From Paraburkholderia fungorum (GTDB taxonomy: Bacteria; Pseudomonadota; Gammaproteobacteria; Burkholderiales; Burkholderiaceae), in the NCBI RefSeq assembly GCF_900099835.1, contig NZ_FNKP01000003.1:992001-1056000 (forward strand): 64,000 nt of DNA, written 5' to 3'. The position numbers were made by a program, and so were the translations under genes. The notes beneath the pieces are model-generated. The model saw only the letters and a list, made by a program, of their open reading frames with translations, was not told the origin of the DNA and searched no databases. Positions 1 through 64,000 of the stretch are shown one piece after another (position 1 is the first letter of the stretch; each line of letters opens with the position of its first letter).

Positions 1-1
1 G

Positions 2-721
2 CAGCCGCTCGATCTGACGATTGCGCCGGGAGAGTTCGTCGGCATAGTCGGAGAGAGCGGCAGTGGCAAGAGCACGCTCGGGCGACTGGTGATGGGGCTC
101 GAAACGCCCAGCGAAGGGCGGATTCTGCTCGACGGCCAGCAACTCGATGCCAGCCGCGCGATGTGGCACAAGCGTATCGACGCGATCCAGATGATCTTTC
201 AGGACGCGCGCGCCGCGCTGAATCCACGGCGGCGACTCGCCAGCATCGTCACGCAGCCCATGGAAAGCCGTTCGCATCTGCTGGTGGACCGCGCACGCCG
301 CGCGCTCGATCTGCTCGACGAAGTCGGTCTCGCGCCCGCCTATGCGGCACGCTTTCCGTCCCAGTTGTCGGGCGGACAGCGGCAGCGCGTGAATATCGCA
401 CGCGCGTTGTGCGACGTGCCGCGTCTGCTCGTCGCCGATGAAATCGTCTCCGGTCTCGACGTGTCGATGCAGGCTCAGATCATGGAACTGCTGCTCGCGT
501 TGCGCGAGTCCCACAAGATCGCGCTGATGCTGATCTCGCACGATCTCGCCGTGGTCCGCTATCTGTGTTCGAGAGTCATCGTGATGCAGCGCGGCGTGGT
601 CGTCGAGGCGGGCGCGACCGAAGCGGTGCTGGCGAATCCGCAACATCCGTATACGCAAAGCCTGATCGACGCGGCGCCGCATGTCGCGCAACCCGATTCC
701 CTTACCGCATTGAACGCATAA
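2..721 (+). CDS. Peptide ABC transporter ATP-binding protein (DppF/OppF type), 5' end outside window
   Basis: Energises import of di- or oligopeptides (or a related substrate such as nickel chelates or glycosides) from the cytoplasmic face of the inner membrane. The frame is open from base 2. Walker A GESGSGKST is encoded at about 50-80, the Q-loop region reads IFQDARAALNP, the signature is LSGGQRQRVNIARAL, Walker B is LLVADEIVSGLD, and the H-switch is LISHDL. The end, PYTQSLIDAAP, is the oligopeptide/dipeptide C-terminal tail typical of OppD/DppF subunits. The first internal ATG (89) lies after Walker A, so it cannot be the start. Only 4 bases separate its stop from the dioxygenase gene, so it is probably the last transporter gene of the same operon. 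Substrate unknown. Confidence 0.9.
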   Translation, partial: QPLDLTIAPGEFVGIVGESGSGKSTLGRLVMGLETPSEGRILLDGQQLDASRAMWHKRIDAIQMIFQDARAALNPRRRLASIVTQPMESRSHLLVDRARRALDLLDEVGLAPAYAARFPSQLSGGQRQRVNIARALCDVPRLLVADEIVSGLDVSMQAQIMELLLALRESHKIALMLISHDLAVVRYLCSRVIVMQRGVVVEAGATEAVLANPQHPYTQSLIDAAPHVAQPDSLTALNA

Positions 722-725
722 GCAC

Positions 726-1544
726 ATGTCCACCAATCACACACGTATGCCGGTGATGTTCTTCGGCCACGGCAGTCCCATGAATGCGCTCGAAGACAAT
801 CGCGCGACCCGCGCGTGGGCGTCGATGGGCGCGGCGGCGGGCACACCGCGCGCGATCCTGATGATCTCCGCGCATTGGCTCACGCGCGGCACGGCCGTCA
901 CCGCGATGAGCCAGCCGCGCACCATCCACGACTTCGGTGCTTTCCCGCCGGCGCTATTTGCGCAGCAATATCCGGCGCCGGGAGACCCCGCGCTGGCGAG
1001 CCGCGTCGCCGAACTGCTCGCGCCGCTGCCGGTCACGCTCGACGACCGATGGGGCTTCGATCACGGGACGTGGTCGGTCCTCGGCAAGGCCTTTCCCGAT
1101 GCGCGTATTCCGGTCGTGCAGGTCGGCATGAATCGCAGTTGCGACGCCCGTTGCCACTACGAGTTGGGCCGCGCGCTCAGACCGCTGCGCGACGAAGGCG
1201 TGTTGATCGCGGCGAGCGGCAACATCGTGCACAACCTGCCCGCGATGGACTGGAGCAAGCCCGATTCGGGCTACGCGTGGGCGCAGACGTTTCACGACCG
1301 GATCGCGAATGCCATTGCCGGGAACCGGCCCGATGAAGTCATCGACTACGAAAAGGCGGGCGCGATCGCGCTCCATTCGGTGCCGACGCCCGATCACTAC
1401 TGGCCGGTGCTGTACGCGCTCGGCGCGCGTCACGATGACGACGACGTGAGCTTCGAAAGCAACTTCCTCGAGTATGGCTCGCTGAGCATGCTGAGCTTTA
1501 TTCTCGGCAAGCGCAGCGGCTCGGGTTTGCAGGAGGCCGCGTGA
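726..1544 (+). CDS. Class III extradiol dioxygenase, 4,5-DOPA dioxygenase/LigB family (YgiD-like)
   Basis: Predicted metal-dependent ring-opening dioxygenase of 272 aa, the usual length for the single-subunit DODA/YgiD group. N-terminal FFGHGSPMNAL, ISAHWLTRG, WGFDHGTWSVL and the C-terminal LHSVPTPDHYWPVL carry the metal-ligand and catalytic histidines of the family. It follows the ABC gene by 4 bases and overlaps the reductase gene by 4 bases (GTGA), so translation is probably coupled. The true aromatic substrate cannot be read from sequence. A catechol derived from the imported compound is an inference. Confidence 0.88.
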   Translation: MSTNHTRMPVMFFGHGSPMNALEDNRATRAWASMGAAAGTPRAILMISAHWLTRGTAVTAMSQPRTIHDFGAFPPALFAQQYPAPGDPALASRVAELLAPLPVTLDDRWGFDHGTWSVLGKAFPDARIPVVQVGMNRSCDARCHYELGRALRPLRDEGVLIAASGNIVHNLPAMDWSKPDSGYAWAQTFHDRIANAIAGNRPDEVIDYEKAGAIALHSVPTPDHYWPVLYALGARHDDDDVSFESNFLEYGSLSMLSFILGKRSGSGLQEAA

Positions 1545-2509
1545 GCCACTACGAAGCGCCGCTGAAACTGCGGGTGGTCGAGCGCCGGGAGGTGGCGGCG
1601 AACATCGTCGCGTTCGATCTGGAAGCCGCCGACTACTTGCCGTTGCCCGCGTTCGACGCGGGCGCGCACATCGAGATCGATTGCGACGGTGTGGCGCGTC
1701 AGTATTCGCTGTGCAGCGATCCCGCCGACCCGATGCGCTACCGGATCGCCGTGCAACTCGAAACGCAGGGGCGCGGCGGCTCGCGCTTCATGTGCGAACG
1801 CGTACAGGTTGGCGATGCGCTCGACGCAGCGGGACCGCGCAATCATTTTCCGATGAACGTTTCGCAGACGTCGGCGTTGCTGGTGTCCGGCGGAATCGGC
1901 ATCACACCGATGCTCGCGATGGCGTCGACGCTGTACGCGGCCGGCACGCCGTTCGACATGCATGACTTTGCGTCGGCAGCCGAGCGCCAGGCGTTCGTCG
2001 ATGAAATCGCGCACGCGCCGTGGTGCGCGAGCGTGACCCGTCATCTCGGTGCGTGCAGCGATTTCGGCAGGCTGGTCGGCGGCTTCGAAGCGGGGCGGCA
2101 TCTGTATGTCTGCGGGCCGTTCGCGATGATCGACGCGGTGCTCGACGCCGCGCGTCTGCGTGGCTGGCCTGAGGATCATCTGCATTGCGAGCGCTTCGCC
2201 GCGCCGTCGCCAGTTTCTGCCGACACGGCAACGCAAGCCGACATCCCGTTCGAAGTCGAACTGGCCTCGACAGGGCAACGCGTGAGCGTGGCGCTCGGGC
2301 AGAGCGTCTGTGCCGCGCTCGCCGACGTCGGCGTGCACGTGCCGATGTCCTGCGAGCAGGGCGTGTGCGGCTCGTGCATCACGCGCGTGCTCGACGGCGT
2401 TCCCGATCATCGCGACTGGATTCTGAGCACAGAGGAGCAATCATCCGGCAAGGTATTTACGCCGTGCTGCTCGCGATCGAAAACGCCCGTTCTTGTCCTC
2501 GATCTCTGA
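1541..2509 (+). CDS. PDR/VanB family oxidoreductase (FMN/NAD reductase with C-terminal 2Fe-2S)
   Basis: Electron-transfer reductase of 322 aa. Domains in order: flavin-binding barrel with RQYSLCSDP (about residues 54-62), nucleotide-binding domain with LLVSGGIGITPMLAMA and LYVCGPFAMI, then a plant-type ferredoxin domain with CEQGVCGSC and a later Cys near the C-terminus. This is the architecture of phthalate dioxygenase reductase and vanillate demethylase subunit VanB. Start is GTG, overlapping the preceding stop. No Rieske oxygenase partner lies next to it in this window, so the electron acceptor is unknown. Confidence 0.88.
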   Translation: MSHYEAPLKLRVVERREVAANIVAFDLEAADYLPLPAFDAGAHIEIDCDGVARQYSLCSDPADPMRYRIAVQLETQGRGGSRFMCERVQVGDALDAAGPRNHFPMNVSQTSALLVSGGIGITPMLAMASTLYAAGTPFDMHDFASAAERQAFVDEIAHAPWCASVTRHLGACSDFGRLVGGFEAGRHLYVCGPFAMIDAVLDAARLRGWPEDHLHCERFAAPSPVSADTATQADIPFEVELASTGQRVSVALGQSVCAALADVGVHVPMSCEQGVCGSCITRVLDGVPDHRDWILSTEEQSSGKVFTPCCSRSKTPVLVLDL

Positions 2510-2542
2510 TTTTTCAACCGCTGATTTTCTGCGAGCACTTTC

Positions 2543-3622
2543 ATGGCATTGATTCCGACCGAAGGCACCGCGCGTGCCGCTATCGAACCCGGCGCTCTCC
2601 ACCGTTTGCGCGCAACCCGTGAGAACGTGCACTGGGGTTATTTCGACGCATCGCTCGCTCCGGCGTTGAAGGTGAAAAGCGGCGATCTGGTGTATGCCGA
2701 GGCCGTCACGCACCACGCGGGCGACGCGCCCGATCTGATGATGGACGACGCGTTGCACGCATTGTGGCGCGCGATTCCCGAGCACGACCGCAATCCGGGC
2801 GTGCACATCATGACCGGACCGATTCATGTCGAAGGCGCAAAGCCCGGCGACATGCTCGAAGTGCGCTATCTGCAGATGACGCCGCGCTGCCGCTACGGGT
2901 CGAACCTCGCGGCGAACTGGGGTTATCTGTACAAGGAGATGGGCGAAAAAGAGCGCGTCACGATCTATGAACTCGATGAAGGCGCAAACCACGCGTCCGC
3001 GTTGTATGCGTACGACTTCGAGGGCAAGTATCTGACGCCGGGCACGATCACCGATTGTCCGGTTTGCGACCGGCAGCCCGCGCTCGACGGCGTGCGCATT
3101 CCCGCGCGTCCTCACCTGGGCACGGCTGGCGTAGCGCCGGCAGTCGACGGCCGGGTGAGCACGATTCCGCCGGGACGTCATGGCGGCAATATCGACAACT
3201 GGCGCATCGGCGCGGGCGCGACGATGTATTACCCGGTGCAGGTGGACGGCGCGCTGTTTTCGATCGGCGATCCGCATGTTTCTCAAGGCGACGGCGAGAT
3301 CAGCGGGACGGCCATCGAGTCGTCGCTGAACGTGACGATGCAGATCGTTTTGCGCAAGGATTTCCAGTTCCCGACGCCGTTGCTCGAAACCGCCGATAGC
3401 TGGATCGTGCATGGTTTCGATCAGCGGCTCGATCAGGCGTTGCGCAACGCGTCGCTCGATACGATGCAACTGCTGGAAGAGCACCTCGGTCTGTCGCGTA
3501 ACGACGCGTATTCGCTGATGAGCGTCGCGGGCGATGTCGGCATTACGCAGGTGGTCGATGCGACGCTCGGTGCACACGTGCGACTGCCGCGCGGCATCTT
3601 CCCGAAGCTCGGCCAGAAGTGA
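2543..3622 (+). CDS. Acetamidase/formamidase family protein
   Basis: Hydrolase of 359 aa matching the FmdA/AmdA fold family, which hydrolyses short amides or formamides to acid plus ammonia. Family features seen are the early WGYFD segment, the VHIMTGPIHVEGAKPGD stretch, the metal-site-like DCPVCDRQPA region, the PGRHGGNIDNW segment and FSIGDPHVSQGDGE. It begins 33 bases after the reductase and its stop overlaps the LysR GTG start. In this context it may deformylate or deamidate a product made by the upstream dioxygenase; this is inference. Confidence 0.87.
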   Translation: MALIPTEGTARAAIEPGALHRLRATRENVHWGYFDASLAPALKVKSGDLVYAEAVTHHAGDAPDLMMDDALHALWRAIPEHDRNPGVHIMTGPIHVEGAKPGDMLEVRYLQMTPRCRYGSNLAANWGYLYKEMGEKERVTIYELDEGANHASALYAYDFEGKYLTPGTITDCPVCDRQPALDGVRIPARPHLGTAGVAPAVDGRVSTIPPGRHGGNIDNWRIGAGATMYYPVQVDGALFSIGDPHVSQGDGEISGTAIESSLNVTMQIVLRKDFQFPTPLLETADSWIVHGFDQRLDQALRNASLDTMQLLEEHLGLSRNDAYSLMSVAGDVGITQVVDATLGAHVRLPRGIFPKLGQK

Positions 3623-4539
3623 ACCGGCTGCGCGAGATCGAGTCGTTCGTCAGTGTCGTCGATGCAGGCGGTTTCGCGGCGGCGGCCGACGCGAACGGGG
3701 TGTCGCGTGCGCTGATGTCGAGAACCATTCAGGCGCTCGAAACGCGCCTGGGTGCGCGGCTTCTGCATCGCACGACGCGCAAGATCGCGTTGACGGCGGC
3801 GGGGGACGCTTACTACCGCTCGTGCTGCGAGATTCTCGAACAACTCGATTCGGCGGAACTCGCGGCGCAGGGCGAACGGGGTCGTGCGTCGGGCGATTTG
3901 CGGATCAGCGCGCCGGTCAGTTTCGGCATTGCGCATCTTGCGCCGCTGTGGGCCGGGTTGCTTGCGCGTGCGCCCGATGTGCGGCCGGTGATCGCACTGT
4001 CGGACGCGCTCGTCGATATCGTCGCCGAAGGCTTCGACCTGGCGATACGGATTGCGCGACCGGCGGAGTCGTCGCTCGTGCATCGGCGGCTCGCGAGCAC
4101 GCCGCTGGTGATGTGCGCGTCGCCTTCCTATCTGGAGCGTCACGGCGAACCGGCGACTCCGGCGGAGTTGTCCGCGCATCAGTCGGTCGCATATGGGTAC
4201 TTCAGCGAGCGGCACGACTGGCGGCTCTGCGAGCGCGCGACCGGCACCGAACATGTCGGCCGGACCCGAGCCGTGATGAGCGCCAACAATGGTGAAACCT
4301 GCGTCGCGGCGGCGGAAGCGGGCGTCGGCCTCGTGCTGCAACCGCTGTTTCTGGTGATGGATAGTCTCGCGCGCGGCCGCCTCGTGCCGGTGCTCGAGAA
4401 CTTCACGCCGCCACCCATCGGCGTCTACGCGGTCTATCCGAGCCGCGCGCAACTGCCCGCGAAAACCCGCGTCACGGTCGACTATCTGGCCGAGCAGTGG
4501 CGCGACGCGCCATGGGCGGTTGCGCCGGTGCGGGCCTGA
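3619..4539 (+). CDS. LysR-family transcriptional regulator
   Basis: DNA-binding regulator of 306 aa. The N-terminal winged helix-turn-helix (LREIESFVSVVDAGGFAAAA, then SRALMSRTIQALETRLGARL) is followed by an effector-binding domain starting near residue 90 (GDLRISAPVSFG). GTG start overlaps the acetamidase stop, so it is translated with that operon rather than divergently, the less usual arrangement for LysR genes. Likely regulates the 1-3.6 kb operon; effector unknown. Confidence 0.9.
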   Translation: MNRLREIESFVSVVDAGGFAAAADANGVSRALMSRTIQALETRLGARLLHRTTRKIALTAAGDAYYRSCCEILEQLDSAELAAQGERGRASGDLRISAPVSFGIAHLAPLWAGLLARAPDVRPVIALSDALVDIVAEGFDLAIRIARPAESSLVHRRLASTPLVMCASPSYLERHGEPATPAELSAHQSVAYGYFSERHDWRLCERATGTEHVGRTRAVMSANNGETCVAAAEAGVGLVLQPLFLVMDSLARGRLVPVLENFTPPPIGVYAVYPSRAQLPAKTRVTVDYLAEQWRDAPWAVAPVRA

Positions 4540-4707
4540 CCTTCCCGCCGATGAAGACCACACTGGTGCAGCGCGCACAGCTTCGAGTCAGCGCACGTCG
4601 AGTATTGGGCAGGGCGGGCGTCCCGTGCGCGTGGAACGCGGCATGACGAGTTGGTGCGGGACTTGCATACCATTGACGCAGATCAATGGATGCTGGAGAG
4701 CAAGCTT

Positions 4708-5670
4708 ATGTCGCTGAAGTCCTGGTACTTTTCCACGCAGGAAAGTTCGACGGAGCAGCGCCCGCAGGTCTGGCGCAACGCGATGAACGCCGCCTGCCTT
4801 CCGCATGACGCCGCGCCCCTCGGCGACGGATTCGAGGGCGACGTCTGCGGGATCGTTTCGCCGACCGGCATCGAGTTCTCACGGATGCGTGCGACGCCGC
4901 TCACCATTTCCGGCAGTTTCCGTCATCAGCAGGCTGCGCTGTGGATTGCGTTGCTGCTCGATGGACGTTCGGTGTTTCTCGGCTCGGGCGAGCGCGTGTC
5001 CGTCGAGCGCGGCGACATGCTGTACGGGCCATGCGGCAGGGATTCGACGCTGGAGCTATGCGCGGATTTCCGTCTGCTGTACGTGCGTGTGCCGACGAAC
5101 CTGCTGCACGCGGGCCTCGTCGATCCACGCCGTCTGAGTTGCGGCATCCTGCCCGCGAATTCGAGCCTCACGCGCGTGCTGGCGGCGATGTTGCGCGCAG
5201 TGGGCGACGAACTGGAATATCTCGATATCGAGCACATTCATCCGATCGAAGTGGCGTTGTCGGAGTTCCTGATTGCGAGTCTCGCGAGCCATCATGCGGC
5301 GCTGACGTTCGGCGACCGCAAACGCTCCGAGCATTTTCTGCGTATCTGTCAGTCGATCGATCAGCAACTCGGCGATGCGGAACTGTCGCTGAACACGATC
5401 ACCGAGCAGCAGCGGGTCTCGTCACGCTATGTGCAGAAGCTCTTCGAGGAGGCGGGCACGAGCTTCTCAGGCTACCTGCGCGACCGCCGTCTCGAGCGAT
5501 GCCGCCAGGAGCTGACCAGTCCCGCGCATCACGCGTTGTCGGTATCGGAAATCTGCTTTCGCTGGGGCTTTAACGATGCCGCGCATTTCAGCCGCAGCTT
5601 CCGCGCGAAGTTCGATATGACGCCGCGCGAGTGCCGCAAGATCGGCGGCGCGAACCTGGTGGAGGCGTAA
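4708..5670 (+). CDS. AraC-family transcriptional regulator
   Basis: Regulator of about 320 aa with an N-terminal sensing domain and a C-terminal double helix-turn-helix. The second half shows LSLNTITEQQRVSSRYVQKL and then the SEICFRWGFNDAAHFSRSF / TPRECR pattern that defines AraC proteins. ATG at 4708 was chosen because GGAG lies about 10 bases upstream; an in-frame ATG at 4690 and TTG at 4651 are alternatives. It stands alone, followed by a terminator that serves the convergent gene. Target genes unknown. Confidence 0.88.
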   Translation: MSLKSWYFSTQESSTEQRPQVWRNAMNAACLPHDAAPLGDGFEGDVCGIVSPTGIEFSRMRATPLTISGSFRHQQAALWIALLLDGRSVFLGSGERVSVERGDMLYGPCGRDSTLELCADFRLLYVRVPTNLLHAGLVDPRRLSCGILPANSSLTRVLAAMLRAVGDELEYLDIEHIHPIEVALSEFLIASLASHHAALTFGDRKRSEHFLRICQSIDQQLGDAELSLNTITEQQRVSSRYVQKLFEEAGTSFSGYLRDRRLERCRQELTSPAHHALSVSEICFRWGFNDAAHFSRSFRAKFDMTPRECRKIGGANLVEA

Positions 5671-5673
5671 AAA

Positions 5674-5704
5674 AGCCGCTTCCGCCGGGCAGGCGGAAGC
5701 GGCT
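5674..5704 (-). terminator. Rho-independent terminator for the reductase gene on the minus strand
   Basis: Perfect 13-bp stem (5674-5686 with 5692-5704) and 5-base loop. Read on the minus strand the stem is followed by a run of T residues (the A-run at about 5669-5674 on the plus strand). It sits between convergent genes and has a U-tract only for minus-strand transcripts. Confidence 0.85.
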
Positions 5705-5724
5705 GTTAGCGAAGCGTGCGTGGT

Positions 5725-6345
5725 TTAGCGCTTGATCCACGTAGGCGAGATCTGCACGCCGAGACCTGCGCCGTAGCCCAGATAGATGTTCAAACCGGCC
5801 ACGGCTTCGAGATAGCGGGCATTCTTGAGGCCACCGGCGTCGATGGTGCCGAAGCCCATCGATTCCGCCAGCGCAACGGTTTTCTGCTTCGCATCCTGAT
5901 CGTCACCCGCGGCAAAAACCGATGCCGCTTGCGAAGGATACGTTGCGCCGCCATCCACCACTTGCGCGAACAGCGTGTTGAACGCCTTCACGACCGACGC
6001 GTCGGTCAGCTTCGCGATTTCCTCGGCCGCTGATGTGGTGTGGCCGATGGTCAGGCCCATGTAATCGTCGGTGAGCGGGTTGGTCACGTCGACGAGCACT
6101 TTGCCTTTCAGCGAACCGAGTTCGCCCAGCGCGGCGGCCGCGTTGTTATACGGCACGGCGAGCAGCACGACGTCGGCATTTTTCGCCGCCGCCGACAGCG
6201 GTGCGCTGTTCGCGCCGAATTGCGCGGCGACTTTCTCGACGCCTTCGAGCTTGCGGCCCGTTACTTCCACCTGGTGTCCCGCCGCGCTCAGTTGCTTGAC
6301 CATCGCCGCGCCCACGTTGCCGTATCCGACTACCGTTACTTTCAT
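5725..6345 (-). CDS. NADPH-dependent F420 reductase-like / NAD(P)-binding oxidoreductase
   Basis: Rossmann-fold protein of 206 aa resembling the F420H2:NADP oxidoreductase-like group (COG2085) that is widespread in bacteria without F420. It begins MKVTVVGYGNVGAAMVKQL, a GxGxxG-type dinucleotide site, followed by DVVLLAVPYNN and VLVDVTNPL. The C-terminus (LEAVAGLNIYLGYGAGLG) matches the family helix. Monocistronic between a terminator and the divergent rhlE region. The substrate is unknown; F420 use is unlikely in this kind of organism. Confidence 0.82.
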   Translation of the reverse strand: MKVTVVGYGNVGAAMVKQLSAAGHQVEVTGRKLEGVEKVAAQFGANSAPLSAAAKNADVVLLAVPYNNAAAALGELGSLKGKVLVDVTNPLTDDYMGLTIGHTTSAAEEIAKLTDASVVKAFNTLFAQVVDGGATYPSQAASVFAAGDDQDAKQKTVALAESMGFGTIDAGGLKNARYLEAVAGLNIYLGYGAGLGVQISPTWIKR

Positions 6346-6730
6346 GTCACTTCTCCGTCCTGAGTTGAGTGAGGACGAATGTACGGGAAGTGGTTGGAGC
6401 GATAAATGCCGGGGAGGTTGACAGTGTGTTGAGGGATGGGGCTGGTTGGGTGGAACGCAACTACGCCTATGCCATCGGGAAAAGGCGTCGCTAAGACCTC
6501 GCCGACAAACTCGATTATTACGGGTTCCTCATTTCGTCATTTTCGGTTTTCTGAGACTGGAGCACGTGTTTGGCCAGCCGATCGAACCGTCGGGCGCTCG
6601 TGCCAGCAAATGGCGGCAGATCGCCATGCTGATGTTTGTCTCCTGCCGATCGATCCCTCCAACACCCCGCCCCACCCAATGCAATCACCCCACAACCGCT
6701 AGAATTGCAGTTTTAGCCCGGAACACCCCC
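6346..6730. other. Intergenic region between divergent reductase and rhlE genes
   Basis: About 385 bases with no convincing gene, although the helicase frame stays open upstream to 6446. It should hold the promoters of both genes. A TAGAAT -10-like hexamer lies about 30 bases before the rhlE ATG; no clear Shine-Dalgarno precedes that ATG. Confidence 0.5.
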
Positions 6731-8188
6731 ATGTCTTTTGCCTCGCTTGGCCTGATCGATCCGTTGCTGCGTAATCTGCAGGATCTCAATTACCAGACAC
6801 CTACGCCGGTGCAGGCCAAGGCGATTCCTGCTGTGCTCAGCGGCAAGGACGTCATGGCTGCCGCACAGACCGGCACCGGCAAAACAGCGGGTTTTGCGCT
6901 GCCGCTGCTGCAACGGTTGGTGCAGCACGGCCCGGCGGTGTCGAGCAACCGCGCGCGCGTTCTGCTGCTCGTGCCCACGCGTGAGCTGGCCGAACAGGTG
7001 CTGCAAAGCTTCGTCGATTACGGTAAAGGCCTCGACCTGCGATTCCTCGCTGCCTACGGCGGCGTGAGCATCAATCCGCAGATGATGAAACTGCGCAAAG
7101 GCGTGGACGTGCTCGTCGCCACGCCGGGCCGTTTGCTGGATCTGCATCGCCAGAACGCAGTGCAGTTCGATCAGGTGCAAACGCTGGTGCTGGATGAAGC
7201 CGACCGCATGCTGGATCTCGGCTTTTCGCGCGAACTCAACGCTGTCTTTGCTGTGTTGCCTGCCCAGCGGCAGACCCTGTTGTTCTCCGCCACGTTCAGC
7301 GATGAAATTCGCGCGATGGCCGCTGGCATTCTGCGCGACCCGGTGAATATCAGCGTCAGCCCGCCCAATGCCACGGCTAGCAAGATCAGGCAGTGGGTGG
7401 TGACGGTGGATAAAAAGAACAAGCCCGACCTCTTCATGCACCTGGTGGCTGAGAACAACTGGGAGCACGCGCTGGTGTTCGTCAAAACCCGCGTCGGCGT
7501 GGATTACCTCGCAGCCATGCTGGATGACGCGGGCTATGCCGTCGACACGATCCACGGCGACAAACCGCAACCCGCACGTCTGCGTGCGCTGGAGCGCTTC
7601 AAGACGGGCGAGGTCAGTATGCTGGTCGCCACCGATGTGGCGGCGCGCGGTCTGGATATCGACGACCTGCCGCTGGTGATCAACGTCGATCTGCCGATCG
7701 TCGCGCAAGACTATGTGCACCGTATCGGCCGTACCGGCCGCGCGGGCGCGAGCGGTGTGGCGGTGTCCCTCGTCTGTGCCGATGAAGCGCCGCAACTGGC
7801 CGCGATCGAGGCGCTGATCCGGCAGACGCTACGCCGTGAAGAAGAGCCGGGTTTTGAAGCCGAACACCGCGTGCCGCAAACCAGCGCGACGGGCGAGATC
7901 ATCAAGAAACCCAAAAAGCCCAAGAAGCCGAAAGTGTCGAAGGTGCCGCAGGCTGCGCAGAGCGCCGCGCAAGTGCCCAGCAAAAAGCCGCGCCCGCAAA
8001 GTGGCGAAAAAAACAAATCCAAGCCTGCGGCACAACATGCCGTCGCCGCAGGTAAAGGCACAAACTTTTCCAGCGGTAGCCCGTTCAGCGTGCAAAAGCC
8101 GCGAGGCAAACCCGCCAGCAAGACGGCTGCGGGTTCACATAAGCCGGCCGGCAAATCCGCTGGCGGCCGCGGCAAACGCCAACCCTGA
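6731..8188 (+). CDS. rhlE: DEAD-box ATP-dependent RNA helicase RhlE
   Basis: RNA helicase of 485 aa for ribosome assembly and RNA turnover. Motifs in order: Q motif (TPTPVQAKAIP), I AQTGTGKT, Ia PTRELAEQ, Ib TPGRLLDL, II DEADRML, III SATF, then HGDKPQ, V ARGLDI and VI HRIGRTGRAG. The last 90 or so residues are a lysine/proline-rich basic tail typical of RhlE proteins. ATG at 6731 is chosen because the Q-motif region follows directly; the frame runs open upstream but encodes no conserved sequence. Confidence 0.92.
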   Translation: MSFASLGLIDPLLRNLQDLNYQTPTPVQAKAIPAVLSGKDVMAAAQTGTGKTAGFALPLLQRLVQHGPAVSSNRARVLLLVPTRELAEQVLQSFVDYGKGLDLRFLAAYGGVSINPQMMKLRKGVDVLVATPGRLLDLHRQNAVQFDQVQTLVLDEADRMLDLGFSRELNAVFAVLPAQRQTLLFSATFSDEIRAMAAGILRDPVNISVSPPNATASKIRQWVVTVDKKNKPDLFMHLVAENNWEHALVFVKTRVGVDYLAAMLDDAGYAVDTIHGDKPQPARLRALERFKTGEVSMLVATDVAARGLDIDDLPLVINVDLPIVAQDYVHRIGRTGRAGASGVAVSLVCADEAPQLAAIEALIRQTLRREEEPGFEAEHRVPQTSATGEIIKKPKKPKKPKVSKVPQAAQSAAQVPSKKPRPQSGEKNKSKPAAQHAVAAGKGTNFSSGSPFSVQKPRGKPASKTAAGSHKPAGKSAGGRGKRQP

Positions 8189-8203
8189 TTGGTGGAAACG
8201 GGT

Positions 8204-8234
8204 AACGCCAGCCCTGCAACAAGGCTGGCGGTTT
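8204..8234 (+). terminator. Probable terminator after rhlE
   Basis: Stem AACGCCAGCC / GGCTGGCGGTT with one bulged base, a 9-base loop and a short T-run, 16 bases after the rhlE stop. Confidence 0.55.
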
Positions 8235-8267
8235 GCGAACGGCGGATGCTCGAAACACCCGCTTACA

Positions 8268-10031
8268 TCACGACGACAGGTCCAGTGCGTTAGTCAGGTC
8301 GCCCATCCCCGGTTGCCCGCGCCCGGCCATCGCGTCGTCGCGCATGCGGATGCCGTCGAGCGTTTCGAGGTCGAATACGCGTGTAATCAGCCGCAGGATC
8401 GACGCCGTGTCGTACACCGTGTGATCCACGTAGCCCTTCTTCGCGAACGGCGAGACCACCAGCGCGGGCACGCGCGTGCCCGGTCCCCAGCGGTCGCCTT
8501 TGGGCGGCGCGACGTGATCCCACCATCCGCCGTTTTCGTCGACGGTGATCACCACCACCATGTTTTCCCATTGCGGGCTGGCACGCAGCGCTTTCACCGC
8601 GTGCACGATATGGCGGTCGCCCGACGCGACATCCGCGTAGCCCGCGTGCATGTTCAGATTGCCCTGCGGCTTGTAGAACGTGACGGCCGGGAGCTTGCCC
8701 GCGCGGGCATCGGCGAGGAAGCGGTTGGTGCTTTCGTCGTCGCCGAGTCCGCCGTCGCGCAGATGTTGCGCGCGCGCGGCCGTGCCCGGTCCCAGGTTTG
8801 CAAAGTAGTTGAACGGCTGATGGTGATACTGGAAGTTCGGGATCAGCGGCGTGCCGTCGTTCGTGTTCTTGCCGCGCATGTCGAGCGTCTGCTGGAATGC
8901 GCCCGCGTACCACGCCCAGCTGATCCTGCGCTTGTCCAGCTTGTCACCGATGTTCTCGTGCACCTGCGGCGGCACGGCCATCGCGTTGCTGTCCAGCGTG
9001 AAGTCGACCACGCCGTTCGCGCCGACCTTGTAGGGCGTGGGCGCGAACGGCGGCATCATCGTGTTGACGGCGTAGCTGACGGTGCGGCCGTTTGCCAGCG
9101 TTTCGGGCGGCGTCAGTGCGCTCGGGCCGAACTTGGGGATGCCCTCCATCGCACTTTTCGGCGACGTCGCGAGCGGCTTCAGATTGGGATCGTCGGGACG
9201 TCCGCTGACGGTTTCCGCAATCTGGAATTTCGCGATGCTCTGCGCGGGATCGGGGTAGACCGGCGGCGTCGCGGCGATCAGATACTGGTGGTTCATGAAC
9301 GAGCCACCGAATGCGCCCTGGAAGAAGTTGTCGCACAGCACGAATTCGCCGGCGAGATCCCATAGCCGCAGGTCGTAGCTGGTGTTCGCGTAGTGGCCCA
9401 TCGTGAAGGCCGCCGAGTCCGCCCACGCGACGAACATATCGTTCTTGCCGCCGTTGATCTGCATCTGGTTCTGATAGAACACGTGCCACAAATCGTGCGT
9501 GACGAGCGACAGCGGCAGATTCTCGCCATTCGGGCCTTTCAGCGCGAAGGGCGCGTTCGGCAGATTGGTCTGGTATTGCTGGCCGGCTTTGTAGGTGACG
9601 CCGTCGACGGTCTGATCTTTGGTCAGCCAGCCGCCAGGCACGACGGGCAGTTGCGGCAACACGGTCGAGCCGTCGCGGTCGAGTTGCCGATAATCTTCCG
9701 GCTTCAGGCTGGAAAGCGGGCGTTCGACGCCGGGGAAATCGGCGAACAGGTTATTGAAGCTGCGATTTTCGGCATAGATCACGACGACCGTCTTCACCTT
9801 GGAGCGCAGCGCGCGATCGAACTGCGGTCCCGCCGCAACGCCGGTTACCGCCGACGCGCGCGAGGCAGGCTGCGCGCAACCGGCCAGTCCGCCGCCCACC
9901 GCCACCGCGGCGACGCCGCCGAGAAAGTGGCGACGCCCCGGACGCTGCGGTGCCTGCGGGCTATTGCTGTCGGTTGCGCTGTCAGGTTGTTCGTTGTCGG
10001 GGGACGAGGCGGGCGGTTCTTGGTTTTTCAT
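8268..10031 (-). CDS. Tat-exported acid phosphatase/phospholipase C-type phosphoesterase (AcpA-like)
   Basis: Secreted phosphoesterase of 587 aa. After a polar leader the twin-arginine motif GRRHFLGG precedes a hydrophobic stretch ending in AGCAQP, which is also a possible lipobox. Catalytic-domain landmarks of the phosphoesterase (PLC/AcpA) family are present: VVIYAENRSFNNLFADFPG, DNFFQGAFGGSFMNHQ, VTVDENGGWWDHVAPP and RVPALVVSPFAKKGYVDHT. ATG at 10031 gives the Tat leader; the frame is open upstream to 10172. Acts in the periplasm or outside the cell on phosphomonoesters or phospholipids; which one cannot be read from sequence. Confidence 0.88.
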   Translation of the reverse strand: MKNQEPPASSPDNEQPDSATDSNSPQAPQRPGRRHFLGGVAAVAVGGGLAGCAQPASRASAVTGVAAGPQFDRALRSKVKTVVVIYAENRSFNNLFADFPGVERPLSSLKPEDYRQLDRDGSTVLPQLPVVPGGWLTKDQTVDGVTYKAGQQYQTNLPNAPFALKGPNGENLPLSLVTHDLWHVFYQNQMQINGGKNDMFVAWADSAAFTMGHYANTSYDLRLWDLAGEFVLCDNFFQGAFGGSFMNHQYLIAATPPVYPDPAQSIAKFQIAETVSGRPDDPNLKPLATSPKSAMEGIPKFGPSALTPPETLANGRTVSYAVNTMMPPFAPTPYKVGANGVVDFTLDSNAMAVPPQVHENIGDKLDKRRISWAWYAGAFQQTLDMRGKNTNDGTPLIPNFQYHHQPFNYFANLGPGTAARAQHLRDGGLGDDESTNRFLADARAGKLPAVTFYKPQGNLNMHAGYADVASGDRHIVHAVKALRASPQWENMVVVITVDENGGWWDHVAPPKGDRWGPGTRVPALVVSPFAKKGYVDHTVYDTASILRLITRVFDLETLDGIRMRDDAMAGRGQPGMGDLTNALDLSS

Positions 10032-10307
10032 CTGATGTCCAGGGATGAGGAAAGATTGCACGAAGCTTGCGCCGGGCGGGGCCCTATCTTTGCGTACCGT
10101 TCGTGACATTCCCATGACAGAGGAAAATGTGCAACCGCGTGGGGCGGGGTTTTGATGCAAGCTGCGGTGCATTTCTCATGGATTCGGCGGGGCGGGCACG
10201 CTCCCCTCAATCGTGAATGCTTCGTGGCACCGAAGTCGCCTGCCTGGCGACGCCGCTGTTGTCCTTAACCCGCGCATCTCCCCGCGTCGAGATGAAGCTA
10301 GGCCGGC

Positions 10308-10420
10308 TCAGGCCTGACGGCCCGCCATGACACCGCCATCCACCGGCAGGACCGTGCCGGTAAGTCGCCATGCGTGACCGGGTTGCAGTCTGGCCGCGTC
10401 GTGTACCACTCCCGCATGTG
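10308..10420 (-). pseudogene. C-terminal remnant of a short-chain dehydrogenase/reductase
   Basis: Minus-strand reading gives a short tail with GTVLPVDGGVMAGRQA and a stop. The VDGG element is the typical C-terminal motif of SDR enzymes. No upstream catalytic YxxxK region or start is present: homology ends near 10420 where the acquired island begins. Only the last 35 or so residues remain. Confidence 0.7.
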
Positions 10421-10480
10421 CGGCCCTCACACGTTCGGCACCGCGACGGCCAGCGACTCTGACAAGTGGTGAGGTGTGCG

Positions 10481-10690
10481 ATGAACAGGAAACTTAAGGT
10501 GGACCTGAGCGGCGACCGGCCTTCTATCCTGTGCGACGGCGAGATTGTAGGAGGCGTGACGCGTGCCGAGATTTACCTTGAACCCAACGAACTGCCGTTG
10601 CTGGTTCTGATGGTCAACATGTTCGATGTCGAAGGTGGCTCGTTGCCGCCCGGCTGGGAACCCGGCAAGCCATACAGGGATACGGAGTAG
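10481..10690 (+). CDS. Small hypothetical protein next to AlpA-type regulator
   Basis: 69 aa from ATG at 10481 (AGGTG just upstream); an in-frame GTG lies at 10466. The sequence (LKVDLSGDRPSILCDGEIVG, then PPGWEPGKPYRD) is not one I recognise. It precedes the AlpA-type gene by 2 bases, so the two are co-transcribed at the edge of the island. Confidence 0.55.
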   Translation: MNRKLKVDLSGDRPSILCDGEIVGGVTRAEIYLEPNELPLLVLMVNMFDVEGGSLPPGWEPGKPYRDTE

Positions 10691-10692
10691 CT

Positions 10693-11001
10693 ATGAACTC
10701 ACGGACGAAGAACGCAGCGCGCACGGATGTTGAACGCAGGGTGAGCGAACGCCTGCTGCGCATGCCGGAGGTGGCGCAGCGCGTCGGCCTGTCCAATTCC
10801 ACAATCTATCTGAAGGTCGCGCAGGGTCAGTTTCCACGACCTATCAAGGTCGGCGCCACGGCAGTTCGCTGGCGTGAAAGCGAGGTGGATCAATGGATAG
10901 CCGACTGCATTGCAGCGGATGCACACCGTCATTCCGAAACCGGCAAGGGGCCGACACCCCAGCCGCCACGACAGGCAAAACCCACCGGACCAGAGGCATA
11001 A
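10693..11001 (+). CDS. AlpA-family phage-type transcriptional regulator
   Basis: 102 aa with the MerR-like/excisionase-like HTH of AlpA proteins: RLLRMPEVAQRVGLSNSTIY, GQFPRPIKVG, then AVRWRESEVDQWI. Such proteins control integrase or excision genes of cryptic prophages and islands, yet no integrase lies nearby here. Its last codons lie in a 50-bp sequence repeated at 11676-11725. Supports a mobile origin for 10.4-17.6 kb. Confidence 0.85.
   Translation: MNSRTKNAARTDVERRVSERLLRMPEVAQRVGLSNSTIYLKVAQGQFPRPIKVGATAVRWRESEVDQWIADCIAADAHRHSETGKGPTPQPPRQAKPTGPEA
10921..10970 (+). repeat. 50-bp imperfect direct repeat, copy 1
   Basis: Begins GCACACCGTCATTC and ends AGCCGCCACG; lies in the 3' part of the AlpA-type gene. 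Copy 2 at 11676-11725 differs at about 4 positions. Confidence 0.85.
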
Positions 11002-11097
11002 CCCTAGGCACTATCGGTCCGCAGTTCGCTTCGCTGCGTATTTTCCTTGGGATGTTGCTTCCGTGAAATCCCAACTGCCGCATGGTTGCCGATCGTC

Positions 11098-11631
11098 CTA
11101 GGGTCCGATATGGACGACTGCCGAGGTCGAGTTCTCGTCAATGTCAGGCTGTCCGTTCTTGTCAGTCGTACCTGTGTGAATCTTCATCTCGGTGATTACC
11201 TGCACTGTGCTGTCCACCGGTAGAACGATTGTTTGCATATCGTCCATTTCGGCATTCGGCAGGAATTCGTAACTGTCTCCCGCCAGTTTTAGCAGATCGA
11301 CACTCGCGATGAGGTCGCCTTCATCTTCATGAAATACCGTTCCGGCTTTTGCGTCGGGAGTGAGCTTGCGTATGCGCAACTGATAGGTGTCACCTAGAGC
11401 GCTATTGAGTTCGAAGGTCGTGTTGCGAGGGTTCTTTGACTTCGCGTGAACCACAAGCAAGCGCAGATCGCCGCGATAAGGAAGTATCTGTGTTTCGAGC
11501 GTGATGTTGTCCTGCCAGTCGGTTGAGCCGCCGAGTCTGAACGTATAAAGCGCCCATATGCCAGCGCAGACTATTGCGACACACGACAGGAATTTCAAAA
11601 ACAGGTCAGCGAATTCGGTAGCTTTTTTCAT
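11098..11631 (-). CDS. Membrane-anchored hypothetical protein
   Basis: 177 aa from ATG at 11631. One N-terminal membrane helix (FLKFLSCVAIVCAGIWALYT, about residues 12-31) is followed by a soluble, probably periplasmic domain rich in beta-strand-like segments. Family not recognised. It is the last gene on the minus-strand side of the PAAR/lysozyme island, so an envelope-protection role is conceivable, but this is only context. Confidence 0.6.
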   Translation of the reverse strand: MKKATEFADLFLKFLSCVAIVCAGIWALYTFRLGGSTDWQDNITLETQILPYRGDLRLLVVHAKSKNPRNTTFELNSALGDTYQLRIRKLTPDAKAGTVFHEDEGDLIASVDLLKLAGDSYEFLPNAEMDDMQTIVLPVDSTVQVITEMKIHTGTTDKNGQPDIDENSTSAVVHIGP

Positions 11632-11675
11632 AATGGTCTTCGCGGGTAGGCACGCCATGATAACGAATGTTGATT

Positions 11676-11725
11676 GCACACCGTCATTCTGAGACCGGCA
11701 AGGAGCCGACACCCCAGCCGCCACG
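11676..11725 (+). repeat. 50-bp imperfect direct repeat, copy 2
   Basis: Second copy of the 10921-10970 sequence, here outside any gene. The two copies bracket the membrane-anchored hypothetical gene. Confidence 0.85.
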
Positions 11726-11827
11726 TAAGGCGAGTCACTCAGGATCAGAACGATAGGCACCGAGACGTCAAAACGGCTGTGTGTATGAAAGGTGTACCCC
11801 GCGCACCCCGGGTGCGCGACATCGCCG

Positions 11828-12312
11828 TTAGTTACCGATACTCTGCAAATCGATGATTCGTTCCTTTGCGATGCGCGCCATACAATCCCAAAACGTCATA
11901 TAGCGCATCGACGCCACTGCTAAGGAATAGGTTTCAACGTAGCATTGATTTTCGCGATAATCCTGCCAGGCCTTCTGCGCTTTTACAAAGTAAGCCGATG
12001 CTATCGGGTCATCGTCGGCCTTCAGTGCCACATCGCCGTTCCTGTATGCCTTCTCTATAGACTTGACCGTTACTTCCAGTTCCGCAGATGTCTGCTCGAA
12101 TCGTCTTTCACCGCAAACCTCTAAATCAGAGGTAGAGGCATTCTTGCCTGTGTTGCACAGGAGGTCAATTTCCACCCGCGTGTGCCCGGAGAAGTAAGCA
12201 GCAGATGGCACGAATTCGCGATAGTCGAACACGCCGGAATATCGGTCTTTGCCAATGCAGGCGCTGCAATAGCGAGTGACAAAAGCGCGAATGTGCTGCA
12301 AGGGAGTTTCAT
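11828..12312 (-). pseudogene. LprI-type lysozyme inhibitor homologue, frameshifted
   Basis: The signal peptide (MKLPCSTFALLSLAIAAPAL, from 12312) is in one frame and the body (FDYREFVPS ... AQKAWQDYRENQCYVE ... FWDCMARIAKERI) in another. The join near 12235-12255 needs a one-base change. The body is paralogous to the next gene upstream, sharing FDYR, FxxAQxxWxxYRxxQCY and FWxCM. These motifs belong to the LprI/DUF1311-like periplasmic lysozyme-inhibitor group. Either a pseudogene or a sequence error. Confidence 0.65.
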
Positions 12313-12363
12313 GTTCGACCGTAGATACGAGAAGGCCGCGTAGGAAGCGCGACTGCGAAAGGA

Positions 12364-12867
12364 TTACTGTGTTGCGTCAGGCTTCGAAAGTTCATCGATC
12401 CTCGTCTTCGTGATGATTTCCATACAAGTCCAAAAATCAATGAAACGGATGGACGCCTCTCCGATTTCGTACACGTTGGCGTAGCACTGACTGTCTCTGT
12501 AGTTCTGCCAGTGGCTTTGTGCCTGTTTGAAATATGGCAAAGCAATCGGGTTATGGCGCTTTCGAAGCTCTATGTCGCTTTGATCGATTTCCCTTTCGGT
12601 GGCTTCGACCGCTTTGGTGAGCGTTGCCTTGGCAGACTCAAACTTGAACTGGGCGCATGTTGTCAGTTCCATCGTTCCCAAAGACTCGCTTTTGCACAGT
12701 TCTGCGATCTGTTGGCTAGTCTTTCCCTGGAACTGACTGATCGCGGGTTCCGTTTTCCTGTAGTCGAACGTGCTTCCATAGATCGAAGCCGAGTGCGCAA
12801 TGGAAGCACTGGCCCCGCAGAGAGAAGAGCCGAAGATCCACGTGCAAAGAAATTTAGCGATTCGCAT
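12364..12867 (-). CDS. LprI-type lysozyme inhibitor-like periplasmic protein
   Basis: 167 aa with a signal peptide (MRIAKFLCTWIFGSSLCGAS) and a mature domain containing FDYRKTEPAISQ, AQSHWQNYRDSQCYAN and FWTCMEIITKTRI. This W..YR...CY pattern marks the LprI/DUF1311-like family, which binds and inhibits lysozymes in the periplasm. Upstream, overlapping its start, lies a short scar encoding RQREARLF that resembles the end of the lysozyme at 14486-15064. ATG at 12867 is preferred over TTG at 12870. Confidence 0.65.
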   Translation of the reverse strand: MRIAKFLCTWIFGSSLCGASASIAHSASIYGSTFDYRKTEPAISQFQGKTSQQIAELCKSESLGTMELTTCAQFKFESAKATLTKAVEATEREIDQSDIELRKRHNPIALPYFKQAQSHWQNYRDSQCYANVYEIGEASIRFIDFWTCMEIITKTRIDELSKPDATQ

Positions 12868-12933
12868 CAATACTCGCTCGTCGAACAGGCGTGCCTCACG
12901 CTGGCGACAGCCTGCGGCGGCTCGTTTCCGGCA

Positions 12934-13386
12934 TCATTTTGTGCGTCCGAGAATTCTATTGACCTTTGAACACTCTGGATGCTCTGACGACTCCATGTCG
13001 TCTGAGCAAGTCAACCATTTATAGAATTCGAGTTTCTGTTTAGCGGTATCTTGCCGACAGGCTGCAACTTGAAAATCTGTATCAGGCATGTAATTGCCTG
13101 TCCAGTCACTGAAGGCCATTCCAAATAACTTGCAATCGGACTGAAGTTTTTCGCTCCATAAATCGTGATTCTTTTCAAGCTCTGCGAGGTTGTCTCCCTT
13201 CAGCTTGGCGTGGAGATTTTGATAGAATTTTTCAGCGTCGTTCAGGATGTTTTTCGTGTCCGCACTAGTACAGGCCAAGAAATCATCGTGCGTTTTCGCC
13301 TTTGCTTCACAATTGGCGTCCGCGTATGTAGCGCAACTAGCGCACGCTAGGAGCAGCGCGAGGGAAACTTTAGTAAGCTGCATCAT
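12934..13386 (-). CDS. LprI-type lysozyme inhibitor-like periplasmic protein
   Basis: 150 aa: signal peptide MMQLTKVSLALLLACASCAT, then a small cysteine-rich domain (NCEAKAKTHDDFLACTS, DLWSEKLQSDCKLFG, VAACRQDTAKQKLEFYKWL). Probable periplasmic immunity protein in the PAAR/lysozyme cluster. Its start overlaps a scar (reading EAHPFATGVYDA in another frame) of a lysozyme 3' end, the same overlap seen between the intact lysozyme and its neighbour at 14499. Confidence 0.6.
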   Translation of the reverse strand: MMQLTKVSLALLLACASCATYADANCEAKAKTHDDFLACTSADTKNILNDAEKFYQNLHAKLKGDNLAELEKNHDLWSEKLQSDCKLFGMAFSDWTGNYMPDTDFQVAACRQDTAKQKLEFYKWLTCSDDMESSEHPECSKVNRILGRTK

Positions 13387-13438
13387 AGACGCCCGTGGCG
13401 AACGGGTGTGCCTCGCGCTGGCGACGCCGTGCGACGGA

Positions 13439-14095
13439 TCAAACATCGGCGCTTCCCAGATGATTTATACAAAACCTTCGCACGGCGGCCGACCGCGTTT
13501 CGTGCGTTGACGCTTCGCTCTTTAGCAACATCGAACGACAAACAGGCTCGTAGCGCTGCCAGACATCACCAATTATCTCTTGCATCCCCTCAATTTCCCC
13601 TCGAGAGATGCTAGAAATTGTTTCATTCGCTGCTTCGAAATAGCGGAGGCCACAAATATGGAATGCCTTTACAAACTGCAAACGCAGAGAATCGTCCAGG
13701 GGACGTAACCATTGCGTTACCGCGCATACGCTACGCCAGCTTGATTCGACCATCCATCCGTTTAGGCGCCGCCGCAGCCAAGGCATCTTGCTCGCGCTTG
13801 CGCGCCTGATTAACGCGGCTTCGTCAAGATCGAGTCCGGCCCATTGGCTAAAAATGGACAGCAGATTGGGAGTCGCCTCGGGAAATACCTCGATCCAGAA
13901 GATCCGTTCCAATGTTCCATCGTCATAACCCGATTTGGCGCAGCAATTGGCAATGTATGGCACAGACCAGCGGACTTCGGTATCGAGAAATATGTCACTC
14001 ATTGCCGCCCAGACCGGTCGTCGGCGTGCTAAGTCTTCGGGAGACAAGCTTGGCGCGGCCCGGCGATCTGCACCACGGGCGGGGCTTTTCACCAT
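13439..14095 (-). CDS. DUF7079-like hypothetical protein
   Basis: 218 aa. The N-terminal half has RRRPVWAAMSDIFLDTEVRW, LERIFWIEVFPEATPNLLS and WAGLDLDEAAL, which resembles the DUF7079 family; the C-terminal half is not recognised. No signal peptide, so cytoplasmic. ATG at 14095 overlaps the upstream inhibitor stop by 7 bases, indicating coupled translation. A second, cytoplasmic component of the cluster; role unknown. Confidence 0.6.
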   Translation of the reverse strand: MVKSPARGADRRAAPSLSPEDLARRRPVWAAMSDIFLDTEVRWSVPYIANCCAKSGYDDGTLERIFWIEVFPEATPNLLSIFSQWAGLDLDEAALIRRASASKMPWLRRRLNGWMVESSWRSVCAVTQWLRPLDDSLRLQFVKAFHICGLRYFEAANETISSISRGEIEGMQEIIGDVWQRYEPVCRSMLLKSEASTHETRSAAVRRFCINHLGSADV

Positions 14096-14499
14096 TGGGA
14101 CATTTTTAGCAGATCCGAAAGGAACGAATTCTGCGACTTTCGCACTTGGTATACACATCCTGCGTAAAGCGCAGGATACATGGAGCCATCTGGACTTTTT
14201 CCCCATCCTGCGCCCGCGTCGCGCTGCAACTCACAGAACTTCAATGCTTTGTCCTGCGCAACCATATACGCGTGCAGCAGCGTTGCATGTGGATTGCCCT
14301 TCGGTATTCCCGCGCGTAAGGTGGTGTAGATTTCTTTATTCTTTTTGACCAGATCGGAACTCAACTGGCCGTAACATAACGTGTCTCCGTAGCCGCCGCC
14401 GAGATGCTTTAAACAGTCCGCATTGGACTGCGCGGAGGCCGCGCCATAAGTGCTTGCAAATGCAAAGAAGGCAACGATCCATTTCTTAGTGAGAGGCAT
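14089..14499 (-). CDS. LprI-type lysozyme inhibitor, probable immunity protein for the adjacent lysozyme
   Basis: 136 aa with signal peptide MPLTKKWIVAFFAFASTYG and cysteine-containing mature part (NADCLKHLGGGYGDTLCYGQ ... ALKFCELQRDAG ... YAGCVYQVRKS). Similar to LprI/DUF1311 proteins by the paired cysteines and the central helix. Starts 14 bases inside the lysozyme gene end, so the two are translationally coupled, as expected for an effector and its periplasmic immunity protein. Confidence 0.65.
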   Translation of the reverse strand: MPLTKKWIVAFFAFASTYGAASAQSNADCLKHLGGGYGDTLCYGQLSSDLVKKNKEIYTTLRAGIPKGNPHATLLHAYMVAQDKALKFCELQRDAGAGWGKSPDGSMYPALYAGCVYQVRKSQNSFLSDLLKMSQW

Positions 14500-15064
14500 C
14501 GTAGACCCCGGTCGAAAAAAGACGAGCCTCTGTGAAACGTCTCGGTGGTAGACCCGGATTGCTGCCGACGCGATAGGTACGAATGTAATCGAACATGGAG
14601 CCGTATTCCCCTCGGTTAGTTTTGTCGATGATTGCCGTAGCGCCATCACCTGCGCCACAGTTATATACAACACTAACTAGAGCATCGTATTCAAACTGAA
14701 ATAGTGGCACGTGTACATCGCTATTCAATCGTCTCTGTGCTTTCTCAATATCTCGCTTCTTGAATTCACGCGCACGTTCCAACGAGATCGTCTGACTTAC
14801 CTGAATATTGTCGGCGGGAAGGATTCGATGACCGCATCCAACTGTTGGGATGCCAACGTTATCTCTGTACGCTTTCAGGATAAAACCGTCCGTAACGAAG
14901 TGTCCTTGAAAGTTTGTACCATTTAAGGTACCAGATTCCCATACTGCAATGAACAAAAGACCGTCGTTGGACACTGTCCACGGCTTTCCTAGCCGTTCAC
15001 AGTAGGCTGTCGTACATGAATTCGGATTTGTATTTGTAACTGCGGTAGCGAGTGCGTCAGGCAT
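14486..15064 (-). CDS. GH24 (T4-type) lysozyme-like protein, probable T6SS effector
   Basis: 192 aa muramidase candidate. ILKAYRDNVGIPTVGCGHR matches the T4 lysozyme active-site region; Asp68 and Thr74 have the D-x5-T spacing of T4 Asp20/Thr26, and Glu43 (VWESG) would be the acid. The Glu-Asp spacing is 25 residues rather than 9, so an insertion of about 16 residues sits in the active-site hairpin. FEYDALVSVVYNCGAG is the usual helix of the family. No signal peptide or holin is nearby, but PAAR genes are immediately upstream, which suggests delivery by a type VI spike. ATG at 15064 has AGGAG at ideal spacing. Confidence 0.75.
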   Translation of the reverse strand: MPDALATAVTNTNPNSCTTAYCERLGKPWTVSNDGLLFIAVWESGTLNGTNFQGHFVTDGFILKAYRDNVGIPTVGCGHRILPADNIQVSQTISLERAREFKKRDIEKAQRRLNSDVHVPLFQFEYDALVSVVYNCGAGDGATAIIDKTNRGEYGSMFDYIRTYRVGSNPGLPPRRFTEARLFSTGVYDASH

Positions 15065-15576
15065 CATATCTCCTGTTTATGACCAAGGTAAATTCGAATG
15101 GACTCGGCGGCTCGTGTTTCATAGCGCTTAGTGCGTCCCGATGAATCAGTTATGCCGTGTCGCAATTCACCAGACGGCATGCGAGCCGTGTAATAAGTGT
15201 CCGCGAGGGGATTCCGTTTGCATCGGTCAACAGTGAACTGTTCGTCATATGTGGCACTGAGCGGTGTTGTGAATTCTTCACTTCGAGTACTTTCGCCGCT
15301 ATCAGAGTAAAAAGCGTTGGAGCCTGCCGAGGCGAATACCCGATTCTTTCGGCACGGACACATGACCCAATCCAAGTCCTTGACCATAGGTTCACCGCCG
15401 TCCATCCAATCACTACGGGTGCCGTAGATCGGCCATGCACCTTTGCAGTTTCCGCACGTCGCTTTATTCTTTTTGCGTGCGTACATCTTGCCATCTTCGT
15501 TATAGAAGTCACTGCGGCCAGTTACTTCCCCATCCGTGGTGGTGCGGTCCCGGTCCGCAACGAGTCGATCAAACAT
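15064..15576 (-). CDS. PAAR-domain T6SS spike-tip protein with YDEQF C-terminal extension (copy 3)
   Basis: 170 aa. The N-terminal PAAR-like region has cysteine pairs (ATCGNCKGAWPI, VMCPCRKNRVF) as in metal-binding PAAR tips of Burkholderiales. The C-terminal domain (YDEQFTV ... TYYTARMPSGELRHGITD ... IRIYLGH) is shared by all three PAAR genes here and is the beta-rich extension also found on VgrG/PAAR proteins. Overlaps the lysozyme start by 1-4 bases, arguing that this PAAR carries that lysozyme. Confidence 0.8.
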   Translation of the reverse strand: MFDRLVADRDRTTTDGEVTGRSDFYNEDGKMYARKKNKATCGNCKGAWPIYGTRSDWMDGGEPMVKDLDWVMCPCRKNRVFASAGSNAFYSDSGESTRSEEFTTPLSATYDEQFTVDRCKRNPLADTYYTARMPSGELRHGITDSSGRTKRYETRAAESIRIYLGHKQEI

Positions 15577-15578
15577 GC

Positions 15579-16139
15579 TTACTCCCTATGCCCAAGATAA
15601 ATACGCAGGTGTTGCGCCGCGTCCGTGATATAGCGAGTTGTTCTGCCAGATGAGTCGGTAAGTCCGTGTTGCAGTTCACCCGATGGCAATCGAACGGTGT
15701 AGTAGGTATTCAGGAGCGCTTTTCCTGAGGCATCGGTCAGCGTGAACTGTTCGTCGTAGACGAGGCTTTGCAACGGCCCTTTAGCGAAGGATGCACGCGC
15801 TTCGTTGTCTCGGTCAGTGATTCTCCATTTACGTCCGTATAAGGCGATGATGCGGGGATGTTGTGCGCACTTGCAAAGAACGATATCGCCGCCGACTGCT
15901 TGACGACGATTATTGACACGATCAAGGAGGCGACGCCTGTCGCCCACGCCAGCGCCATACGTAATGACACCAGTGGTATTGCAGGCCGGACAATACGCAT
16001 CGTCCCCGATGAAGGCCAGACTGCGACGCTTGCCGTCTTCGCCCTGAATTGTTGCGCCCTGTTTCATTGCAAACACGCGGCTACCATTGCCGCTTGTCAG
16101 CGGATCATCTTCGACCGCTGCATAGTAGATGACGGACAT
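15579..16139 (-). CDS. PAAR-domain T6SS spike-tip protein with YDEQF C-terminal extension (copy 2)
   Basis: 186 aa. Cysteine pairs YCPACNTTGVI and VLCKCAQHPRI mark the PAAR core, and YDEQFTLTDASGKALLNTYY ... LPSGELQHGLTDSSGRTTRY is the extension. Lies 2 bases upstream of copy 3 and starts directly after the stop of copy 1. Tandem PAAR copies imply alternative spike tips for different effectors. Confidence 0.8.
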   Translation of the reverse strand: MSVIYYAAVEDDPLTSGNGSRVFAMKQGATIQGEDGKRRSLAFIGDDAYCPACNTTGVITYGAGVGDRRRLLDRVNNRRQAVGGDIVLCKCAQHPRIIALYGRKWRITDRDNEARASFAKGPLQSLVYDEQFTLTDASGKALLNTYYTVRLPSGELQHGLTDSSGRTTRYITDAAQHLRIYLGHRE

Positions 16140-16606
16140 TTACGCTCCCTCCCTTTGCCCAAGATAAATGCGCAGGCGTTGCGTGCCTCTGGTGGTATAT
16201 CGCTCGGTACGGGCCGTTTGATCGGTTATGCCATGGACAACAGAACCGGACGGCAAGCGGAGCGTGTAATACGTTTCGCGCAAGGAACGGCCCGTTGCAT
16301 CGCGAAGGGTGAACTGCTCGTCATACTGGCTAGCTTTCGCGCCAGCGGTCGCGGGAACGGCGACGGGTTGCGCGTCTTTTGTGCGACCAGCGCAGCGGCG
16401 CGATTGTCAATAAGGCAGCCGTAACCTGCGCCATCCACGATGATCGCTTCGCTTCCATCGGGATATGTCACAACGTCGCCAACGCGAGCAACGCCCAGGC
16501 CACAGAGTTTGAATTCCGATGTAGTGCTGACCCGGCCACCGCGCTCTGTGAGCGCAGCAAGCGTAGCGAAGAGGTGGAGCGTTCCTCTATCTTTCTGTTC
16601 GGACAT
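16140..16606 (-). pseudogene. PAAR-domain protein (copy 1) broken by a frameshift
   Basis: The N-terminal frame (from ATG 16606) encodes a cysteine-poor PAAR core: GVARVGDVVTYPDGSEAIIV, GYGCLIDNRAAALV. The C-terminal extension (YDEQFTLRDATGRSLRETYY ... LRIYLGQREGA, stop at 16140) is in another frame. The switch lies at the TTTT run at 16377-16380 (AAAA on the coding strand); adding one A restores a single frame reading through DAQPVAVPATAGAKASQYDE. I see no classical slippery heptamer, so an indel or sequence error is more likely than programmed frameshifting. Confidence 0.72.
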
Positions 16607-16922
16607 TTGCAGGAGTTCTCAACAGTAAAGGCGCCAGCGGCGCTGGTTAAAAAAGGCGACGATGCCAACGAGGGAATAAGCATTGCTGGAGGCCGCTATA
16701 TCTTCGTCAATTCGCTCCAATCCGCAGTTCATCTAAATCCGAAAAATGCCTCTATTCATGCGCGCAAGATTGATTTTTCAAGAATTGACGTTTGACGGAT
16801 TCTGGCGAATTGCAGATGGTCGAAATTGCGCTCCACGCAAGACGGTTCGCACTGACCTACAGATGACCGCATCAGTTCGGCGGCTGAGAGTGGCCTTCGG
16901 CGCGTCGGGCGACTTGCACCGC

Positions 16923-17240
16923 TCATGACAGGAACGCCGGATGAGATGCGAGGAACGGCGAACGCTTTAACGCAGCCTGTGTTTCATCGCAATCAAGATT
17001 GGCGATTGCCAGTTCGTGCGCAAGCCGCGTAAGGCTCGCACAAGCTTGGGCAACTCGTTCTCGCAATGCTGCGTCGGCAAGGTCAGGCCGGTTTGCACCG
17101 CCAGGATACGCCACGGCTTCCAGAATTTCACCGACGTCCTTCAGATTCCGCTCGTAATAAAATGCGATCAGTTCTTGCAGAACAACGATCCGGCCTTGCG
17201 GGGAAAGCTTGGGGTTTCTGTTGGCATAATCCGTCGCGCC
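16923..17240 (-). pseudogene. Unrecognised open frame without a start codon
   Basis: Minus-strand frame reading NPKLSPQGRIVVLQELIAFY ... EILEAVAYPGG ... LTRLAHELAIANLDC ... SHPAFLS. Composition looks coding and helical but there is no ATG; only an internal GTG at 17114. Possibly the 3' part of a gene truncated upstream near 17240. 16607-16922 and 17241-17580 hold nothing I can support. Confidence 0.35.
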
Positions 17241-17594
17241 TCAGAAACGACGAGGGGCGCGTTTGCACGCATGCCTTACGAGCACAAGGAAAACGGCCCA
17301 GACAATGGCCGCTACCGCGTTCTACATGAACCCGGTTGAGTAGTGGAAATTCATACCCCGTCTGTCTCCGGCAATTGAGCTTTAGAACGGCCCGCGATCA
17401 CGGATAGAGGAAGGGTGAGCGGGCGCATGACAGGGCTGCAAATCCGGCGCTGAACCAAACCGGCGAACCCGAAGGTTTCCCTCTCACGGTCCGCCCATTG
17501 ACAGAATCAATAGACGTGCAGAGATAGCCGCACACCCTTGCGGATGTTCGGGGTTCAGCGTGACCAGGTTTGCAGGCCCGGAGCCGGTGTTTCC

Positions 17595-17779
17595 AGCGGA
17601 TCGGCATTCGGCGGGAGAAACAGTTGACCGAAGACGAGCGCGGCCGCCGTACCGTAGACAAAAAAGTCGTACCACTCCATCGCATTGCCGGCAACGGACG
17701 CGATGACGATTCGACGAAGGGCACGCTCGGGAGTCGCGGTAGCGCTCTCCGTCGGACTGGAGGATTGAACGGAGGCCAT
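17595..17779 (-). pseudogene. N-terminal stump of an MHS/MFS transporter
   Basis: Minus-strand frame with RRIVIASVAGNAMEWYDFFV then YGTAAALVFGQLFLPPNADP, the first membrane helix of metabolite:H+ symporters (KgtP/ShiA type). ATG at 17779 or 17821. Homology stops near 17595, after which the frame soon leaves the family sequence. Together with the SDR tail at 10308-10420 (same strand) it suggests an ancestral transporter-SDR operon split by the island. Confidence 0.75.
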
Positions 17780-18008
17780 GTCTGCTCGCATCAGGGAGGT
17801 GGAGACGTGCAGCCTTTTCAAAGGCTTTGCATGGGAGGCAGTGTCGAGGCGACAGATATCCGCGTCAAATCGGCCGAAAAGAAGCGGTGTTATCAGTTCG
17901 GCGGATGTGCGCCGGACGCGTGTATGGACCGTCCCGGCGCCTGTCGGTCTTTACGGATGCACCCGATTGCCAAACCGGAGGCGTCCCTATCCACCATCAG
18001 ACAGCACA

Positions 18009-18038
18009 CGCTTGCATCACGACGACAGGTCCAGCGCG
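18009..18038. repeat. 30-bp copy of the 3' end of the phosphoesterase gene
   Basis: Differs at 2 of 30 positions from 8260-8289, which contains the stop codon and last codons (ALDLSS) of the AcpA-like gene plus flanking sequence. Here it lies downstream of the MCP gene, and the sequence further into the gene does not match. Confidence 0.7.
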
Positions 18039-18150
18039 CCTGGACCGTTCGCAGACAACAGGGAGAACGCGTCCCGCTTTCCGGCAACCTCGGTCTTCCG
18101 CGACGCCATCAGCTCGCACGCTCGACCATCAAAGCGAGCCGGCCTGCCGC

Positions 18151-19725
18151 TCAAGCCGTCGTCGAATCGACCTTGAAGAACGCGATGGACTGATTCAACT
18201 GTTGCCCCTGATCTTCCAGCGACTTCGCCGCCGCCGCTGCTTCCTCGACGAGCGCTGCATTCTGCTGGGTCGCCTGGTCCATCTGCGTGATGGCGAGGTT
18301 GACCTGCTCGATGCCGCGGCTCTGTTCCGTCGATGCCGCCGCGATTTCGCCCATGATGTCCGTCACGCGTGCCACCGCCCGTGTCACCTCCGACATGGTT
18401 TTTCCGGCCTGATCCGCGAGCGATGAACCGTCCTGGATTTTCTGAACGGATGCGCCGATCAGATCCTTGATTTCCTTGGCTGCGCTGGACGAGCGCTGCG
18501 CGAGATTGCGCACCTCGCTCGCGACCACCGCGAAGCCGCGCCCCTGTTCGCCGGCGCGCGCGGCTTCCACGGCGGCGTTCAGCGCGAGGATGTTGGTCTG
18601 AAAAGCGATGCCTTCGATAATGCCGGTGATGTCCGCGATCTTCGTGGAACTGGCGCTGATCTCGCCCATGGTGTTGACCACCTGCCCCACGACCGCATTG
18701 CCCTTGTCCGCCACTTCGGACGCACGGTTCGACAGCGAACTGGCCTGCTGGGCATTCTCGGCGTTCTGTCTGACCGTCGACGTCAGCTCCTCCATGCTCG
18801 ACGCCGTTTCCTGCAACGACGCCGCCTGCTGTTCCGTGCGCGACGACAGATCGACGTTGCCCGACGCGATCTGGCTGGAGCCTGTGGCAATGCTGTCCGC
18901 GGCGACGCGAACCTGGCCGATCAGGCGAACCAGGCTCGCCTGCATTTCGCCCATCGAAGCGAGCACGCTCCCCGCCGGGGCATCGGCGGCGCCCGGCACG
19001 GGTGTGAGATCGCCGGACGCAACGCGCTGCGACACTTCGCCGAGTGCGCTGGGCTCGGCGCCGAGCGCGCGCAACAGGCTGCGCGTAATCAGCGATCCGG
19101 CCACAACGGCGATGACTAGTGACGCCAGGCAAACGGCGATCAGAATGTCGCGCTGGGTGGCGTAATGTTCCGCCGACTGCTGAACCAGTTCGTCAGCGCG
19201 AGTATGCGCATAGTCGCCATACGCATTGGTCGCCTTGATCAGCGCCGCGAGCAAGGGCCGGCATTGTTCGTCGATCGTTCGCACGGCGTCGTCGCGCTTG
19301 TTGGCGACTGCGAAGGCGACGATGGCCTGCGCAACCGGCGTGTAAGCGGCCTCGATCCGGTTGATGTCGCTCACGAGACTGCGCGCCTGATCGGACGCAT
19401 CGGTGCTGCTGGCGATCATCTCGTTGAGCGTCGCGAGACGTGTCTGGACGTCGTGTTGCGCCTGGGCTTCCGCAACTCTTTCCAGTTCGAAATCGGCGGG
19501 CGTGGTGACGAGCGCCATGTCGCGAGCGGCAATCGCGCGCCGGTCGACGGCGGTTCGAACCGCCTGCGCCGCGAGGGTGCGGGCGTTTGCGCCCGCGACA
19601 AAACCGGCGAAGCGCTCGTGCGAATCGCCGAGCGCTTTCAATGAAAGACCCGAGACAAGCAATACCATTGCGGCAAGCACTGCAAAAGCGGCCGTGAGTC
19701 TGGCCTTGACTGACAACTTCTTCAT
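18151..19725 (-). CDS. Methyl-accepting chemotaxis protein
   Basis: Inner-membrane chemoreceptor of 524 aa. TM1 is about residues 9-30, a periplasmic four-helix-bundle-type sensor follows, TM2 is about 195-215 ([18 protein letters not shown]), then a HAMP region, then the signalling domain with the invariant hairpin [20 protein letters not shown] and [20 protein letters not shown]. Glutamine/glutamate methylation-type segments flank the hairpin. No CheW-binding pentapeptide (xWxxF) is seen at the C-terminus. Ligand unknown; gene is solitary. Confidence 0.93.
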
Positions 19726-20204
19726 GTTGTGGTCCCGTTGAAGATACGTCGGATAGAGCCCGATCTATCGCCGGTTTCCAAAGACATGCTCAGACAAGAA
19801 ATTCAGCCCTCAAGAACCGTCTATGTATGGCGCATAACGGCATCGCGAAGGATTTCATTAGGCCGCAATGTGTTTCAGCAGGCGCGCAAAGGTTTGCGAG
19901 GCATTTTTATTTTTTGATCGGGGGCGGTGGGTCGCCGGGCGTGCGGTTTTGGTCCGTTCAGGATTGGGCGAAGGGCGGGGGAGCGTATCGATCGTGCACG
20001 AGAATTCCAGAGCCCGAACTATCAGGACTCGGAATCTCGCAGACCGTGGCGGGCATATCAAGGTATCGAGGTATCGCGCTTCGCATTCCCGAGAGAACCG
20101 CGCAGCGGCGACGCACGTGCCTCAGCAATCAGGCGACCCGCGCCGCACGCGTTCTTTCCATATGCGGATGACGCGAATTTCGTCAGCGGCAGCTTTCAGC
20201 GCGC
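19726..20204. other. Gene-free stretch upstream of the chemoreceptor
   Basis: About 480 bases; only short frames, none convincing. Should contain the promoter of the MCP gene. Confidence 0.4.
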
Positions 20205-20615
20205 TTATCCTTGCGATGGCGCGAGAGGTTGCTCGATCGCCGCGACGTGATGTTTTTTCGCCGTCAACCGGTTCGACACCCCCCTCACGCCGCGTACCGA
20301 TCGCGCTGCGTTGCCGGCGCGCGAAATCTGCCAGCTCTCCGGCACCCAGCCCGTGAGCGTGACGACACCACGATGCGCGCGGATGTGGATCGCCGAATCG
20401 ACCATATCCGGTACGCGCCGGATGGCGCGGCGAACGTCGAGAATAATTGCATCGTCGGAACGGCTTCCCGGTGGCGACGTCGATACCTGCACCATCGGCG
20501 ACGCCGTGATGGTTGAGGCGCCGCCTGCTGTCTGCGCATTCGCACAAGCCGCGAAACTCGCGATGACAGCAATCAACGTCGCGCTGAACTTCCTGCCCGC
20601 ATCATTTCTGGTCAT
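20205..20615 (-). CDS. BON-domain exported protein
   Basis: 136 aa from ATG at 20615: signal peptide MTRNDAGRKFSATLIAVIAS to about ANA, a low-complexity linker, then one BON domain (ILDVRRAIRRVPDMVDSAIH, RGVVTLTGWVPES, GVRGVSNRL). BON proteins are periplasmic or outer-membrane-associated lipid-binding proteins linked to osmotic and envelope stress. The frame runs on upstream to 21128, but only this part has family sequence and a signal peptide. Confidence 0.8.
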   Translation of the reverse strand: MTRNDAGRKFSATLIAVIASFAACANAQTAGGASTITASPMVQVSTSPPGSRSDDAIILDVRRAIRRVPDMVDSAIHIRAHRGVVTLTGWVPESWQISRAGNAARSVRGVRGVSNRLTAKKHHVAAIEQPLAPSQG

Positions 20616-20797
20616 GCTGTCCCCTTCGGGTTCGGACTTAAGGATCGTGTGACGCCTGCGTGAGCCTGTGCTGCGCAAGAAGTCGGGCCGCCTGCGGCTC
20701 GCTGTACATAAAAGCGTAGTGCACGCCGTTCGAAGATGGCGTGTTTTTTGTATCTGACGCAAATTTCTTGACGCAACTTCTGCGGCCGACATTGCTG

Positions 20798-21523
20798 CTA
20801 TGCAGCGGTGCCGCGCAAATCCCGGATGTGCTGATAGACCGTCGCGCGTCCCATTCCCAGCACGTTCGCCACATAGTTCGCCGCGCTTTTTCCCTTGAAG
20901 GCTCCCTCGGCCCACAGCGCTTCGACCAGTTCGCGGCGATGGTCGCGAGTCAGCGAGTTCAGCGCCAGTTGACGCTCCTGGAGCCACGTGTGAAGGAACG
21001 TGTTGATCCGTTCCTGCCAGTCGTCCTTGAACAGTTCTTCGGGTTGTTTGACGACACCGGCGCCGGAAATCACCCGGTCGATGACGTGCTTCATGTCCTC
21101 GAATACCGCAATGTTGTAGTTCACGCACATCACGCCGACGGCCGCGCCCGCGTCGTCGAACAGCACGGTGCTCACGCAGCGCATCCGTCTTCCGTCCCAG
21201 TTGATTTTTTCGTACGGGCCGATAGTGCCCGATTCGGCGGTGTGGTCGATCTCTTCCAGCGCGGATTCGTCGCCCAGTTCGCGCTTGGACAGATTGTTGG
21301 CGATATAGGCAACGGTCTGGCTTTGCAGGTCGTGAATGACGATTTCGACGTACGGGAAAAACAGCAGCGCGATACCGTCGGCGACACGGCTGTATCGTTC
21401 CAGAAGTAGTCGGCGCGCGGCTGTTGTCTTGGGCTTTCGCATAGGAATAAGTGGGGTTTCAGTGTCCGGAGAGGCCGCAGCGTGTTGCTTCACCGTGCTG
21501 CGCGTCCGTTTGTCATGCGCCAT
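20798..21523 (-). CDS. PAS (YheO-like) plus HTH transcriptional regulator, DauR-like
   Basis: 241 aa. A YheO-type PAS domain (ERYSRVADGIALLFFPYVEI, VMCVNYNIAVFED) is followed by a C-terminal HTH (KSAANYVANVLGMGRATVYQ). This is the architecture of DauR, the repressor of D-arginine utilisation in Pseudomonas. It is next to an ornithine-cyclodeaminase-like gene and near a FAD-dependent D-amino-acid dehydrogenase gene, the same cast as dauBAR. Likely binds the twin palindromes at 22631-22691. Confidence 0.8.
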   Translation of the reverse strand: MAHDKRTRSTVKQHAAASPDTETPLIPMRKPKTTAARRLLLERYSRVADGIALLFFPYVEIVIHDLQSQTVAYIANNLSKRELGDESALEEIDHTAESGTIGPYEKINWDGRRMRCVSTVLFDDAGAAVGVMCVNYNIAVFEDMKHVIDRVISGAGVVKQPEELFKDDWQERINTFLHTWLQERQLALNSLTRDHRRELVEALWAEGAFKGKSAANYVANVLGMGRATVYQHIRDLRGTAA

Positions 21524-21590
21524 TCTGCCATGACAGAAACGCGCTCAAGCACGCCGGGGCGGCCCTGTGGACGCGCCGGTCGGCACCGCT

Positions 21591-22565
21591 CTACGCGTCG
21601 TTCTGCTGCGCGTTCAGGTGCCTGAAAAGCTCCAGTGCAATGGCGACGTCTTCGAGTCCAAGTCCGATCGAACGAAAAAACGCGTGCTTGCTGTACGACG
21701 GTTTTTCAGCCGTGCCGAGCACGAGTTCGGGCAGATCGCCCCGCACATGGTCGGGCGACCAGCCATGCCGTTGCGCGGCCAGCGTCATCTCGCCCGCGCT
21801 GAGCGGCGTCGTCTGCCGATAATCGCAATAGACATCCATGGCGGGTAGCCAAGCGGGCGGAATTTCGTGGGCGTTCGCGACGTTGGTGCTGATCGACGTG
21901 ACGAGCGCGGGTTTGCTCAACATGCCGTCCTGCAAGACAGGTGTGCCCGACGACGTGCACAAGGCCACCACGTCGGCATCGTCAACGCATTCTTCGATTC
22001 GCGAGCAGAGGATGACGCGCCCGTCGAGCGCGGCGATTTCGGCGCAGGCCGCTGCGTCGCTCTGAAGCGCAGGCGAAAACACCCGAATCGAGCGCCACGG
22101 CCGTACCGAGGCCAGATGTCGCAAATGAGCCCGGCCCACCGCGCCCGAGCCGACAATCGCGAGCGTGGCGGCGTCGGACGCGGCGAGTTCATCCACGGCT
22201 AGCGCGGTTGCGCCCGCAGTGCGTTCGGTCGTGAGCAGTCCCGAATCGCAGAACATCAAAGGCTGTCCGGTTTCCATCGACATCAGCGCGCTCCACGCGG
22301 TAATGATCGGCCTGGACCCGGTGACGAGGTACGGCGACAACTTGGCGCCGAATACCTTTGCGGGCGTCATCGCGCCGAGATACGTGATGAAGTCGCCCGC
22401 GCCGCCCGGGAACAGCGTCAGCGTTTGCGGCGGTTGCACGGCGGCGTCGCTGCCGAGCGAGCGAAACATCTGCCTGAGCGCACCGCGCACGTCGAGATGC
22501 GGCAGCGCATCGCGCACGGTTTCCTGATCGACGACGAGGGGGCGCGCTTTTTCCGGGGTGCTCAT
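21591..22565 (-). CDS. Ornithine cyclodeaminase/mu-crystallin family protein (DauB-like)
   Basis: NAD(P)-dependent enzyme of 324 aa. Central Rossmann motif LAIVGSGAVGRAHLRHLASV and N-terminal TLTLFPGGAGDFITYLGAM with KLSPYLVTG match the OCD/mu-crystallin family, whose members include ornithine cyclodeaminase, alanine dehydrogenase and the L-arginine dehydrogenase DauB. ATG at 22565 has GGAG upstream. Role inferred from context: reductive amination of the keto acid made by the DadA-like enzyme, or proline synthesis from ornithine. Confidence 0.82.
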   Translation of the reverse strand: MSTPEKARPLVVDQETVRDALPHLDVRGALRQMFRSLGSDAAVQPPQTLTLFPGGAGDFITYLGAMTPAKVFGAKLSPYLVTGSRPIITAWSALMSMETGQPLMFCDSGLLTTERTAGATALAVDELAASDAATLAIVGSGAVGRAHLRHLASVRPWRSIRVFSPALQSDAAACAEIAALDGRVILCSRIEECVDDADVVALCTSSGTPVLQDGMLSKPALVTSISTNVANAHEIPPAWLPAMDVYCDYRQTTPLSAGEMTLAAQRHGWSPDHVRGDLPELVLGTAEKPSYSKHAFFRSIGLGLEDVAIALELFRHLNAQQNDA

Positions 22566-22630
22566 TGAACTGCTCTCCATTACGTTGCCGGCATCCGGCG
22601 TCTGATGTGAAAACAATTCTAAAGTCAAAA

Positions 22631-22691
22631 AGTCCAGACTGGACTTTTATTTTGAAAATTTGTTTTCTTTTATCAGAGTCCAGAATAGACT
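22631..22691. promoter_or_regulatory. Twin 15-bp operator-like palindromes
   Basis: AGTCCAGACTGGACT at 22631-22645 is a perfect palindrome about a central A, and AGTCCAGAATAGACT at 22677-22691 is an imperfect copy; centres are 46 bp apart. They lie between the divergent OCD-like gene and binding-protein gene and are the most obvious site for the adjacent PAS-HTH regulator. Confidence 0.65.
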
Positions 22692-22831
22692 GTTGTTCCA
22701 GAGCGGGCGCCAATGCGACGCGGTGCCGTTGTGTTTCCTCGCTCTCTCGCAGCCGCATTGCCAGCGGCTGTCCGTGCCTCGAATGCCCGCGTTGTTGCAT
22801 TCCCGCTGACCAACCACACAGGGGACCTCCC

Positions 22832-23620
22832 ATGCTTCAGAAGCTTCCACTTTCACTGCTCGTCGCTGTCGCGTTGTCCGGTTCGGTCGGGATCGTCAGC
22901 GCGGAGACTCAAAACACCTTGCGTTTCGGCGTCGAGGCCGCGTATCCGCCGTTCGAAAGCAAGTCGCCGACGGGGCAATTGCAGGGTTTCGACATCGATG
23001 TCGGCAATGCGGTCTGCGCGAAGATGGGCGTGAAATGCGAGTGGGTGGAGAATGCGTTCGACGGACTGATTCCCGCGTTGCAGGCTCGTAAATTCGACGC
23101 GATCAACTCGGCGATGAACATCACCGAAAAGCGTAAGCAGACCATCGACTTCACGCCGCCCATCTACGTCGTGCCGATCGTGATGGTGGCGAAGCGCGGC
23201 TCCGGTCTGTTGCCCGATGTCAAGAACCTGCAGGGCAAACGCGTAGGTGTGCTGCAAGGATCGTCGCAAGAAGATTTCCTGAAACGCCATTGGGCAAATG
23301 CAGGCGTAACGGTCGTCTCTTACGCCGACCAGGACCAGGTCTACGCCGACCTCGTCGCGGGTCGGCTCGACGCCGCGGTTCAGGAAACGCAAACGGTCGA
23401 AGACGGGTTCCTCAAAAAGCCGTCCGGGCACGACTACGTGATTACCGGCCAGCCGCTCAGCGACCCAGCCACGCTCGGCGAAGGCACGGGCTTCGGCATG
23501 CGCAAGGGCGACAAGGCGCTGGCCGCGAAGATCGACGCGGCGCTTGTTGCGCTGAAGAAAGACGGCACGCTCAGCGCGCTTTCGCAGAAATACTTCGGCC
23601 GTGACATCATCGCGAAGTAA
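22832..23620 (+). CDS. Polar amino-acid ABC transporter substrate-binding protein
   Basis: 262 aa periplasmic binding protein of the lysine/arginine/ornithine/histidine class. Signal peptide MLQKLPLSLLVAVALSGSVG to about SAE; then LRFGVEAAYPPFESKSPTGQ and FDIDVGNAVCAKMG, the ligand-site strands of SBP family 3; later MNITEKRKQTIDFTPPIY. No permease or ATPase gene accompanies it in this window. Divergent from the OCD-like gene across the twin palindromes. Confidence 0.9.
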   Translation: MLQKLPLSLLVAVALSGSVGIVSAETQNTLRFGVEAAYPPFESKSPTGQLQGFDIDVGNAVCAKMGVKCEWVENAFDGLIPALQARKFDAINSAMNITEKRKQTIDFTPPIYVVPIVMVAKRGSGLLPDVKNLQGKRVGVLQGSSQEDFLKRHWANAGVTVVSYADQDQVYADLVAGRLDAAVQETQTVEDGFLKKPSGHDYVITGQPLSDPATLGEGTGFGMRKGDKALAAKIDAALVALKKDGTLSALSQKYFGRDIIAK

Positions 23621-23693
23621 CGGGTTGCGGAACCGGTGCGTATGCTGCCGTGCGCACATCGGCGGTAATCGATAAGGAAAGCAGAGCGAATTT

Positions 23694-24935
23694 ATGGACT
23701 TCGACGTGATCGTGCTGGGTGCCGGAATTGTCGGCGTGTCGTCCGCGCTGCATTTGCAGGATCGCGGGCGGCGCGTGGCGCTGGTCGACCGGCGCGGTCC
23801 GGGCGAAGAGACCAGTTTCGGCAACGCGGGGCTGGTCGAAAGTTCGTCGGTGGTTCCTTATGCATTTCCGCGCGATCTGGGCACGCTGCTGCGCTATGCA
23901 CGCAACCGGTCGACTGACCTGTACTGGGACTATCGCGCATTGCCTTCGTTTGCGGGCTGGCTCGCGCGATTCTGGTGGGAGTCGTCGCCCGAGCGGTTAC
24001 TCAGTGCTGCGCACGACATGTTGCCGCTGATTCGCCGATGCGTGGCCGAGCACGATCTTCTGATCGCCCGCGCAGGCCTTGCGAACCTGACGAAGAACAG
24101 CGGCTGGATCGAGGCATTCCGCAGCGAGCCGGAATTCGAGCGGCAGGTGAAAGCCGCGACGCAAACGGCGCGTACCTACGGGCTGCATATGACGCCGCTC
24201 GACGCCGCCGCGTTGAGCGCGCGTGAGCCCGGCCTCGCCGATGGATTTCGCGGGGCGCTGCACTGGCTGGACCCGAAAAGCGTCGTCAATCCCGGCGCGT
24301 TGACGAAAGGCTATGCACGTCTGTTCGAAGAGGGCGGCGGCGCGTTGCTGAGCGGCGAGGCCACCACATTGAAGGCGGAAGGCGACGCGTGGAGCGTGCA
24401 GACATCATCCGGAAAAATCAGCGCGAAGGACGTTGTCGTGGCGCTGGGGCCGTGGTCGGACCGGATATTCGCGCCGCTCGGATATCGCATTCCGCTTCGT
24501 GCCAAGCGCGGTTATCACATGCACTACGCGCCCACGAAACCGCTGTTGTCCATGCCGATTGTGGACACGCAACATGGTTACGTGATCGCGCCGATGGAAG
24601 GCCGTCTGCGCCTCACCACCGGCGTCGAAATCGCCCTTCGCGATGCCAGGCCCACGGGCGTTCAACTGGCGCGCGCTGAACGTACGGCAACGCCGACGTT
24701 CGGCCTGGGTGCGCGGCTCGACGAGCGCCCGTGGCTCGGTTTGCGCCCTTGCACGCCCGACATGCGGCCGGTGATTGGCCGCGCACCGCGTCACAAGGGA
24801 CTCTGGTTTTCGTTTGGACACGCCCATCACGGATTGACGCTAGGCCCGGTGAGCGGGCGTCTGCTGGCGGAAATGATGACTGGCGAACAGCCTTTCGCCG
24901 ACGCCGCTCCGTTCAGGCCCGAGCGGTTCCGCTAG
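23694..24935 (+). CDS. FAD-dependent D-amino-acid dehydrogenase (DadA/DauA-like)
   Basis: 413 aa flavoenzyme oxidising D-amino acids to keto acids. N-terminal FAD site DVIVLGAGIVGVSSALHLQ, then RGPGEETSFGNAGLVESSSV, which is the DadA signature, and C-terminal RPWLGLRPCTPDMRPVIG with FGHAHHGLTLGPVSGRLLAE. ATG at 23694 is preceded by AAGGAAAG. With the binding protein, the OCD-like enzyme and the DauR-like regulator it forms a plausible D-arginine/ornithine pathway. Substrate preference is inferred, not shown. Confidence 0.88.
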   Translation: MDFDVIVLGAGIVGVSSALHLQDRGRRVALVDRRGPGEETSFGNAGLVESSSVVPYAFPRDLGTLLRYARNRSTDLYWDYRALPSFAGWLARFWWESSPERLLSAAHDMLPLIRRCVAEHDLLIARAGLANLTKNSGWIEAFRSEPEFERQVKAATQTARTYGLHMTPLDAAALSAREPGLADGFRGALHWLDPKSVVNPGALTKGYARLFEEGGGALLSGEATTLKAEGDAWSVQTSSGKISAKDVVVALGPWSDRIFAPLGYRIPLRAKRGYHMHYAPTKPLLSMPIVDTQHGYVIAPMEGRLRLTTGVEIALRDARPTGVQLARAERTATPTFGLGARLDERPWLGLRPCTPDMRPVIGRAPRHKGLWFSFGHAHHGLTLGPVSGRLLAEMMTGEQPFADAAPFRPERFR

Positions 24936-25066
24936 CCATCTTCACGGGCAGTCTCGCGCCATGACTGTCGCTTGCCTGGATCGTAAAGGAGCATCGGAAT
25001 CCGGCCGTGACGCCTGATAAACTCGGCCGGTTTCCAGCATCAATGCCTGCGGGCAACCAGCTAACC

Positions 25067-25429
25067 ATGAAGAGTAGTTCGAAAAGCGGCCTTGTCTATT
25101 CCACCGAAAGCGGCCGGATGTGCCCCGAATGCCGGCGCCCGATCACGGAATGCATCTGCAAAACAGCTGCAAAAACACGACCGGCCGGTGATGGTGCGGT
25201 GCGCGTGAGTCGCGAAACCAAAGGCCGTGGCGGCAAGAGCGTGACGATTGTCAAAGGCCTCGCGCTCGATCCTGTCGCGCTGGCGTTGCTGGGCAAAGAG
25301 TTGCGCACGGCCTGCGGTTCCGGCGGAACGGTCAAGGACGGCGTGATCGAAGTGCAGGGCGACCATTGCGAACGAATCATCGACGCGCTAAAAAAGCATG
25401 GCCACAGCGCGAAGCGGGCGGGCGGCTAG
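25067..25429 (+). CDS. yciH: SUI1/YciH family translation initiation factor homologue
   Basis: 120 aa. N-terminal zinc-ribbon-like MCPECRRPITECICK, then the SUI1 fold VRVSRETKGRGGKSVTIVKG ... LGKELRTACGSGGTVKDGVI ... IEVQGDHCERIIDALKK. Homologue of eIF1; in bacteria a minor initiation-fidelity factor. ATG at 25067 is chosen because the zinc-binding region follows; upstream in-frame codons lack conservation. Confidence 0.9.
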   Translation: MKSSSKSGLVYSTESGRMCPECRRPITECICKTAAKTRPAGDGAVRVSRETKGRGGKSVTIVKGLALDPVALALLGKELRTACGSGGTVKDGVIEVQGDHCERIIDALKKHGHSAKRAGG

Positions 25430-25443
25430 GCGCCTGAAAAAAG

Positions 25444-25467
25444 CCCCGCGCGAGAAGCGCGGCGGGG
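25444..25467 (-). terminator. Terminator for the IclR gene (minus strand)
   Basis: CCCC-GCGC pairs with GCGC-GGGG (three bulged bases) around a GAGAA loop; the A-run at 25437-25442 gives a U-tract to minus-strand transcripts. Confidence 0.7.
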
Positions 25468-25549
25468 TAAATGCGTTGGGAAGCAATCACTCGATATGAG
25501 CGCGTTGGCCGCCGGCAATCCAGCGGCGTTCTGTTCTGCGCGCCGAACT

Positions 25550-26350
25550 TCAACCATTCACGATCGTCTCGACCTTTCCACGCTCCATGCCCGGGGGCGG
25601 CTCCCATCCCAACTGCATCGAAACCGCAATCGCTTCTTCCTGAAGGATCGATTCCCACTCGCGCAGGCGCTCGTCGGTCACACGCGGACTCGGCCCGGAC
25701 AAACCAATCGCCGCCGCCACCGAATTGTCGTGTTTGAAAATCGGCGTGGCGATGCAGCGCACGCCTACGCTGAACTCTTCGTCATCGAACGAAACGCGGC
25801 GCTCGCGCACCTGGGTCAGATCGCGTGTGACCGAACCGATATCGGTGAGCGTGCGTCGCGTGAATGCTTCGAGATTGAGCGACGGCAGCAACGCGTCGAT
25901 CACCCCTTGCGGTTGAAACGCCAGCAGGCTCTTGCCGAGGGCGGTGCAATGCAATGGCGCAAGCGTGCCGATGGGTGCGTCGATGCTCACGCCGCGTAGC
26001 GGCGCGGCCTGGTCGATATAAAGCGCGCGGCCGCCGACCAGCACCGCAATATGCGCGCACTCGCCCGAGCGGCTCGCGAGCGATTCCAGCGAACTACGCG
26101 CCGCATTGCGCAGATTGAGCCGCCTGAGCACCTTCTGCCCCAGGTGAACCAGCGTCAGGCCGAGCAGATAACTCTTGCTGACCGGGTCTTGCGACACATA
26201 ACCCGCGCTCTCCAGTGTGCGCAGCATGCGCGACACCGAACTTTTGTCCATATCCACTTGACGCGCCAACTCGGTGACGCCGACGGGGCCGTCGGCATCT
26301 GCCAGTGCTTCCATGACGCGGATGGCCTTGGTGACAGATCGGATTTCCAC
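25550..26350 (-). CDS. IclR-family transcriptional regulator
   Basis: 266 aa. N-terminal winged HTH: VTELARQVDMDKSSVSRMLR; C-terminal effector domain with GECAHIAVLVGGRALYIDQA, PLHCTALGKSLLAF and VRCIATPIFKHDNSVAAAIG. Divergent from the sugar ABC operon at 26684, so it is the likely local regulator, with the inverted repeat at 26513-26559 as a candidate site. Confidence 0.92.
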   Translation of the reverse strand: MEIRSVTKAIRVMEALADADGPVGVTELARQVDMDKSSVSRMLRTLESAGYVSQDPVSKSYLLGLTLVHLGQKVLRRLNLRNAARSSLESLASRSGECAHIAVLVGGRALYIDQAAPLRGVSIDAPIGTLAPLHCTALGKSLLAFQPQGVIDALLPSLNLEAFTRRTLTDIGSVTRDLTQVRERRVSFDDEEFSVGVRCIATPIFKHDNSVAAAIGLSGPSPRVTDERLREWESILQEEAIAVSMQLGWEPPPGMERGKVETIVNG

Positions 26351-26512
26351 TGTTGCCTCTCATTCGAAATGGCCGCCGATGCGACTCGCTGTTCTCCATG
26401 ATAGCGATCAACATGGATTTGTGCCATCAGATGATCTTGAGTTGTGTATAGCGCAACGATATAGGCTAATCGAACGATTGGATGACGATACTACGGAGAG
26501 GAAACCCCATCC

Positions 26513-26559
26513 GGCTAGCTAACAGACAATTATCTGAAGAACCAGGGTTAGCTCTAGCC
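26513..26559. promoter_or_regulatory. Inverted repeat upstream of the sugar ABC promoter
   Basis: GGCTAGCTAAC (26513-26523) and GTTAGCTCTAGCC (26547-26559) are inverted copies with a two-base insertion, ending 20 bases before the -35 box. Candidate operator for the divergent IclR regulator. Confidence 0.45.
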
Positions 26560-26579
26560 ATCTAAAACACGCAACAGCG

Positions 26580-26608
26580 TTGACGATAGTGAAACACGAT
26601 CCTATATT
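26580..26608 (+). promoter_or_regulatory. Sigma-70-type promoter of the sugar ABC operon
   Basis: TTGACG (26580-26585), 17-base spacer, TATATT (26603-26608): five of six consensus bases in each box with ideal spacing, 75 bases before the ATG at 26684. Confidence 0.75.
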
Positions 26609-26683
26609 TAATTCGTCCGGCATCACATGGACCCGATTGACGCAGCTAAATGGGGCTTCGAACCCCTCGAACAGGAGACAACC

Positions 26684-27748
26684 ATGTTTAGCGTATCAAG
26701 GCGTGGCGCGCTGTTGCGCGTCTTGGGGGCCGTGCTGCTGTCGTGCGCGGCGAGTTACGCGGTGCCGGCCGCCGCGCAGTCGAAGGAGGTCACGATCGGC
26801 GTGTCGATTCCCACGCTCGACAATCCGTTCTGGGTTCGCGCGGTGTCGTTCGCGCAGTATGTCGCGACCCAACTGAACGCCAAGCTGGTCGTAGTCGGCG
26901 CGGAGAATCGCGAGGAGAAACAGATTAGCGACGTGCAATCGCTGATTTCGCGCGGCGTCCAGGCGCTGGTCGTCACGCCGCAATCGACGGCGAGCGCGCC
27001 GGGTCTGATCCGCATCGCCAATCGCGCGAATCTGCCGATCATGATCGTCGACCGCTATCCCGGCTTTGCGGCCGACAATAAAGACGCGCCTTATCTCGGC
27101 TTCATCGGGCCGGACGACGTGTATGCGGGCCGCTCCATCGCCAGTCATCTGATTGCGGCCGGCGCGAAGAACCTGGCCGCGCTGGGCGGCCTGCCGGGTT
27201 CGTCGGTGGCGGAAGGGCGTCAGAACGGGTTGAACGAAGCCGTCAAGGCGCATCCCGGCGTGAAGCTCGTGCAATACCTCGGCGTGGGCGAATCGGAAGA
27301 CCTCGGCTACAAGGCGATGCAGAACATGCTCGCAGCGCATGGCAAAGGCCAGATCGACGGCGTGTGGTGCTACAACGACGCGCTGTGTCTCGGCGCATTC
27401 CGTGCGATCCGGCAAGCAGGCCGTTCCGACGAAATAAAGATTGCGGGCATGGACCTCGTGCCGCAGGCGCTCGACCTGATCTCGCAGAAAACCAACTACA
27501 TCTTCTCGACTGGCGGCCACTGGCTGCAACTTGGCTTTGCCGTGATGATCGCTTACGACAAAGTGAACGGTCACGATCCGATCGACCGGAATATTCGCCT
27601 GAGCCTGCTCGATGTCGACTCCGCTTCGTTTGCGAAATTCAAGCAGCAGTTCATCGATTCGCAGCCGCCGTATAACGTGAAGGATTACTCGCTGACATAC
27701 AACCCGCAGGCGAAGAGTCAAACCTTCCCGCTGAAGATCAAAGAGTAA
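26684..27748 (+). CDS. Ribose-type sugar ABC transporter substrate-binding protein
   Basis: 354 aa periplasmic protein. Signal peptide with VLGAVLLSCAASYAVPAAAQ, then the periplasmic-binding-protein-like domain typical of RbsB: TIGVSIPTLDNPFWVRAVSF, EEKQISDVQSLISRGVQALV, and DGVWCYNDALCLGAFRAI. ATG at 26684 has CAGGAG upstream. First gene of an operon with the permease (4 bases away) and a truncated sugar dehydrogenase. Likely ligand: a monosaccharide, cyclitol or sugar acid. Confidence 0.9.
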   Translation: MFSVSRRGALLRVLGAVLLSCAASYAVPAAAQSKEVTIGVSIPTLDNPFWVRAVSFAQYVATQLNAKLVVVGAENREEKQISDVQSLISRGVQALVVTPQSTASAPGLIRIANRANLPIMIVDRYPGFAADNKDAPYLGFIGPDDVYAGRSIASHLIAAGAKNLAALGGLPGSSVAEGRQNGLNEAVKAHPGVKLVQYLGVGESEDLGYKAMQNMLAAHGKGQIDGVWCYNDALCLGAFRAIRQAGRSDEIKIAGMDLVPQALDLISQKTNYIFSTGGHWLQLGFAVMIAYDKVNGHDPIDRNIRLSLLDVDSASFAKFKQQFIDSQPPYNVKDYSLTYNPQAKSQTFPLKIKE

Positions 27749-27752
27749 ATCA

Positions 27753-28730
27753 ATGTCCACGACGAACCACTCGTTACCCGCAGTGCAGCCCTCCAAAAAG
27801 CGCTTCGACTACAGCGAGTTCGTCGCGCATTACATCGCGTATCTCGCGCTCGTACTGGTGGTGCTGGTGTTCGGCGTGCTCGCGCCGGATCGTTTCCTGA
27901 CGCTCGCCAATCTCGGCACCGTGCTGCAGAACGGCGCGGTGCTGTGCCTGGTCGCGATTGGGCTGACGTTCGTGATCATCGGCGGAAGTATCGATCTGAG
28001 CGTGGGTTCGGCGATGGCGCTCGCGGGTGTGTGCGCCGCGTATTTCACGCCGCAACTGGGCGTGTGGGCCTTCCCGATCGCGATGCTGGTGGGCGGCGCG
28101 ATCGGGGCCATCAACGGCGCGTTGTTCGTGTGGGGCCGCATTCCGTCGTTCGTCGTGACGCTGGGCATGTTGTCGATGGCGCGAGGCGTAACCGTCATGC
28201 TGACGCAGGGCACGCCCGTGTCGATCTCGCTAACGAGCCCCTACAACTCGCTCGGCAACCCGCCTGTGCCGTTTCTGTTCATGCTGGTGGCGGCGACCTT
28301 GACGGCCCTGTTGCTCAAGTTCACCACCTTCGGCCGCTACGTGTTCGCGATCGGCGGCGATGAAGAAAAGACCCGCATTCTGGGCGTGCCGATTCGCGGC
28401 GTGAAGTTCGCGATGTTCATTCTCGCCGGCGTGATGGCGGGAACGGGCGGCGGCATTCTCACCGCGCAGATTGGTTCGGGCAGTCCGACCACCGGCATCG
28501 GTTTCGAGTTGATGGCGATCTCGGCGGTCGTGATCGGCGGCACGCCTTTGACGGGCGGTATGGGCTCGATCGTCGGCACCGTGGTCGGCAGTCTCGTGAT
28601 GACCGCGCTGGCCAACGGCCTCGTGATTCTCGGCGTATCGACCAATGTGCAGACGGTATTGACGGGCGCGGTGCTGATCGTGTCGGTGCTGGTGTCGATC
28701 CGTCGCGGCAAGATTCGCATCATCAAATAG
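27753..28730 (+). CDS. RbsC-type sugar ABC transporter permease
   Basis: 325 aa inner-membrane permease with about 8-10 hydrophobic helices. Carries the family's GGSIDLSVGSAMALAG loop and GGTPLTGGMGSIVGTVVGSL near the end. Directly follows the binding-protein gene. The ATP-binding subunit expected for this transporter class is not in the window; it may lie beyond the island that begins inside the next gene. Confidence 0.9.
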   Translation: MSTTNHSLPAVQPSKKRFDYSEFVAHYIAYLALVLVVLVFGVLAPDRFLTLANLGTVLQNGAVLCLVAIGLTFVIIGGSIDLSVGSAMALAGVCAAYFTPQLGVWAFPIAMLVGGAIGAINGALFVWGRIPSFVVTLGMLSMARGVTVMLTQGTPVSISLTSPYNSLGNPPVPFLFMLVAATLTALLLKFTTFGRYVFAIGGDEEKTRILGVPIRGVKFAMFILAGVMAGTGGGILTAQIGSGSPTTGIGFELMAISAVVIGGTPLTGGMGSIVGTVVGSLVMTALANGLVILGVSTNVQTVLTGAVLIVSVLVSIRRGKIRIIK

Positions 28731-28749
28731 CTGACTTATCCATTCAGGA

Positions 28750-29225
28750 ATGAACATGGCACAAGAGAAGCAACTGGGAATCGGGCTGATCGGCGCGGGC
28801 GCGATCATGCGATTGAGCCACATCCCCACGGTGATGAAGTCGGGCATCGCGAAGCTGGTGGGCATCTACGATCCCAGCCGCGAACGCGCCGATGCGTTGG
28901 CGGAATCGAGCGGCAGCCGCAGCTTCGAAACGCTCGACGCGTTGCTCGATTCGAGCGAGATCGACGCGGTGATCATCGCGACGCCGAACAATCGTCACGA
29001 GGAAGCAGCGGTGGCCGCAGCGAAAGCGGGCAAGCATATTCTCTGCGAGAAGCCGCTCGCCATCGACATTCAATCGGCGACGCGCATCGTGAATGCTGCG
29101 AAAGAGGCCGGCGTCGTGCTGCAGGTTGGTTTCAATCAGCGCTTCTGGAGCCAGGTGCAGATTGCGAAGCAATTGATCGACGCAGATTTTATCGGCGACG
29201 TGCATGCATTCCGCTCGGTCTATTC
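28750..29225 (+). pseudogene. Gfo/Idh/MocA oxidoreductase, truncated at its 3' end
   Basis: The N-terminal Rossmann domain is intact: LGIGLIGAGAIMRLSHIPTV, VIIATPNNRHEEAAVAAAKA, GKHILCEKPLAIDI and LQVGFNQRFWSQVQIA. After VHAFRSVYS (near 29225) family sequence ends; the frame runs on to 29403 through unrelated codons. A full member has about 330-380 residues, so the C-terminal substrate domain is missing. The break marks the left edge of the accessory region. Confidence 0.85.
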
Positions 29226-29403
29226 AAAACACCCGTTAGTTGACGGGGTGTGGACATGCCGGAAAGGCTTGCCTGGGAAGGGCTTCAGTGAATTGAGCAA
29301 TGTCCATGGAAATGTCCAATTGAGGCAATTTGCAAGCAACTTTCGGCTTTATTCGTCCATGGACCAGGTTGACGATCCAGCGATCGGCAACCCCAAGGAC
29401 TAG

Positions 29404-30087
29404 GTGAACTATCTGGTCGGCTTTAAAGTCTGGTGTTCGGCCGAAGCTGACATTGGAGTGTCAGCCACTGTGAGGCGGTTGATAGGTGCTTTGCCGCCAT
29501 TCGTGCCTTCGAAGCCTCGGATGTAAGGGTGTCGACGCAAATGAACGAGTACTCATGACCCACCTCGGCCGTTTGACATTCGGTAGACCCGACGCGGCAC
29601 GGCTGACACCTGCCGCCGGCAGGTGCAAATAGTTTGCGGCGGAGGGCGAACGCAACTCACGCCTGTGGAAAGCGGCGAGCCCGTCACTGAACGCGACGGC
29701 CAGCCTTTGCCGCCCGGTAATTTTGCTAACGTGCTATTCCCTAGAATTCACGTCGCGCCCTGCTCCACCAATTCGAGATGCGCATGCAAGTGCCCGCTCA
29801 TGTAGCGCTCAAACCGATGCGAGTCGGAAAGGTCAGGTGGCTGGTCGATAGCCGCATTCCTTCAAACAATCCGAACTTCCACGCTTCGGCCTTCCGGCGC
29901 GGATGCAAAACGCTGAGATACACTCGGTGATTCTGTTCAAAGCTCACGAAGTTGCCGTCAAACGGCGTTCGTGAAAGGCTCAATCACGCCATTGTTCGCC
30001 GATGCGCGGTCTGCCGCCAATTCCAGAAATACCTCAGTCTTCCGTTGCCTGTCGCACGTGAGCATCATCTGATCCGTTCTTTTGAAA
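29404..30087. other. Degenerate sequence at the island's left end
   Basis: No intact gene. Minus-strand fragments around 29750-29980 look coding but change frame near 29860 (VSFEQNHRVYLSVLHPRRKA, FGLFEGMR; then ERYMSGHLHAHLELVEQGA), so a decayed gene of unknown family. A perfect inverted repeat CACCTGCC / GGCAGGTG lies at 29607-29625, and a copy of the TTTGCTAACG sequence at 29722-29731. Confidence 0.4.
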
Positions 30088-30378
30088 TCATAGCTGGCAA
30101 AACATGAACGCAATCGCTTTGTCGCCGCGCCGATACTCTGTGCGCGGTGTGAAAGTAGCCTGTTGCTCATTGATTGCAAAAACTGCTGCAACCTTTAGTA
30201 TTTTCCAACCGGTAGTTTGCCCGCTCTCGCTGCCGCCTGAAATCTGAAAGCAGCGGAGGATGGCGTCTCCGTTCTTGTCGCGACCGTAGGCGTATGGTTC
30301 CACTACCCGTGAAAAGCCATGGTAACGAAGTTCAAGTAGTTGTCTGTCCTTGATGGCGGAGCAAATGGTAGGGTTCAT
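30088..30378 (-). CDS. Small WYL-like domain protein
   Basis: 96 aa. ICSAIKDRQLLELRYHGFSR, VVEPYAYGRDKNGDAIL and FQISGGSESG resemble the ligand-binding WYL core (the usual W-Y-L positions are RYHG in this subgroup), here without the HTH found in WYL regulators. It lies just downstream of the coiled-coil/zinc-ribbon pair on the same strand. WYL domains often act as nucleic-acid or nucleotide sensors in phage-defence loci; here that is inference. Confidence 0.6.
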   Translation of the reverse strand: MNPTICSAIKDRQLLELRYHGFSRVVEPYAYGRDKNGDAILRCFQISGGSESGQTTGWKILKVAAVFAINEQQATFTPRTEYRRGDKAIAFMFCQL

Positions 30379-30395
30379 TGCGGGTCGGGTTGATT

Positions 30396-30845
30396 TTAGG
30401 GTTGTCGGGGCGCTATCTCGTAGCTAGCACCCTGGTTGTATTTTTGGCCGCATGAAGTGCAGACGTTCTCTACCCTGCCCAACCCGTGGCCTGCGATGAG
30501 TTGTCGTTGCTTGTGATCGGATTCCCAGCAACGCAAGCAGTACGCTACGCCTACAGCTTCACCGTTGGCCCCCTTTGTGTACATTGCGTCGCCGCGTCGT
30601 ACAAGAGCGTCTTTCATTTGGAAGGCATCTTCTAGCTCCGCGATGCGTTTGTCCTTTCCAGAGATTGTGTCTTGCAGTTCAGCAAGTTCCATCTTTGTTT
30701 CGGCAAGCGCACCTATGAGGTCCGCAAGCTTCAATTTCAGTTCGGCGCGTTCGATGGATAGATCACTTTCGCGCAGAAACTTCGCTATATCTGTCGCGGT
30801 TTTGAGACTGGTCAGAACGGTGGCGATTGTTGTAATGTCCGGCAT
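30396..30845 (-). CDS. Coiled-coil protein with C-terminal zinc ribbon
   Basis: 149 aa from ATG at 30845 (AGGGGAGAT upstream). Residues about 30-75 form a predicted coiled coil (ELKLKLADLIGALAETKMEL, AELQDTISGKDKRIAELEDA), followed by a four-cysteine ribbon: AYCLRCWE and CTSCGQ. Name of the family unknown to me. It sits 31 bases downstream of the membrane protein gene, so it is a likely partner. Confidence 0.65.
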   Translation of the reverse strand: MPDITTIATVLTSLKTATDIAKFLRESDLSIERAELKLKLADLIGALAETKMELAELQDTISGKDKRIAELEDAFQMKDALVRRGDAMYTKGANGEAVGVAYCLRCWESDHKQRQLIAGHGLGRVENVCTSCGQKYNQGASYEIAPRQP

Positions 30846-30876
30846 CGTATCTCCCCTAGCTGATGGAATTGGAGAC

Positions 30877-32175
30877 TTAACTTTTAACTTTCGATATCGC
30901 TTCCTTGATGAGGTCAACAAACTTATCCGGACTGATTTTCTCAAGAGCTTTATCGAAAACATCGTTCAGCGGAGAAACTGGCTCGCTGCGAGCTAACACG
31001 CGAATCGGGTTGGCGCCAAAATTGTTTATAGCGTATTCACGTAATAATTTGAGCATCTCGGCATCGTCACCCATTTCGTCACGGTATCCGACAAAGGCAT
31101 GTGCGGCTGATGACTTGAATGCATAGTCCTCACCCAGCCGCTGGCAGTGACCGTACTGACGCGCAGCGAACCATGTGAACCACACTACGGGCGCTAAGAC
31201 AAGAAATCGCAATAACGCGAACACTAGATTTGATTGGCTCATCTTCACTTCGGCAACCGCGGATGCGCCTGAAGCGGCCGCGGCAGCAAGCGGAATCGCG
31301 GCGGCCTTACCTTCGGCTAGGACTGCAGCGCCAAGATAGATACCGGCCCCCGTCAGGCCCAATATTCCGACAACGAATAAACCGGCCCACACATATTGCA
31401 AGGTGGTCAGCGATGCGCGCCGATCTTCGAACGACTTAGCAAGGGCTACGCGGCTAGCACCTTGGAGGGTGGCCTCGACCACGGAGCGCTGATCCTCAAA
31501 GTGTTTGAATAAATCTTGCTGTTTAGCAACTGCAGCGCTCAACTCTGCAACATGGGCGTCAACTTTTTGTCTCTCTAGTTCTGCCGCTGCGGCGCTGGTC
31601 GTCGCGTTCGTATTTGCTGTGGCTGCTGCACGCTCGTAACCAATCGTCTTTTCAGAATAGACGGACATCTCTGCTTGTATAGATTCCGCCTCGGCTAGCC
31701 TCGCGTTTAGTTGACGCTCAGAATCGCTAACTCTGCTGGCGATAGCGATAATTTCGTCAGCCTGTGCGGCTAGTTCCGCAACGCGGGGCGCGCGATCACC
31801 CACCATGAAGTCGTCAGGAACCGCGATCAACCACGTAAGAGATGATCGAATCGCCCAGAGGAAACCCTGCAATTGGGGTGAAGTCTGCTGAAGCCAGTTC
31901 GCACCGTTCGCCGCCGCGGAGTTCATGTGACTGACCACTTGGGGAACGGCGTTGACGACGCCTTGCCAATAGATTGCTTTTAGTATTGGATCGGGCGTCC
32001 CTCGTTCTACCCGCTCAACGCCCGCGATGGCTAACCCGAACCAGTCAGACAGAACGGATTTGGGTACCTGTACATTGCCTTGGACTGGAACAGTCTCAGG
32101 AAGGCTCGGAAAAAGATCGTCCCACTTTGCTTTTGCATCACGGAGGCTGTCCGCCTGCGGTGTATTTGTTGCCAC
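30877..32175 (-). CDS. Coiled-coil membrane protein, unknown function
   Basis: 432 aa. The N-terminal half is soluble with a long helical region (about residues 140-240: ELAAQADEIIAIASRVSDSE, VAELSAAVAKQQDLFKHFED); two membrane segments follow at about 260-285 (YVWAGLFVVGILGLTGAGIY) and about 318-340 (LVFALLRFLVLAPVVWFTWF), then a cytoplasmic-looking tail. No enzyme motif seen. With the zinc-ribbon and WYL-like genes it forms a three-gene unit; a membrane-effector defence role is a guess from context. Confidence 0.6.
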   Translation of the reverse strand: MATNTPQADSLRDAKAKWDDLFPSLPETVPVQGNVQVPKSVLSDWFGLAIAGVERVERGTPDPILKAIYWQGVVNAVPQVVSHMNSAAANGANWLQQTSPQLQGFLWAIRSSLTWLIAVPDDFMVGDRAPRVAELAAQADEIIAIASRVSDSERQLNARLAEAESIQAEMSVYSEKTIGYERAAATANTNATTSAAAAELERQKVDAHVAELSAAVAKQQDLFKHFEDQRSVVEATLQGASRVALAKSFEDRRASLTTLQYVWAGLFVVGILGLTGAGIYLGAAVLAEGKAAAIPLAAAAASGASAVAEVKMSQSNLVFALLRFLVLAPVVWFTWFAARQYGHCQRLGEDYAFKSSAAHAFVGYRDEMGDDAEMLKLLREYAINNFGANPIRVLARSEPVSPLNDVFDKALEKISPDKFVDLIKEAISKVKS

Positions 32176-32854
32176 AATTTCCCCGGAATTCTCGATATTA
32201 GTCTTTATGCAAAACGGCTAATTCATGCGCCGCATTATTTTCTGAATTTGACAAGTCTACGCTAACTTTCAATGCTGGTGCGACGGTCTCGCGCGATCAG
32301 ACAGCCACCAATCCAATGGCGGCAGCCCACCACATAGCAGACGTAGAATCGTGTCGTCTTCAATGACCGCAATGGCCGAATTTGTGCCCGTCTCATGAAC
32401 GAATTCCCGAAACGGCCAAGTGGTCGGGGGATTGGGACTCACTGCGGTAATTCGACATGGCTACTCACCCGGGATAATGATGTACTACGTCGGAAGCGCA
32501 AACCACTTCTTTCTACACAACCGATTCTGGACATGCATTCGATGTTCGCTGGGATCGCGTGTCGACTTACATCGATGACGCGTCATATTGCATAACCGAC
32601 ACTGGGTTCTCTCGTCAGTTCAGCGAGCGCGAAAGTTCAAATTCGGAATCAAGTTTTTCTCGGAGGTTGCCGTTAAGGTGTCGTGATGCCGTAGCTGTCC
32701 AGGGTACCTGATGTCTGCGCCCTCCAGCTTTCATCGTCGAAGTGACCATTACGAGGCAAGCGAACCAATGCCCCTTCTAGCTCGTTAACTGAGATTTTTA
32801 GCAGCGAGAACCGTCGCGCAGTGTAGTCGTAGTCAAACCTATATCACCCACAAG
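32176..32854. other. Gene-free stretch between divergent genes
   Basis: About 680 bases, only short frames. Includes a segment near 32365 (GCAATGGCCGAATTTGTGC) that recurs almost unchanged near 52855, probably decayed mobile-element sequence. Confidence 0.4.
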
Positions 32855-33931
32855 ATGCGTAACAATAGTCAAAAAGTACCGCCTCCCGGATACACAACCA
32901 GCAAAATACTTTTTCCTGCCCTTAACATCCTGAACGAGGAACTTGGATTTCAGGACTCCGCTATACAGCTTGCAGAGCTAGCAGCGCGAATTCTGGGTGA
33001 GCAGGCGGTCGCGTCTGATTTCGGAATCGGCGATTTCCTTGCTCGGGAGTTTAATGCCCGGAGCATACCGCACGGCACACATGACCTTGTGCATCTGGCC
33101 CGGTTCTCGCATCAGTCGTATATCGTTCAAACCTATGGCACCATCGAGAAAGTTCTTAAGCAACTTTCTCAAGAATTGAGGGCGCATAAATGGATCGACG
33201 AGCGGTGGAAATCAGTAGACAACAATGGTGAAACATATTCCCCCGCCGAAGCCCTCGCCGAGAACCTGCCAGCGGCCGCTGGTAAATTGTTGCGCACGAC
33301 ACCTGAGTTTGAACTTCTGGAATACTACCGGCTACTCCGAGTAAGCATCGTCCACCAAAACGAAGAGACGATAAGGAGATCCGCCTCAGCATATAAAAAG
33401 CTTGAAGAGAAGCACGGGAAGTACTTCCGCAGTACTTATGGATTGGATGCTCCGAACGACAAGGACGATCTTTCGTTCGCCGATTTCTGTATTTTTACGA
33501 GATCGATCAAATATTTTGCGAATGTTATTAACGAAGCGTGTGATCTGCAGATCGGCGACGTAGTATCGTACATCAAACTGAGAGACAGAAGCGCTCTGGA
33601 AATCCTTCAGTTGCCGAAGACCAAGCAATTAGGTGCATTGAGGATGTATGTACGGAATAGCTACAAGATTTCGGCAGAACAGCTCTCTACCCTCGACCAT
33701 TCAATGGTGCGCTACCTGAGAGAGCGCAGGGCGCTAACGGATCTCGTCAAGGAGCTAAACCAGAAAGACCGGAAGCGCGAAACGTCTGTGAGAGTTGCGA
33801 GAAGTGAATCTTATACAATCGAACGGGTTGAAAAATGCTCCAAATCCGAACGGAAAAATGTGGAGATTATCGACGATCTGTCGGTAAGCGAAACGATAGT
33901 ATTTGTGAGTGAACTGATAGAGAAGTGTTAG
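32855..33931 (+). CDS. Hypothetical protein with HEPN-like motif
   Basis: 358 aa, mostly helical. RLLRVSIVHQNEETIRRSAS at about residues 150-170 contains R-x4-H (RVSIVH), the catalytic pattern of HEPN RNases, in a predicted helix. A later segment (KRVARSESYTIERVEKCSKS-like, low complexity) ends the protein. Not recognised beyond this. AT-richer than core genes. An RNase/abortive-infection role is inference from one motif. Confidence 0.5.
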   Translation: MRNNSQKVPPPGYTTSKILFPALNILNEELGFQDSAIQLAELAARILGEQAVASDFGIGDFLAREFNARSIPHGTHDLVHLARFSHQSYIVQTYGTIEKVLKQLSQELRAHKWIDERWKSVDNNGETYSPAEALAENLPAAAGKLLRTTPEFELLEYYRLLRVSIVHQNEETIRRSASAYKKLEEKHGKYFRSTYGLDAPNDKDDLSFADFCIFTRSIKYFANVINEACDLQIGDVVSYIKLRDRSALEILQLPKTKQLGALRMYVRNSYKISAEQLSTLDHSMVRYLRERRALTDLVKELNQKDRKRETSVRVARSESYTIERVEKCSKSERKNVEIIDDLSVSETIVFVSELIEKC

Positions 33932-33964
33932 ATGTCACCGGGTGTCGGCTTTGGGGGCGCCGAT

Positions 33965-34282
33965 TCACACACTAGATGGCCCCGCCCAGTTGTTCAATTT
34001 CTGAAGCGTGTCTTCTCGATATTTGCACTGGTTTTGCAAGGCTCCGCGAATCGTTTCCCGGCTAATAACGAATCCGTATTCCTCAAATTCGCCAAGGATA
34101 TTGACGTAGAGCGTTGTTGGGGGCTTTCGCTGTTCGGATGGGTTGTTGGGTTCGAAGGCCCTCAGAGCAGCAAGGTGAGTAGGAATGCTACGCAAAGTTT
34201 CAAGAATAACACGCTGGACCTTCGGATCGGGAATCACGTTTTTCGCGCGTGCGTGCGTGCGTCGCTGATTCGCGTCAGCCAT
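33965..34282 (-). CDS. Small hypothetical protein
   Basis: 105 aa from ATG at 34282, overlapping the end of the upstream gene by 8 bases. Contains VQRVILETLRSIPTHLAALR and LYVNILGEFEEYGFVISRET; no family recognised. Second member of a coupled pair. Confidence 0.5.
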   Translation of the reverse strand: MADANQRRTHARAKNVIPDPKVQRVILETLRSIPTHLAALRAFEPNNPSEQRKPPTTLYVNILGEFEEYGFVISRETIRGALQNQCKYREDTLQKLNNWAGPSSV

Positions 34283-35030
34283 CGTCTTGCAGTTCGAAGC
34301 GATACTCGGCAGCCCGTCGCTCGAGGTACTTTTCAAATCGGGACAGTGCTTGGTCCAATTCCGGGAACGGCCGATCATACGGAAGCACCATGGCAAGCTG
34401 TTTCTGGAGCGGCATGCCATTGATTGCAATATCGGAGCGTTCGCTGGAAAAGTACATGGGGCCGCTCGCGGATCGCGGCGTAACCCGCCGATTGATCCAA
34501 AGGCTGCGGGCTATGAATTGGTCCGCAGAAGTATCCGGAAGTGCGATCTTCAAGTTTTCAGGTCTCCATTTTTTATACCACTCTCGGTCCATTGAGATCA
34601 GCACCGCTAAATCCGCGAGCATATCTTTTGCGCGACGAGGAGGCTCAGTCAACGCTCCCCACGGATAGTGACGATCGATGTCAATGTTGAGTAGCTTGGC
34701 CCGATTGAACTTCTGTGCTGCCATCCTGCTTTGGAAGGCGCTTGTAATCGAAGCAACGCCCGCCTGATATGCGCCTCGCCTGTATTCCTCAATGGCATTG
34801 CGTCGCGCGAGTTCTACGTTCGCGATTGAACACTGATTCGTGTGACAGTGGATGAATGCAGTATGAATCGCATTCGCGAGGGAGGAGAGATGTCGCGGTG
34901 ATCGAAATGCTCCCACCTGCTCGTTTGCAAAGCGCATGACAAACGCCAAAACTTGCCGATTCGTGGTGAAAGGCTTCATTTCTTCCGGAATGACCCGTTC
35001 GAGCTTCACGTTGACGGCTTCAATGAGCAT
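34275..35030 (-). CDS. Hypothetical protein of a coupled pair
   Basis: 251 aa, helical, with RFANEQVGAFRSPRHLSSLA, VELARRNAIEEYRRGAYQAG and KDMLADLAVLISMDREWYKK. I do not recognise the family. It follows the broken P-loop NTPase at 35163-35591 on the same strand, so it may be the substrate-recognition or effector part of that former operon. No catalytic motif seen. Confidence 0.55.
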   Translation of the reverse strand: MLIEAVNVKLERVIPEEMKPFTTNRQVLAFVMRFANEQVGAFRSPRHLSSLANAIHTAFIHCHTNQCSIANVELARRNAIEEYRRGAYQAGVASITSAFQSRMAAQKFNRAKLLNIDIDRHYPWGALTEPPRRAKDMLADLAVLISMDREWYKKWRPENLKIALPDTSADQFIARSLWINRRVTPRSASGPMYFSSERSDIAINGMPLQKQLAMVLPYDRPFPELDQALSRFEKYLERRAAEYRFELQDDG

Positions 35031-35162
35031 CCAGGCTACGTGCAGATTGGCATTCGGGTCGGAGAGGAAGGGGGGGGAATCCTTCGGAAATCGGAGAATT
35101 AAGCCAATCTGACTGAGTATCTCTCGGCATCTGACCGCGCTTAACCGCGTGGCTCAGGATGT

Positions 35163-35591
35163 TCATAGTCGAACTGCGTATGCTCCTGTACGCCGTAGGT
35201 GGCAACGACGTGAGGCTTCGGCCAACCAATCGAAGGCCGCGAGGAGCGCTCCAGCAACGGGTAGCTGTTTCCCAACCAGCTTTTCCAACAGTACGCCCAC
35301 CATCTGACCGATGTTGGGTATGGCATTACCTTTGTTTCGCTCCCACAGACTTATCGCCTGGTTTCGCATGGAGGCTTCCTCAAGCCAACGAGCATACAAA
35401 TCCGATACTGCGTACAGCAAATGGCCGCTCTGCCCCTTCGATTCGTGATAGCCGACCAAGAATCGATTCTCCTCAAGCAGCAGGCGCTCCACCGCCGTCA
35501 GTGTACAGGTCTTGCCCATCAATGGCCGTGCTGAGATTGCAGTGAGGCCGTGTTGCCTAACGCGGTCGGTCAAATGATGAATATCCGCCAT
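35163..35591 (-). pseudogene. N-terminal fragment of a STAND-like P-loop NTPase
   Basis: 142 residues: a phosphate-binding loop (ARPLMGKTCTLTAVERLLLE) near residues 20-40, then VGYHESKGQSGHLLYAVSDL and MVGVLLEKLVGKQLPVAGAL. Walker B and the rest of the NTPase are missing. After AAFDWLAEA another frame appears to continue (VATYGVQEHTQFDYEHPEP), then stops, so frameshift plus truncation. 35592-35913 contains no gene I can support. Confidence 0.6.
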
Positions 35592-35913
35592 GCGGCCATC
35601 AAGTGGTAGTTCGAGCGTGATGACTCATGTTAGGGAGATGGCGTTTGATGGTATCAGTATCGCATGTCGCGCAAGCTGCAGCGCTGGTCAACCGAGTGAA
35701 GCGACGCCGACTGACCGCTTTATTATTTGAGCGCGGCATTTACAACTCCAATGACCTGACCGGTCGGGAAGGGGTCGTCAAGACTCATTCGCCCTTTTTG
35801 GAACCCGACGTTTGCCTGCGCCGCATCAGAATGACAGCAAAGCGGCGCGTTGCAGCCGCTCGGCGGCTGAACGGTGATCGTCCGCTAAGGCCGATGCACT
35901 GCCAAATCGGCAG

Positions 35914-37536
35914 CTATTTCGGTTGTGGAAAACTTCCCTCCACAAACGCACGCGTCTGCGCCAGATCGGTCTTCGCGTACGCGGCGGTCGTCTGCACCGA
36001 TGCGTGACCCAGCAGCGTCTGCGCGACCGGCAGCGGGACCGCGTGATCGACCACCAGAGTGCGCGCATAGCCGTGCCGGAGCCAGTGCGTGGAAGCGGCC
36101 CGCAGCAGCGTCAGGGCCGCTGCGTCTCCGGGCGTGACCCGGGCTTCGGCTGCGAGCAGCACGGCCTTGACCTCATCATAGAGGCCGCTGTGACCCAGCG
36201 CGTCGCGCTTGCCGCTGTGGATCAGCGCGATCCGCTCAAACGGTGACGGACGTTCCGGCAGGCCCCGCGCGAGACGGTAGGCGGGCAGCACCGGGATGCA
36301 GACCGACGGTAGCGGAATGGCGCGGCGTTTGTTGCCTTTACCCAGCACGTGAAGTGTCCACTGGTCCTGCGCGTCGACGTCCAGACGCGGCAATCCCTCC
36401 GCGTCAGACCACTCCAGTTCTGCGAGTCGTACCCCAGCGTAGCGGTACAGCGACCAGATTGCGCGGCGTCGCGCCCAGACCAGTTTCGACACGGTGCCGG
36501 GCGCCGCGTCGCAGATCACCGCATCGCACAGCGCCAGCACGGCGGCCGGCATGATCCGCGACGGCGTCCAGCTGTCACGGGTGGGGGCACCCCCGGACAG
36601 TTCGGCGGCGGGATTGGCGATCACGTAGCCGGTTCGCAGCCAGTACCGGAACAGGCTCGACACCACGGCCAGCGCGCGTGCGCGGGTGGTCGCCTGCAGA
36701 CCGGCTGGCGGGTTCCGTGGCGCGTCCTGTGACGTGTCTCTGGCCGGTGTGGTGCGGGGGAGGCGTTCGAGCGCCGTCCGGTAGGTGAGCAGATTCTCGC
36801 GGGTCAGGTCCGACAGTGGTCCGAGCTGGTAACAATCACACCACTGGATCAGGCGCCGGAGTTCCGCGAGGTACGCACGCAGGGTGTGGGGCGAGCGGCT
36901 CGCGCGCTCGCGCAGAAAGAGGGTGACGGCCTGGGCGTCGTCCGCCACGCCCAGGGTATTGGTCACCGACGATAGATTGGCAAAGCGGCCGGCTCGCGCG
37001 AGCCATGCGCGACCCGCCGGGTCCGGTGCAGGCGCCAGCGTCGCCAGCCAGACGGCGGCGCCGGACGGCGGGTCGACAGGGTGGCCAACAGGGGGAGTGA
37101 GGTCCGGGACTGCAACCGCGGTCGTGGCCGGGCTGGCGCCCGATGCCGGCTCCGCCGCAATTCTCGATGACGTTGATGACGTCGCTGGCCCGTCAGGCGC
37201 AAACCGGAATCGCCGGTGCTGTCTGAGCAGCCGGAGCAGCACCGTGACAGGTGTCGGCGCCTGATCCGGGGCCGCCACCCTGAGCCGTCCCCGCTCCCAG
37301 TACTCGACGGCCGCATCCTGATCGAGCAGCAGCGCGAACACCACCGGATGGTCGCGTTTCGCGTCGGCCAGCGAAGGGCAGCCGCGCTTCAGTAACGTCA
37401 GCGTCCAGCGCGTATAGACCGGATGGCCGATCGCATCGGTCACATACGCGAGGGCTGCATCGAGATCGTCGGGCAGGCGCCGGGGCGGCGCTGTCGCCGT
37501 ATCGACCCACCCGGTCAGGTTCGTGTCCCCGGTCAT
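35914..37536 (-). CDS. Tyrosine-type site-specific recombinase/integrase
   Basis: 540 aa. The N-terminal 170 residues are a proline-rich extension; a SAM-like DNA-binding domain follows (SPHTLRAYLAELRRLIQWCD), then the catalytic domain with Arg in YRYAGVRLAELEW, Lys in LGKGNKRRAIPLP, HxxR in THWLRHGYARTL, His in LLGHASVQTTAAYAKTD and nucleophile Tyr in the same segment. Overlaps the KfrA-like gene by 4 bases. Markedly GC-rich compared with genes on both sides, suggesting separate acquisition. Confidence 0.92.
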   Translation of the reverse strand: MTGDTNLTGWVDTATAPPRRLPDDLDAALAYVTDAIGHPVYTRWTLTLLKRGCPSLADAKRDHPVVFALLLDQDAAVEYWERGRLRVAAPDQAPTPVTVLLRLLRQHRRFRFAPDGPATSSTSSRIAAEPASGASPATTAVAVPDLTPPVGHPVDPPSGAAVWLATLAPAPDPAGRAWLARAGRFANLSSVTNTLGVADDAQAVTLFLRERASRSPHTLRAYLAELRRLIQWCDCYQLGPLSDLTRENLLTYRTALERLPRTTPARDTSQDAPRNPPAGLQATTRARALAVVSSLFRYWLRTGYVIANPAAELSGGAPTRDSWTPSRIMPAAVLALCDAVICDAAPGTVSKLVWARRRAIWSLYRYAGVRLAELEWSDAEGLPRLDVDAQDQWTLHVLGKGNKRRAIPLPSVCIPVLPAYRLARGLPERPSPFERIALIHSGKRDALGHSGLYDEVKAVLLAAEARVTPGDAAALTLLRAASTHWLRHGYARTLVVDHAVPLPVAQTLLGHASVQTTAAYAKTDLAQTRAFVEGSFPQPK

Positions 37537-38474
37537 TCCGGACGACGCCGGGTGCTGGCGGCCGGCGTCGGCGATGCTGTCGGCGTCTTCCTGTGGCGAG
37601 GGACGCGGCCGGTGCCTGTCCGGGCATTGACGCGCTGCAGGAGCGCCCGCTGTTCGGCGACGAGCGTGGTGAGCGCGGCCGCTTCGGCGACGGCCCGCTG
37701 GCGGGCGTCGCGCTCAGCGGCGAGGTCCGAGAGCAGGCGCTCGCGCAGTCCCTCGAGTGCGGCTACGCGCTCCTGTGCGTGATTCACGTCACCGGTCAGT
37801 CGCTCCCGTTCAGCGGCGAGCGCATGCCGCTGGTGTTCCGTCTCCAGCAGCAGTTGTCGCGACAGGCCTTCGTAACGGGCGTGAATGGCGGCAACCTCGG
37901 CCGCGTGGCCGGTCCGTGCGGTGTCGATTGTCGCGCTGGCGGACACCAGTGCCGTTCGCAGTTCCGCGGAGGCCGCCTGTGCGGCTTTCGTCTGTTCGGC
38001 CGCGGCGCGGTAGTCCGCCTGGACGGTGGCCAGCTCCGAGTCGCGTTGTGAGATCTGCTCCCGCAGGGCCACGAGTTCGACACGGAGCAGTTCGACCCGC
38101 AGGTCAGCATCACGGCGCGCCGTGTCCGCGGCGTCCTTCGCCTGTGCCGCCTCACTCCGGAGTGCTACCACCTCGTCAAGCTGGACGGTGACGGCAGCCT
38201 GCCACAGTACGCGCATGTGGTCCGCGATGTCATCAGGCAGTCCGGGGATGGCCACGCGGGCGAGCCCCGTACGCACGAGTTCCGTCTCGACGTCGTTGAG
38301 CATCCGGGACAGCGTGGCCGGATCGCCCGCGCCCAGACGTGCGCGCAGCTTGCGCACCGACACAACCTGGCGGAAGCGCGCCCCGGACGGCGGATCGGGA
38401 TCGCCGGCCTCGGCGAGCATCGCGAGCACGGCAGAACGGAGGGTATCGCGGGTGACGGCGGCGGGACGCGGCAT
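37533..38474 (-). CDS. KfrA-like DNA-binding protein with long coiled coil
   Basis: 313 aa. N-terminal winged-helix-like region (FRQVVSVRKLRARLGAGDPA, TLSRMLNDVETELV) as in the KfrA N-terminal domain, followed by a coiled coil of about 200 residues rich in Ala, Glu and Arg. KfrA proteins support plasmid partitioning and repress their own promoter. Here it is the first gene of a two-gene unit with the integrase, possibly an accessory protein for recombination. Confidence 0.8.
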   Translation of the reverse strand: MPRPAAVTRDTLRSAVLAMLAEAGDPDPPSGARFRQVVSVRKLRARLGAGDPATLSRMLNDVETELVRTGLARVAIPGLPDDIADHMRVLWQAAVTVQLDEVVALRSEAAQAKDAADTARRDADLRVELLRVELVALREQISQRDSELATVQADYRAAAEQTKAAQAASAELRTALVSASATIDTARTGHAAEVAAIHARYEGLSRQLLLETEHQRHALAAERERLTGDVNHAQERVAALEGLRERLLSDLAAERDARQRAVAEAAALTTLVAEQRALLQRVNARTGTGRVPRHRKTPTASPTPAASTRRRPE

Positions 38475-38635
38475 GGCGCTTCTCCTGCGCGTCGGGCAGA
38501 GGTGCCGGGTGGGGCGCGGTCCCCGGGATCGTTCGGGGGCAGGGCACGTGCGGGCGACGCGGATGCGAAATTCCAGTCTGGATCGCGCACGGGTCTAACG
38601 CAAGGAAACCGGATTGGGCACGATTAAAAAGGACA

Positions 38636-38661
38636 AAGCCGCGATAACTGCCCTTATCGCG
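38636..38661 (-). terminator. Hairpin between the XRE pseudogene and the KfrA-like gene
   Basis: Perfect 10-bp stem GCCGCGATAA / TTATCGCGGC with a 6-base loop; on the minus strand it is followed by TTTGTCCTTTTT. The rest of 38475-38798 should hold the promoter of the KfrA-like gene. Confidence 0.5.
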
Positions 38662-38798
38662 GCAAAACGGGAGTTGCGTTCTTCCCAAGTTAATACTCGA
38701 GCGCATCCAGGATAGCTGACGGCCCGACCGGCTCAGGCAGACACGCTTTTGTTTGGCCTGCCGCTCGGGCATGTCGTTGTGGCTTGGACGCCGCAGCA

Positions 38799-39090
38799 TT
38801 AGCTGACGACTTTTTCCCGCCGCGCGTGGCTGCAGCGCTGTGTCGAAGTCGCTTGCACAGTTCGTTTAGCCACTGACGAATACCATGCTCGGTCAACGTC
38901 CGTTAGCTGTCTCAGCTTGTGTGCAGGTTCTTCTGCAGCATCGCTTGAGCGGGACGAGCCTCGGCGCAGTAGACGGCTGACAGACACCTCATAGATATCG
39001 GCTAGTTCGAGCAGTCTCTTCAGGCGCGGCGACGACTCAGTTATGCGATCGTTTGAGATTCGAGCCTGAAGAGGTCGCTTTCGCTGGTCA
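38799..39090 (-). pseudogene. Degenerate XRE-type regulator
   Basis: The minus-strand frame reading SSPRLKRLLELADIYEVSVS and later VDRAWYSSVAKRTVQ aligns with the C-terminal two-thirds of the intact XRE protein at 39338-39700 (WPTLSRLIEFSDLYEIPVVT). The first helices of the HTH are not recognisable upstream, so a decayed paralogue. Confidence 0.55.
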
Positions 39091-39337
39091 AGGGATGTCA
39101 GCGTGCTTCGCCGAGCCTTTACCCCGGTAGGTTGATGCCCATCAGCCATGACGTAAATGCATGGGACGGCGTGCTCGCGATAGCTGTCATGACGGTTGCA
39201 ATCGAAGATTATCGTAAGAACCGATGCGTCGCGTCTCATCTCATCGGAAATGAATTGACGTCGCCGTTCTCGGGAGATGGCGCGACAAGAGCGTTCTTAA
39301 CTGCTGGGGGGCGTGGGTGTGTGGTCAACCAAACTGA

Positions 39338-39700
39338 CTAGCGTTTGCGCTGGGTGCGAGCCTTCACTAGTCGGGCGCAGACATCAGACATCAAGTGCAG
39401 CGCCAATGTTCGATCTTCTTTATCGAGGTTGTTCAACTGCTCATTTAGCTTGCCAATCAAGCCTGTCTCCGGCGACGGTGGCGTCAGCAATGTCACAACG
39501 GGTATCTCATAGAGGTCTGAGAATTCAATAAGTCGCGAGAGAGTTGGCCAGTTGGTGCCGCGCTCCTGCCGGCTGATGGTCTGTGTATCGACGCCCAAGT
39601 GGTTCGCAACCTGTTCTTGCGTTCGACCTGATTCAATTCGCGCCTTTGCTAAAGCTCGCCCGAGCATCCTTGCAAATTTCGCTTGGTCAGTAGCTGCCAC
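39338..39700 (-). CDS. XRE-family helix-turn-helix regulator
   Basis: 120 aa. HTH: LAKARIESGRTQEQVANHLG, then VDTQTISRQERGTNWPTLSR, the Cro/CI-type fold. The C-terminal helix probably dimerises. Solitary; the degenerate paralogue lies just downstream on the same strand. Could control the KfrA/integrase unit further down. Confidence 0.85.
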   Translation of the reverse strand: MAATDQAKFARMLGRALAKARIESGRTQEQVANHLGVDTQTISRQERGTNWPTLSRLIEFSDLYEIPVVTLLTPPSPETGLIGKLNEQLNNLDKEDRTLALHLMSDVCARLVKARTQRKR

Positions 39701-39905
39701 CCTTTAGTCACCTCATGTTGCATACCAAGACGAATCGTGTCTGTAACGGATGCTTCTGGTAACATCATGGGATGCCTAGTGGGTAGGCATTAAATGACTA
39801 GTTGCCGGTCCGAATGAGGTGGTTACTGCACGATCTGCAACGGACCGTTGAAGATTTTCGACAATTTGCTCGCGACAGTGAGCTAGTGATATTGGTTGGT
39901 GTTTT

Positions 39906-40394
39906 ATGTTTTTGACTTGTGATCAGCACCGCTTGCCGTTTCAGTCAGGGCTTGCCGGGAAGAATGGAACGGTTTGGGCCGTCACGGAAATGTGGACAGG
40001 CGGCGATGCTTTGGTTGTGCAGTTTTCAAAGTCCGGCGATCGTGGACTGCCGCGAACGGTGATGATGGACCTGGTATCGAGCGCAAATTCGCTTGAGCAG
40101 TTCGTATCGGACGGGGTGGTGCTTCGGGATGCTGCCGTGCTGCGCGTGACGCCCCGAGGGAAGTCTGAGCGGTTTTCATTTGAAACGGTTCGCGAGATCC
40201 GGATCGGGGCGACAGAAACTGACGGACCGGATGGTCGTCTGTTGCAGGTGACCCAGTTCACCACCTCGGCCGGTCGTCAGTTTTCAGTGCCGTTTGCCTT
40301 GGCCGAGAAGGCCTCGCGTGGCAGACGGATCTACCGTGAGCGGTCTGTGCGGCGAGGGAAGCAGGATTTTGCGGACGCTGGAACTACAGCCTGA
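39906..40394 (+). CDS. Hypothetical protein
   Basis: 162 aa. Strand-rich centre (VVQFSKSGDRGLPRTVMMDL, SERFSFETVREIRIG, LLQVTQFTTSAGRQFSVPFA) and basic C-terminus. No family recognised and no clear ribosome-binding site before the ATG. Precedes the metallophosphoesterase by 128 bases on the same strand. Confidence 0.5.
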   Translation: MFLTCDQHRLPFQSGLAGKNGTVWAVTEMWTGGDALVVQFSKSGDRGLPRTVMMDLVSSANSLEQFVSDGVVLRDAAVLRVTPRGKSERFSFETVREIRIGATETDGPDGRLLQVTQFTTSAGRQFSVPFALAEKASRGRRIYRERSVRRGKQDFADAGTTA

Positions 40395-40522
40395 ACGAAG
40401 GGGCAATTGTCAGTACCGGAGTTTCAAGCTGAACAGCGGCAGCAAGCCTAGTCAAAGATCCACGTATCGTTTGCCGGCAGCGCGTTCGCGACTGAAACCG
40501 GACCAGAAGTTTTCTCCCGACC

Positions 40523-41308
40523 ATGCGTATTCAGATCGCTTCTGACCTGCATCTCGAAATGCTCCAACGGAGTTTTCCTGACTACAACCCGGTCGGGCCG
40601 TCCGATGCGGATGTATTGGTGCTGGCTGGCGATATCGCAAACGGCGGGGACGCTGTCGACCTGTTCGCGCACTGGCCGGTCCCTGTCATCTATGTGCACG
40701 GCAATCACGAAGCGTACGGCATGGAGTATGGAACGCTTGCCCGGATGCTTGGGGCGCGCGCTGCCGGCACCGCAGTGCGCTACCTTGAGAGGGACACACT
40801 GGTTATCGATGACGTCCGATTCCTGGGTTGCTGTTTGTGGACGGACTATGCGCTGCTCGGCGATCGTGAGCGCAGTATGAAGATGGCTGGCCGCCACATG
40901 TATGACCACACAGTGATCCGAAAAGGCTGCGATGGCTGGTTTCTACCGGCGCATGCGCTCGCTGAACACGAAGCCTCGATCCACTGGTTGCAAAAGCAGC
41001 TAGCGACGCCGTTTGATGGGAAAACTATCGTCGTGACCCATCACGGCGTGGCGCCATCATCGGTGCATCCGCGGTACGGTAATGATCCCGTCAACGCGGC
41101 ATTTGTGAGCGACCTGCGGCCTCTGCTGGAAAGTGCGGATCTGTGGATTCATGGACATGTCCACGATTCGTTTGACTACCGGGTGGGTCGCGCTCGCGTG
41201 ATCGCCAACCCGCGCGGTTATGCCAGAAACCGGATGATGGCAGGTGCGCCGGGGGACCTAAAATGGGAAAACCCGACGTTCGATCCGGCGCTGGTCATTG
41301 ATGTCTAA
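40523..41308 (+). CDS. Calcineurin-like metallophosphoesterase
   Basis: 261 aa with the complete five-motif set of the family: SDLHLE, LAGDIANGGD, YVHGNHEAYG, VTHHGVAP and HGHVHDSFDY, the ligands of a two-metal site. Such enzymes hydrolyse phosphodiesters (cyclic nucleotides, nucleic acid or UDP-diacylglucosamine-type substrates); the substrate here is not predictable. Confidence 0.88.
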   Translation: MRIQIASDLHLEMLQRSFPDYNPVGPSDADVLVLAGDIANGGDAVDLFAHWPVPVIYVHGNHEAYGMEYGTLARMLGARAAGTAVRYLERDTLVIDDVRFLGCCLWTDYALLGDRERSMKMAGRHMYDHTVIRKGCDGWFLPAHALAEHEASIHWLQKQLATPFDGKTIVVTHHGVAPSSVHPRYGNDPVNAAFVSDLRPLLESADLWIHGHVHDSFDYRVGRARVIANPRGYARNRMMAGAPGDLKWENPTFDPALVIDV

Positions 41309-41431
41309 GCGAAGGTGCAATCTTGCTGTCGTGTTGAGTTCGCAACAGATACGCGAATCTTCGCATCGTGCCGTCAATCAGTTGGGTTCGCGTATTTAAC
41401 AGTTTCTCAATGGCCAAGCGGCATGCAGATC

Positions 41432-41671
41432 CTAGTCGACGTCCAGCGTTGCCAACCGGCCGTGTGGTTCGCGCTCGACGATGATGAAAGAGTGGCCTGC
41501 GTGTTGACGCACCCGGCTGATCCACACCCATCCGGTGCTCGGCGTAAGCGCTCCGATCGTGCTCGCTGAATTCCAGGAAAAATTTGTCCTCGAAATGCTG
41601 GCCCCGCAGACGGGATTCGGCAGGACAACTGTGTAGGCGTCGTCCAGGACTGATGGACGGACACCCGTCAA
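41432..41671 (-). CDS. Possible small protein coupled to the HAD gene
   Basis: 79 aa from TTG at 41671, overlapping the HAD stop (TTGA). The C-terminal part (STGWVWISRVRQHAGHSFII, then VEREPHGRLATLDVD) looks protein-like. Competing frames on the other strand exist, so this remains tentative. Confidence 0.3.
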   Translation of the reverse strand: MTGVRPSVLDDAYTVVLPNPVCGASISRTNFSWNSASTIGALTPSTGWVWISRVRQHAGHSFIIVEREPHGRLATLDVD

Positions 41672-42324
41672 TAAAGAAGATCCGTTAGCAGCGCATCCAG
41701 CGATTGGCCGGCCTTTCTATCGATGAGTCTTGCGTTCATGCCGAAAGCCCGAGGTCCATCGACGTCTGCTGCGGGCGTGTCGCCAATGAACAGGACTTCC
41801 TGAACTGGACAGCCTAACTGGTCAAGAATGTACTGATAGATTGCTGGGTTCGGTTTGACCGCACCGGCTTCGTAGCTCCACGCGTACCCGTCGAGCACGG
41901 GCAGCATACCCTTCACGGCGTCGCCATAGGGAGACGCGAGATTCGAACAGAGGCCCACGCGCACATCGGCGTCCCGCAGACGCGCGATGGTTGTCGTCGC
42001 GTCAGGGAATAGGCGTAGCGACCTGACCTCGTCGTCCAGAGCCCGCTGCGCTGTTGCCAGCAGGTCGTCCGGCAGCGCGACGCCGAAAAGTGGGCCAACA
42101 GCGCTGAGCGGCACCGGTTGGGACATGAGCCGCGCCGCATCTTCAGGGCGGGGCCGTCGTCCCGCGTCGCGCATCCAATGCATCAGCATGCGGTATGGCG
42201 AGCGGCGATCGCCGATCTGTACCAGCGTGCCGAACACGTCGAAAACGACGGCCGAAAAAGCGGGGCGCGAGTTATCTTCAGCATCGGGAAGTCGTTCGGT
42301 ATTTTTCACGACAGCCTTGGTCAA
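41668..42324 (-). CDS. HAD-superfamily hydrolase
   Basis: 218 aa. Motif I VVFDVFGTL (first Asp nucleophile), motif II VGLCSNLAS, motif III Lys in GAVKPNPAIY, motif IV IGDTPAADVDG: complete haloacid-dehalogenase-type phosphatase set with a helical cap (subclass I). Substrate unknown. 42325-42678, upstream of it and of the divergent SGNH gene, shows no gene. Confidence 0.87.
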   Translation of the reverse strand: MTKAVVKNTERLPDAEDNSRPAFSAVVFDVFGTLVQIGDRRSPYRMLMHWMRDAGRRPRPEDAARLMSQPVPLSAVGPLFGVALPDDLLATAQRALDDEVRSLRLFPDATTTIARLRDADVRVGLCSNLASPYGDAVKGMLPVLDGYAWSYEAGAVKPNPAIYQYILDQLGCPVQEVLFIGDTPAADVDGPRAFGMNARLIDRKAGQSLDALLTDLLY

Positions 42325-42678
42325 TAGGTGTTGGAAAGAAGATGATCCTCAACCCAGTACAATCATTCTGAGGCCAACGGCGCTGGCCGCGTCCGCTCCA
42401 TTCGGGTTGACTGCCGGCGCGTTTCACTACGCCGGGAATCGGATTGTGTTGAGACACGAGCGCGCCTCGAAGCGCCAAGCCACGTTCCAGCGAAAGAACT
42501 CATGCCAATCCAGTGGGCACCTCAATTCAGGAGGGGGATCGTACACAGATCTCAAGTATGATCAAGCGGGGGACGTACCCGGCTCGCGATTCGAGATTTT
42601 TCTGAATTTCGAGAGCAACGTCATGCAGCAGGCGTCTGTTCGGGGTGCAAGGTAAAACGAACGTATAAATCAAATAAT

Positions 42679-43314
42679 ATGAAAGCAAATCGACCGTTGA
42701 TTTCTTTTGCGTCAATCTGCAGCGCGTTTCTCCTGGTCGCAGTGACACCTAGCGTTGCGACAGCGCAAAGCAGCCCGACTCCGCTGAAGATCGTAGCATT
42801 CGGAGCAAGTCAGACAGCCGGAAAGGGCGTGGCTCCTGATGATGCCTATCCCGCCCGCCTCGCGGTTTTGCTTCAGAACGACGGCTTTGACGTCACGGTC
42901 GAAAATCAAGGCGTGAGTGGTGACAGGCTCGCCGACGAAGCCCGCAGATTAGAGACGGCACTTCCGCCGACCACACGTATCGTTTTATATCAGCCTGGGA
43001 CAAACGACTGCGGGAAGCGGAGTCACATCAGCCAATCGGACTTCCGGGAAGGCATCGATGCCGCGCTCAGCTGGATGCAAGCGCATCATCTACTGGTACT
43101 TGCCATGGACGGAGGTTGTCATTTCGGTGTGCTCGAGGAAGAAAGCGCCAAGTATGGCGCGATGTACTACGGGAAGATCAGCGCAGGGCTCGAAGACATG
43201 AAGCAGGCCGACGGTCAGCATTTGACTCCGGAGGGCTATCAAAAGCTGGCAGAACAGGTGCGTCCTTTTGTCGAAAAGCTTATTCAGGAGGCGCTCAAGT
43301 CGAATCCGCAATAA
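42679..43314 (+). CDS. Secreted SGNH/GDSL-type hydrolase (TesA/arylesterase-like)
   Basis: 211 aa. Signal peptide SFASICSAFLLVAVTPSVAT to about AQS. Block I is IVAFGASQTAGKGVAPDDAY with the nucleophile Ser in GAS rather than GDS; block II Gly in NQGVSGDRL; block III LYQPGTND; block V DGQHLTPEGY with Asp and His. Acts in the periplasm on esters or thioesters. The GAS variant is shared by several TesA-like esterases. Confidence 0.82.
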   Translation: MKANRPLISFASICSAFLLVAVTPSVATAQSSPTPLKIVAFGASQTAGKGVAPDDAYPARLAVLLQNDGFDVTVENQGVSGDRLADEARRLETALPPTTRIVLYQPGTNDCGKRSHISQSDFREGIDAALSWMQAHHLLVLAMDGGCHFGVLEEESAKYGAMYYGKISAGLEDMKQADGQHLTPEGYQKLAEQVRPFVEKLIQEALKSNPQ

Positions 43315-44146
43315 GAGGCGGGTTCGGCCCACTCATCAGAGCTGGCCGATACTCGTGTCGTTGGCGTCGCCGATTGCATCTGGCCGACAGCACCGGTTCG
43401 TCGAGCGGATTGCAGCCGCTTAGGATATCAATAGCTGCTTCCACGCTGCTACTGCGACCGAGTACTTCCGGCCAGTTTCGGCCGGTCGACTGCACGCCCA
43501 GGCGGACGTTGGAAAGTCCGTTTCACTCAGTTAAGGGACACTGCGGCTACGATGTCACTCGTCGCGTCATCGCAGCGCGCTTGCCGATCTGTTTGGTCAG
43601 TGGGCGCATGTCGAGCGCATTGGGGTGATCGTACTTTCCGTGCATTTTCTGGCGGTAACGGCGTGAGAAGCCGCTTGTAGCAAGGCTGTGCGATCTCGCA
43701 TCCCTATGCCACCCGTCGGATCTGCAATTCGTTGATTTGAAAGCGACTTTTCGCGAAAACCGCTAGAAAACGCACAGAAAGTACAATCACCCCGAGGCGC
43801 ACAAACAACTCGCGAAACGCGGCCTCGTCGATAGCGGTCAATCGGAGGCACAGTTCGATGAAATGCGGCGGCTGATTCTTTGAACGCTGCGCGTTGCTTG
43901 GGCACTGCATCCAGTGCCCGAAGATCGGGTTCATAGGGCGCACGCGAATCGCAGACTGATCCTCAAATCTTGGCATAGGTATTCGGCGACCGCGCGGGCG
44001 CGACTATCCCGTCTTAACGCAACAACTGTCTTTTCATATGGCACTCGATCCTGACTGTATGTATTACGCTGCCCTATCCAGGGGCAAGATTCAGGACAAC
44101 AACAATCCGGAGTGCCCTGATCCTAAACACCGATGAGGAGCGTGTC
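43315..44146. other. Gene-poor stretch of about 830 bases
   Basis: Only short overlapping frames on both strands, none with recognisable motifs; probably decayed sequence plus the promoter of the patatin gene. A GAGGAG ribosome-binding site lies just before 44147. Confidence 0.4.
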
Positions 44147-45325
44147 ATGTTATCCGAGGCATTAACGTTCGACGCGATCGTTGGCAAGGCCCCGCCGTAT
44201 CGACTTCTCGCGCTTGATGGAGGCGGCATTCGCGGACTTGTCACCATTGAAGTGCTTGCCCAGATTGAGGCACTACTGGAGTCGGCACTGCAACCTGGCA
44301 AGCCGCTAGTGCTCGCGGATTTTTTTGACTATGTCGCGGGGACAAGCACTGGCGCGGTGATTGCTACCTGTGTGTCTCTCGGCATGCGGGTCGAAGAAAT
44401 CCGCAAAATGTATCTGGAGAGCGCCGATCTGATGTTCGACCGGGCGTCTATCCTGCAGCGTCTGCGCTACAAGTATGATGATGAGCCACTCGCTCGCAAA
44501 CTTCAGGAAGTCCTTTCCCGCAAAACGGGCGAAGCGGAGCCGTCCCTTGGCTCCTCCGGTCTCAAGACACTCTTGATGATGGTACTACGCAACGCGAGCA
44601 CAGATTCTCCCTGGCCGCTAAGCAACAACCCGCGAGCGAAATACAACCCCACTCCCGAACGTCCCGACACCAATCTGCACCTACCGCTGTGGCAAGTCAT
44701 GCGAGGAAGCACGGCCGCACCCACGTACTTTCCACCAGAGCAGATTACTATCGGAGGGAAGCAGTTCGTGTTCGTCGACGGCGGCATTACGCCCTACAAC
44801 AATCCCGCCTTCCAGTTGTTCATTATGTCGACCGCAGAGCCCTATCGACTTGGCTGGAAGACGAAGCGACCAGAAGATATGTTGCTCGTTTCGATTGGCA
44901 CAGGAACCAGCCCGTACCAAAACGGAACGCTCGCGCCGGAAGACATGAATCTGCTATTCAACGCTACACAAATCCCTTCCGCCCTCATGTTCGCATCGCT
45001 GAACGAGCAGGACCTGCTTTGCAGGCTGTTCGGAAAGTGTCTGGTCGGCGACGTGCTAGACCGCGAGTTGGGAAGCATGGTGCATGGCAAAGGCGCGCAC
45101 GGTAGCGGTGGCCCGGTTGATCCCAAACTTTTCACCTATCTTCGATACAACGCCGAGCTCACAAGGCAGGGGCTGGACGCGCTTGGACTTCCCGATATCG
45201 AGCCACACGACGTCCAGAAGCTCGACTCAACAGCGCACAAGGACGCGCTGAGACGCATTGGAGTAGCCGTGGCCGAGCAGCAAGTGCGTCTCGACCACTT
45301 CAGGGGCTTCCTCGGAGAAAGATAA
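44147..45325 (+). CDS. Patatin-like phospholipase
   Basis: 392 aa acyl hydrolase. Oxyanion loop LALDGGGIRG (residues 22-30), nucleophile elbow GTSTG with Ser67, and Asp210 in VFVDGGI complete the Ser-Asp dyad. MRGSTAAPTYFPPEQ is a typical patatin segment. No signal peptide, so it would act on the inner membrane from the cytoplasm, as CapV-type effectors of defence systems do. Its stop is 1 base before the ATG of the next gene, so the two are one unit. Confidence 0.9.
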   Translation: MLSEALTFDAIVGKAPPYRLLALDGGGIRGLVTIEVLAQIEALLESALQPGKPLVLADFFDYVAGTSTGAVIATCVSLGMRVEEIRKMYLESADLMFDRASILQRLRYKYDDEPLARKLQEVLSRKTGEAEPSLGSSGLKTLLMMVLRNASTDSPWPLSNNPRAKYNPTPERPDTNLHLPLWQVMRGSTAAPTYFPPEQITIGGKQFVFVDGGITPYNNPAFQLFIMSTAEPYRLGWKTKRPEDMLLVSIGTGTSPYQNGTLAPEDMNLLFNATQIPSALMFASLNEQDLLCRLFGKCLVGDVLDRELGSMVHGKGAHGSGGPVDPKLFTYLRYNAELTRQGLDALGLPDIEPHDVQKLDSTAHKDALRRIGVAVAEQQVRLDHFRGFLGER

Positions 45326-45326
45326 G

Positions 45327-47324
45327 ATGGGTCACCATGTCTTCGTCGCAATGCCATTTGGTATCAAGCAAGGGATCGACTTCGATAGCGTCTACGACGC
45401 GCTGATCCGCCCTGCCTTGCTGGGCCACGATTTCACAGTGTTCCGCGCGGACGAGGAAAAGCGCGCTGGTGACATTCGCCGCGATATGTTTCAGGAGCTC
45501 CTGCTGGCAGATATCGTGGTCGCCGATCTGACGATCGACAATCCTAACGCGTGGTACGAACTTGGTGTCCGGCATGCGTTGCGCAAGCGTGGAGTGATTC
45601 TGCTGAGCGCAAGAGAAGGCGCTTCGCCGTTTGATATCGTCACTGACCGCAAGCTGCGCTATCACTTGAAGGACGGTGTCCCTGATGCGGCGAAATTGGA
45701 GTCTGATCGGGCAGCTCTCGCCGAGATGGCTCGCGAGACGGTGGCAGCGTGGCACGGGCGTGTCGTCAGCCCCGTGTACTCGCTGCTGCCCTACCTGCAA
45801 GAGCCCAACTGGAAAACGCTGATCGTCGGCGGCTCAGAAGAGTTCTGGAATCTGCAAAAGGAGTGGGAATCGCGCGTGAACGTCGCGCGGCGCAAGCAGC
45901 GGCCCGGCGACATTCTGGTTCTCGCCGAAGAAGCACCAATCCAGGGTCTGAGACTCGAAGCCTACCGCACTGCAGCAAAAGCGTTGCGACGTACCGAGCA
46001 GCATAGTTTTGCGCTCGAACAGATTGAGCATGCACTCGCAGTCGCACCGGATGATCTCGAAAGTCGTCAGGAGAAAGGCATTTTGCTTGGACGTCTGGGC
46101 CGATTCGACCAAGCGAAGCAGTGGCTTGAGTCGCTGCAGCACGACAACCCTTCTGATGCAGAGACCTTGGGTCTTATCGGCAGAGTTGAGAAGGACGAAT
46201 GGCTTGCCTGCTGGCAGCGACTCGGCTATGACGTTGATGCGCGCCGTGAGGCTGCCAAAGATCACTCCGGCGCGTTGCGGGAAGCAATGCACGCCTATGC
46301 CAGGGGGTTCGAGCAAGACCCAGCCAGCTTCTACTGCGGGATCAACGCGGTGACGCTTCTGCATCTGAATCGGCATCTCGATGGCGACGATGAGCAGGAC
46401 GACCCGATCCTGTGCACGCAGATGGAAGGTGGGGTGCAGTGGGCGGCCACAGCTGCCGTCGCCCGTGAGAGCCTTGAGAACCTTGAGAGGAAAAACTACT
46501 TTGCTCGCGTCACCCTCGCCGATCTTCAGGCACTGATTGGCGATATCAAACAGATTGAGCGCGCATATCGTCGAGCGGTTGCCGTCGCAGACCACGACTG
46601 GTTTTCATTGAACGCGACGAGGCGTCAACTCACGCTGCTGCAGGAACTGGAGTTCAGGCCAGCAGAAATCGGGGCAGCACTTAGTGTGATCGAAAACGCG
46701 ATGAAGCGACTCCAAGCGCCGTTCCGACCTCGGCGCGTGTTCCTGTTTAGTGGCCATATGATCGATGCACCGAACCGTCCTCTCGAGCGTTTTCCGGCGG
46801 ATATGGCCGATCTCGCGAAGGTAGCGATTGAAGAGACCCTGGATGCACTCGATGCCCGGCAGGGTGACCTTGCTTTATGTCAAGGCGCCTGCGGTGGAGA
46901 CTTGTTGTTTGCCCGTGCGGCGCTAGACAGAGGACTGCGGGTTGAATTGCGTCTTCCGTTCGACGAAGCAACTTTCTTGCAACGCTCCGTGGACGTCGCG
47001 TCCGGCGAATCGTGGCGCGAGCGCTATTTCGAGGTTAAGAACAATGAATTGACAACGATTCTGGTCATGCCAGACGAACTTGGCCCCGTGCCAAAATCCC
47101 GTGACACTTACGAGCGGGCAAATCTGTGGCAGCTATACAGTGCACTCGCGTGGGGGCCATCGAACGTCGAAATGATCGTGCTCTGGAACGGAAAGAAAAG
47201 CGGAAAGCCCGGCGGAACCGATCATATGCTCGAAGAAGTCTCAAAACGCTCAGGGCAGTACAGAGTGATTGACTCCCGCGCGCTACTTCGCCAGACGACA
47301 AGCCGACGTTCGAGGCAATCCTGA
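45327..47324 (+). CDS. Deoxyribosyltransferase-like/TPR/SLOG-like sensor protein
   Basis: 665 aa, multidomain. Residues 1-120: nucleoside-deoxyribosyltransferase/TIR-like fold with VFVAMPFGIKQ, ADIVVADLTIDNPNAWYELG and VRHALRKRGVILL. Residues about 190-470: helical TPR-like repeats (FALEQIEHALAVAPDDLESR, GILLGRLGRFDQAKQWLESL), resembling DUF4071. Residues about 485-665: Rossmann-like domain, RRVFLFSGHMIDAPNR, LALCQGACGGDLLFARAALD, similar to SLOG-type nucleotide-binding domains. Such proteins are proposed sensors or base/nucleotide hydrolases in bacterial conflict systems. Paired with the patatin gene it suggests a nucleotide-controlled phospholipase. Confidence 0.72.
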   Translation: MGHHVFVAMPFGIKQGIDFDSVYDALIRPALLGHDFTVFRADEEKRAGDIRRDMFQELLLADIVVADLTIDNPNAWYELGVRHALRKRGVILLSAREGASPFDIVTDRKLRYHLKDGVPDAAKLESDRAALAEMARETVAAWHGRVVSPVYSLLPYLQEPNWKTLIVGGSEEFWNLQKEWESRVNVARRKQRPGDILVLAEEAPIQGLRLEAYRTAAKALRRTEQHSFALEQIEHALAVAPDDLESRQEKGILLGRLGRFDQAKQWLESLQHDNPSDAETLGLIGRVEKDEWLACWQRLGYDVDARREAAKDHSGALREAMHAYARGFEQDPASFYCGINAVTLLHLNRHLDGDDEQDDPILCTQMEGGVQWAATAAVARESLENLERKNYFARVTLADLQALIGDIKQIERAYRRAVAVADHDWFSLNATRRQLTLLQELEFRPAEIGAALSVIENAMKRLQAPFRPRRVFLFSGHMIDAPNRPLERFPADMADLAKVAIEETLDALDARQGDLALCQGACGGDLLFARAALDRGLRVELRLPFDEATFLQRSVDVASGESWRERYFEVKNNELTTILVMPDELGPVPKSRDTYERANLWQLYSALAWGPSNVEMIVLWNGKKSGKPGGTDHMLEEVSKRSGQYRVIDSRALLRQTTSRRSRQS

Positions 47325-47359
47325 TGCGGGATCACCATGCTTTTGAGTTCCCGCTTGTG

Positions 47360-50300
47360 TCATAGATTATCCTGACATACGTCGATTTCCGGTTCAGCCT
47401 CGGGATACCCGAATCTCCGCATGTCGTCGCGGCTTAGCCTGGGAACAGCCAGTAGCTGATGTTTGCATGCCTCGTCGATTAGTTGTTTGGGCTGCATGGT
47501 CGCGAGATGTACATCCCAAATGCGTGCGGTCGTGTCTGCCGATGCTGTAACGACGTGCGTGTCGTCTGGGCTGAAAGCAGCAAACGCGAGTGGCATCTGA
47601 TGTCCATTGAGTACCTCAATCTCAGTACCAGTATTAGTGTCCCAGACGCGCGCCGTTTTGTCGTCCGACGCTGTAACAATCCGTGTCCCGTCGCTGTTGA
47701 ACACAGCCGATTGGACTGCGCCTTCATGTCCTTTAATTTCCTTGAAGGGATGCCCAGTGTCCGCATCCCATATGCGCACGATTCCGTCCACCGACGCGGA
47801 GACGATGTGTTTGCCATCCGGGCTGAAGGCGGCGAAGGTCACGGGTTGCGGGTGCTCTTTTAGCCTCCTTACCTCCTGCCCCGTCGCCGCAACCAGAATG
47901 CGCACGGTATTCGCAGATGCAGTCACAACGAGCTTTCCGTCCGGACTGAATACGGCGGAATGCACTTTCCCTTCATGTTTCATCGGCGCTCCGATGGCAT
48001 GTCCTGTAGCAGCATCCCAGATGCGCACGTTCCCGTCATCTGACGCGGTGACTATGCGAGCTCCATCCGGATCGAAAGCTGCAAAACTGATCCGTTCCCC
48101 GTGTTGCATTGGCGTACCGATTTCCTGCTTCGTCGCCGTATCCCAGACATACGCGGTCTTGCCAGCTGCTGTCACGATGTATTTTGCGCCCTTGCTAAAC
48201 GCGGCGAAATTGATCGATTCCGAGTGCACTATGGGCGTGCCGACCTCACGACCAGTCGCTGCGTCCCAGATATACGCACTCCTGTCCGCCGTCGTCACGA
48301 TATACCTTCCGCCTGGACTAAAGACAGCAGAACGCACTCGCGCCGGATGCTTCAGCGGCGCACCAATCTCATGCTGAGGACTCGTATCCCAGATGCGCGC
48401 CGTATTGTCCTGTGACGCAGTCACTATTTGAGTGCCATCCCGACTAAAAGCCGCAGAATTCACCGCGTCCTGATGCTTCATCGCACGACCGATTTCTTTT
48501 CTCGTCGCGACATCCCAGATGCGCGCAGTGTCGTTCTTTGACGCGGTGACGATATAGTTGCCGTCAGGACTGAAAGCCGCACTATTGAACTGGTCCTGGG
48601 GGGCGATAGGGTCGCCAATTTCCTCCCTCGTCGTTGCATCCCAGATATGTGCTCCCTTATCAGACGCCGTAACGATATACCTACCGTCCTGGCTATATAC
48701 GGCAGTATGAATCGGCGCGCCGTGCTTCATGGCATCGCCGATCTCGTTTCCCGTCGCCACCTCCCAAATTCGTGCAGCCGCGTCGGCTGACGCGGTGACG
48801 ATCCGCATGCCATCAGGGCTGAACGTGACAGAATTGACTGTAGAACCGCTACGCACTGGCTGGCCGATTTTCTCGCCGGTAGCTGCATTCCATACGTGGA
48901 CAGATTTGTCCTCGAATGCAGCGACGATCAGATTCCCATCCTGGCTGAATGCGGCAGAGTGAACTGGATCCTTGATCTTTATCGTATCTCGGAGTTCAAC
49001 TCCTGTCGCAGCATTCCAAATACGTAGGGTTTTATCTTGCGACACGGTGATGATATGTGTACCGTCTCGACTGAATTCGGCAGAATTCACCGGCTTCTGA
49101 TGTCCACGGAGTTCCACTGTCTGAACCCCAGTTACTGCGTTCCAAATGCGTGCCGTGTTGTCCCATGACGTCGTAACGACACGCGACCCATCCGGGCTGA
49201 AACCAGCCGAATTGATCATTTGCCGATGTCCCAGGACCGTCGGCTTCCGTCCTGACTCAATGTTCCAGATAAGCGCCGTATTGTCGTCTGACGCGGTCAC
49301 GACGAATTTTCCATCTTCACTGAAGGCCGCAGATTCGACAATGTAATCGTGCGGAAGCACTCGGATCTGATGCCCATCCACAGCATCCCAAATTCTTGCG
49401 GTATTGTCGAAGGAAGCCGTGACGATTTTACTTCCATCCGGACTGAAGTTTGCGCTGTAGACGAAGCTCGAATGCCCCGTAAGTCGTTTAATTTCTTTTC
49501 CAGTCGATGTATCCCATATACGCGCGGTATTGTCCAACGATGCGGTGACGACGCGCGTCCCGTCATGGCTAAATCCCGCGAACGCGATGCCGTCCTGATG
49601 CCCTCTAAGCTCGGTCAATTGAGACCCGCTCGCTGCATCCCAGATACGCGCTACATTGTCGTCCGAGGACGTAACGATGCGTTTTCCGTCTCGACTGAAC
49701 TCTGCGAAATAGACCTGCCCTTGCTTTCCTTCCAGCGTCTTGATCTCGCGTCCCGATTCCACGTCCCAGATGTGTGCGTTTTTGTCTTGCGATGCCGTGA
49801 CGATGCGCGTCCCGTCGCTGTTGAAAGAGGCGGAAAGCACCTGATTGTGGTGCGCCATTGGCGGCCCGATTTCTTGATAGTTCACGGCATCCCAGACACG
49901 TGCGGTCTTGTCCTCGGAAGCGGTGGCGATACGCTTTCCATCCTGACTATAAACAGCAAAAAAGATCCGCCCCTGATGCCCTTTCAATTCGCCAATTTCC
50001 TGTGCTGTCGAGACGTCCCAGATGCGTGCAATCCCATCCCACGACGCAGTAACCACTCGTTTTCCGTCCGGACTGAAATTTGCAAAGAAGATCAAGCTGT
50101 CCGCGCCCAGGGTTCCAAGCGTAAGACGCAAATCTCCGTGTGCCAGAATAGAAGCGAGTTGTGCCGTTGCGAAGGACGGTGTGGCTACCGCTTTCGGTAG
50201 CGACTTGTCGATTTGGGCTCCCAGCACCGAAAATCGTAGTGCGCTGTCTTCGTTGCCGTGGAGAAATTCAGTCGCGGCGAGCTGACTCATCATGTTCGCC

Positions 50301-52441
50301 CGCTGGTGGTCAGCCACGCGTTGATTTTCACGCGCTAATTTCCACTGCCAGCCAGCAACGACGCCGAGTATGGCCATAGCCAATGCGGCAACCCCGACGC
50401 CTATACTGATGCGTTTGCTTTGCCTCGCCGCCTTTTTCAGGGCTGCCATTTTTTCGGATCGCTCTGTCTCCTCACGTTCGTCGGCGGCTGCCTTTTCTAG
50501 CTTCTCAGTCTCCTCACGATTTCTGCAAGCGGTCAGATAGAACCGATCAGCCGCATCGAGCTTGGCGGCCAGGTCTGCACGCAACAGCAGCGCATTTGCA
50601 TCGTCCAGTCGACCGCCGCGATGCACGAGCCAGCCATCAATTCGACTATGGGTATTCCATTCACGAGCAGCTCGTTTGATGCTTTCAAGGCTTGTGAGCG
50701 CACCAAGATCCTCCTGCAACCATTCTTTAAGCACGCTCCACTGCCGCAGTAAAGCTTCGTGGGCCGGCTCTATGGTTTGCTCACCGGTTATCGGATTGGT
50801 ATCCGTGGAGAGAAGCCTCTCCTCGACCAGGAGCTTGATCAGTGGCCGCGTTTCTTCAGGGAGCTCAGCGACCCGAGCCGTCTGTCGTCGTGGATTGCCT
50901 GTATCAGGGTCTATACCGGCTAGCCAGGGAATCAGGCCACGCTTCAAGAGTGCGAGACGCGCATCGCGATCACGCACAATACGATGATCCTTGTCCGCAG
51001 CGGTGAATGCCCTTTCGACGGCCGCCTCGATCGATCCTCTTATCCGACCCAGTGCCTCGTAGTCTTCGAGCCTCAGATGACCCGACGCGCCGTATTCGCG
51101 ATAGAGCCGCTCAAGCGTAAACGACAGCAGCGGCAGTGCATCGTGACTGCCTCCCTCCTCTATGTCAGCTAGCAATGCGTCGACGAGAGCCGGCTTGATT
51201 TCCAGCGGCCGGGAACTGTCCTTCATTCGCGCAGCGGGTCCCTCTATGACCAGTTGATACGCCCCACGCGGCATCGGAGTGAGACTTTGTGTCCGCTGGA
51301 TGATGCCTTCCAGTTCCTTTGCGGTTTGCAACTGCTCATATGCATCAGAGCGAATGGTGACCAGAACGAGCAACTCTGATTCAGGGTCGCCCATCAAGTC
51401 TCGGAGCAAAGCGAGAAAGGCAGCGCTCTCCGTAGCGCTTTCCGCTATGAAAAGCTCTTCCCCTTGATCGATTGCGAGTACCAGCATCGGTGGTCTAGCC
51501 GCTGTGCTCTCTTCCGCCTGCCCTCTGTGAGCGTGAGCAACCAACTCGTCCAGCAGGGAACGGAGCGTCGTTGCACCGCCAGAGACAGCTTCCCGGATCG
51601 CCGCCATGGTTTTGGCGTGGCCTTGAATTTTGAAGGCAGCTGCGAGCGAGTACACCAATCCCGCATCCCCATTGATAACAGAGCGTTCAGGGCGGATGAC
51701 TGGGAGCGGGAAATAGTTGCGTTCATCACGGCGTAGACGCGGCAGCAGACCTGCCCGTAAAAACGAGGACTTGCCCGCGCCCGATGCTCCGAGCAGGATC
51801 AGCAGACGCGGCGACACTCCGTCCTTGATGCCACGAATTCGATCGAGCGCCTCGATCATTCGCGCCTCCCGACCAAAGAAAATGCCCGCATCGGCAGCTT
51901 CCAGAGGCAGCAGGCCACGATACGGCGCACGATCAGGATCGTCCGCTGGAGGCCAGGCAAAGAAGCGTGCATCCAGCCCCGCGCGCTCCAACCCGCCCCG
52001 CAGCCGAGTCAGCCCTTCTTGGGAAAATGTGGCATGCACTTCTTCATGCGTACCCGGAAGAATGTCGCTCAGCATGATGTGATCATGCCCGGAAGCGAGC
52101 GGCACCACTTGCCACGTCCCAGTTAGCGTAGCTGGCAGCTCCCGGATGGGAATATCCTCAATCAATACTCCAAACAAACGTTTATTCAGGCGGCTCGCTA
52201 GATTGAACTCTTTCATACACCAATCAGAATCGAGCCACGCACGCGAGACCAGAAACAAAACCACTTCGCAGCGCGAAGCTGCGTTATAGAGGGCGCGCTC
52301 CCAGCGCTCTCCTGCCGCGATCCCTCGAAGCGGGTCGAGGTCCAGAAATACGTCGTCCCACCCCTGCGTGGCTAGCCAGCGCTTCAGAAGGAAAGCACAA
52401 CCATTATCGTCGCTTGAATGGCTAAGAAAGATACGAGACAT
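47360..52441 (-). CDS. TIR - STAND NTPase - transmembrane - WD40 (21 repeats) protein
   Basis: 1693 aa. Residues 1-135: TIR domain (RIFLSHSSDD; putative NADase Glu78 in SDWCMKEF). Residues about 172-640: STAND/nSTAND1-type NTPase with PYRGLLPLEAADAGIFFGRE, Walker A LLGASGAGKSS (Lys224) and Walker B LVLAIDQGEELF (Asp325). Residues about 640-675 coiled coil; 678-698 membrane segment (ISIGVGVAALAMAILGVVAG). Residues about 785-1690: 21 consecutive WD40-type repeats of the form F-S-x-D-G-x-x-I-V-T-A-S-x-D-x-x-A-R-I-W-D, enough for three seven-bladed propellers. ATG at 52441 precedes the TIR directly. Probably an NLR-like defence receptor. Converges on the patatin/sensor pair with 35 bases between stops. 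Confidence 0.9.
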   Translation of the reverse strand: MSRIFLSHSSDDNGCAFLLKRWLATQGWDDVFLDLDPLRGIAAGERWERALYNAASRCEVVLFLVSRAWLDSDWCMKEFNLASRLNKRLFGVLIEDIPIRELPATLTGTWQVVPLASGHDHIMLSDILPGTHEEVHATFSQEGLTRLRGGLERAGLDARFFAWPPADDPDRAPYRGLLPLEAADAGIFFGREARMIEALDRIRGIKDGVSPRLLILLGASGAGKSSFLRAGLLPRLRRDERNYFPLPVIRPERSVINGDAGLVYSLAAAFKIQGHAKTMAAIREAVSGGATTLRSLLDELVAHAHRGQAEESTAARPPMLVLAIDQGEELFIAESATESAAFLALLRDLMGDPESELLVLVTIRSDAYEQLQTAKELEGIIQRTQSLTPMPRGAYQLVIEGPAARMKDSSRPLEIKPALVDALLADIEEGGSHDALPLLSFTLERLYREYGASGHLRLEDYEALGRIRGSIEAAVERAFTAADKDHRIVRDRDARLALLKRGLIPWLAGIDPDTGNPRRQTARVAELPEETRPLIKLLVEERLLSTDTNPITGEQTIEPAHEALLRQWSVLKEWLQEDLGALTSLESIKRAAREWNTHSRIDGWLVHRGGRLDDANALLLRADLAAKLDAADRFYLTACRNREETEKLEKAAADEREETERSEKMAALKKAARQSKRISIGVGVAALAMAILGVVAGWQWKLARENQRVADHQRANMMSQLAATEFLHGNEDSALRFSVLGAQIDKSLPKAVATPSFATAQLASILAHGDLRLTLGTLGADSLIFFANFSPDGKRVVTASWDGIARIWDVSTAQEIGELKGHQGRIFFAVYSQDGKRIATASEDKTARVWDAVNYQEIGPPMAHHNQVLSASFNSDGTRIVTASQDKNAHIWDVESGREIKTLEGKQGQVYFAEFSRDGKRIVTSSDDNVARIWDAASGSQLTELRGHQDGIAFAGFSHDGTRVVTASLDNTARIWDTSTGKEIKRLTGHSSFVYSANFSPDGSKIVTASFDNTARIWDAVDGHQIRVLPHDYIVESAAFSEDGKFVVTASDDNTALIWNIESGRKPTVLGHRQMINSAGFSPDGSRVVTTSWDNTARIWNAVTGVQTVELRGHQKPVNSAEFSRDGTHIITVSQDKTLRIWNAATGVELRDTIKIKDPVHSAAFSQDGNLIVAAFEDKSVHVWNAATGEKIGQPVRSGSTVNSVTFSPDGMRIVTASADAAARIWEVATGNEIGDAMKHGAPIHTAVYSQDGRYIVTASDKGAHIWDATTREEIGDPIAPQDQFNSAAFSPDGNYIVTASKNDTARIWDVATRKEIGRAMKHQDAVNSAAFSRDGTQIVTASQDNTARIWDTSPQHEIGAPLKHPARVRSAVFSPGGRYIVTTADRSAYIWDAATGREVGTPIVHSESINFAAFSKGAKYIVTAAGKTAYVWDTATKQEIGTPMQHGERISFAAFDPDGARIVTASDDGNVRIWDAATGHAIGAPMKHEGKVHSAVFSPDGKLVVTASANTVRILVAATGQEVRRLKEHPQPVTFAAFSPDGKHIVSASVDGIVRIWDADTGHPFKEIKGHEGAVQSAVFNSDGTRIVTASDDKTARVWDTNTGTEIEVLNGHQMPLAFAAFSPDDTHVVTASADTTARIWDVHLATMQPKQLIDEACKHQLLAVPRLSRDDMRRFGYPEAEPEIDVCQDNL

Positions 52442-53097
52442 TTTGGCCTTCGATCTGAACGCAAAATCTACCTCGTCGATCAACGCAGAGATGGCTATGG
52501 ACTTGAGTACGCTCGATTTCAGATTCTTCGAAACTCGCATCCCTGCGACCGTAGTTATCTACACTAGCCGCTTTGCTTTGCAAGACGCCTACAGTCTGTG
52601 TGGTATTACACGCTGGCGCCGTTAAATTGAGTGTTTACGCCAATCCAGTCGAAGGATCGTAGAGGCGGCGTCGGCCAGCCACCAATCACATGGGAGGTTT
52701 GCTAACGATGGTCCCCCGTTACTCAACTGCGTGAATACTCAACCTATCCAGACCATAGCGTTCGCTATGGTTCTCGCACGCAAGCATCGTCGTATTATTT
52801 CAACGATCGCAGTCGGCCACATTGGCGACGTAGCGATCACCGGGCTCCAGCGGCGGCAATGGCCGAATTGTGCGCATAGTTTGTCGGTCAGGTAACGGCG
52901 TAATATCGCCGTTCTAACGGCAGGTTCGTCCGCTCGCTCAATTGCAGGTTGTGCCCGCGAACGGCTCACTTCGCGCTGATCATTCGCCGTGACGAGGACA
53001 GTTTAGTCACGGCTCCCGCATCAGTTCTACGCCTGTTTTTAACGCACCGGTAGTTTGGCGTCAGCGTAACACGTCGATAAAACAACGGTGACTAGGA
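52442..53097. other. Gene-free stretch with decayed-element signatures
   Basis: About 650 bases. Contains the second TTTGCTAACG copy (52698-52707) preceded by GGCCAGCC, a GCAATGGCCGAATT segment shared with 32.37 kb, and a GCCGTTCTAACGGC palindrome near 52908. No protein gene supported. Confidence 0.4.
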
Positions 53098-54867
53098 CTA
53101 TATTGCGAGGGGCTCAGACTGCTGAAACATTAGAGGCAACTCGTAAGAGCGCTGCTCTAGTGGATGCGCCCGATTGGTACAGCGAAACAGACCGGCGTGC
53201 TCATAGAAGGCCAAAAAATGTTGCAACTGCTGGTCGGGCTCCCCGTGGTCAATCTTCGGCTGGAGCAGTTTCCCGATATGCTTTTTTGCGTCCGCGTAGG
53301 TAAACTTCTCGATGTTTCTGGACCGCGATATCGTCTGCATCAGGAGCATTGCCGGACGTTTAAATTCTTCACTCAATCCAATAATTGTCTTCAAACTGAT
53401 CTCCCGTGTTTCTGCATATGCTTTCGTGACGTGTTCTCGAAGAATCAGAGGATATTCGCCATTTGTGTTTAATGATACATTTTGGTCGGGGTTTCCGCGG
53501 TAGTACTCTTTGGATTTTTCGACGCACGAATTCAGAAACTGGAGCATCACTCGCGGCGTGGTATGCCCGTTTGCGAAATGAAAATGTGTCGAAAGATACT
53601 CGTCAAGGTCGATAGGAACATTCTTTTTCCCCTTTACATTATGGCTGACTTTTCGAGGAAATATGGCGGTGATTAACGCTTGGCACGCAGCGTCCTGCGC
53701 ACTTGTATTGCGCGCATCATACTCATCGCGCTTGCGAGAGCTTAGGAAGATTTGCAGGTGCAGCAGTTTAAGCTTTAGATAGTCCATAAAAGACCCTTGA
53801 CCGATTAGCGCATCGGGGTCGGCATTTGCGGTGGTCAAAAGCTTCCTGTCGAGTTTCAGCGACTCGGCGTTGCAATTGAACCGCAAATTCCTTCGACCTA
53901 GTACGTTTACGAAATTATGAAAGATTCGCGAAGCGATGAACTGCCTGATGTCTTCGCTGCTCCACTTCAGTTCGGTTTTCTTGGGATCGATCTTGTCACG
54001 CCCGATAGCGGAAAAGTCGAGTCTTTCGAACAAGTCGCGACGAAGGAAGAGCTTCGGCTTTAAGCTCGGGTAGGATTGAAAGTCCCGCCACGTGTGGATC
54101 AAAGCCTGCAAAGTTGCTTTCTGAGTGTCGTACTCGTCGCCTGCTACAAACTCGTCAATTTTGTCCAGGAGGAGGTACACAACGGTCTTCTTTGCTCTCA
54201 AGAAATTGTTGATGTCTCGCTTGATTTGTGGCACATCGATGATCAGGGCATCATCAGAAGTATTTGCCACGTTCGCAGACGGCTCAACGGAAGCGTAAAA
54301 GTTTGGGACCATATATCCCATGTGGCCCCCTTCGAGCTTTACGCCAAAGGACTTCTTAGTGCTTTTGATTAGGTCCAGTAGACCCATTTTTTGCTCAGGT
54401 GACTTCCCAATTATTTTGAAGAATTCGTCTCTGATCTTAAGAAATTCTTTGTCAGCGGAGTAGTGGCCGTTTAGTGTTTCGAGGCAGCGGCTCAGTAAAT
54501 AAACTTCCCACACGATTCGGTGCGGAGCGTCCGGAGTGTTAACTGGATCTTTAATCTGGTCGATAATGTGCGTCTTGAGTGTCTTGTAGGCCAACTCCTC
54601 ATCTATTGCAACATAGATTTGAGTGAGCTTCCCGGCTGATTTAAACTCTAAGCGTCCCGCGGCGAGTAGCCTAAACAGGGCGGTTTTGCCTGTGCCTCGA
54701 TCACCCACGACGATCGATTTATTTTCTTCCAAGAATTCTAGGACTGGGGTAATAGGAAGTATGCAGCTCTCCAACAGCGGGTCATCGCGTCCGTCAGGCT
54801 CGCCAAAATAAAACTTCGACAAGTTTGACAGCGGGAATCTTTCCGGCAGATTCTCTATCCGATTCAT
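53098..54867 (-). CDS. P-loop ATPase, Sll1717-like
   Basis: 589 aa from ATG at 54867. SKFYFGEPDGRDDPLLESCI then Walker A VVGDRGTGKTALFRLL (Lys61) and a Walker B-like VVYLLLDKIDEFV match the family annotated as Sll1717-type P-loop ATPases, often found singly in accessory regions. The C-terminal half is helical with no recognised enzyme domain. AT-richer than core. Function unknown; a stand-alone defence ATPase is plausible by context only. Confidence 0.75.
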   Translation of the reverse strand: MNRIENLPERFPLSNLSKFYFGEPDGRDDPLLESCILPITPVLEFLEENKSIVVGDRGTGKTALFRLLAAGRLEFKSAGKLTQIYVAIDEELAYKTLKTHIIDQIKDPVNTPDAPHRIVWEVYLLSRCLETLNGHYSADKEFLKIRDEFFKIIGKSPEQKMGLLDLIKSTKKSFGVKLEGGHMGYMVPNFYASVEPSANVANTSDDALIIDVPQIKRDINNFLRAKKTVVYLLLDKIDEFVAGDEYDTQKATLQALIHTWRDFQSYPSLKPKLFLRRDLFERLDFSAIGRDKIDPKKTELKWSSEDIRQFIASRIFHNFVNVLGRRNLRFNCNAESLKLDRKLLTTANADPDALIGQGSFMDYLKLKLLHLQIFLSSRKRDEYDARNTSAQDAACQALITAIFPRKVSHNVKGKKNVPIDLDEYLSTHFHFANGHTTPRVMLQFLNSCVEKSKEYYRGNPDQNVSLNTNGEYPLILREHVTKAYAETREISLKTIIGLSEEFKRPAMLLMQTISRSRNIEKFTYADAKKHIGKLLQPKIDHGEPDQQLQHFLAFYEHAGLFRCTNRAHPLEQRSYELPLMFQQSEPLAI

Positions 54868-55404
54868 GTTCCGTTCGCTCTTTTCTTTTTTGTGGCGCAG
54901 TGCCGTGACAAGGGCTCCAATCATACTCGTCGCTAGCATATTTTGCGATGTTCAGCATGCGCAAGCATCACCAAGGTGTACAGCGGACCGTAGGCACGCA
55001 TAGTTTCGTTTCCGGGCCCATGCAGCGTTGTCGCATTACGGGTGCGCCAAATGATCAAAATGGTCTTAGCTTTGCGCGGTGATCTTCACTCTAAGCCCAT
55101 TGAGACGGGCATCAGCATCATGCGGTGGCAAAGGGACGGAGGTGCGAGTTCGCCGAAACTGAAAGCTGCCGTCCACTGTGCGCCGCCGCCGTCAGGAACC
55201 CGCCTCAATGCTGACGCAAAAATTCAGCAGGGCGCGATGTCGGCTTAGGCCGAACTCTCGTCTTCCAATGCGACTGTACGAACGTCCGTTGTACCGTGGA
55301 AGCCGCCCGATTTGTCGCGTAGGGTTGACCGGCCGCAGTGGGTCGAAGATCGACCACTTCGCAAAGCGCAAAATCAATCTCGCTTCATTGAAGAGGAGGT
55401 TGTC
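54868..55404. other. Gene-free stretch before the recombinase array
   Basis: About 540 bases between divergent genes; no gene seen. A GAGGAGG ribosome-binding site lies at its right end. Confidence 0.4.
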
Positions 55405-56031
55405 ATGAAAACGCTTAAATCTTCCGGCGCACGCAGGGTCCCTTGGAACAAGGGAAGGCTGACCGGTCAGAAACCGCCATTGAAACTCCGTGAGATCTGG
55501 GCAATTCGGACGAGACTTCAGATGTCGTCCAACGCTCGTGAACTGGCGCTGTTCAACCTTGCAATTGACAGCAAGCTTCGGGCGTGCGATCTGACGCGAC
55601 TGCAGGTGCAGGACGTCTACATGGGAGGTCATGTCGTAGCCCGCGCGACTTTCATGCAGCAGAAAACGCATAGACCGGTGCAGTTTGAAATCACGGAGCA
55701 GACTCGTCAGAGTGTCGCCGCCTGGATTTCCGCGCGAGGATTGACGCCTGCCGACTATTTGTTTCCGAGCCGGTTGCATGCCTCGGCGCACATCTCAACG
55801 CGCCAATATGCGCGCATCGTTCATCGCTGGGTCGCGTCGATCGGACTGGATGACACCGCGTATGGGACGCATACCATGCGACGCACGAAAGCGTCGTTGA
55901 TTTATCGACGCACCAAGAACCTACGCGCCGTCCAATTGCTGTTGGGCCATACAAAAATTGAAAGCACCGTGCGATACCTTGGAATCGAGGTAGACGATGC
56001 GCTCGAGATGGCCGAGCAGACTGAAGTTTGA
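55405..56031 (+). CDS. Short tyrosine recombinase (catalytic domain only)
   Basis: 208 aa. Catalytic residues: Arg59 (SKLRACDLTRLQ), Lys87 (MQQKTHRPVQF), His156/Arg159 (YGTHTMRRTKAS), His182 (LLLGHTKIES) and Tyr191 (VRYLGI). No N-terminal core-binding domain, so it is less than two-thirds the length of XerC/XerD. ATG at 55405 with GAGGAGG upstream. A dead copy of the same gene lies at 62999-63275 in the same orientation, bracketing the serine-recombinase/ParB genes. Confidence 0.9.
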   Translation: MKTLKSSGARRVPWNKGRLTGQKPPLKLREIWAIRTRLQMSSNARELALFNLAIDSKLRACDLTRLQVQDVYMGGHVVARATFMQQKTHRPVQFEITEQTRQSVAAWISARGLTPADYLFPSRLHASAHISTRQYARIVHRWVASIGLDDTAYGTHTMRRTKASLIYRRTKNLRAVQLLLGHTKIESTVRYLGIEVDDALEMAEQTEV

Positions 56032-56039
56032 TAGCTGGC

Positions 56040-56065
56040 GGCCGGCGAGCGTTCGCTTGTCGGCC
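56040..56065 (+). terminator. Hairpin after the tyrosine recombinase
   Basis: GGCCGGCGAGCG pairs with CGCTTGTCGGCC (10 of 12 standard pairs plus G-U) without a U-tract. Starts 9 bases after the stop. The rest of 56066-56455 has no supported gene. Confidence 0.35.
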
Positions 56066-56455
56066 GTCGTCAACGAGAAGAGGATTGCTATTGTTGACTT
56101 CTGTGGAAGCAAACAGTGCATCAACTTAGGAAACCTGGCCGACAACCCTTGCTTTCGCCCCGTCGTAACGAACCGAGACATCTTGAGGCGCGTATGCTAC
56201 CCATGCTCCATTTGCAAGCTCATATTTTGTTTGCGGCGGAGCAGGGGTTGACTGTTGATCTATGTCTGTAACCACATACGCAGCAAACACCTCAGTAGTG
56301 TGTTAAAGCCGAAAAATTTTCGATTCAGCTGCGTTAGCCTCGGGCGTGCGATGCAGTTGGGTCCCTAACAAAAGATCAAAAAATCCCAATTCTGACTGCT
56401 TGACTTGCACTGCGGCAGAGCTATCACTAAGGACAGCGTGCATCTGGAGGTTGGA

Positions 56456-58027
56456 ATGCAACACGTGGTCGGCTCGTCATCGTCTCTGGCTGGACGACTC
56501 GCGGCGCAATATGTGCGCATGTCGACGGACCATCAGGAGTATTCGACTGAAAATCAGAAACTAGCCATCGCCAATTTTGCGGAGAAGCAAGGCATCACTG
56601 TCGTCGCGACGTATGAGGATGCGGGCAAGAGCGGGGTAACGCTCAAAGGTCGGCCGGCTCTTCTTGACCTGCTTCAGGACGTCCAATCGCGCGCCAACGA
56701 GTTCAGTCTCGTTCTCGTCTACGACGTCAGTCGATGGGGACGCTTCCAGGACGTCGACGAATGCGCTCACTACGAGTACCTCTGCAGAGAGGCAGGCGTT
56801 CAGGTCGTCTATTGCGCAGAGCAATTCGCTTGGGACGGAAGTGCTTCGGCAGCCTTAATGAAAACGATTAAGCGAACGATGGCAGGTGAATATAGTCGCG
56901 AGCTTTCTCAAAAAGTGTTCGTTGGGCAATGCCGACTCGCTGAACTGGGATTCTGGCAAGGAGCTGCGCCAGGATACGGACTGCAACGGCTTTTGCTCGC
57001 ATCAGACGGCACGGTCAAGGGACGCTTATGCGACAAGGAACGCAAAAATATCCAGTCTGATAGGGTCATAGTAGTGCCCGGAGATGAACGCGAAGTTTCG
57101 CTCGTTCGGCGAATCTATGACTGGTACGTTATTCAGGGATTAGGATGCAAGAGGATTGCGGACAGGCTGAATGTATTCGGCCTGTGCAATAACCACGGTC
57201 GCCCCTGGAATCCTCAGCAAATCACAAGCATATTGAGCAATGAAAAATATGCTGGGACCAACGTCTATGGGAGGACTTCCAAAAAGCTCGGTGCGAACTG
57301 GCATAGGAACCTACCCTCTGAATGGTCGCGCGCACACGGAGCATTCCCAGCTCTCGTAGACCAGGTAACGTTTAAGGCAGCAGAAGCAATTCGGATAAAC
57401 AGGACGCAGAACCTCAGCGACGACGAAATCCTGAAAAGGTTAAAGGATTTCGTCCGTTCGAGCGAGGTCGTCAGTGCAAAGGCCATCGACGATGCGTCCG
57501 GAATGCCTGGAGGAAAGACATACTGGAGGCGTTTTGGATGCATGCAGTTCGCGTACGCGCGCGTGGGGTTTGAACGTGATTACGTCGGTGCAGGGCGTGA
57601 AGTCTATCGTGCATCTCGAGCTGCACTTCAGGGATGCATAGAAAGGACGACCGGTGCACTTAAGGCACTAGGTCACGTCATTGAAATATCAAGAGACGAG
57701 ACGACCATCCGGGTCGATGACGAACTGGTTGTCAGATTCGCAATATGCCTTGTTGTTCAATTCGATTCTCACCGCCCTCGCTGGCGGGTGCGCTGGCCAA
57801 CCTATTCCTCTCCGGACCTTCTGGTCGTACTCCGTCAGGACTCCGCGTTTGAACTGCCTCTCGATTTCTACGTTTTTCCGAGAGGTAGTTTGCCCCCCGG
57901 CTACGCATTCTCACTTTCCGTCAGGGTGGGAAGCAGCTGTCCTTTTGAAACATTCCGCTATCCGGACGAGAGTGTCCTGCTTGAATTGACAGAGCGGACT
58001 CGCATCGAGGCTTTAAATGTCAGATAA
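56456..58027 (+). CDS. Large serine recombinase 1
   Basis: 523 aa. N-terminal resolvase domain with nucleophile Ser23 (AAQYVRMSTDHQEYS), DAGKSGVTLKGRPAL and LVLVYDVSRWGRFQDVDE; then the recombinase domain (IYDWYVIQGLGCKRIADRLN, NHGRPWNPQQITSILSNEKY). Instead of a cysteine zinc ribbon it has a segment ending TYWRRFGCMQFAYARVGFER, like the RFGS-AY-GY repeats of homing-endonuclease-associated domains. The C-terminus is beta-rich and unknown. ATG at 56456 has GGAGG upstream. Its 3' end overlaps the ParB-like gene by 11 bases. Confidence 0.85.
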   Translation: MQHVVGSSSSLAGRLAAQYVRMSTDHQEYSTENQKLAIANFAEKQGITVVATYEDAGKSGVTLKGRPALLDLLQDVQSRANEFSLVLVYDVSRWGRFQDVDECAHYEYLCREAGVQVVYCAEQFAWDGSASAALMKTIKRTMAGEYSRELSQKVFVGQCRLAELGFWQGAAPGYGLQRLLLASDGTVKGRLCDKERKNIQSDRVIVVPGDEREVSLVRRIYDWYVIQGLGCKRIADRLNVFGLCNNHGRPWNPQQITSILSNEKYAGTNVYGRTSKKLGANWHRNLPSEWSRAHGAFPALVDQVTFKAAEAIRINRTQNLSDDEILKRLKDFVRSSEVVSAKAIDDASGMPGGKTYWRRFGCMQFAYARVGFERDYVGAGREVYRASRAALQGCIERTTGALKALGHVIEISRDETTIRVDDELVVRFAICLVVQFDSHRPRWRVRWPTYSSPDLLVVLRQDSAFELPLDFYVFPRGSLPPGYAFSLSVRVGSSCPFETFRYPDESVLLELTERTRIEALNVR

Positions 58028-58928
58028 CACCTTGGCTCCAATCTCGGATATCAGTGTGAGCAGCATTCGCGTACTCAATCCGCGGAGCCGTAGCAAGCGC
58101 CAAAGACAAACGCTTCAGGAGAGCATCGCAGCGGTGGGACTGAAAAAACCCATCACAGTCACGCCTTGCGCATCGCAAGAAGATACGTTCGAGTTCGACC
58201 TCGTCTGCGGACAGGGACGACTTGAAGCTGTGCAGGCACTGGGGCATGGAACTATTCCCGCGAATATCATTGACCAGCCTGAAGACGAGTGTCTGGTGAT
58301 GAGTCTCGTGGAAAACATCGCCAGACGCAATCACTCAACGCTTGAGCTGCTGAGAGACATCCAAAACTTACGAATGAGCGGATACTCCGACAGCATCGTC
58401 GCAGAAAAAGTGGGACTCTCGCCTGCATATCTGGAAAGTCTGATGTTTCTCCTGGACCGGGGCGAGGAAAGGCTTATTACCGCTGTTGAAGCCGGAACAA
58501 TGCCTATCGCTATCGCCGTCCAGATTTCACGGGCGAATGACGCCGACGTTCAGTCCGCGTTGGTTGACGCTTATGAGGAGGGAACGCTAACAGGTCCTCA
58601 ATTGGCCGTCGTTCGCAGGCTACTGAGTCGTCGTTCGCGTGCGGGAGGAAAATCGTTACCCATCTACGCCGGTCCTTCCGGTCCTCGTTCACACGAATTG
58701 GCTCCGGACCAATTACGTCGTTTATACATGCGGGAAAGTGAACGTCAAAGAGTTCTCGCAAAAAGAGTTGAATTGGTGCACGCGCGTCTGTCGTTTATTG
58801 TCCATGCTCTACGTGAGCTCATGCGCGAGCGCGAATTCGTAGGCCTGCTTGAGCAGGAGGGCCTTACCACTCTTCCTCGAGTCCTCGACCAACGTATCCG
58901 TGGGGAGGTTAAATCATGGATTCATTGA
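58017..58928 (+). CDS. ParB/RepB-like protein A
   Basis: 303 aa. ParB N-terminal domain: VLNPRSRSKRQRQTLQESIA, FDLVCGQGRLEAVQALGHGT and VMSLVENIARRNHSTLELLR, the last being the box II-like ENIAR signature. A HTH follows (SDSIVAEKVGLSPAYLESLM). The C-terminal 70 residues (VLAKRVELVHARLSFIVHAL, RELMREREFVGLLEQEGLTT) reappear in the protein at 62087. Overlaps both neighbours (11 and 13 bases). ParB domains are CTP-dependent DNA clamps; partition is the default role, but linkage to a recombinase suggests another use. Confidence 0.85.
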   Translation: MSDNTLAPISDISVSSIRVLNPRSRSKRQRQTLQESIAAVGLKKPITVTPCASQEDTFEFDLVCGQGRLEAVQALGHGTIPANIIDQPEDECLVMSLVENIARRNHSTLELLRDIQNLRMSGYSDSIVAEKVGLSPAYLESLMFLLDRGEERLITAVEAGTMPIAIAVQISRANDADVQSALVDAYEEGTLTGPQLAVVRRLLSRRSRAGGKSLPIYAGPSGPRSHELAPDQLRRLYMRESERQRVLAKRVELVHARLSFIVHALRELMREREFVGLLEQEGLTTLPRVLDQRIRGEVKSWIH

Positions 58929-59878
58929 CAGTCCAACCCCTTAAAACTACCTTCGAAACGCAGCCCGTCGTTCTTCACTTGAATACACTGGAATCGTCAA
59001 GGCAGCTTCCGAGAACAGCCACCTCTGGGAAAAAATTCCTGCAGATTCTCGCATCCATCGCGACGGTCGGCCTCGTGGAGCCTTTGATTGTCGCGCGCAT
59101 TGCGGGCAGCGCAGAGGTGTTCCGTATTCTCGACGGTCGACTGCGGATTGAGGCGTTGCGTCGCCTAGGCCTTGAGAAGGCACAGTGCATCATCGCAACG
59201 GATGATGAGGCGTACACATACAATCGATACATCAGCCGATTAACCTCTGCACAGGACGCGCGGATGATAGCCAAGGCAATTGGGCAGGGTGTCTCAAGGG
59301 AGCGTATCGCTCAGGTATTGGGAATTGACGTCAACACGGTCAAGCGTCGGGCCAGTCTACTCGAAGGTATTTCGCCGGAAGCGGCGGTTTTGCTTGGGGA
59401 TAAGATGTGTCCGGCGACTACATTCAGAGCGTTGAAGCTCCTCAAACCGCTGCGTCAGATTGCTGCAGTTGAGCTTATGTGCGGTCAGGGAAACTTTACG
59501 TCGTCGTTCGCGCGAGCAATTGTCGCAGCGACTCCGCCGGAGCAGCTTGAGCCGGGTTCCGACCGGAAGGTGCGGAGCGAAGTTGCGGAGCAACTCGCTA
59601 CGCTGGAACGTGAACTCGCCATGCTTCAGACTGCCGTTGCCCAGACCGACGAGCGGTATGGAATCGAACATCTTCATCTCACGGTGTCAGCGGCTTACGT
59701 TGCAAAACTGATGGGAAATGGGTGCCTCAGACAATGGCTCGATGAGCATCATCCCGATTACTCGACTCAATTCGACACTATCAGCAGTGACGCACAGTCA
59801 GCGCGCTCGAGGCCCAGTACACGCGAACCCCGGTCAAAGAACTTTCGAAGGGTTGAGGCAAAGACAGCGGGGAGATAG
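58916..59878 (+). CDS. ParB/RepB-like protein B with RepB C-terminal domain
   Basis: 320 aa. ParB-type N-terminus: ILASIATVGLVEPLIVARIA, FRILDGRLRIEALRRLGLEK; HTH: ISRERIAQVLGIDVNTVKRR-like segment (about residues 125-145). The C-terminus has LKPLRQIAAVELMCGQGNFT, SSFARAIVAATPPEQLEPG, typical of the plasmid partition RepB C-terminal family. The central ENIAR box is weak (SRLTSAQDARMIA). Overlaps protein A by 13 bases. Confidence 0.82.
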   Translation: MDSLTVQPLKTTFETQPVVLHLNTLESSRQLPRTATSGKKFLQILASIATVGLVEPLIVARIAGSAEVFRILDGRLRIEALRRLGLEKAQCIIATDDEAYTYNRYISRLTSAQDARMIAKAIGQGVSRERIAQVLGIDVNTVKRRASLLEGISPEAAVLLGDKMCPATTFRALKLLKPLRQIAAVELMCGQGNFTSSFARAIVAATPPEQLEPGSDRKVRSEVAEQLATLERELAMLQTAVAQTDERYGIEHLHLTVSAAYVAKLMGNGCLRQWLDEHHPDYSTQFDTISSDAQSARSRPSTREPRSKNFRRVEAKTAGR

Positions 59879-59998
59879 CTGATGACGGGCAAGAGACTTG
59901 GCTGGCTGAGTGACCAGACGTTGCCGAAGCGCATGCACGATACCGCTGGTGCATGGCATTGAGGCTGCTGAAGAGATTAATGAAGAGGCATGAGAAAC

Positions 59999-60379
59999 AT
60001 GGACTCATACGGTTCAATTCCCTACAACCTCGACGGCCAGGCGCGGGCGGAACTGCTGGCATATCTGGTGGTTTCTCAACTCATTGCACGAGCACGGACT
60101 GGAGAATGGTTGGTTTCTCAGCATCTTGGAGAATCGGTGCTGCTCTGGCTGTGTGCAAACGGCGCAAATTGCCCTGCGCGGGAACGAGCTGCCCTGTCGA
60201 AGCTCTCGGTCATGGTCGCGATAGAGTTTCTCCAGAAGCCGGAATGCAACGATGAAACGTGGCTCAACCAGTTGTTTGCGGGAAGTTGGCGTATCGATTA
60301 CCGGCGGCCTAGTGCGCCGACGCTACACAAAGTATGTGTCGACAAGCTGGCCAAACAGGGACTGGCCGACGGACCCTGA
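59999..60379 (+). CDS. Small hypothetical protein between the two recombinase modules
   Basis: 126 aa from ATG at 59999 (GAGG about 11 bases upstream; ATG 59990 is too close to it). Helical, with RAELLAYLVVSQLIARARTG and VLLWLCANGANCPARERAAL. No family recognised. On the same strand as the whole array, so possibly an accessory DNA-binding factor. Confidence 0.5.
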   Translation: MDSYGSIPYNLDGQARAELLAYLVVSQLIARARTGEWLVSQHLGESVLLWLCANGANCPARERAALSKLSVMVAIEFLQKPECNDETWLNQLFAGSWRIDYRRPSAPTLHKVCVDKLAKQGLADGP

Positions 60380-60509
60380 AACCAGGCAACACAGCCGATG
60401 ACCCGGGCTGACGACGGCCCCCCTGACGCTGCATACAGGCTGCGTCACCCTTTCTTGCCACTTCGGTCAGATGGCTTATCCATCAGCGCGAGCATGAAGG
60501 AGCACCGAA

Positions 60510-62090
60510 ATGCAACCTAGCCGCAGCGGGCGTCAGCCCGCTCCTTCGCTACAGCGCGCTGTTCAATACCTACGGATGTCAACAGACCAGCAGCAATGCT
60601 CGCCGATATTTCAGCGGCAAGCCATTGCCGAATACGCTTCTGTACGGTCAATTCGCATTATCAGGGATTACGAAGATGCAGGCATCAGTGGGCTGACGCT
60701 TCGGGCCCGGCCAGCACTTAACCAGCTACTTATCGATGTTGCCGACCCGCAGCGCCGTTTCTCACTTGTGCTTGTCTACGACGTGAGTAGATGGGGAAGA
60801 TTTCAGGATGTCGACGAATCGGCCTTTTACGAATACCTGTGCAAACGCCACGGCGTTAAAGTCGTCTATGTGGCAGAACCGTTCGAAGTGGACCCTAGTC
60901 CAATGTCGCCGGTCATGAAAACGCTCAAGCGGGTAATGGCGGCCGAGTACAGCAGGGAACTGTCCCGGAAGGTGTTCCTCGGTCATTGCGTCCTCGCGGA
61001 GCGCGGGTTTCACGTCTGCGGGCGCCCGCCTTACGGGTATCAGCGAGTCCTGTACGAAGAAAAACGCGGCTCGACACGCACGCTCGAGAAATACGAATAC
61101 AAAAGTATCAGGACGGACCGGGTCACGCTGATGCCAGCAGCAGCGGGACAGGTAGGTATCGTCGGCAAGATTTTCGAGTGGTACGCATGGGGGAAGGCAG
61201 ACTGCACACAAATCGCCAGGAGGCTCAATGATTTTGGTCTGGTCAACGGCGATAACCGGCCCTGGTTGCCTCGACACATCGCGCAGATTCTCCATAATCC
61301 CGCTTACATGGGAGTCGGCGTCTACAGTCGGACATCATCGAAACTGGCGGGTGGCTGGCACCGAGTACCGGAAGAACAGTGGATAACTGTTCCGAAGGCG
61401 TTCCCTGCCATCGTTGACCAAAAGACTTTCTCAGCGGTGCAGACACGCTTCGCCGGCTACCGCCGCCCACCGAACCGGGACGAACTGCTCTCTGGTCTAA
61501 GGATGGTCGTGCGTAAATATGGGAAGGTTAGCCAGCAGTTACTCAAGCATTACCGCCGGGCGCCCTCTGCGACAGCCGTGGCAGCAGAGTTTGGGAGTCT
61601 CAACGCGGCATATCGGGAGATTGGCTATGCGCCAAACCTGAATCCCGAGCGTGAAGAGAATCGCGACATCGAGCACCGCGCAGAAGCGCTTTTAGCACGC
61701 GTGACTTCCGAAGCTCTCGCCGAACGAGGCCACCTGGTGACATATGAGAAGCATTCACTCACGCTTTGCGTCGACAACCTGATTCGATTTCAGATTGTTG
61801 CTCGTGGCCCCTGGATGGTCGATGGGAAAACTCCGTACTGGAGTGCACGGTGGCCAGACAGGTTCAATATCGACTTTCTGGTGTATTGCCGGATGCTGAG
61901 GGGTATCCGGGAATTTCTCGACTTCTTTGTCATTCCCGCCGGACGTATTCAGCCGGGTAAGTTCGCAACACTCGTGGGTCCCAACGCAGAGGATTTCAAC
62001 CTGTTGCGACATTCTGACCTGCGTATTCTGCTGGACCTGACTGACAGTGTAGGACTGACGCAGGTTGGACGTTTTTTGGAGCGTAGATGA
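60510..62090 (+). CDS. Large serine recombinase 2
   Basis: 526 aa paralogue of recombinase 1. Nucleophile Ser24 (VQYLRMSTDQQQ), LVLVYDVSRWGRFQDVDESA, VMKTLKRVMAAEYSRELSRK; recombinase domain CTQIARRLNDFGLVNGDNRP, WLPRHIAQILHNPAYMGVGV. Also lacks zinc-ribbon cysteines and has TAVAAEFGSLNAAYREIGYA in the corresponding place. The C-terminal domain aligns with that of recombinase 1 (SARWPDRFNIDFLVYCRML versus RVRWPTYSSPDLLVVLRQD). Overlaps the downstream gene by 4 bases. Confidence 0.85.
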   Translation: MQPSRSGRQPAPSLQRAVQYLRMSTDQQQCSPIFQRQAIAEYASVRSIRIIRDYEDAGISGLTLRARPALNQLLIDVADPQRRFSLVLVYDVSRWGRFQDVDESAFYEYLCKRHGVKVVYVAEPFEVDPSPMSPVMKTLKRVMAAEYSRELSRKVFLGHCVLAERGFHVCGRPPYGYQRVLYEEKRGSTRTLEKYEYKSIRTDRVTLMPAAAGQVGIVGKIFEWYAWGKADCTQIARRLNDFGLVNGDNRPWLPRHIAQILHNPAYMGVGVYSRTSSKLAGGWHRVPEEQWITVPKAFPAIVDQKTFSAVQTRFAGYRRPPNRDELLSGLRMVVRKYGKVSQQLLKHYRRAPSATAVAAEFGSLNAAYREIGYAPNLNPEREENRDIEHRAEALLARVTSEALAERGHLVTYEKHSLTLCVDNLIRFQIVARGPWMVDGKTPYWSARWPDRFNIDFLVYCRMLRGIREFLDFFVIPAGRIQPGKFATLVGPNAEDFNLLRHSDLRILLDLTDSVGLTQVGRFLERR

Positions 62091-62905
62091 CTGCGCGTAC
62101 TCGCCCGGTCGCCGGTGACCACCAGAGCGATGTATCGAAGACATCGCGATATTGCCGCTTGCCACGACTTGAACGGATGCAGGCAGTGATGCGGGCGCAA
62201 TGTATCCGCATAAAACGCACCGCAAACGCAATGAAGCACATCGCGGAAGGAAATCGGCGGCTACGACGACTTCTCGACGACTTGCTTCGCGACACGGGAT
62301 TCATCTCGCTTCTCGACGAAGTTGGCATAAAGCGGATTCCCAGTATGCTGGTCTCTCGAATCGTCCACACGACCTCGGAAGGTGGTGCTGTCGGCGGGCG
62401 GCAGCCTGTTTCGACCTTCGACGTGCCTATGCAGGAGCAGTCAGAGAGCCGATTCGCGGCCCCTGATTGTTTGCCCGAACGCACGACGCTTTGCCTCAGC
62501 TGCATGAGTAACTTTCGACGGCGCCAGGTGCTCGAACTGATGCGGCAAACTCGTTGCTTCACGGGAGACTTCGCGTTGGCACTTCTTGTAGCTTCGCCTG
62601 CGGCAGAGCTTGTTAATCAAAGTCGGAGCGTGAGGTATGACAGCGATTACGTTGCGGGCCTTCAGCGGCAAGAACGGAAACTGCAGAAAGCGGTTTCCAT
62701 TGTTGGTCTACTCCGTCAGGAACATCCCTTAATGCTGGTTGAGCGAACTCTCCACCTCGTGGTAGGACGTCAGCTACTCGCGCGAGCGCCAGTCAGGACG
62801 TGGCTTGTACGCCAGTCGCCAGAATACCTTGCTTCGATTATGCAATTAGGAGCAGGCAAAGGCCCAAAACGTGTCTCGCGTCGGCCGATTCGCGTCGCAG
62901 AATAG
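62087..62905 (+). CDS. Protein resembling the joined C-terminal parts of ParB-like A and B
   Basis: 272 aa, no ParB N-terminal (CTP-binding) domain. Residues about 30-95 (RLRRLLDDLLRDTGFISLLD, EVGIKRIPSMLVSRI) align with the end of protein A (RELMREREFVGLLEQEGLTT, LPRVLDQRI). Residues about 140-265 (RRRQVLELMRQTRCFTGDFA, LALLVASPAAELV) align with the RepB C-terminal domain of protein B (LRQIAAVELMCGQGNFTSSF, ARAIVAATPPEQL). ATG overlaps the serine recombinase 2 stop. So each recombinase is followed by the same C-terminal pieces, once on two proteins and once on one. Confidence 0.75.
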   Translation: MTARTRPVAGDHQSDVSKTSRYCRLPRLERMQAVMRAQCIRIKRTANAMKHIAEGNRRLRRLLDDLLRDTGFISLLDEVGIKRIPSMLVSRIVHTTSEGGAVGGRQPVSTFDVPMQEQSESRFAAPDCLPERTTLCLSCMSNFRRRQVLELMRQTRCFTGDFALALLVASPAAELVNQSRSVRYDSDYVAGLQRQERKLQKAVSIVGLLRQEHPLMLVERTLHLVVGRQLLARAPVRTWLVRQSPEYLASIMQLGAGKGPKRVSRRPIRVAE

Positions 62906-62998
62906 ATGGTGGACGGGCGGGCACCGCCCGCCGCTTCTGGCGGTGACAGCGCCAGCGTGAAAAATGCTGGACCGACGACAACACGAATCTGTCCTTGA

Positions 62999-63275
62999 CA
63001 AACGCAGCGTCTCGTTCAGTTCGAAATTTCAGAGCAAACCCGCGAATGCGTGGAGAGTGAATCTAACCAGGTAACCTTCCGCCTTCGGACGCTCTTTTCG
63101 AGCCGACGTCACGGATCGCCCCAAATATCGGCGCAGCAATACGTGCGTGTCGTGCATCGCTGGATTGCTTCCGACTGATCTTAATGATGCAGCGTACGGA
63201 AGACGCCCGATGCGCCGCACGAAGGCATCCCTGATCAACGGCCCCAAAAAACTGCGGACGGTGGAATTGCTTCTC
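62999..63275 (+). pseudogene. Dead copy of the short tyrosine recombinase
   Basis: Plus-strand reading VQFEISEQTRECVE, QISAQQYVRVVHRWIAS, stop, then in a new frame LNDAAYGRRPMRRTKASLIN and LRTVELLL. These align in order with residues 87-180 of the 55405 gene. The His of HxxR is Arg here, an internal stop and frameshift are present, and the Tyr region is missing. Confidence 0.8.
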
Positions 63276-63725
63276 GTTGCAATAAATCCGGCGTCGCCGT
63301 TTCATCTGCAACACTCCCATTGCTAGCGCCGTCTTCAATGTGTTGCATCCACCGGTTGAATCCGTCGTCGATTTCAGCGGTACGACAATAGATAGGGCTG
63401 GCCGGCCACCACCTGTTTGCTAACGTCCAAGTTCGGCTAGGAGGCGACCTTCGTTCCCTGCGTCGATCTGACGTTTGAGCGGCGGTTCGCGAGCGAGATC
63501 GGCCAGAAGCCGCCGGTCGAGGTCGCCATCCAATTCGCGTAGCCGAGGTCTGGTCTGCTATCGCTCAATGGCCGCTTTCGGGCGAGTGGATTGCTGGTTG
63601 CATTGCCTTGATGCGGCCAACTGGAGACATTCGACGCTGTGCCGTGAATCGGCGACAATTGCTGAACGCCGATTTTGATCGGCTGCGCCTAGCCCCGCAA
63701 TCGCCGTTAGATAACTGGAGCAAAG
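63276..63725. other. Decayed sequence to the right of the array
   Basis: No intact gene. Holds the third GGCC-N-TTTGCTAACG copy (63400-63425). Short coding-like frames on both strands between 63430 and 63560 have no clear family. Confidence 0.35.
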
Positions 63726-64000
63726 ATGACATCACTGTTTGATACAAAGCTTTCATTAGCGATGAGGATGCTAGCGGCAAAAGGTTTGCTGAACAGCAAC
63801 GCTACACCGGTAGGTTGGAAATTTATCCGTCGCTTGGGCTTTAAAGTACCACCGCTATACTTTTTGGATTTCAAAACTACGTGGGTCGCCTATACCTTGC
63901 TATTCTTGTTCGGCTTCTCAGTATTTGAATTCTTCAGATTTCATTGGCAAATCCCGCGAATGAATATGCCCTCCTGGCGATTGATACTTAGCGGATCGCT
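63726..64000 (+). CDS. DUF6404-like membrane protein, 3' end outside window
   Basis: 91 residues visible from ATG at 63726 (GGAG 8 bases upstream). LGFKVPPLYFLDFKTTWVAY is followed by a membrane helix, TLLFLFGFSVFEFFRF. The order of a short helical N-terminus, a VPP(L/H)YF segment and a hydrophobic helix matches small DUF6404 inner-membrane proteins as I recall them. Function unknown. Confidence 0.6.
   Translation, partial: MTSLFDTKLSLAMRMLAAKGLLNSNATPVGWKFIRRLGFKVPPLYFLDFKTTWVAYTLLFLFGFSVFEFFRFHWQIPRMNMPSWRLILSGS

What the first reader, a model, noticed from the sequence alone, without database searches (positions are those of the whole stretch)
55405..63275. Two-module serine-recombinase/ParB array bracketed by tyrosine recombinase copies
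Order on one strand: tyrosine recombinase, serine recombinase 1, ParB-like A, ParB-like B, small ORF, serine recombinase 2, ParB C-terminal fusion, dead tyrosine recombinase. Overlaps of 11, 13 and 4 bases tie each recombinase to its ParB-type genes. Serine recombinases usually need at most a small directionality factor; having ParB-type clamps as dedicated partners would be a new way to control synapsis or excision. No replication gene or ParA is present, so ordinary plasmid partition is unlikely.
Basis: partly seen in the sequence, partly recalled or inferred. Interest (0 to 1): 0.82.

Follow-up and report, generated by a model that had tools for sequence, protein, structure and literature searches.

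The report
Serine recombinase with two ParB-like partners
A DNA-rearranging enzyme is encoded, in many unrelated bacteria and mobile elements, in one tight operon with two relatives of the chromosome-segregation clamp ParB and without the usual ParA motor, which points to an undescribed way of controlling DNA recombination.

Summary
The array is real. Its core is a conserved three-gene operon: a large serine recombinase (SR), ParB-A and ParB-B. The tyrosine recombinases that "bracket" it are not part of it: a second copy in the same genome (96% identical over 56,350-62,906, plus a short block at 56,260-56,300) lacks them. Of 80 genome loci found with ParB-B, 70 hold all three genes in order, 6 are cut by a contig end, 4 are partial. 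In a separate search of 58 same-genus genomes, 32 of 33 SRs have ParB-B within 2.5 kb. The three families diverge together (r 0.76-0.92); dN/dS is below 0.45 for every gene tested, the fused truncated ParB included. A ParA motif lies near 1 of 80 loci. In Sphingobium plasmids the unit is present or absent at one slot. Palindromes upstream (15 of 85, 2.9 expected; range chosen after a first look) suggest ParB sites, though the window's own upstreams lack one. Best reading: a recombination module with ParB-family proteins as dedicated partners, probably controlling pairing of sites, direction or expression. Ten literature searches showed no description. Recombination, att sites and mechanism are inferred. 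Against: several viral records carry a different serine integrase too, and ParB-B stands alone in both S. meliloti plasmids examined.

The parts
56262..56300 (+). conserved non-coding block upstream of SR1 (ATGTCTGTAACCACATACGCG...), candidate ParB-binding or attachment half-site
   Evidence: kept in 6 further distinct Paraburkholderia SR1 loci (9 locus ids, three of them seen twice) and in the C2 copy, while DNA to its left is unrelated; function inferred
56400..56427 (+). predicted SR1 promoter (TTGACT, 16 bp, TATCAC)
   Evidence: -35/-10 pair seen in the upstream alignment of most SR1 relatives; the same type precedes SR2 relatives
56456..58027 (+). SR1: serine recombinase, 523 aa, catalytic residues intact, no zinc ribbon detected
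   Evidence: PF00239 + PF07508; invariant Y19, R21, S23, R93, R96
58017..58928 (+). ParB-A, 303 aa; ParB N-domain + RepB (PF07506); CGxGR and ENxARR invariant among relatives
58916..59878 (+). ParB-B, 320 aa; diverged paralogue, lacks the EN motif, has invariant DDEAYTYN
59990..60379 (+). small ORF (SM), 129 aa, accessory gene of unknown function, relatives in 9 loci, window and C2 copy included
   Evidence: no family hit
60510..62090 (+). SR2: second serine recombinase, 526 aa, ~42% identical to SR1
62087..62905 (+). fusion of C-terminal parts of ParB-A and ParB-B (partner of SR2), 272 aa
   Evidence: hhalign to both families; dN/dS 0.39 and 0.29
55405..56031 (+). tyrosine recombinase, 208 aa; neighbour, not part of the module
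   Evidence: PF00589; none found beside the second copy of the array
62999..63275 (+). tyrosine recombinase remnant; neighbour, not part of the module

Best explanation
A self-contained site-specific recombination module, SR + ParB-A + ParB-B, carried by plasmids, islands and prophage regions. Shown: the three genes form one conserved, co-diverging, often overlapping operon; the recombinase keeps its catalytic residues and lacks a detectable zinc ribbon, the domain through which the phiC31 directionality factor binds; ParB-A keeps the nucleotide-binding motifs of ParB clamps while ParB-B has lost one and has its own invariant motif; palindromic parS-like sites are enriched upstream of the recombinase; the unit is present or absent as a block in Sphingobium plasmids. 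Inferred: ParB-A and ParB-B act as a pair (possibly a heterodimer), bind the site next to the recombinase gene, contact the recombinase through their C-terminal halves, and so decide when and between which sites it recombines (pairing of sites and/or direction), also dampening expression of the operon. In the SR2 module this is reduced to the C-terminal contact part alone.
For: Operon in 70 of 80 ParB-B loci, 6 cut by contig ends, 4 partial. 34 of 44 viral loci hold all three, the other 10 being cut by the record's end. With the SR as query: 32 of 33 SR hits in 58 same-genus genomes (4 of the 33 are the own genome's) have ParB-B within 2.5 kb on either side; 30 of 35 ParB-B hits have an SR. 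Of 229 class-level genomes, strong ParB-B hits only in the own genome, G321 and G326, each beside an SR or SR fragment. Distance correlation SR/ParB-A 0.76, SR/ParB-B 0.81, ParB-A/ParB-B 0.92 over 66 trios, permutation maximum 0.19. dN/dS 0.08-0.17 for SR1, ParB-A, ParB-B, SR2. 16-bp palindromes at -260 to -150 in 15 of 85 upstreams, shuffle mean 2.9, maximum 7 of 100. No zinc ribbon in 32 SRs at E 0.01; in 3 of 4 other serine recombinases it is found, one of the 3 below Pfam's cut-off. Discrete unit in Sphingobium plasmids.
Against: No recombination, excision or binding was observed. Attachment sites are not established: in the Paraburkholderia arrays the similarity simply stops at the last gene's stop codon. 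In 9 of 21 viral records a different serine recombinase is present, towards the opposite end from the trio in 8, and L036/L052 carry another serine recombinase beside a tRNA gene, so the trio may not be the integrase of those elements. The palindrome range was chosen; the window's own two upstream regions lack a perfect palindrome, and 5 of the 15 come from the related SR2 group. ParB-B stands alone in L071, in both S. meliloti pSymA regions examined (L099, L100; Sinorhizobium makes up 49 of the 101 plasmid records), and in 5 of 35 genus hits. Of the 70, ParB-A is shortened or split in L008, L016 and L077.
Confidence: 0.5

Rival explanations
1. The two ParB-like proteins are only repressors of the operon (KorB-like): they bind the upstream palindrome and silence the promoter at a distance, and the recombinase works alone.
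For: Palindromes lie upstream of the promoter in several clades; KorB is a clamp that silences promoters up to 1.5 kb away (PMC11790492, abstract seen). ParB, Noc and KorB are the nearest solved relatives.
Against: A pure repressor needs DNA binding, but SR2's partners have lost the ParB and helix-turn-helix stretches and still show dN/dS of 0.1-0.43. In 55 of 80 loci another small gene, of HTH, Cro/C1, zinc-like or SM type, lies near the SR.
Confidence: 0.25
2. A maintenance module: the recombinase resolves multimers and the ParB pair helps partition a plasmid or excised circle.
For: ParB-B relatives on 101 of 72,556 plasmid records; in Sphingobium the trio sits on conjugative plasmids.
Against: ParA-type motif near 1 of 80 loci; trios lie on complete chromosomes too (Dyella CP007444, Cupriavidus CP074381) and on two large contigs of the own genome; a trio-bearing and four trio-less Sphingobium plasmid regions show a separate ParA.
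Confidence: 0.1
3. A cargo unit moved by other recombinases (tyrosine trios, prophage serine integrases), with a function unrelated to its own mobility.
For: A different serine recombinase towards the other end in 8 of 21 viral records; tyrosine recombinases around the Sphingobium slot, which also holds ars or nhaA genes.
Against: Catalytic residues invariant in 32 of 32 SRs aligned; two-module arrays occur with unrelated immediate flanks.
Confidence: 0.15

Closest known systems
Phage large serine integrases with a directionality factor (phiC31 Int + gp3; Bxb1 recalled)
   Same: serine recombinase with resolvase and recombinase domains; a second protein controls direction
   Different: no zinc ribbon detected in the trio recombinase; gp3 has no ParB domain (Pfam Gp3-like only); two ParB paralogues in one operon
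SCC cassette recombinases CcrA/CcrB/CcrC
   Same: best NCBIfam hits of SR1 and SR2 (CcrB, E 2e-18 and 3e-14)
   Different: 66 and 52 bits against a cut-off of 900; no ParB partners known for Ccr (recalled)
KorB / Noc / ParB CTPase clamps
   Same: ParB-A and ParB-B are related by sequence, ParB-B also by fold, and ParB-A keeps the nucleotide motifs
   Different: no ParA; partner is a recombinase
RepB of repABC plasmids (PF07506)
   Same: both partners hit PF07506
   Different: no RepA/RepC seen; 34.5 and 21.6 bits against the RepB equivalog cut-off of 201.5
RP4 parCBA (ParA resolvase + ParB nuclease)
   Same: a serine recombinase beside a gene called parB (recalled)
   Different: RP4 ParB is a nuclease, not a ParB clamp (recalled): a likeness of names only
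Orphan ParB proteins of mobile elements (PNAS 2025 survey, PMC12704722)
   Same: ParB fold outside parAB, linked to mobile elements
   Different: passages seen name no recombinase partner; recombinase, integrase and RepB have no occurrence in its main text

Membership tests
large serine recombinase | catalytic resolvase domain with serine nucleophile and arginines | tested here: met
   PF00239 in 32 of 32; Y19, R21, S23, R93, R96 invariant
large serine recombinase | recombinase domain PF07508 | tested here: met
   32 of 32
large serine recombinase | zinc beta-ribbon (PF13408) of phage integrases | tested here: not met
   0 of 32 at E 0.01; control 3 of 4, one below Pfam's cut-off
ParB CTPase clamp | ParB N-domain with nucleotide motifs | tested here: met
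   ParB-A: CGxGR and ENxARR invariant in 34; ParB-B has the ParB fold but lacks the EN motif
ParB CTPase clamp | binding and hydrolysis of CTP, sliding | not testable with these tools
   needs biochemistry
ParABS / repABC partition system | ParA ATPase in the operon | tested here: not met
   KGGxGK[TS] ORF within the fetched flanks (up to 10 kb) in 1 of 80 loci; 0 of 80 by tblastn with 4 ParA and 1 RepA queries
SCC Ccr recombinases | score above the NCBIfam cut-off | tested here: not met
   66 and 52 bits against 900
integrative element with defined att sites | attL/attR and an empty attB | tested here: inconclusive
   Sphingobium: present/absent unit, short shared core at the left junction and a 75-bp flanking repeat in L093; not shown elsewhere

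The most novel reading that the evidence does not exclude
A new class of site-specific recombination system in which a serine recombinase is licensed by a ParB-type CTP clamp pair: the clamp loads at a parS-like site beside the recombinase gene, slides or bridges to the crossover site, and nucleotide state sets synapsis or direction; SR2 modules have evolved past the clamp, keeping only the recombinase-contacting part.
Probability: 0.3. Interest if true: 0.88.

Novelty: new variant of a known kind. Interest (0 to 1): 0.7.

Why it matters
How serine recombinases choose sites and direction is a central question and the basis of genome-engineering tools; the known controllers that I am aware of are single accessory proteins. 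A recombinase family bound, across many lineages, to two ParB-family proteins would give ParB clamps a role outside segregation and gene silencing, and would offer a new, possibly nucleotide-gated switch. The reduced SR2 modules are a natural domain-deletion experiment that says which part of ParB to test first.

Tried and rejected
Tyrosine-recombinase brackets as element ends: rejected. Recollection that the phiC31 directionality factor gp3 has a ParB domain: tested and rejected. tRNA attachment: tRNAs in 9 of 79 genome loci, 1 of 24 viral and 0 of 5 plasmid loci scanned, at no constant distance. Conserved TTTAACAAYYCGGA plus hairpin after ParB-B in Azonexus/Thiobacillus relatives: attC-like or terminator, left open. 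Empty sites in the genus by DNA search: no near relative, flanks too mixed. Agrobacterium slot between scpB and tniQ: trio or chemotaxis genes, but the junctions coincide with gene ends or, in L222, with a leftover of ParB-B, so no precise end. The 75-bp repeat in Sphingobium L093 may instead come from joining two plasmid lineages: its left flank matches L220 at 97%, its right flank matches L218 at 97% and L220 at only 79%. PADLOC: no hit for the trio but a weak methyltransferase match of ParB-B. The ParB-A model was made but not searched against structures. Literature: 10 searches, several with no paper holding all terms; I judged most papers by the listing and opened five: PMC6536676, PMC9203015 and PMC12704722 (passages), PMC11790492 and PMC5814800 (outline and abstract). 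None of what I saw describes such an operon; subscription papers and preprints are not covered.
Full report
What is there. The window lies in an 8.6-Mb, four-contig genome. On the + strand from 56,456 to 62,905 run SR1, ParB-A, ParB-B, a small ORF, SR2 and a fused ParB fragment. The tyrosine recombinase at 55,405 and the remnant near 63,000 lie outside: the genome holds a second copy of the array on contig C2, 96.2% identical over 56,350-62,906 plus a 41-bp block at 56,260-56,300; its flanks are unrelated, and no relative of the tyrosine recombinase was found in the 20 kb around it. The remnant is only ~51% identical to the left gene over 59 residues.

The module. A scan of genome contigs with ParB-B gave 132 stretches, 98 relatives, 80 kept. 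A script found SR, ParB-A and ParB-B in a row in 68 of 80; on inspection L079 and L083 hold all three too (in L083 SR and ParB-A share one reading frame), making 70. Six are cut by a contig end (L017, L027, L031, L032, L043, L067). Four are partial: L012, L051 and L084 with a truncated SR and/or ParB-A, L071 with ParB-B alone. Among the 70, ParB-A is shortened or split in L008, L016 and L077, and the SR of L074 is cut by the contig start. L019 and L020 are the same 20.8 kb twice in one genome. Hosts are mostly Pseudomonadota, with records labelled Acidobacteria groups, Myxococcales, Armatimonadetes and others, several of them MAGs.

Independent co-occurrence. To avoid anchoring on ParB, SR1 and ParB-B were searched separately. 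In 58 same-genus genomes (own included, which gives 4 SR and 2 ParB-B hits) 32 of 33 SR hits (E <= 1e-40) had a ParB-B hit within 2.5 kb on either side; the exception carries a stop. Of 35 ParB-B hits (E <= 1e-10, fragments included) 30 had an SR nearby. In 229 class-level genomes strong ParB-B hits occurred only in the own genome, G321 (complete trio) and G326 (SR fragment beside ParB-B, no ParB-A); G307 had SR fragments alone; two weak SR hits (31-35% identity) had no ParB-B beside them. In viral contigs 34 of 44 loci held all three; the other 10 are cut by the record's end. In plasmids 101 of 72,556 records matched ParB-B, 55 over at least 80% of it. Of the 12 such plasmid regions that I fetched (L091-L102), 10 hold the trio and two, from S. 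meliloti pSymA (L099, L100), hold ParB-B alone. As 49 of the 101 records are Sinorhizobium, lone ParB-B may be common on plasmids; I examined only two.

Coherence and selection. Over 66 trios pairwise distances correlate: SR/ParB-A 0.757, SR/ParB-B 0.808, ParB-A/ParB-B 0.917; the best of 1000 permutations was 0.19. This shows shared history, which an operon inherited as a block would also give. ParB-A and ParB-B overlap by 4 bases in 44 of 66, SR and ParB-A in 32 of 66, by longest ORF. Window against C2 copy: dN/dS 0.08 (SR1), 0.12 (ParB-A), 0.11 (ParB-B), 0.17 (SR2), 0.32 (small ORF, few changes), 0.39 (fusion); fusion against L109 0.29. No significance test was made.

The second module. In 14 loci with an SR more than 50% identical to SR2, ParB ends follow as one fused ORF in 4 (window, C2, L109, L114), as two ORFs of ~100-130 and ~200-250 aa in 5 (L006, L009, L010, L160, L161), and as a ParB-A end in the short stretch held in 4 (L118, L119, L122, L123); in L120 no ParB-A end was seen, though its genome G054 has a ParB-B end beside the SR. 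The fusion keeps ParB-A 264-298 and ParB-B 166-286, without the ParB N-domains and the HTH. dN/dS of the separate pieces is 0.27-0.43 (ParB-A end) and 0.10-0.23 (ParB-B end). So the C-terminal parts stay with the recombinase when the clamp and DNA-binding parts are lost. The order of the modules is SR2-SR1 in L006, L009, L010, G119 and G064 and SR1-SR2 in the window and its C2 copy.

The proteins. All 32 aligned SRs have PF00239 and PF07508, none the zinc ribbon at E 0.01; 7 match HNH_repeat. Of 4 other serine recombinases from the same kind of loci 3 show the zinc ribbon, one of them below Pfam's cut-off. In phiC31 the directionality factor binds via the zinc domain (PMC5814800, title and abstract). 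ParB-A matches Spo0J, ParB, Noc and KorB chains by sequence and keeps CGxGR and ENxARR in 34 of 34. ParB-B's model (pLDDT 80.7) finds Noc, ParB and KorB first (E ~1e-9, but TM only 0.25-0.30 by query over ~200 aligned columns); it lacks the EN motif and has DDEAYTYN in 33 of 33.

Sites. Upstream of SR1 relatives a block ATGTCTGTAACCACATACGCG (6 further distinct loci and the C2 copy) and a TTGACT-TATCAC promoter are conserved, and what lies further left differs. In other clades a 16-bp palindrome sits at a like distance: 15 of 85 non-redundant upstreams against a shuffle mean of 2.9 (maximum 7 of 100) and random windows 4.4 (maximum 9); neighbouring ranges show 4 and 3, as expected by chance. 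The range was picked after a first listing. Five of the 15 are the related TTCGCA-N4-TGCGAA of SR2 relatives, and the window's own two upstreams are not among the 15. A small extra gene of one of four types lies near an SR in 55 of 80 loci.

Mobility. In Sphingobium conjugative plasmids a 5.6-kb unit (L091 7,563-13,163: CoiA-like, DeoR-like, SR, ParB-A, ParB-B, small ORF) is present in L091-L094 and missing at the same right-hand junction in L218-L221, where nhaA (L218, L219), ars (L220) or recombinase and IS genes (L221) sit; the left flank is matched too in L218-L220. The left junction shares CGGCYGTGAGG in all four although L093 differs from the others to its left; in L093 a 75-bp repeat (81%) flanks the unit and is single in L220. 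Arrays in Paraburkholderia G036, G132 and G064 are 83-89% identical with unrelated immediate flanks (G036 and G132 share a 0.6-kb hns-like stretch some kilobases away). This fits a mobile unit but does not show that the SR moves it.

Results against. Of 21 viral records of 30 kb or more, 2 had a tyrosine integrase; 17 had a PF00239 match, and 9 of the 21 a different serine recombinase (E <= 6e-39), towards the opposite end from the trio in 8 and within 5 kb of that end in 7; G389 has a further partial one that I did not class. Record ends are as IMG/VR gives them. So the trio is not plainly those viruses' integrase. L036 and L052, from different genera, share 11.6 kb that carries the trio and another serine recombinase whose frame overlaps a tRNA-Arg gene. 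No recombination was observed.

Rivals and novelty. Partition is unlikely: a ParA-type Walker motif occurs in 1 of 80 loci within the fetched flanks, and four ParA and one RepA queries found none there, while finding those of the plasmids. Pure repression does not explain partners without DNA-binding domains. Ten literature searches showed no such operon; the 2025 survey of ParB folds speaks of orphan ParBs of mobile elements but not of a recombinase partner (passages; word counts zero). Plasmid annotations name the ParBs 'plasmid partitioning protein RepB C-terminal domain-containing protein', so the genes are annotated but, as far as these searches go, not understood.

Noticed in passing
window 47360-52540 (-): 1726-aa protein with a TIR-like start, an NTPase-like middle and WD40-like repeats (by eye), possibly a defence STAND protein, near the array; only weak ThsB-like hits in PADLOC.
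   Followed up: partly
window 53098-54939 (-): P-loop ATPase of the Sll1717 family (NF047389), also a weak PADLOC candidate hit.
   Followed up: partly
L091 7400-17600 and L218-L221: A cargo slot in sphingomonad conjugative plasmids beside a DUF2493 gene holds the trio unit, nhaA/SLC13 genes or an ars operon in turn.
   Followed up: partly
L061, L063, L069, L070, L047, L056, L082 just after ParB-B: Conserved TTTAACAAYYCGGA, followed by a variable GC-rich hairpin in those read; looks attC-like or a terminator.
   Followed up: no
L024 and L028, ~30-150 bases after ParB-B: About 115 bp nearly identical while the trio region is only 85% identical.
   Followed up: no
L099, L100 (S. meliloti pSymA): ParB-B without SR or ParB-A in a 2.6-kb segment shared by two plasmids.
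   Followed up: partly
L208, L213, L214: A DUF2924-like gene (name recalled) next to the other serine recombinase of viral records that also carry the trio.
   Followed up: partly
L095 and L096, 7023-14438: 7.4 kb with the trio, 99.99% identical on two Roseomonas mucosa plasmids with different flanks.
   Followed up: no
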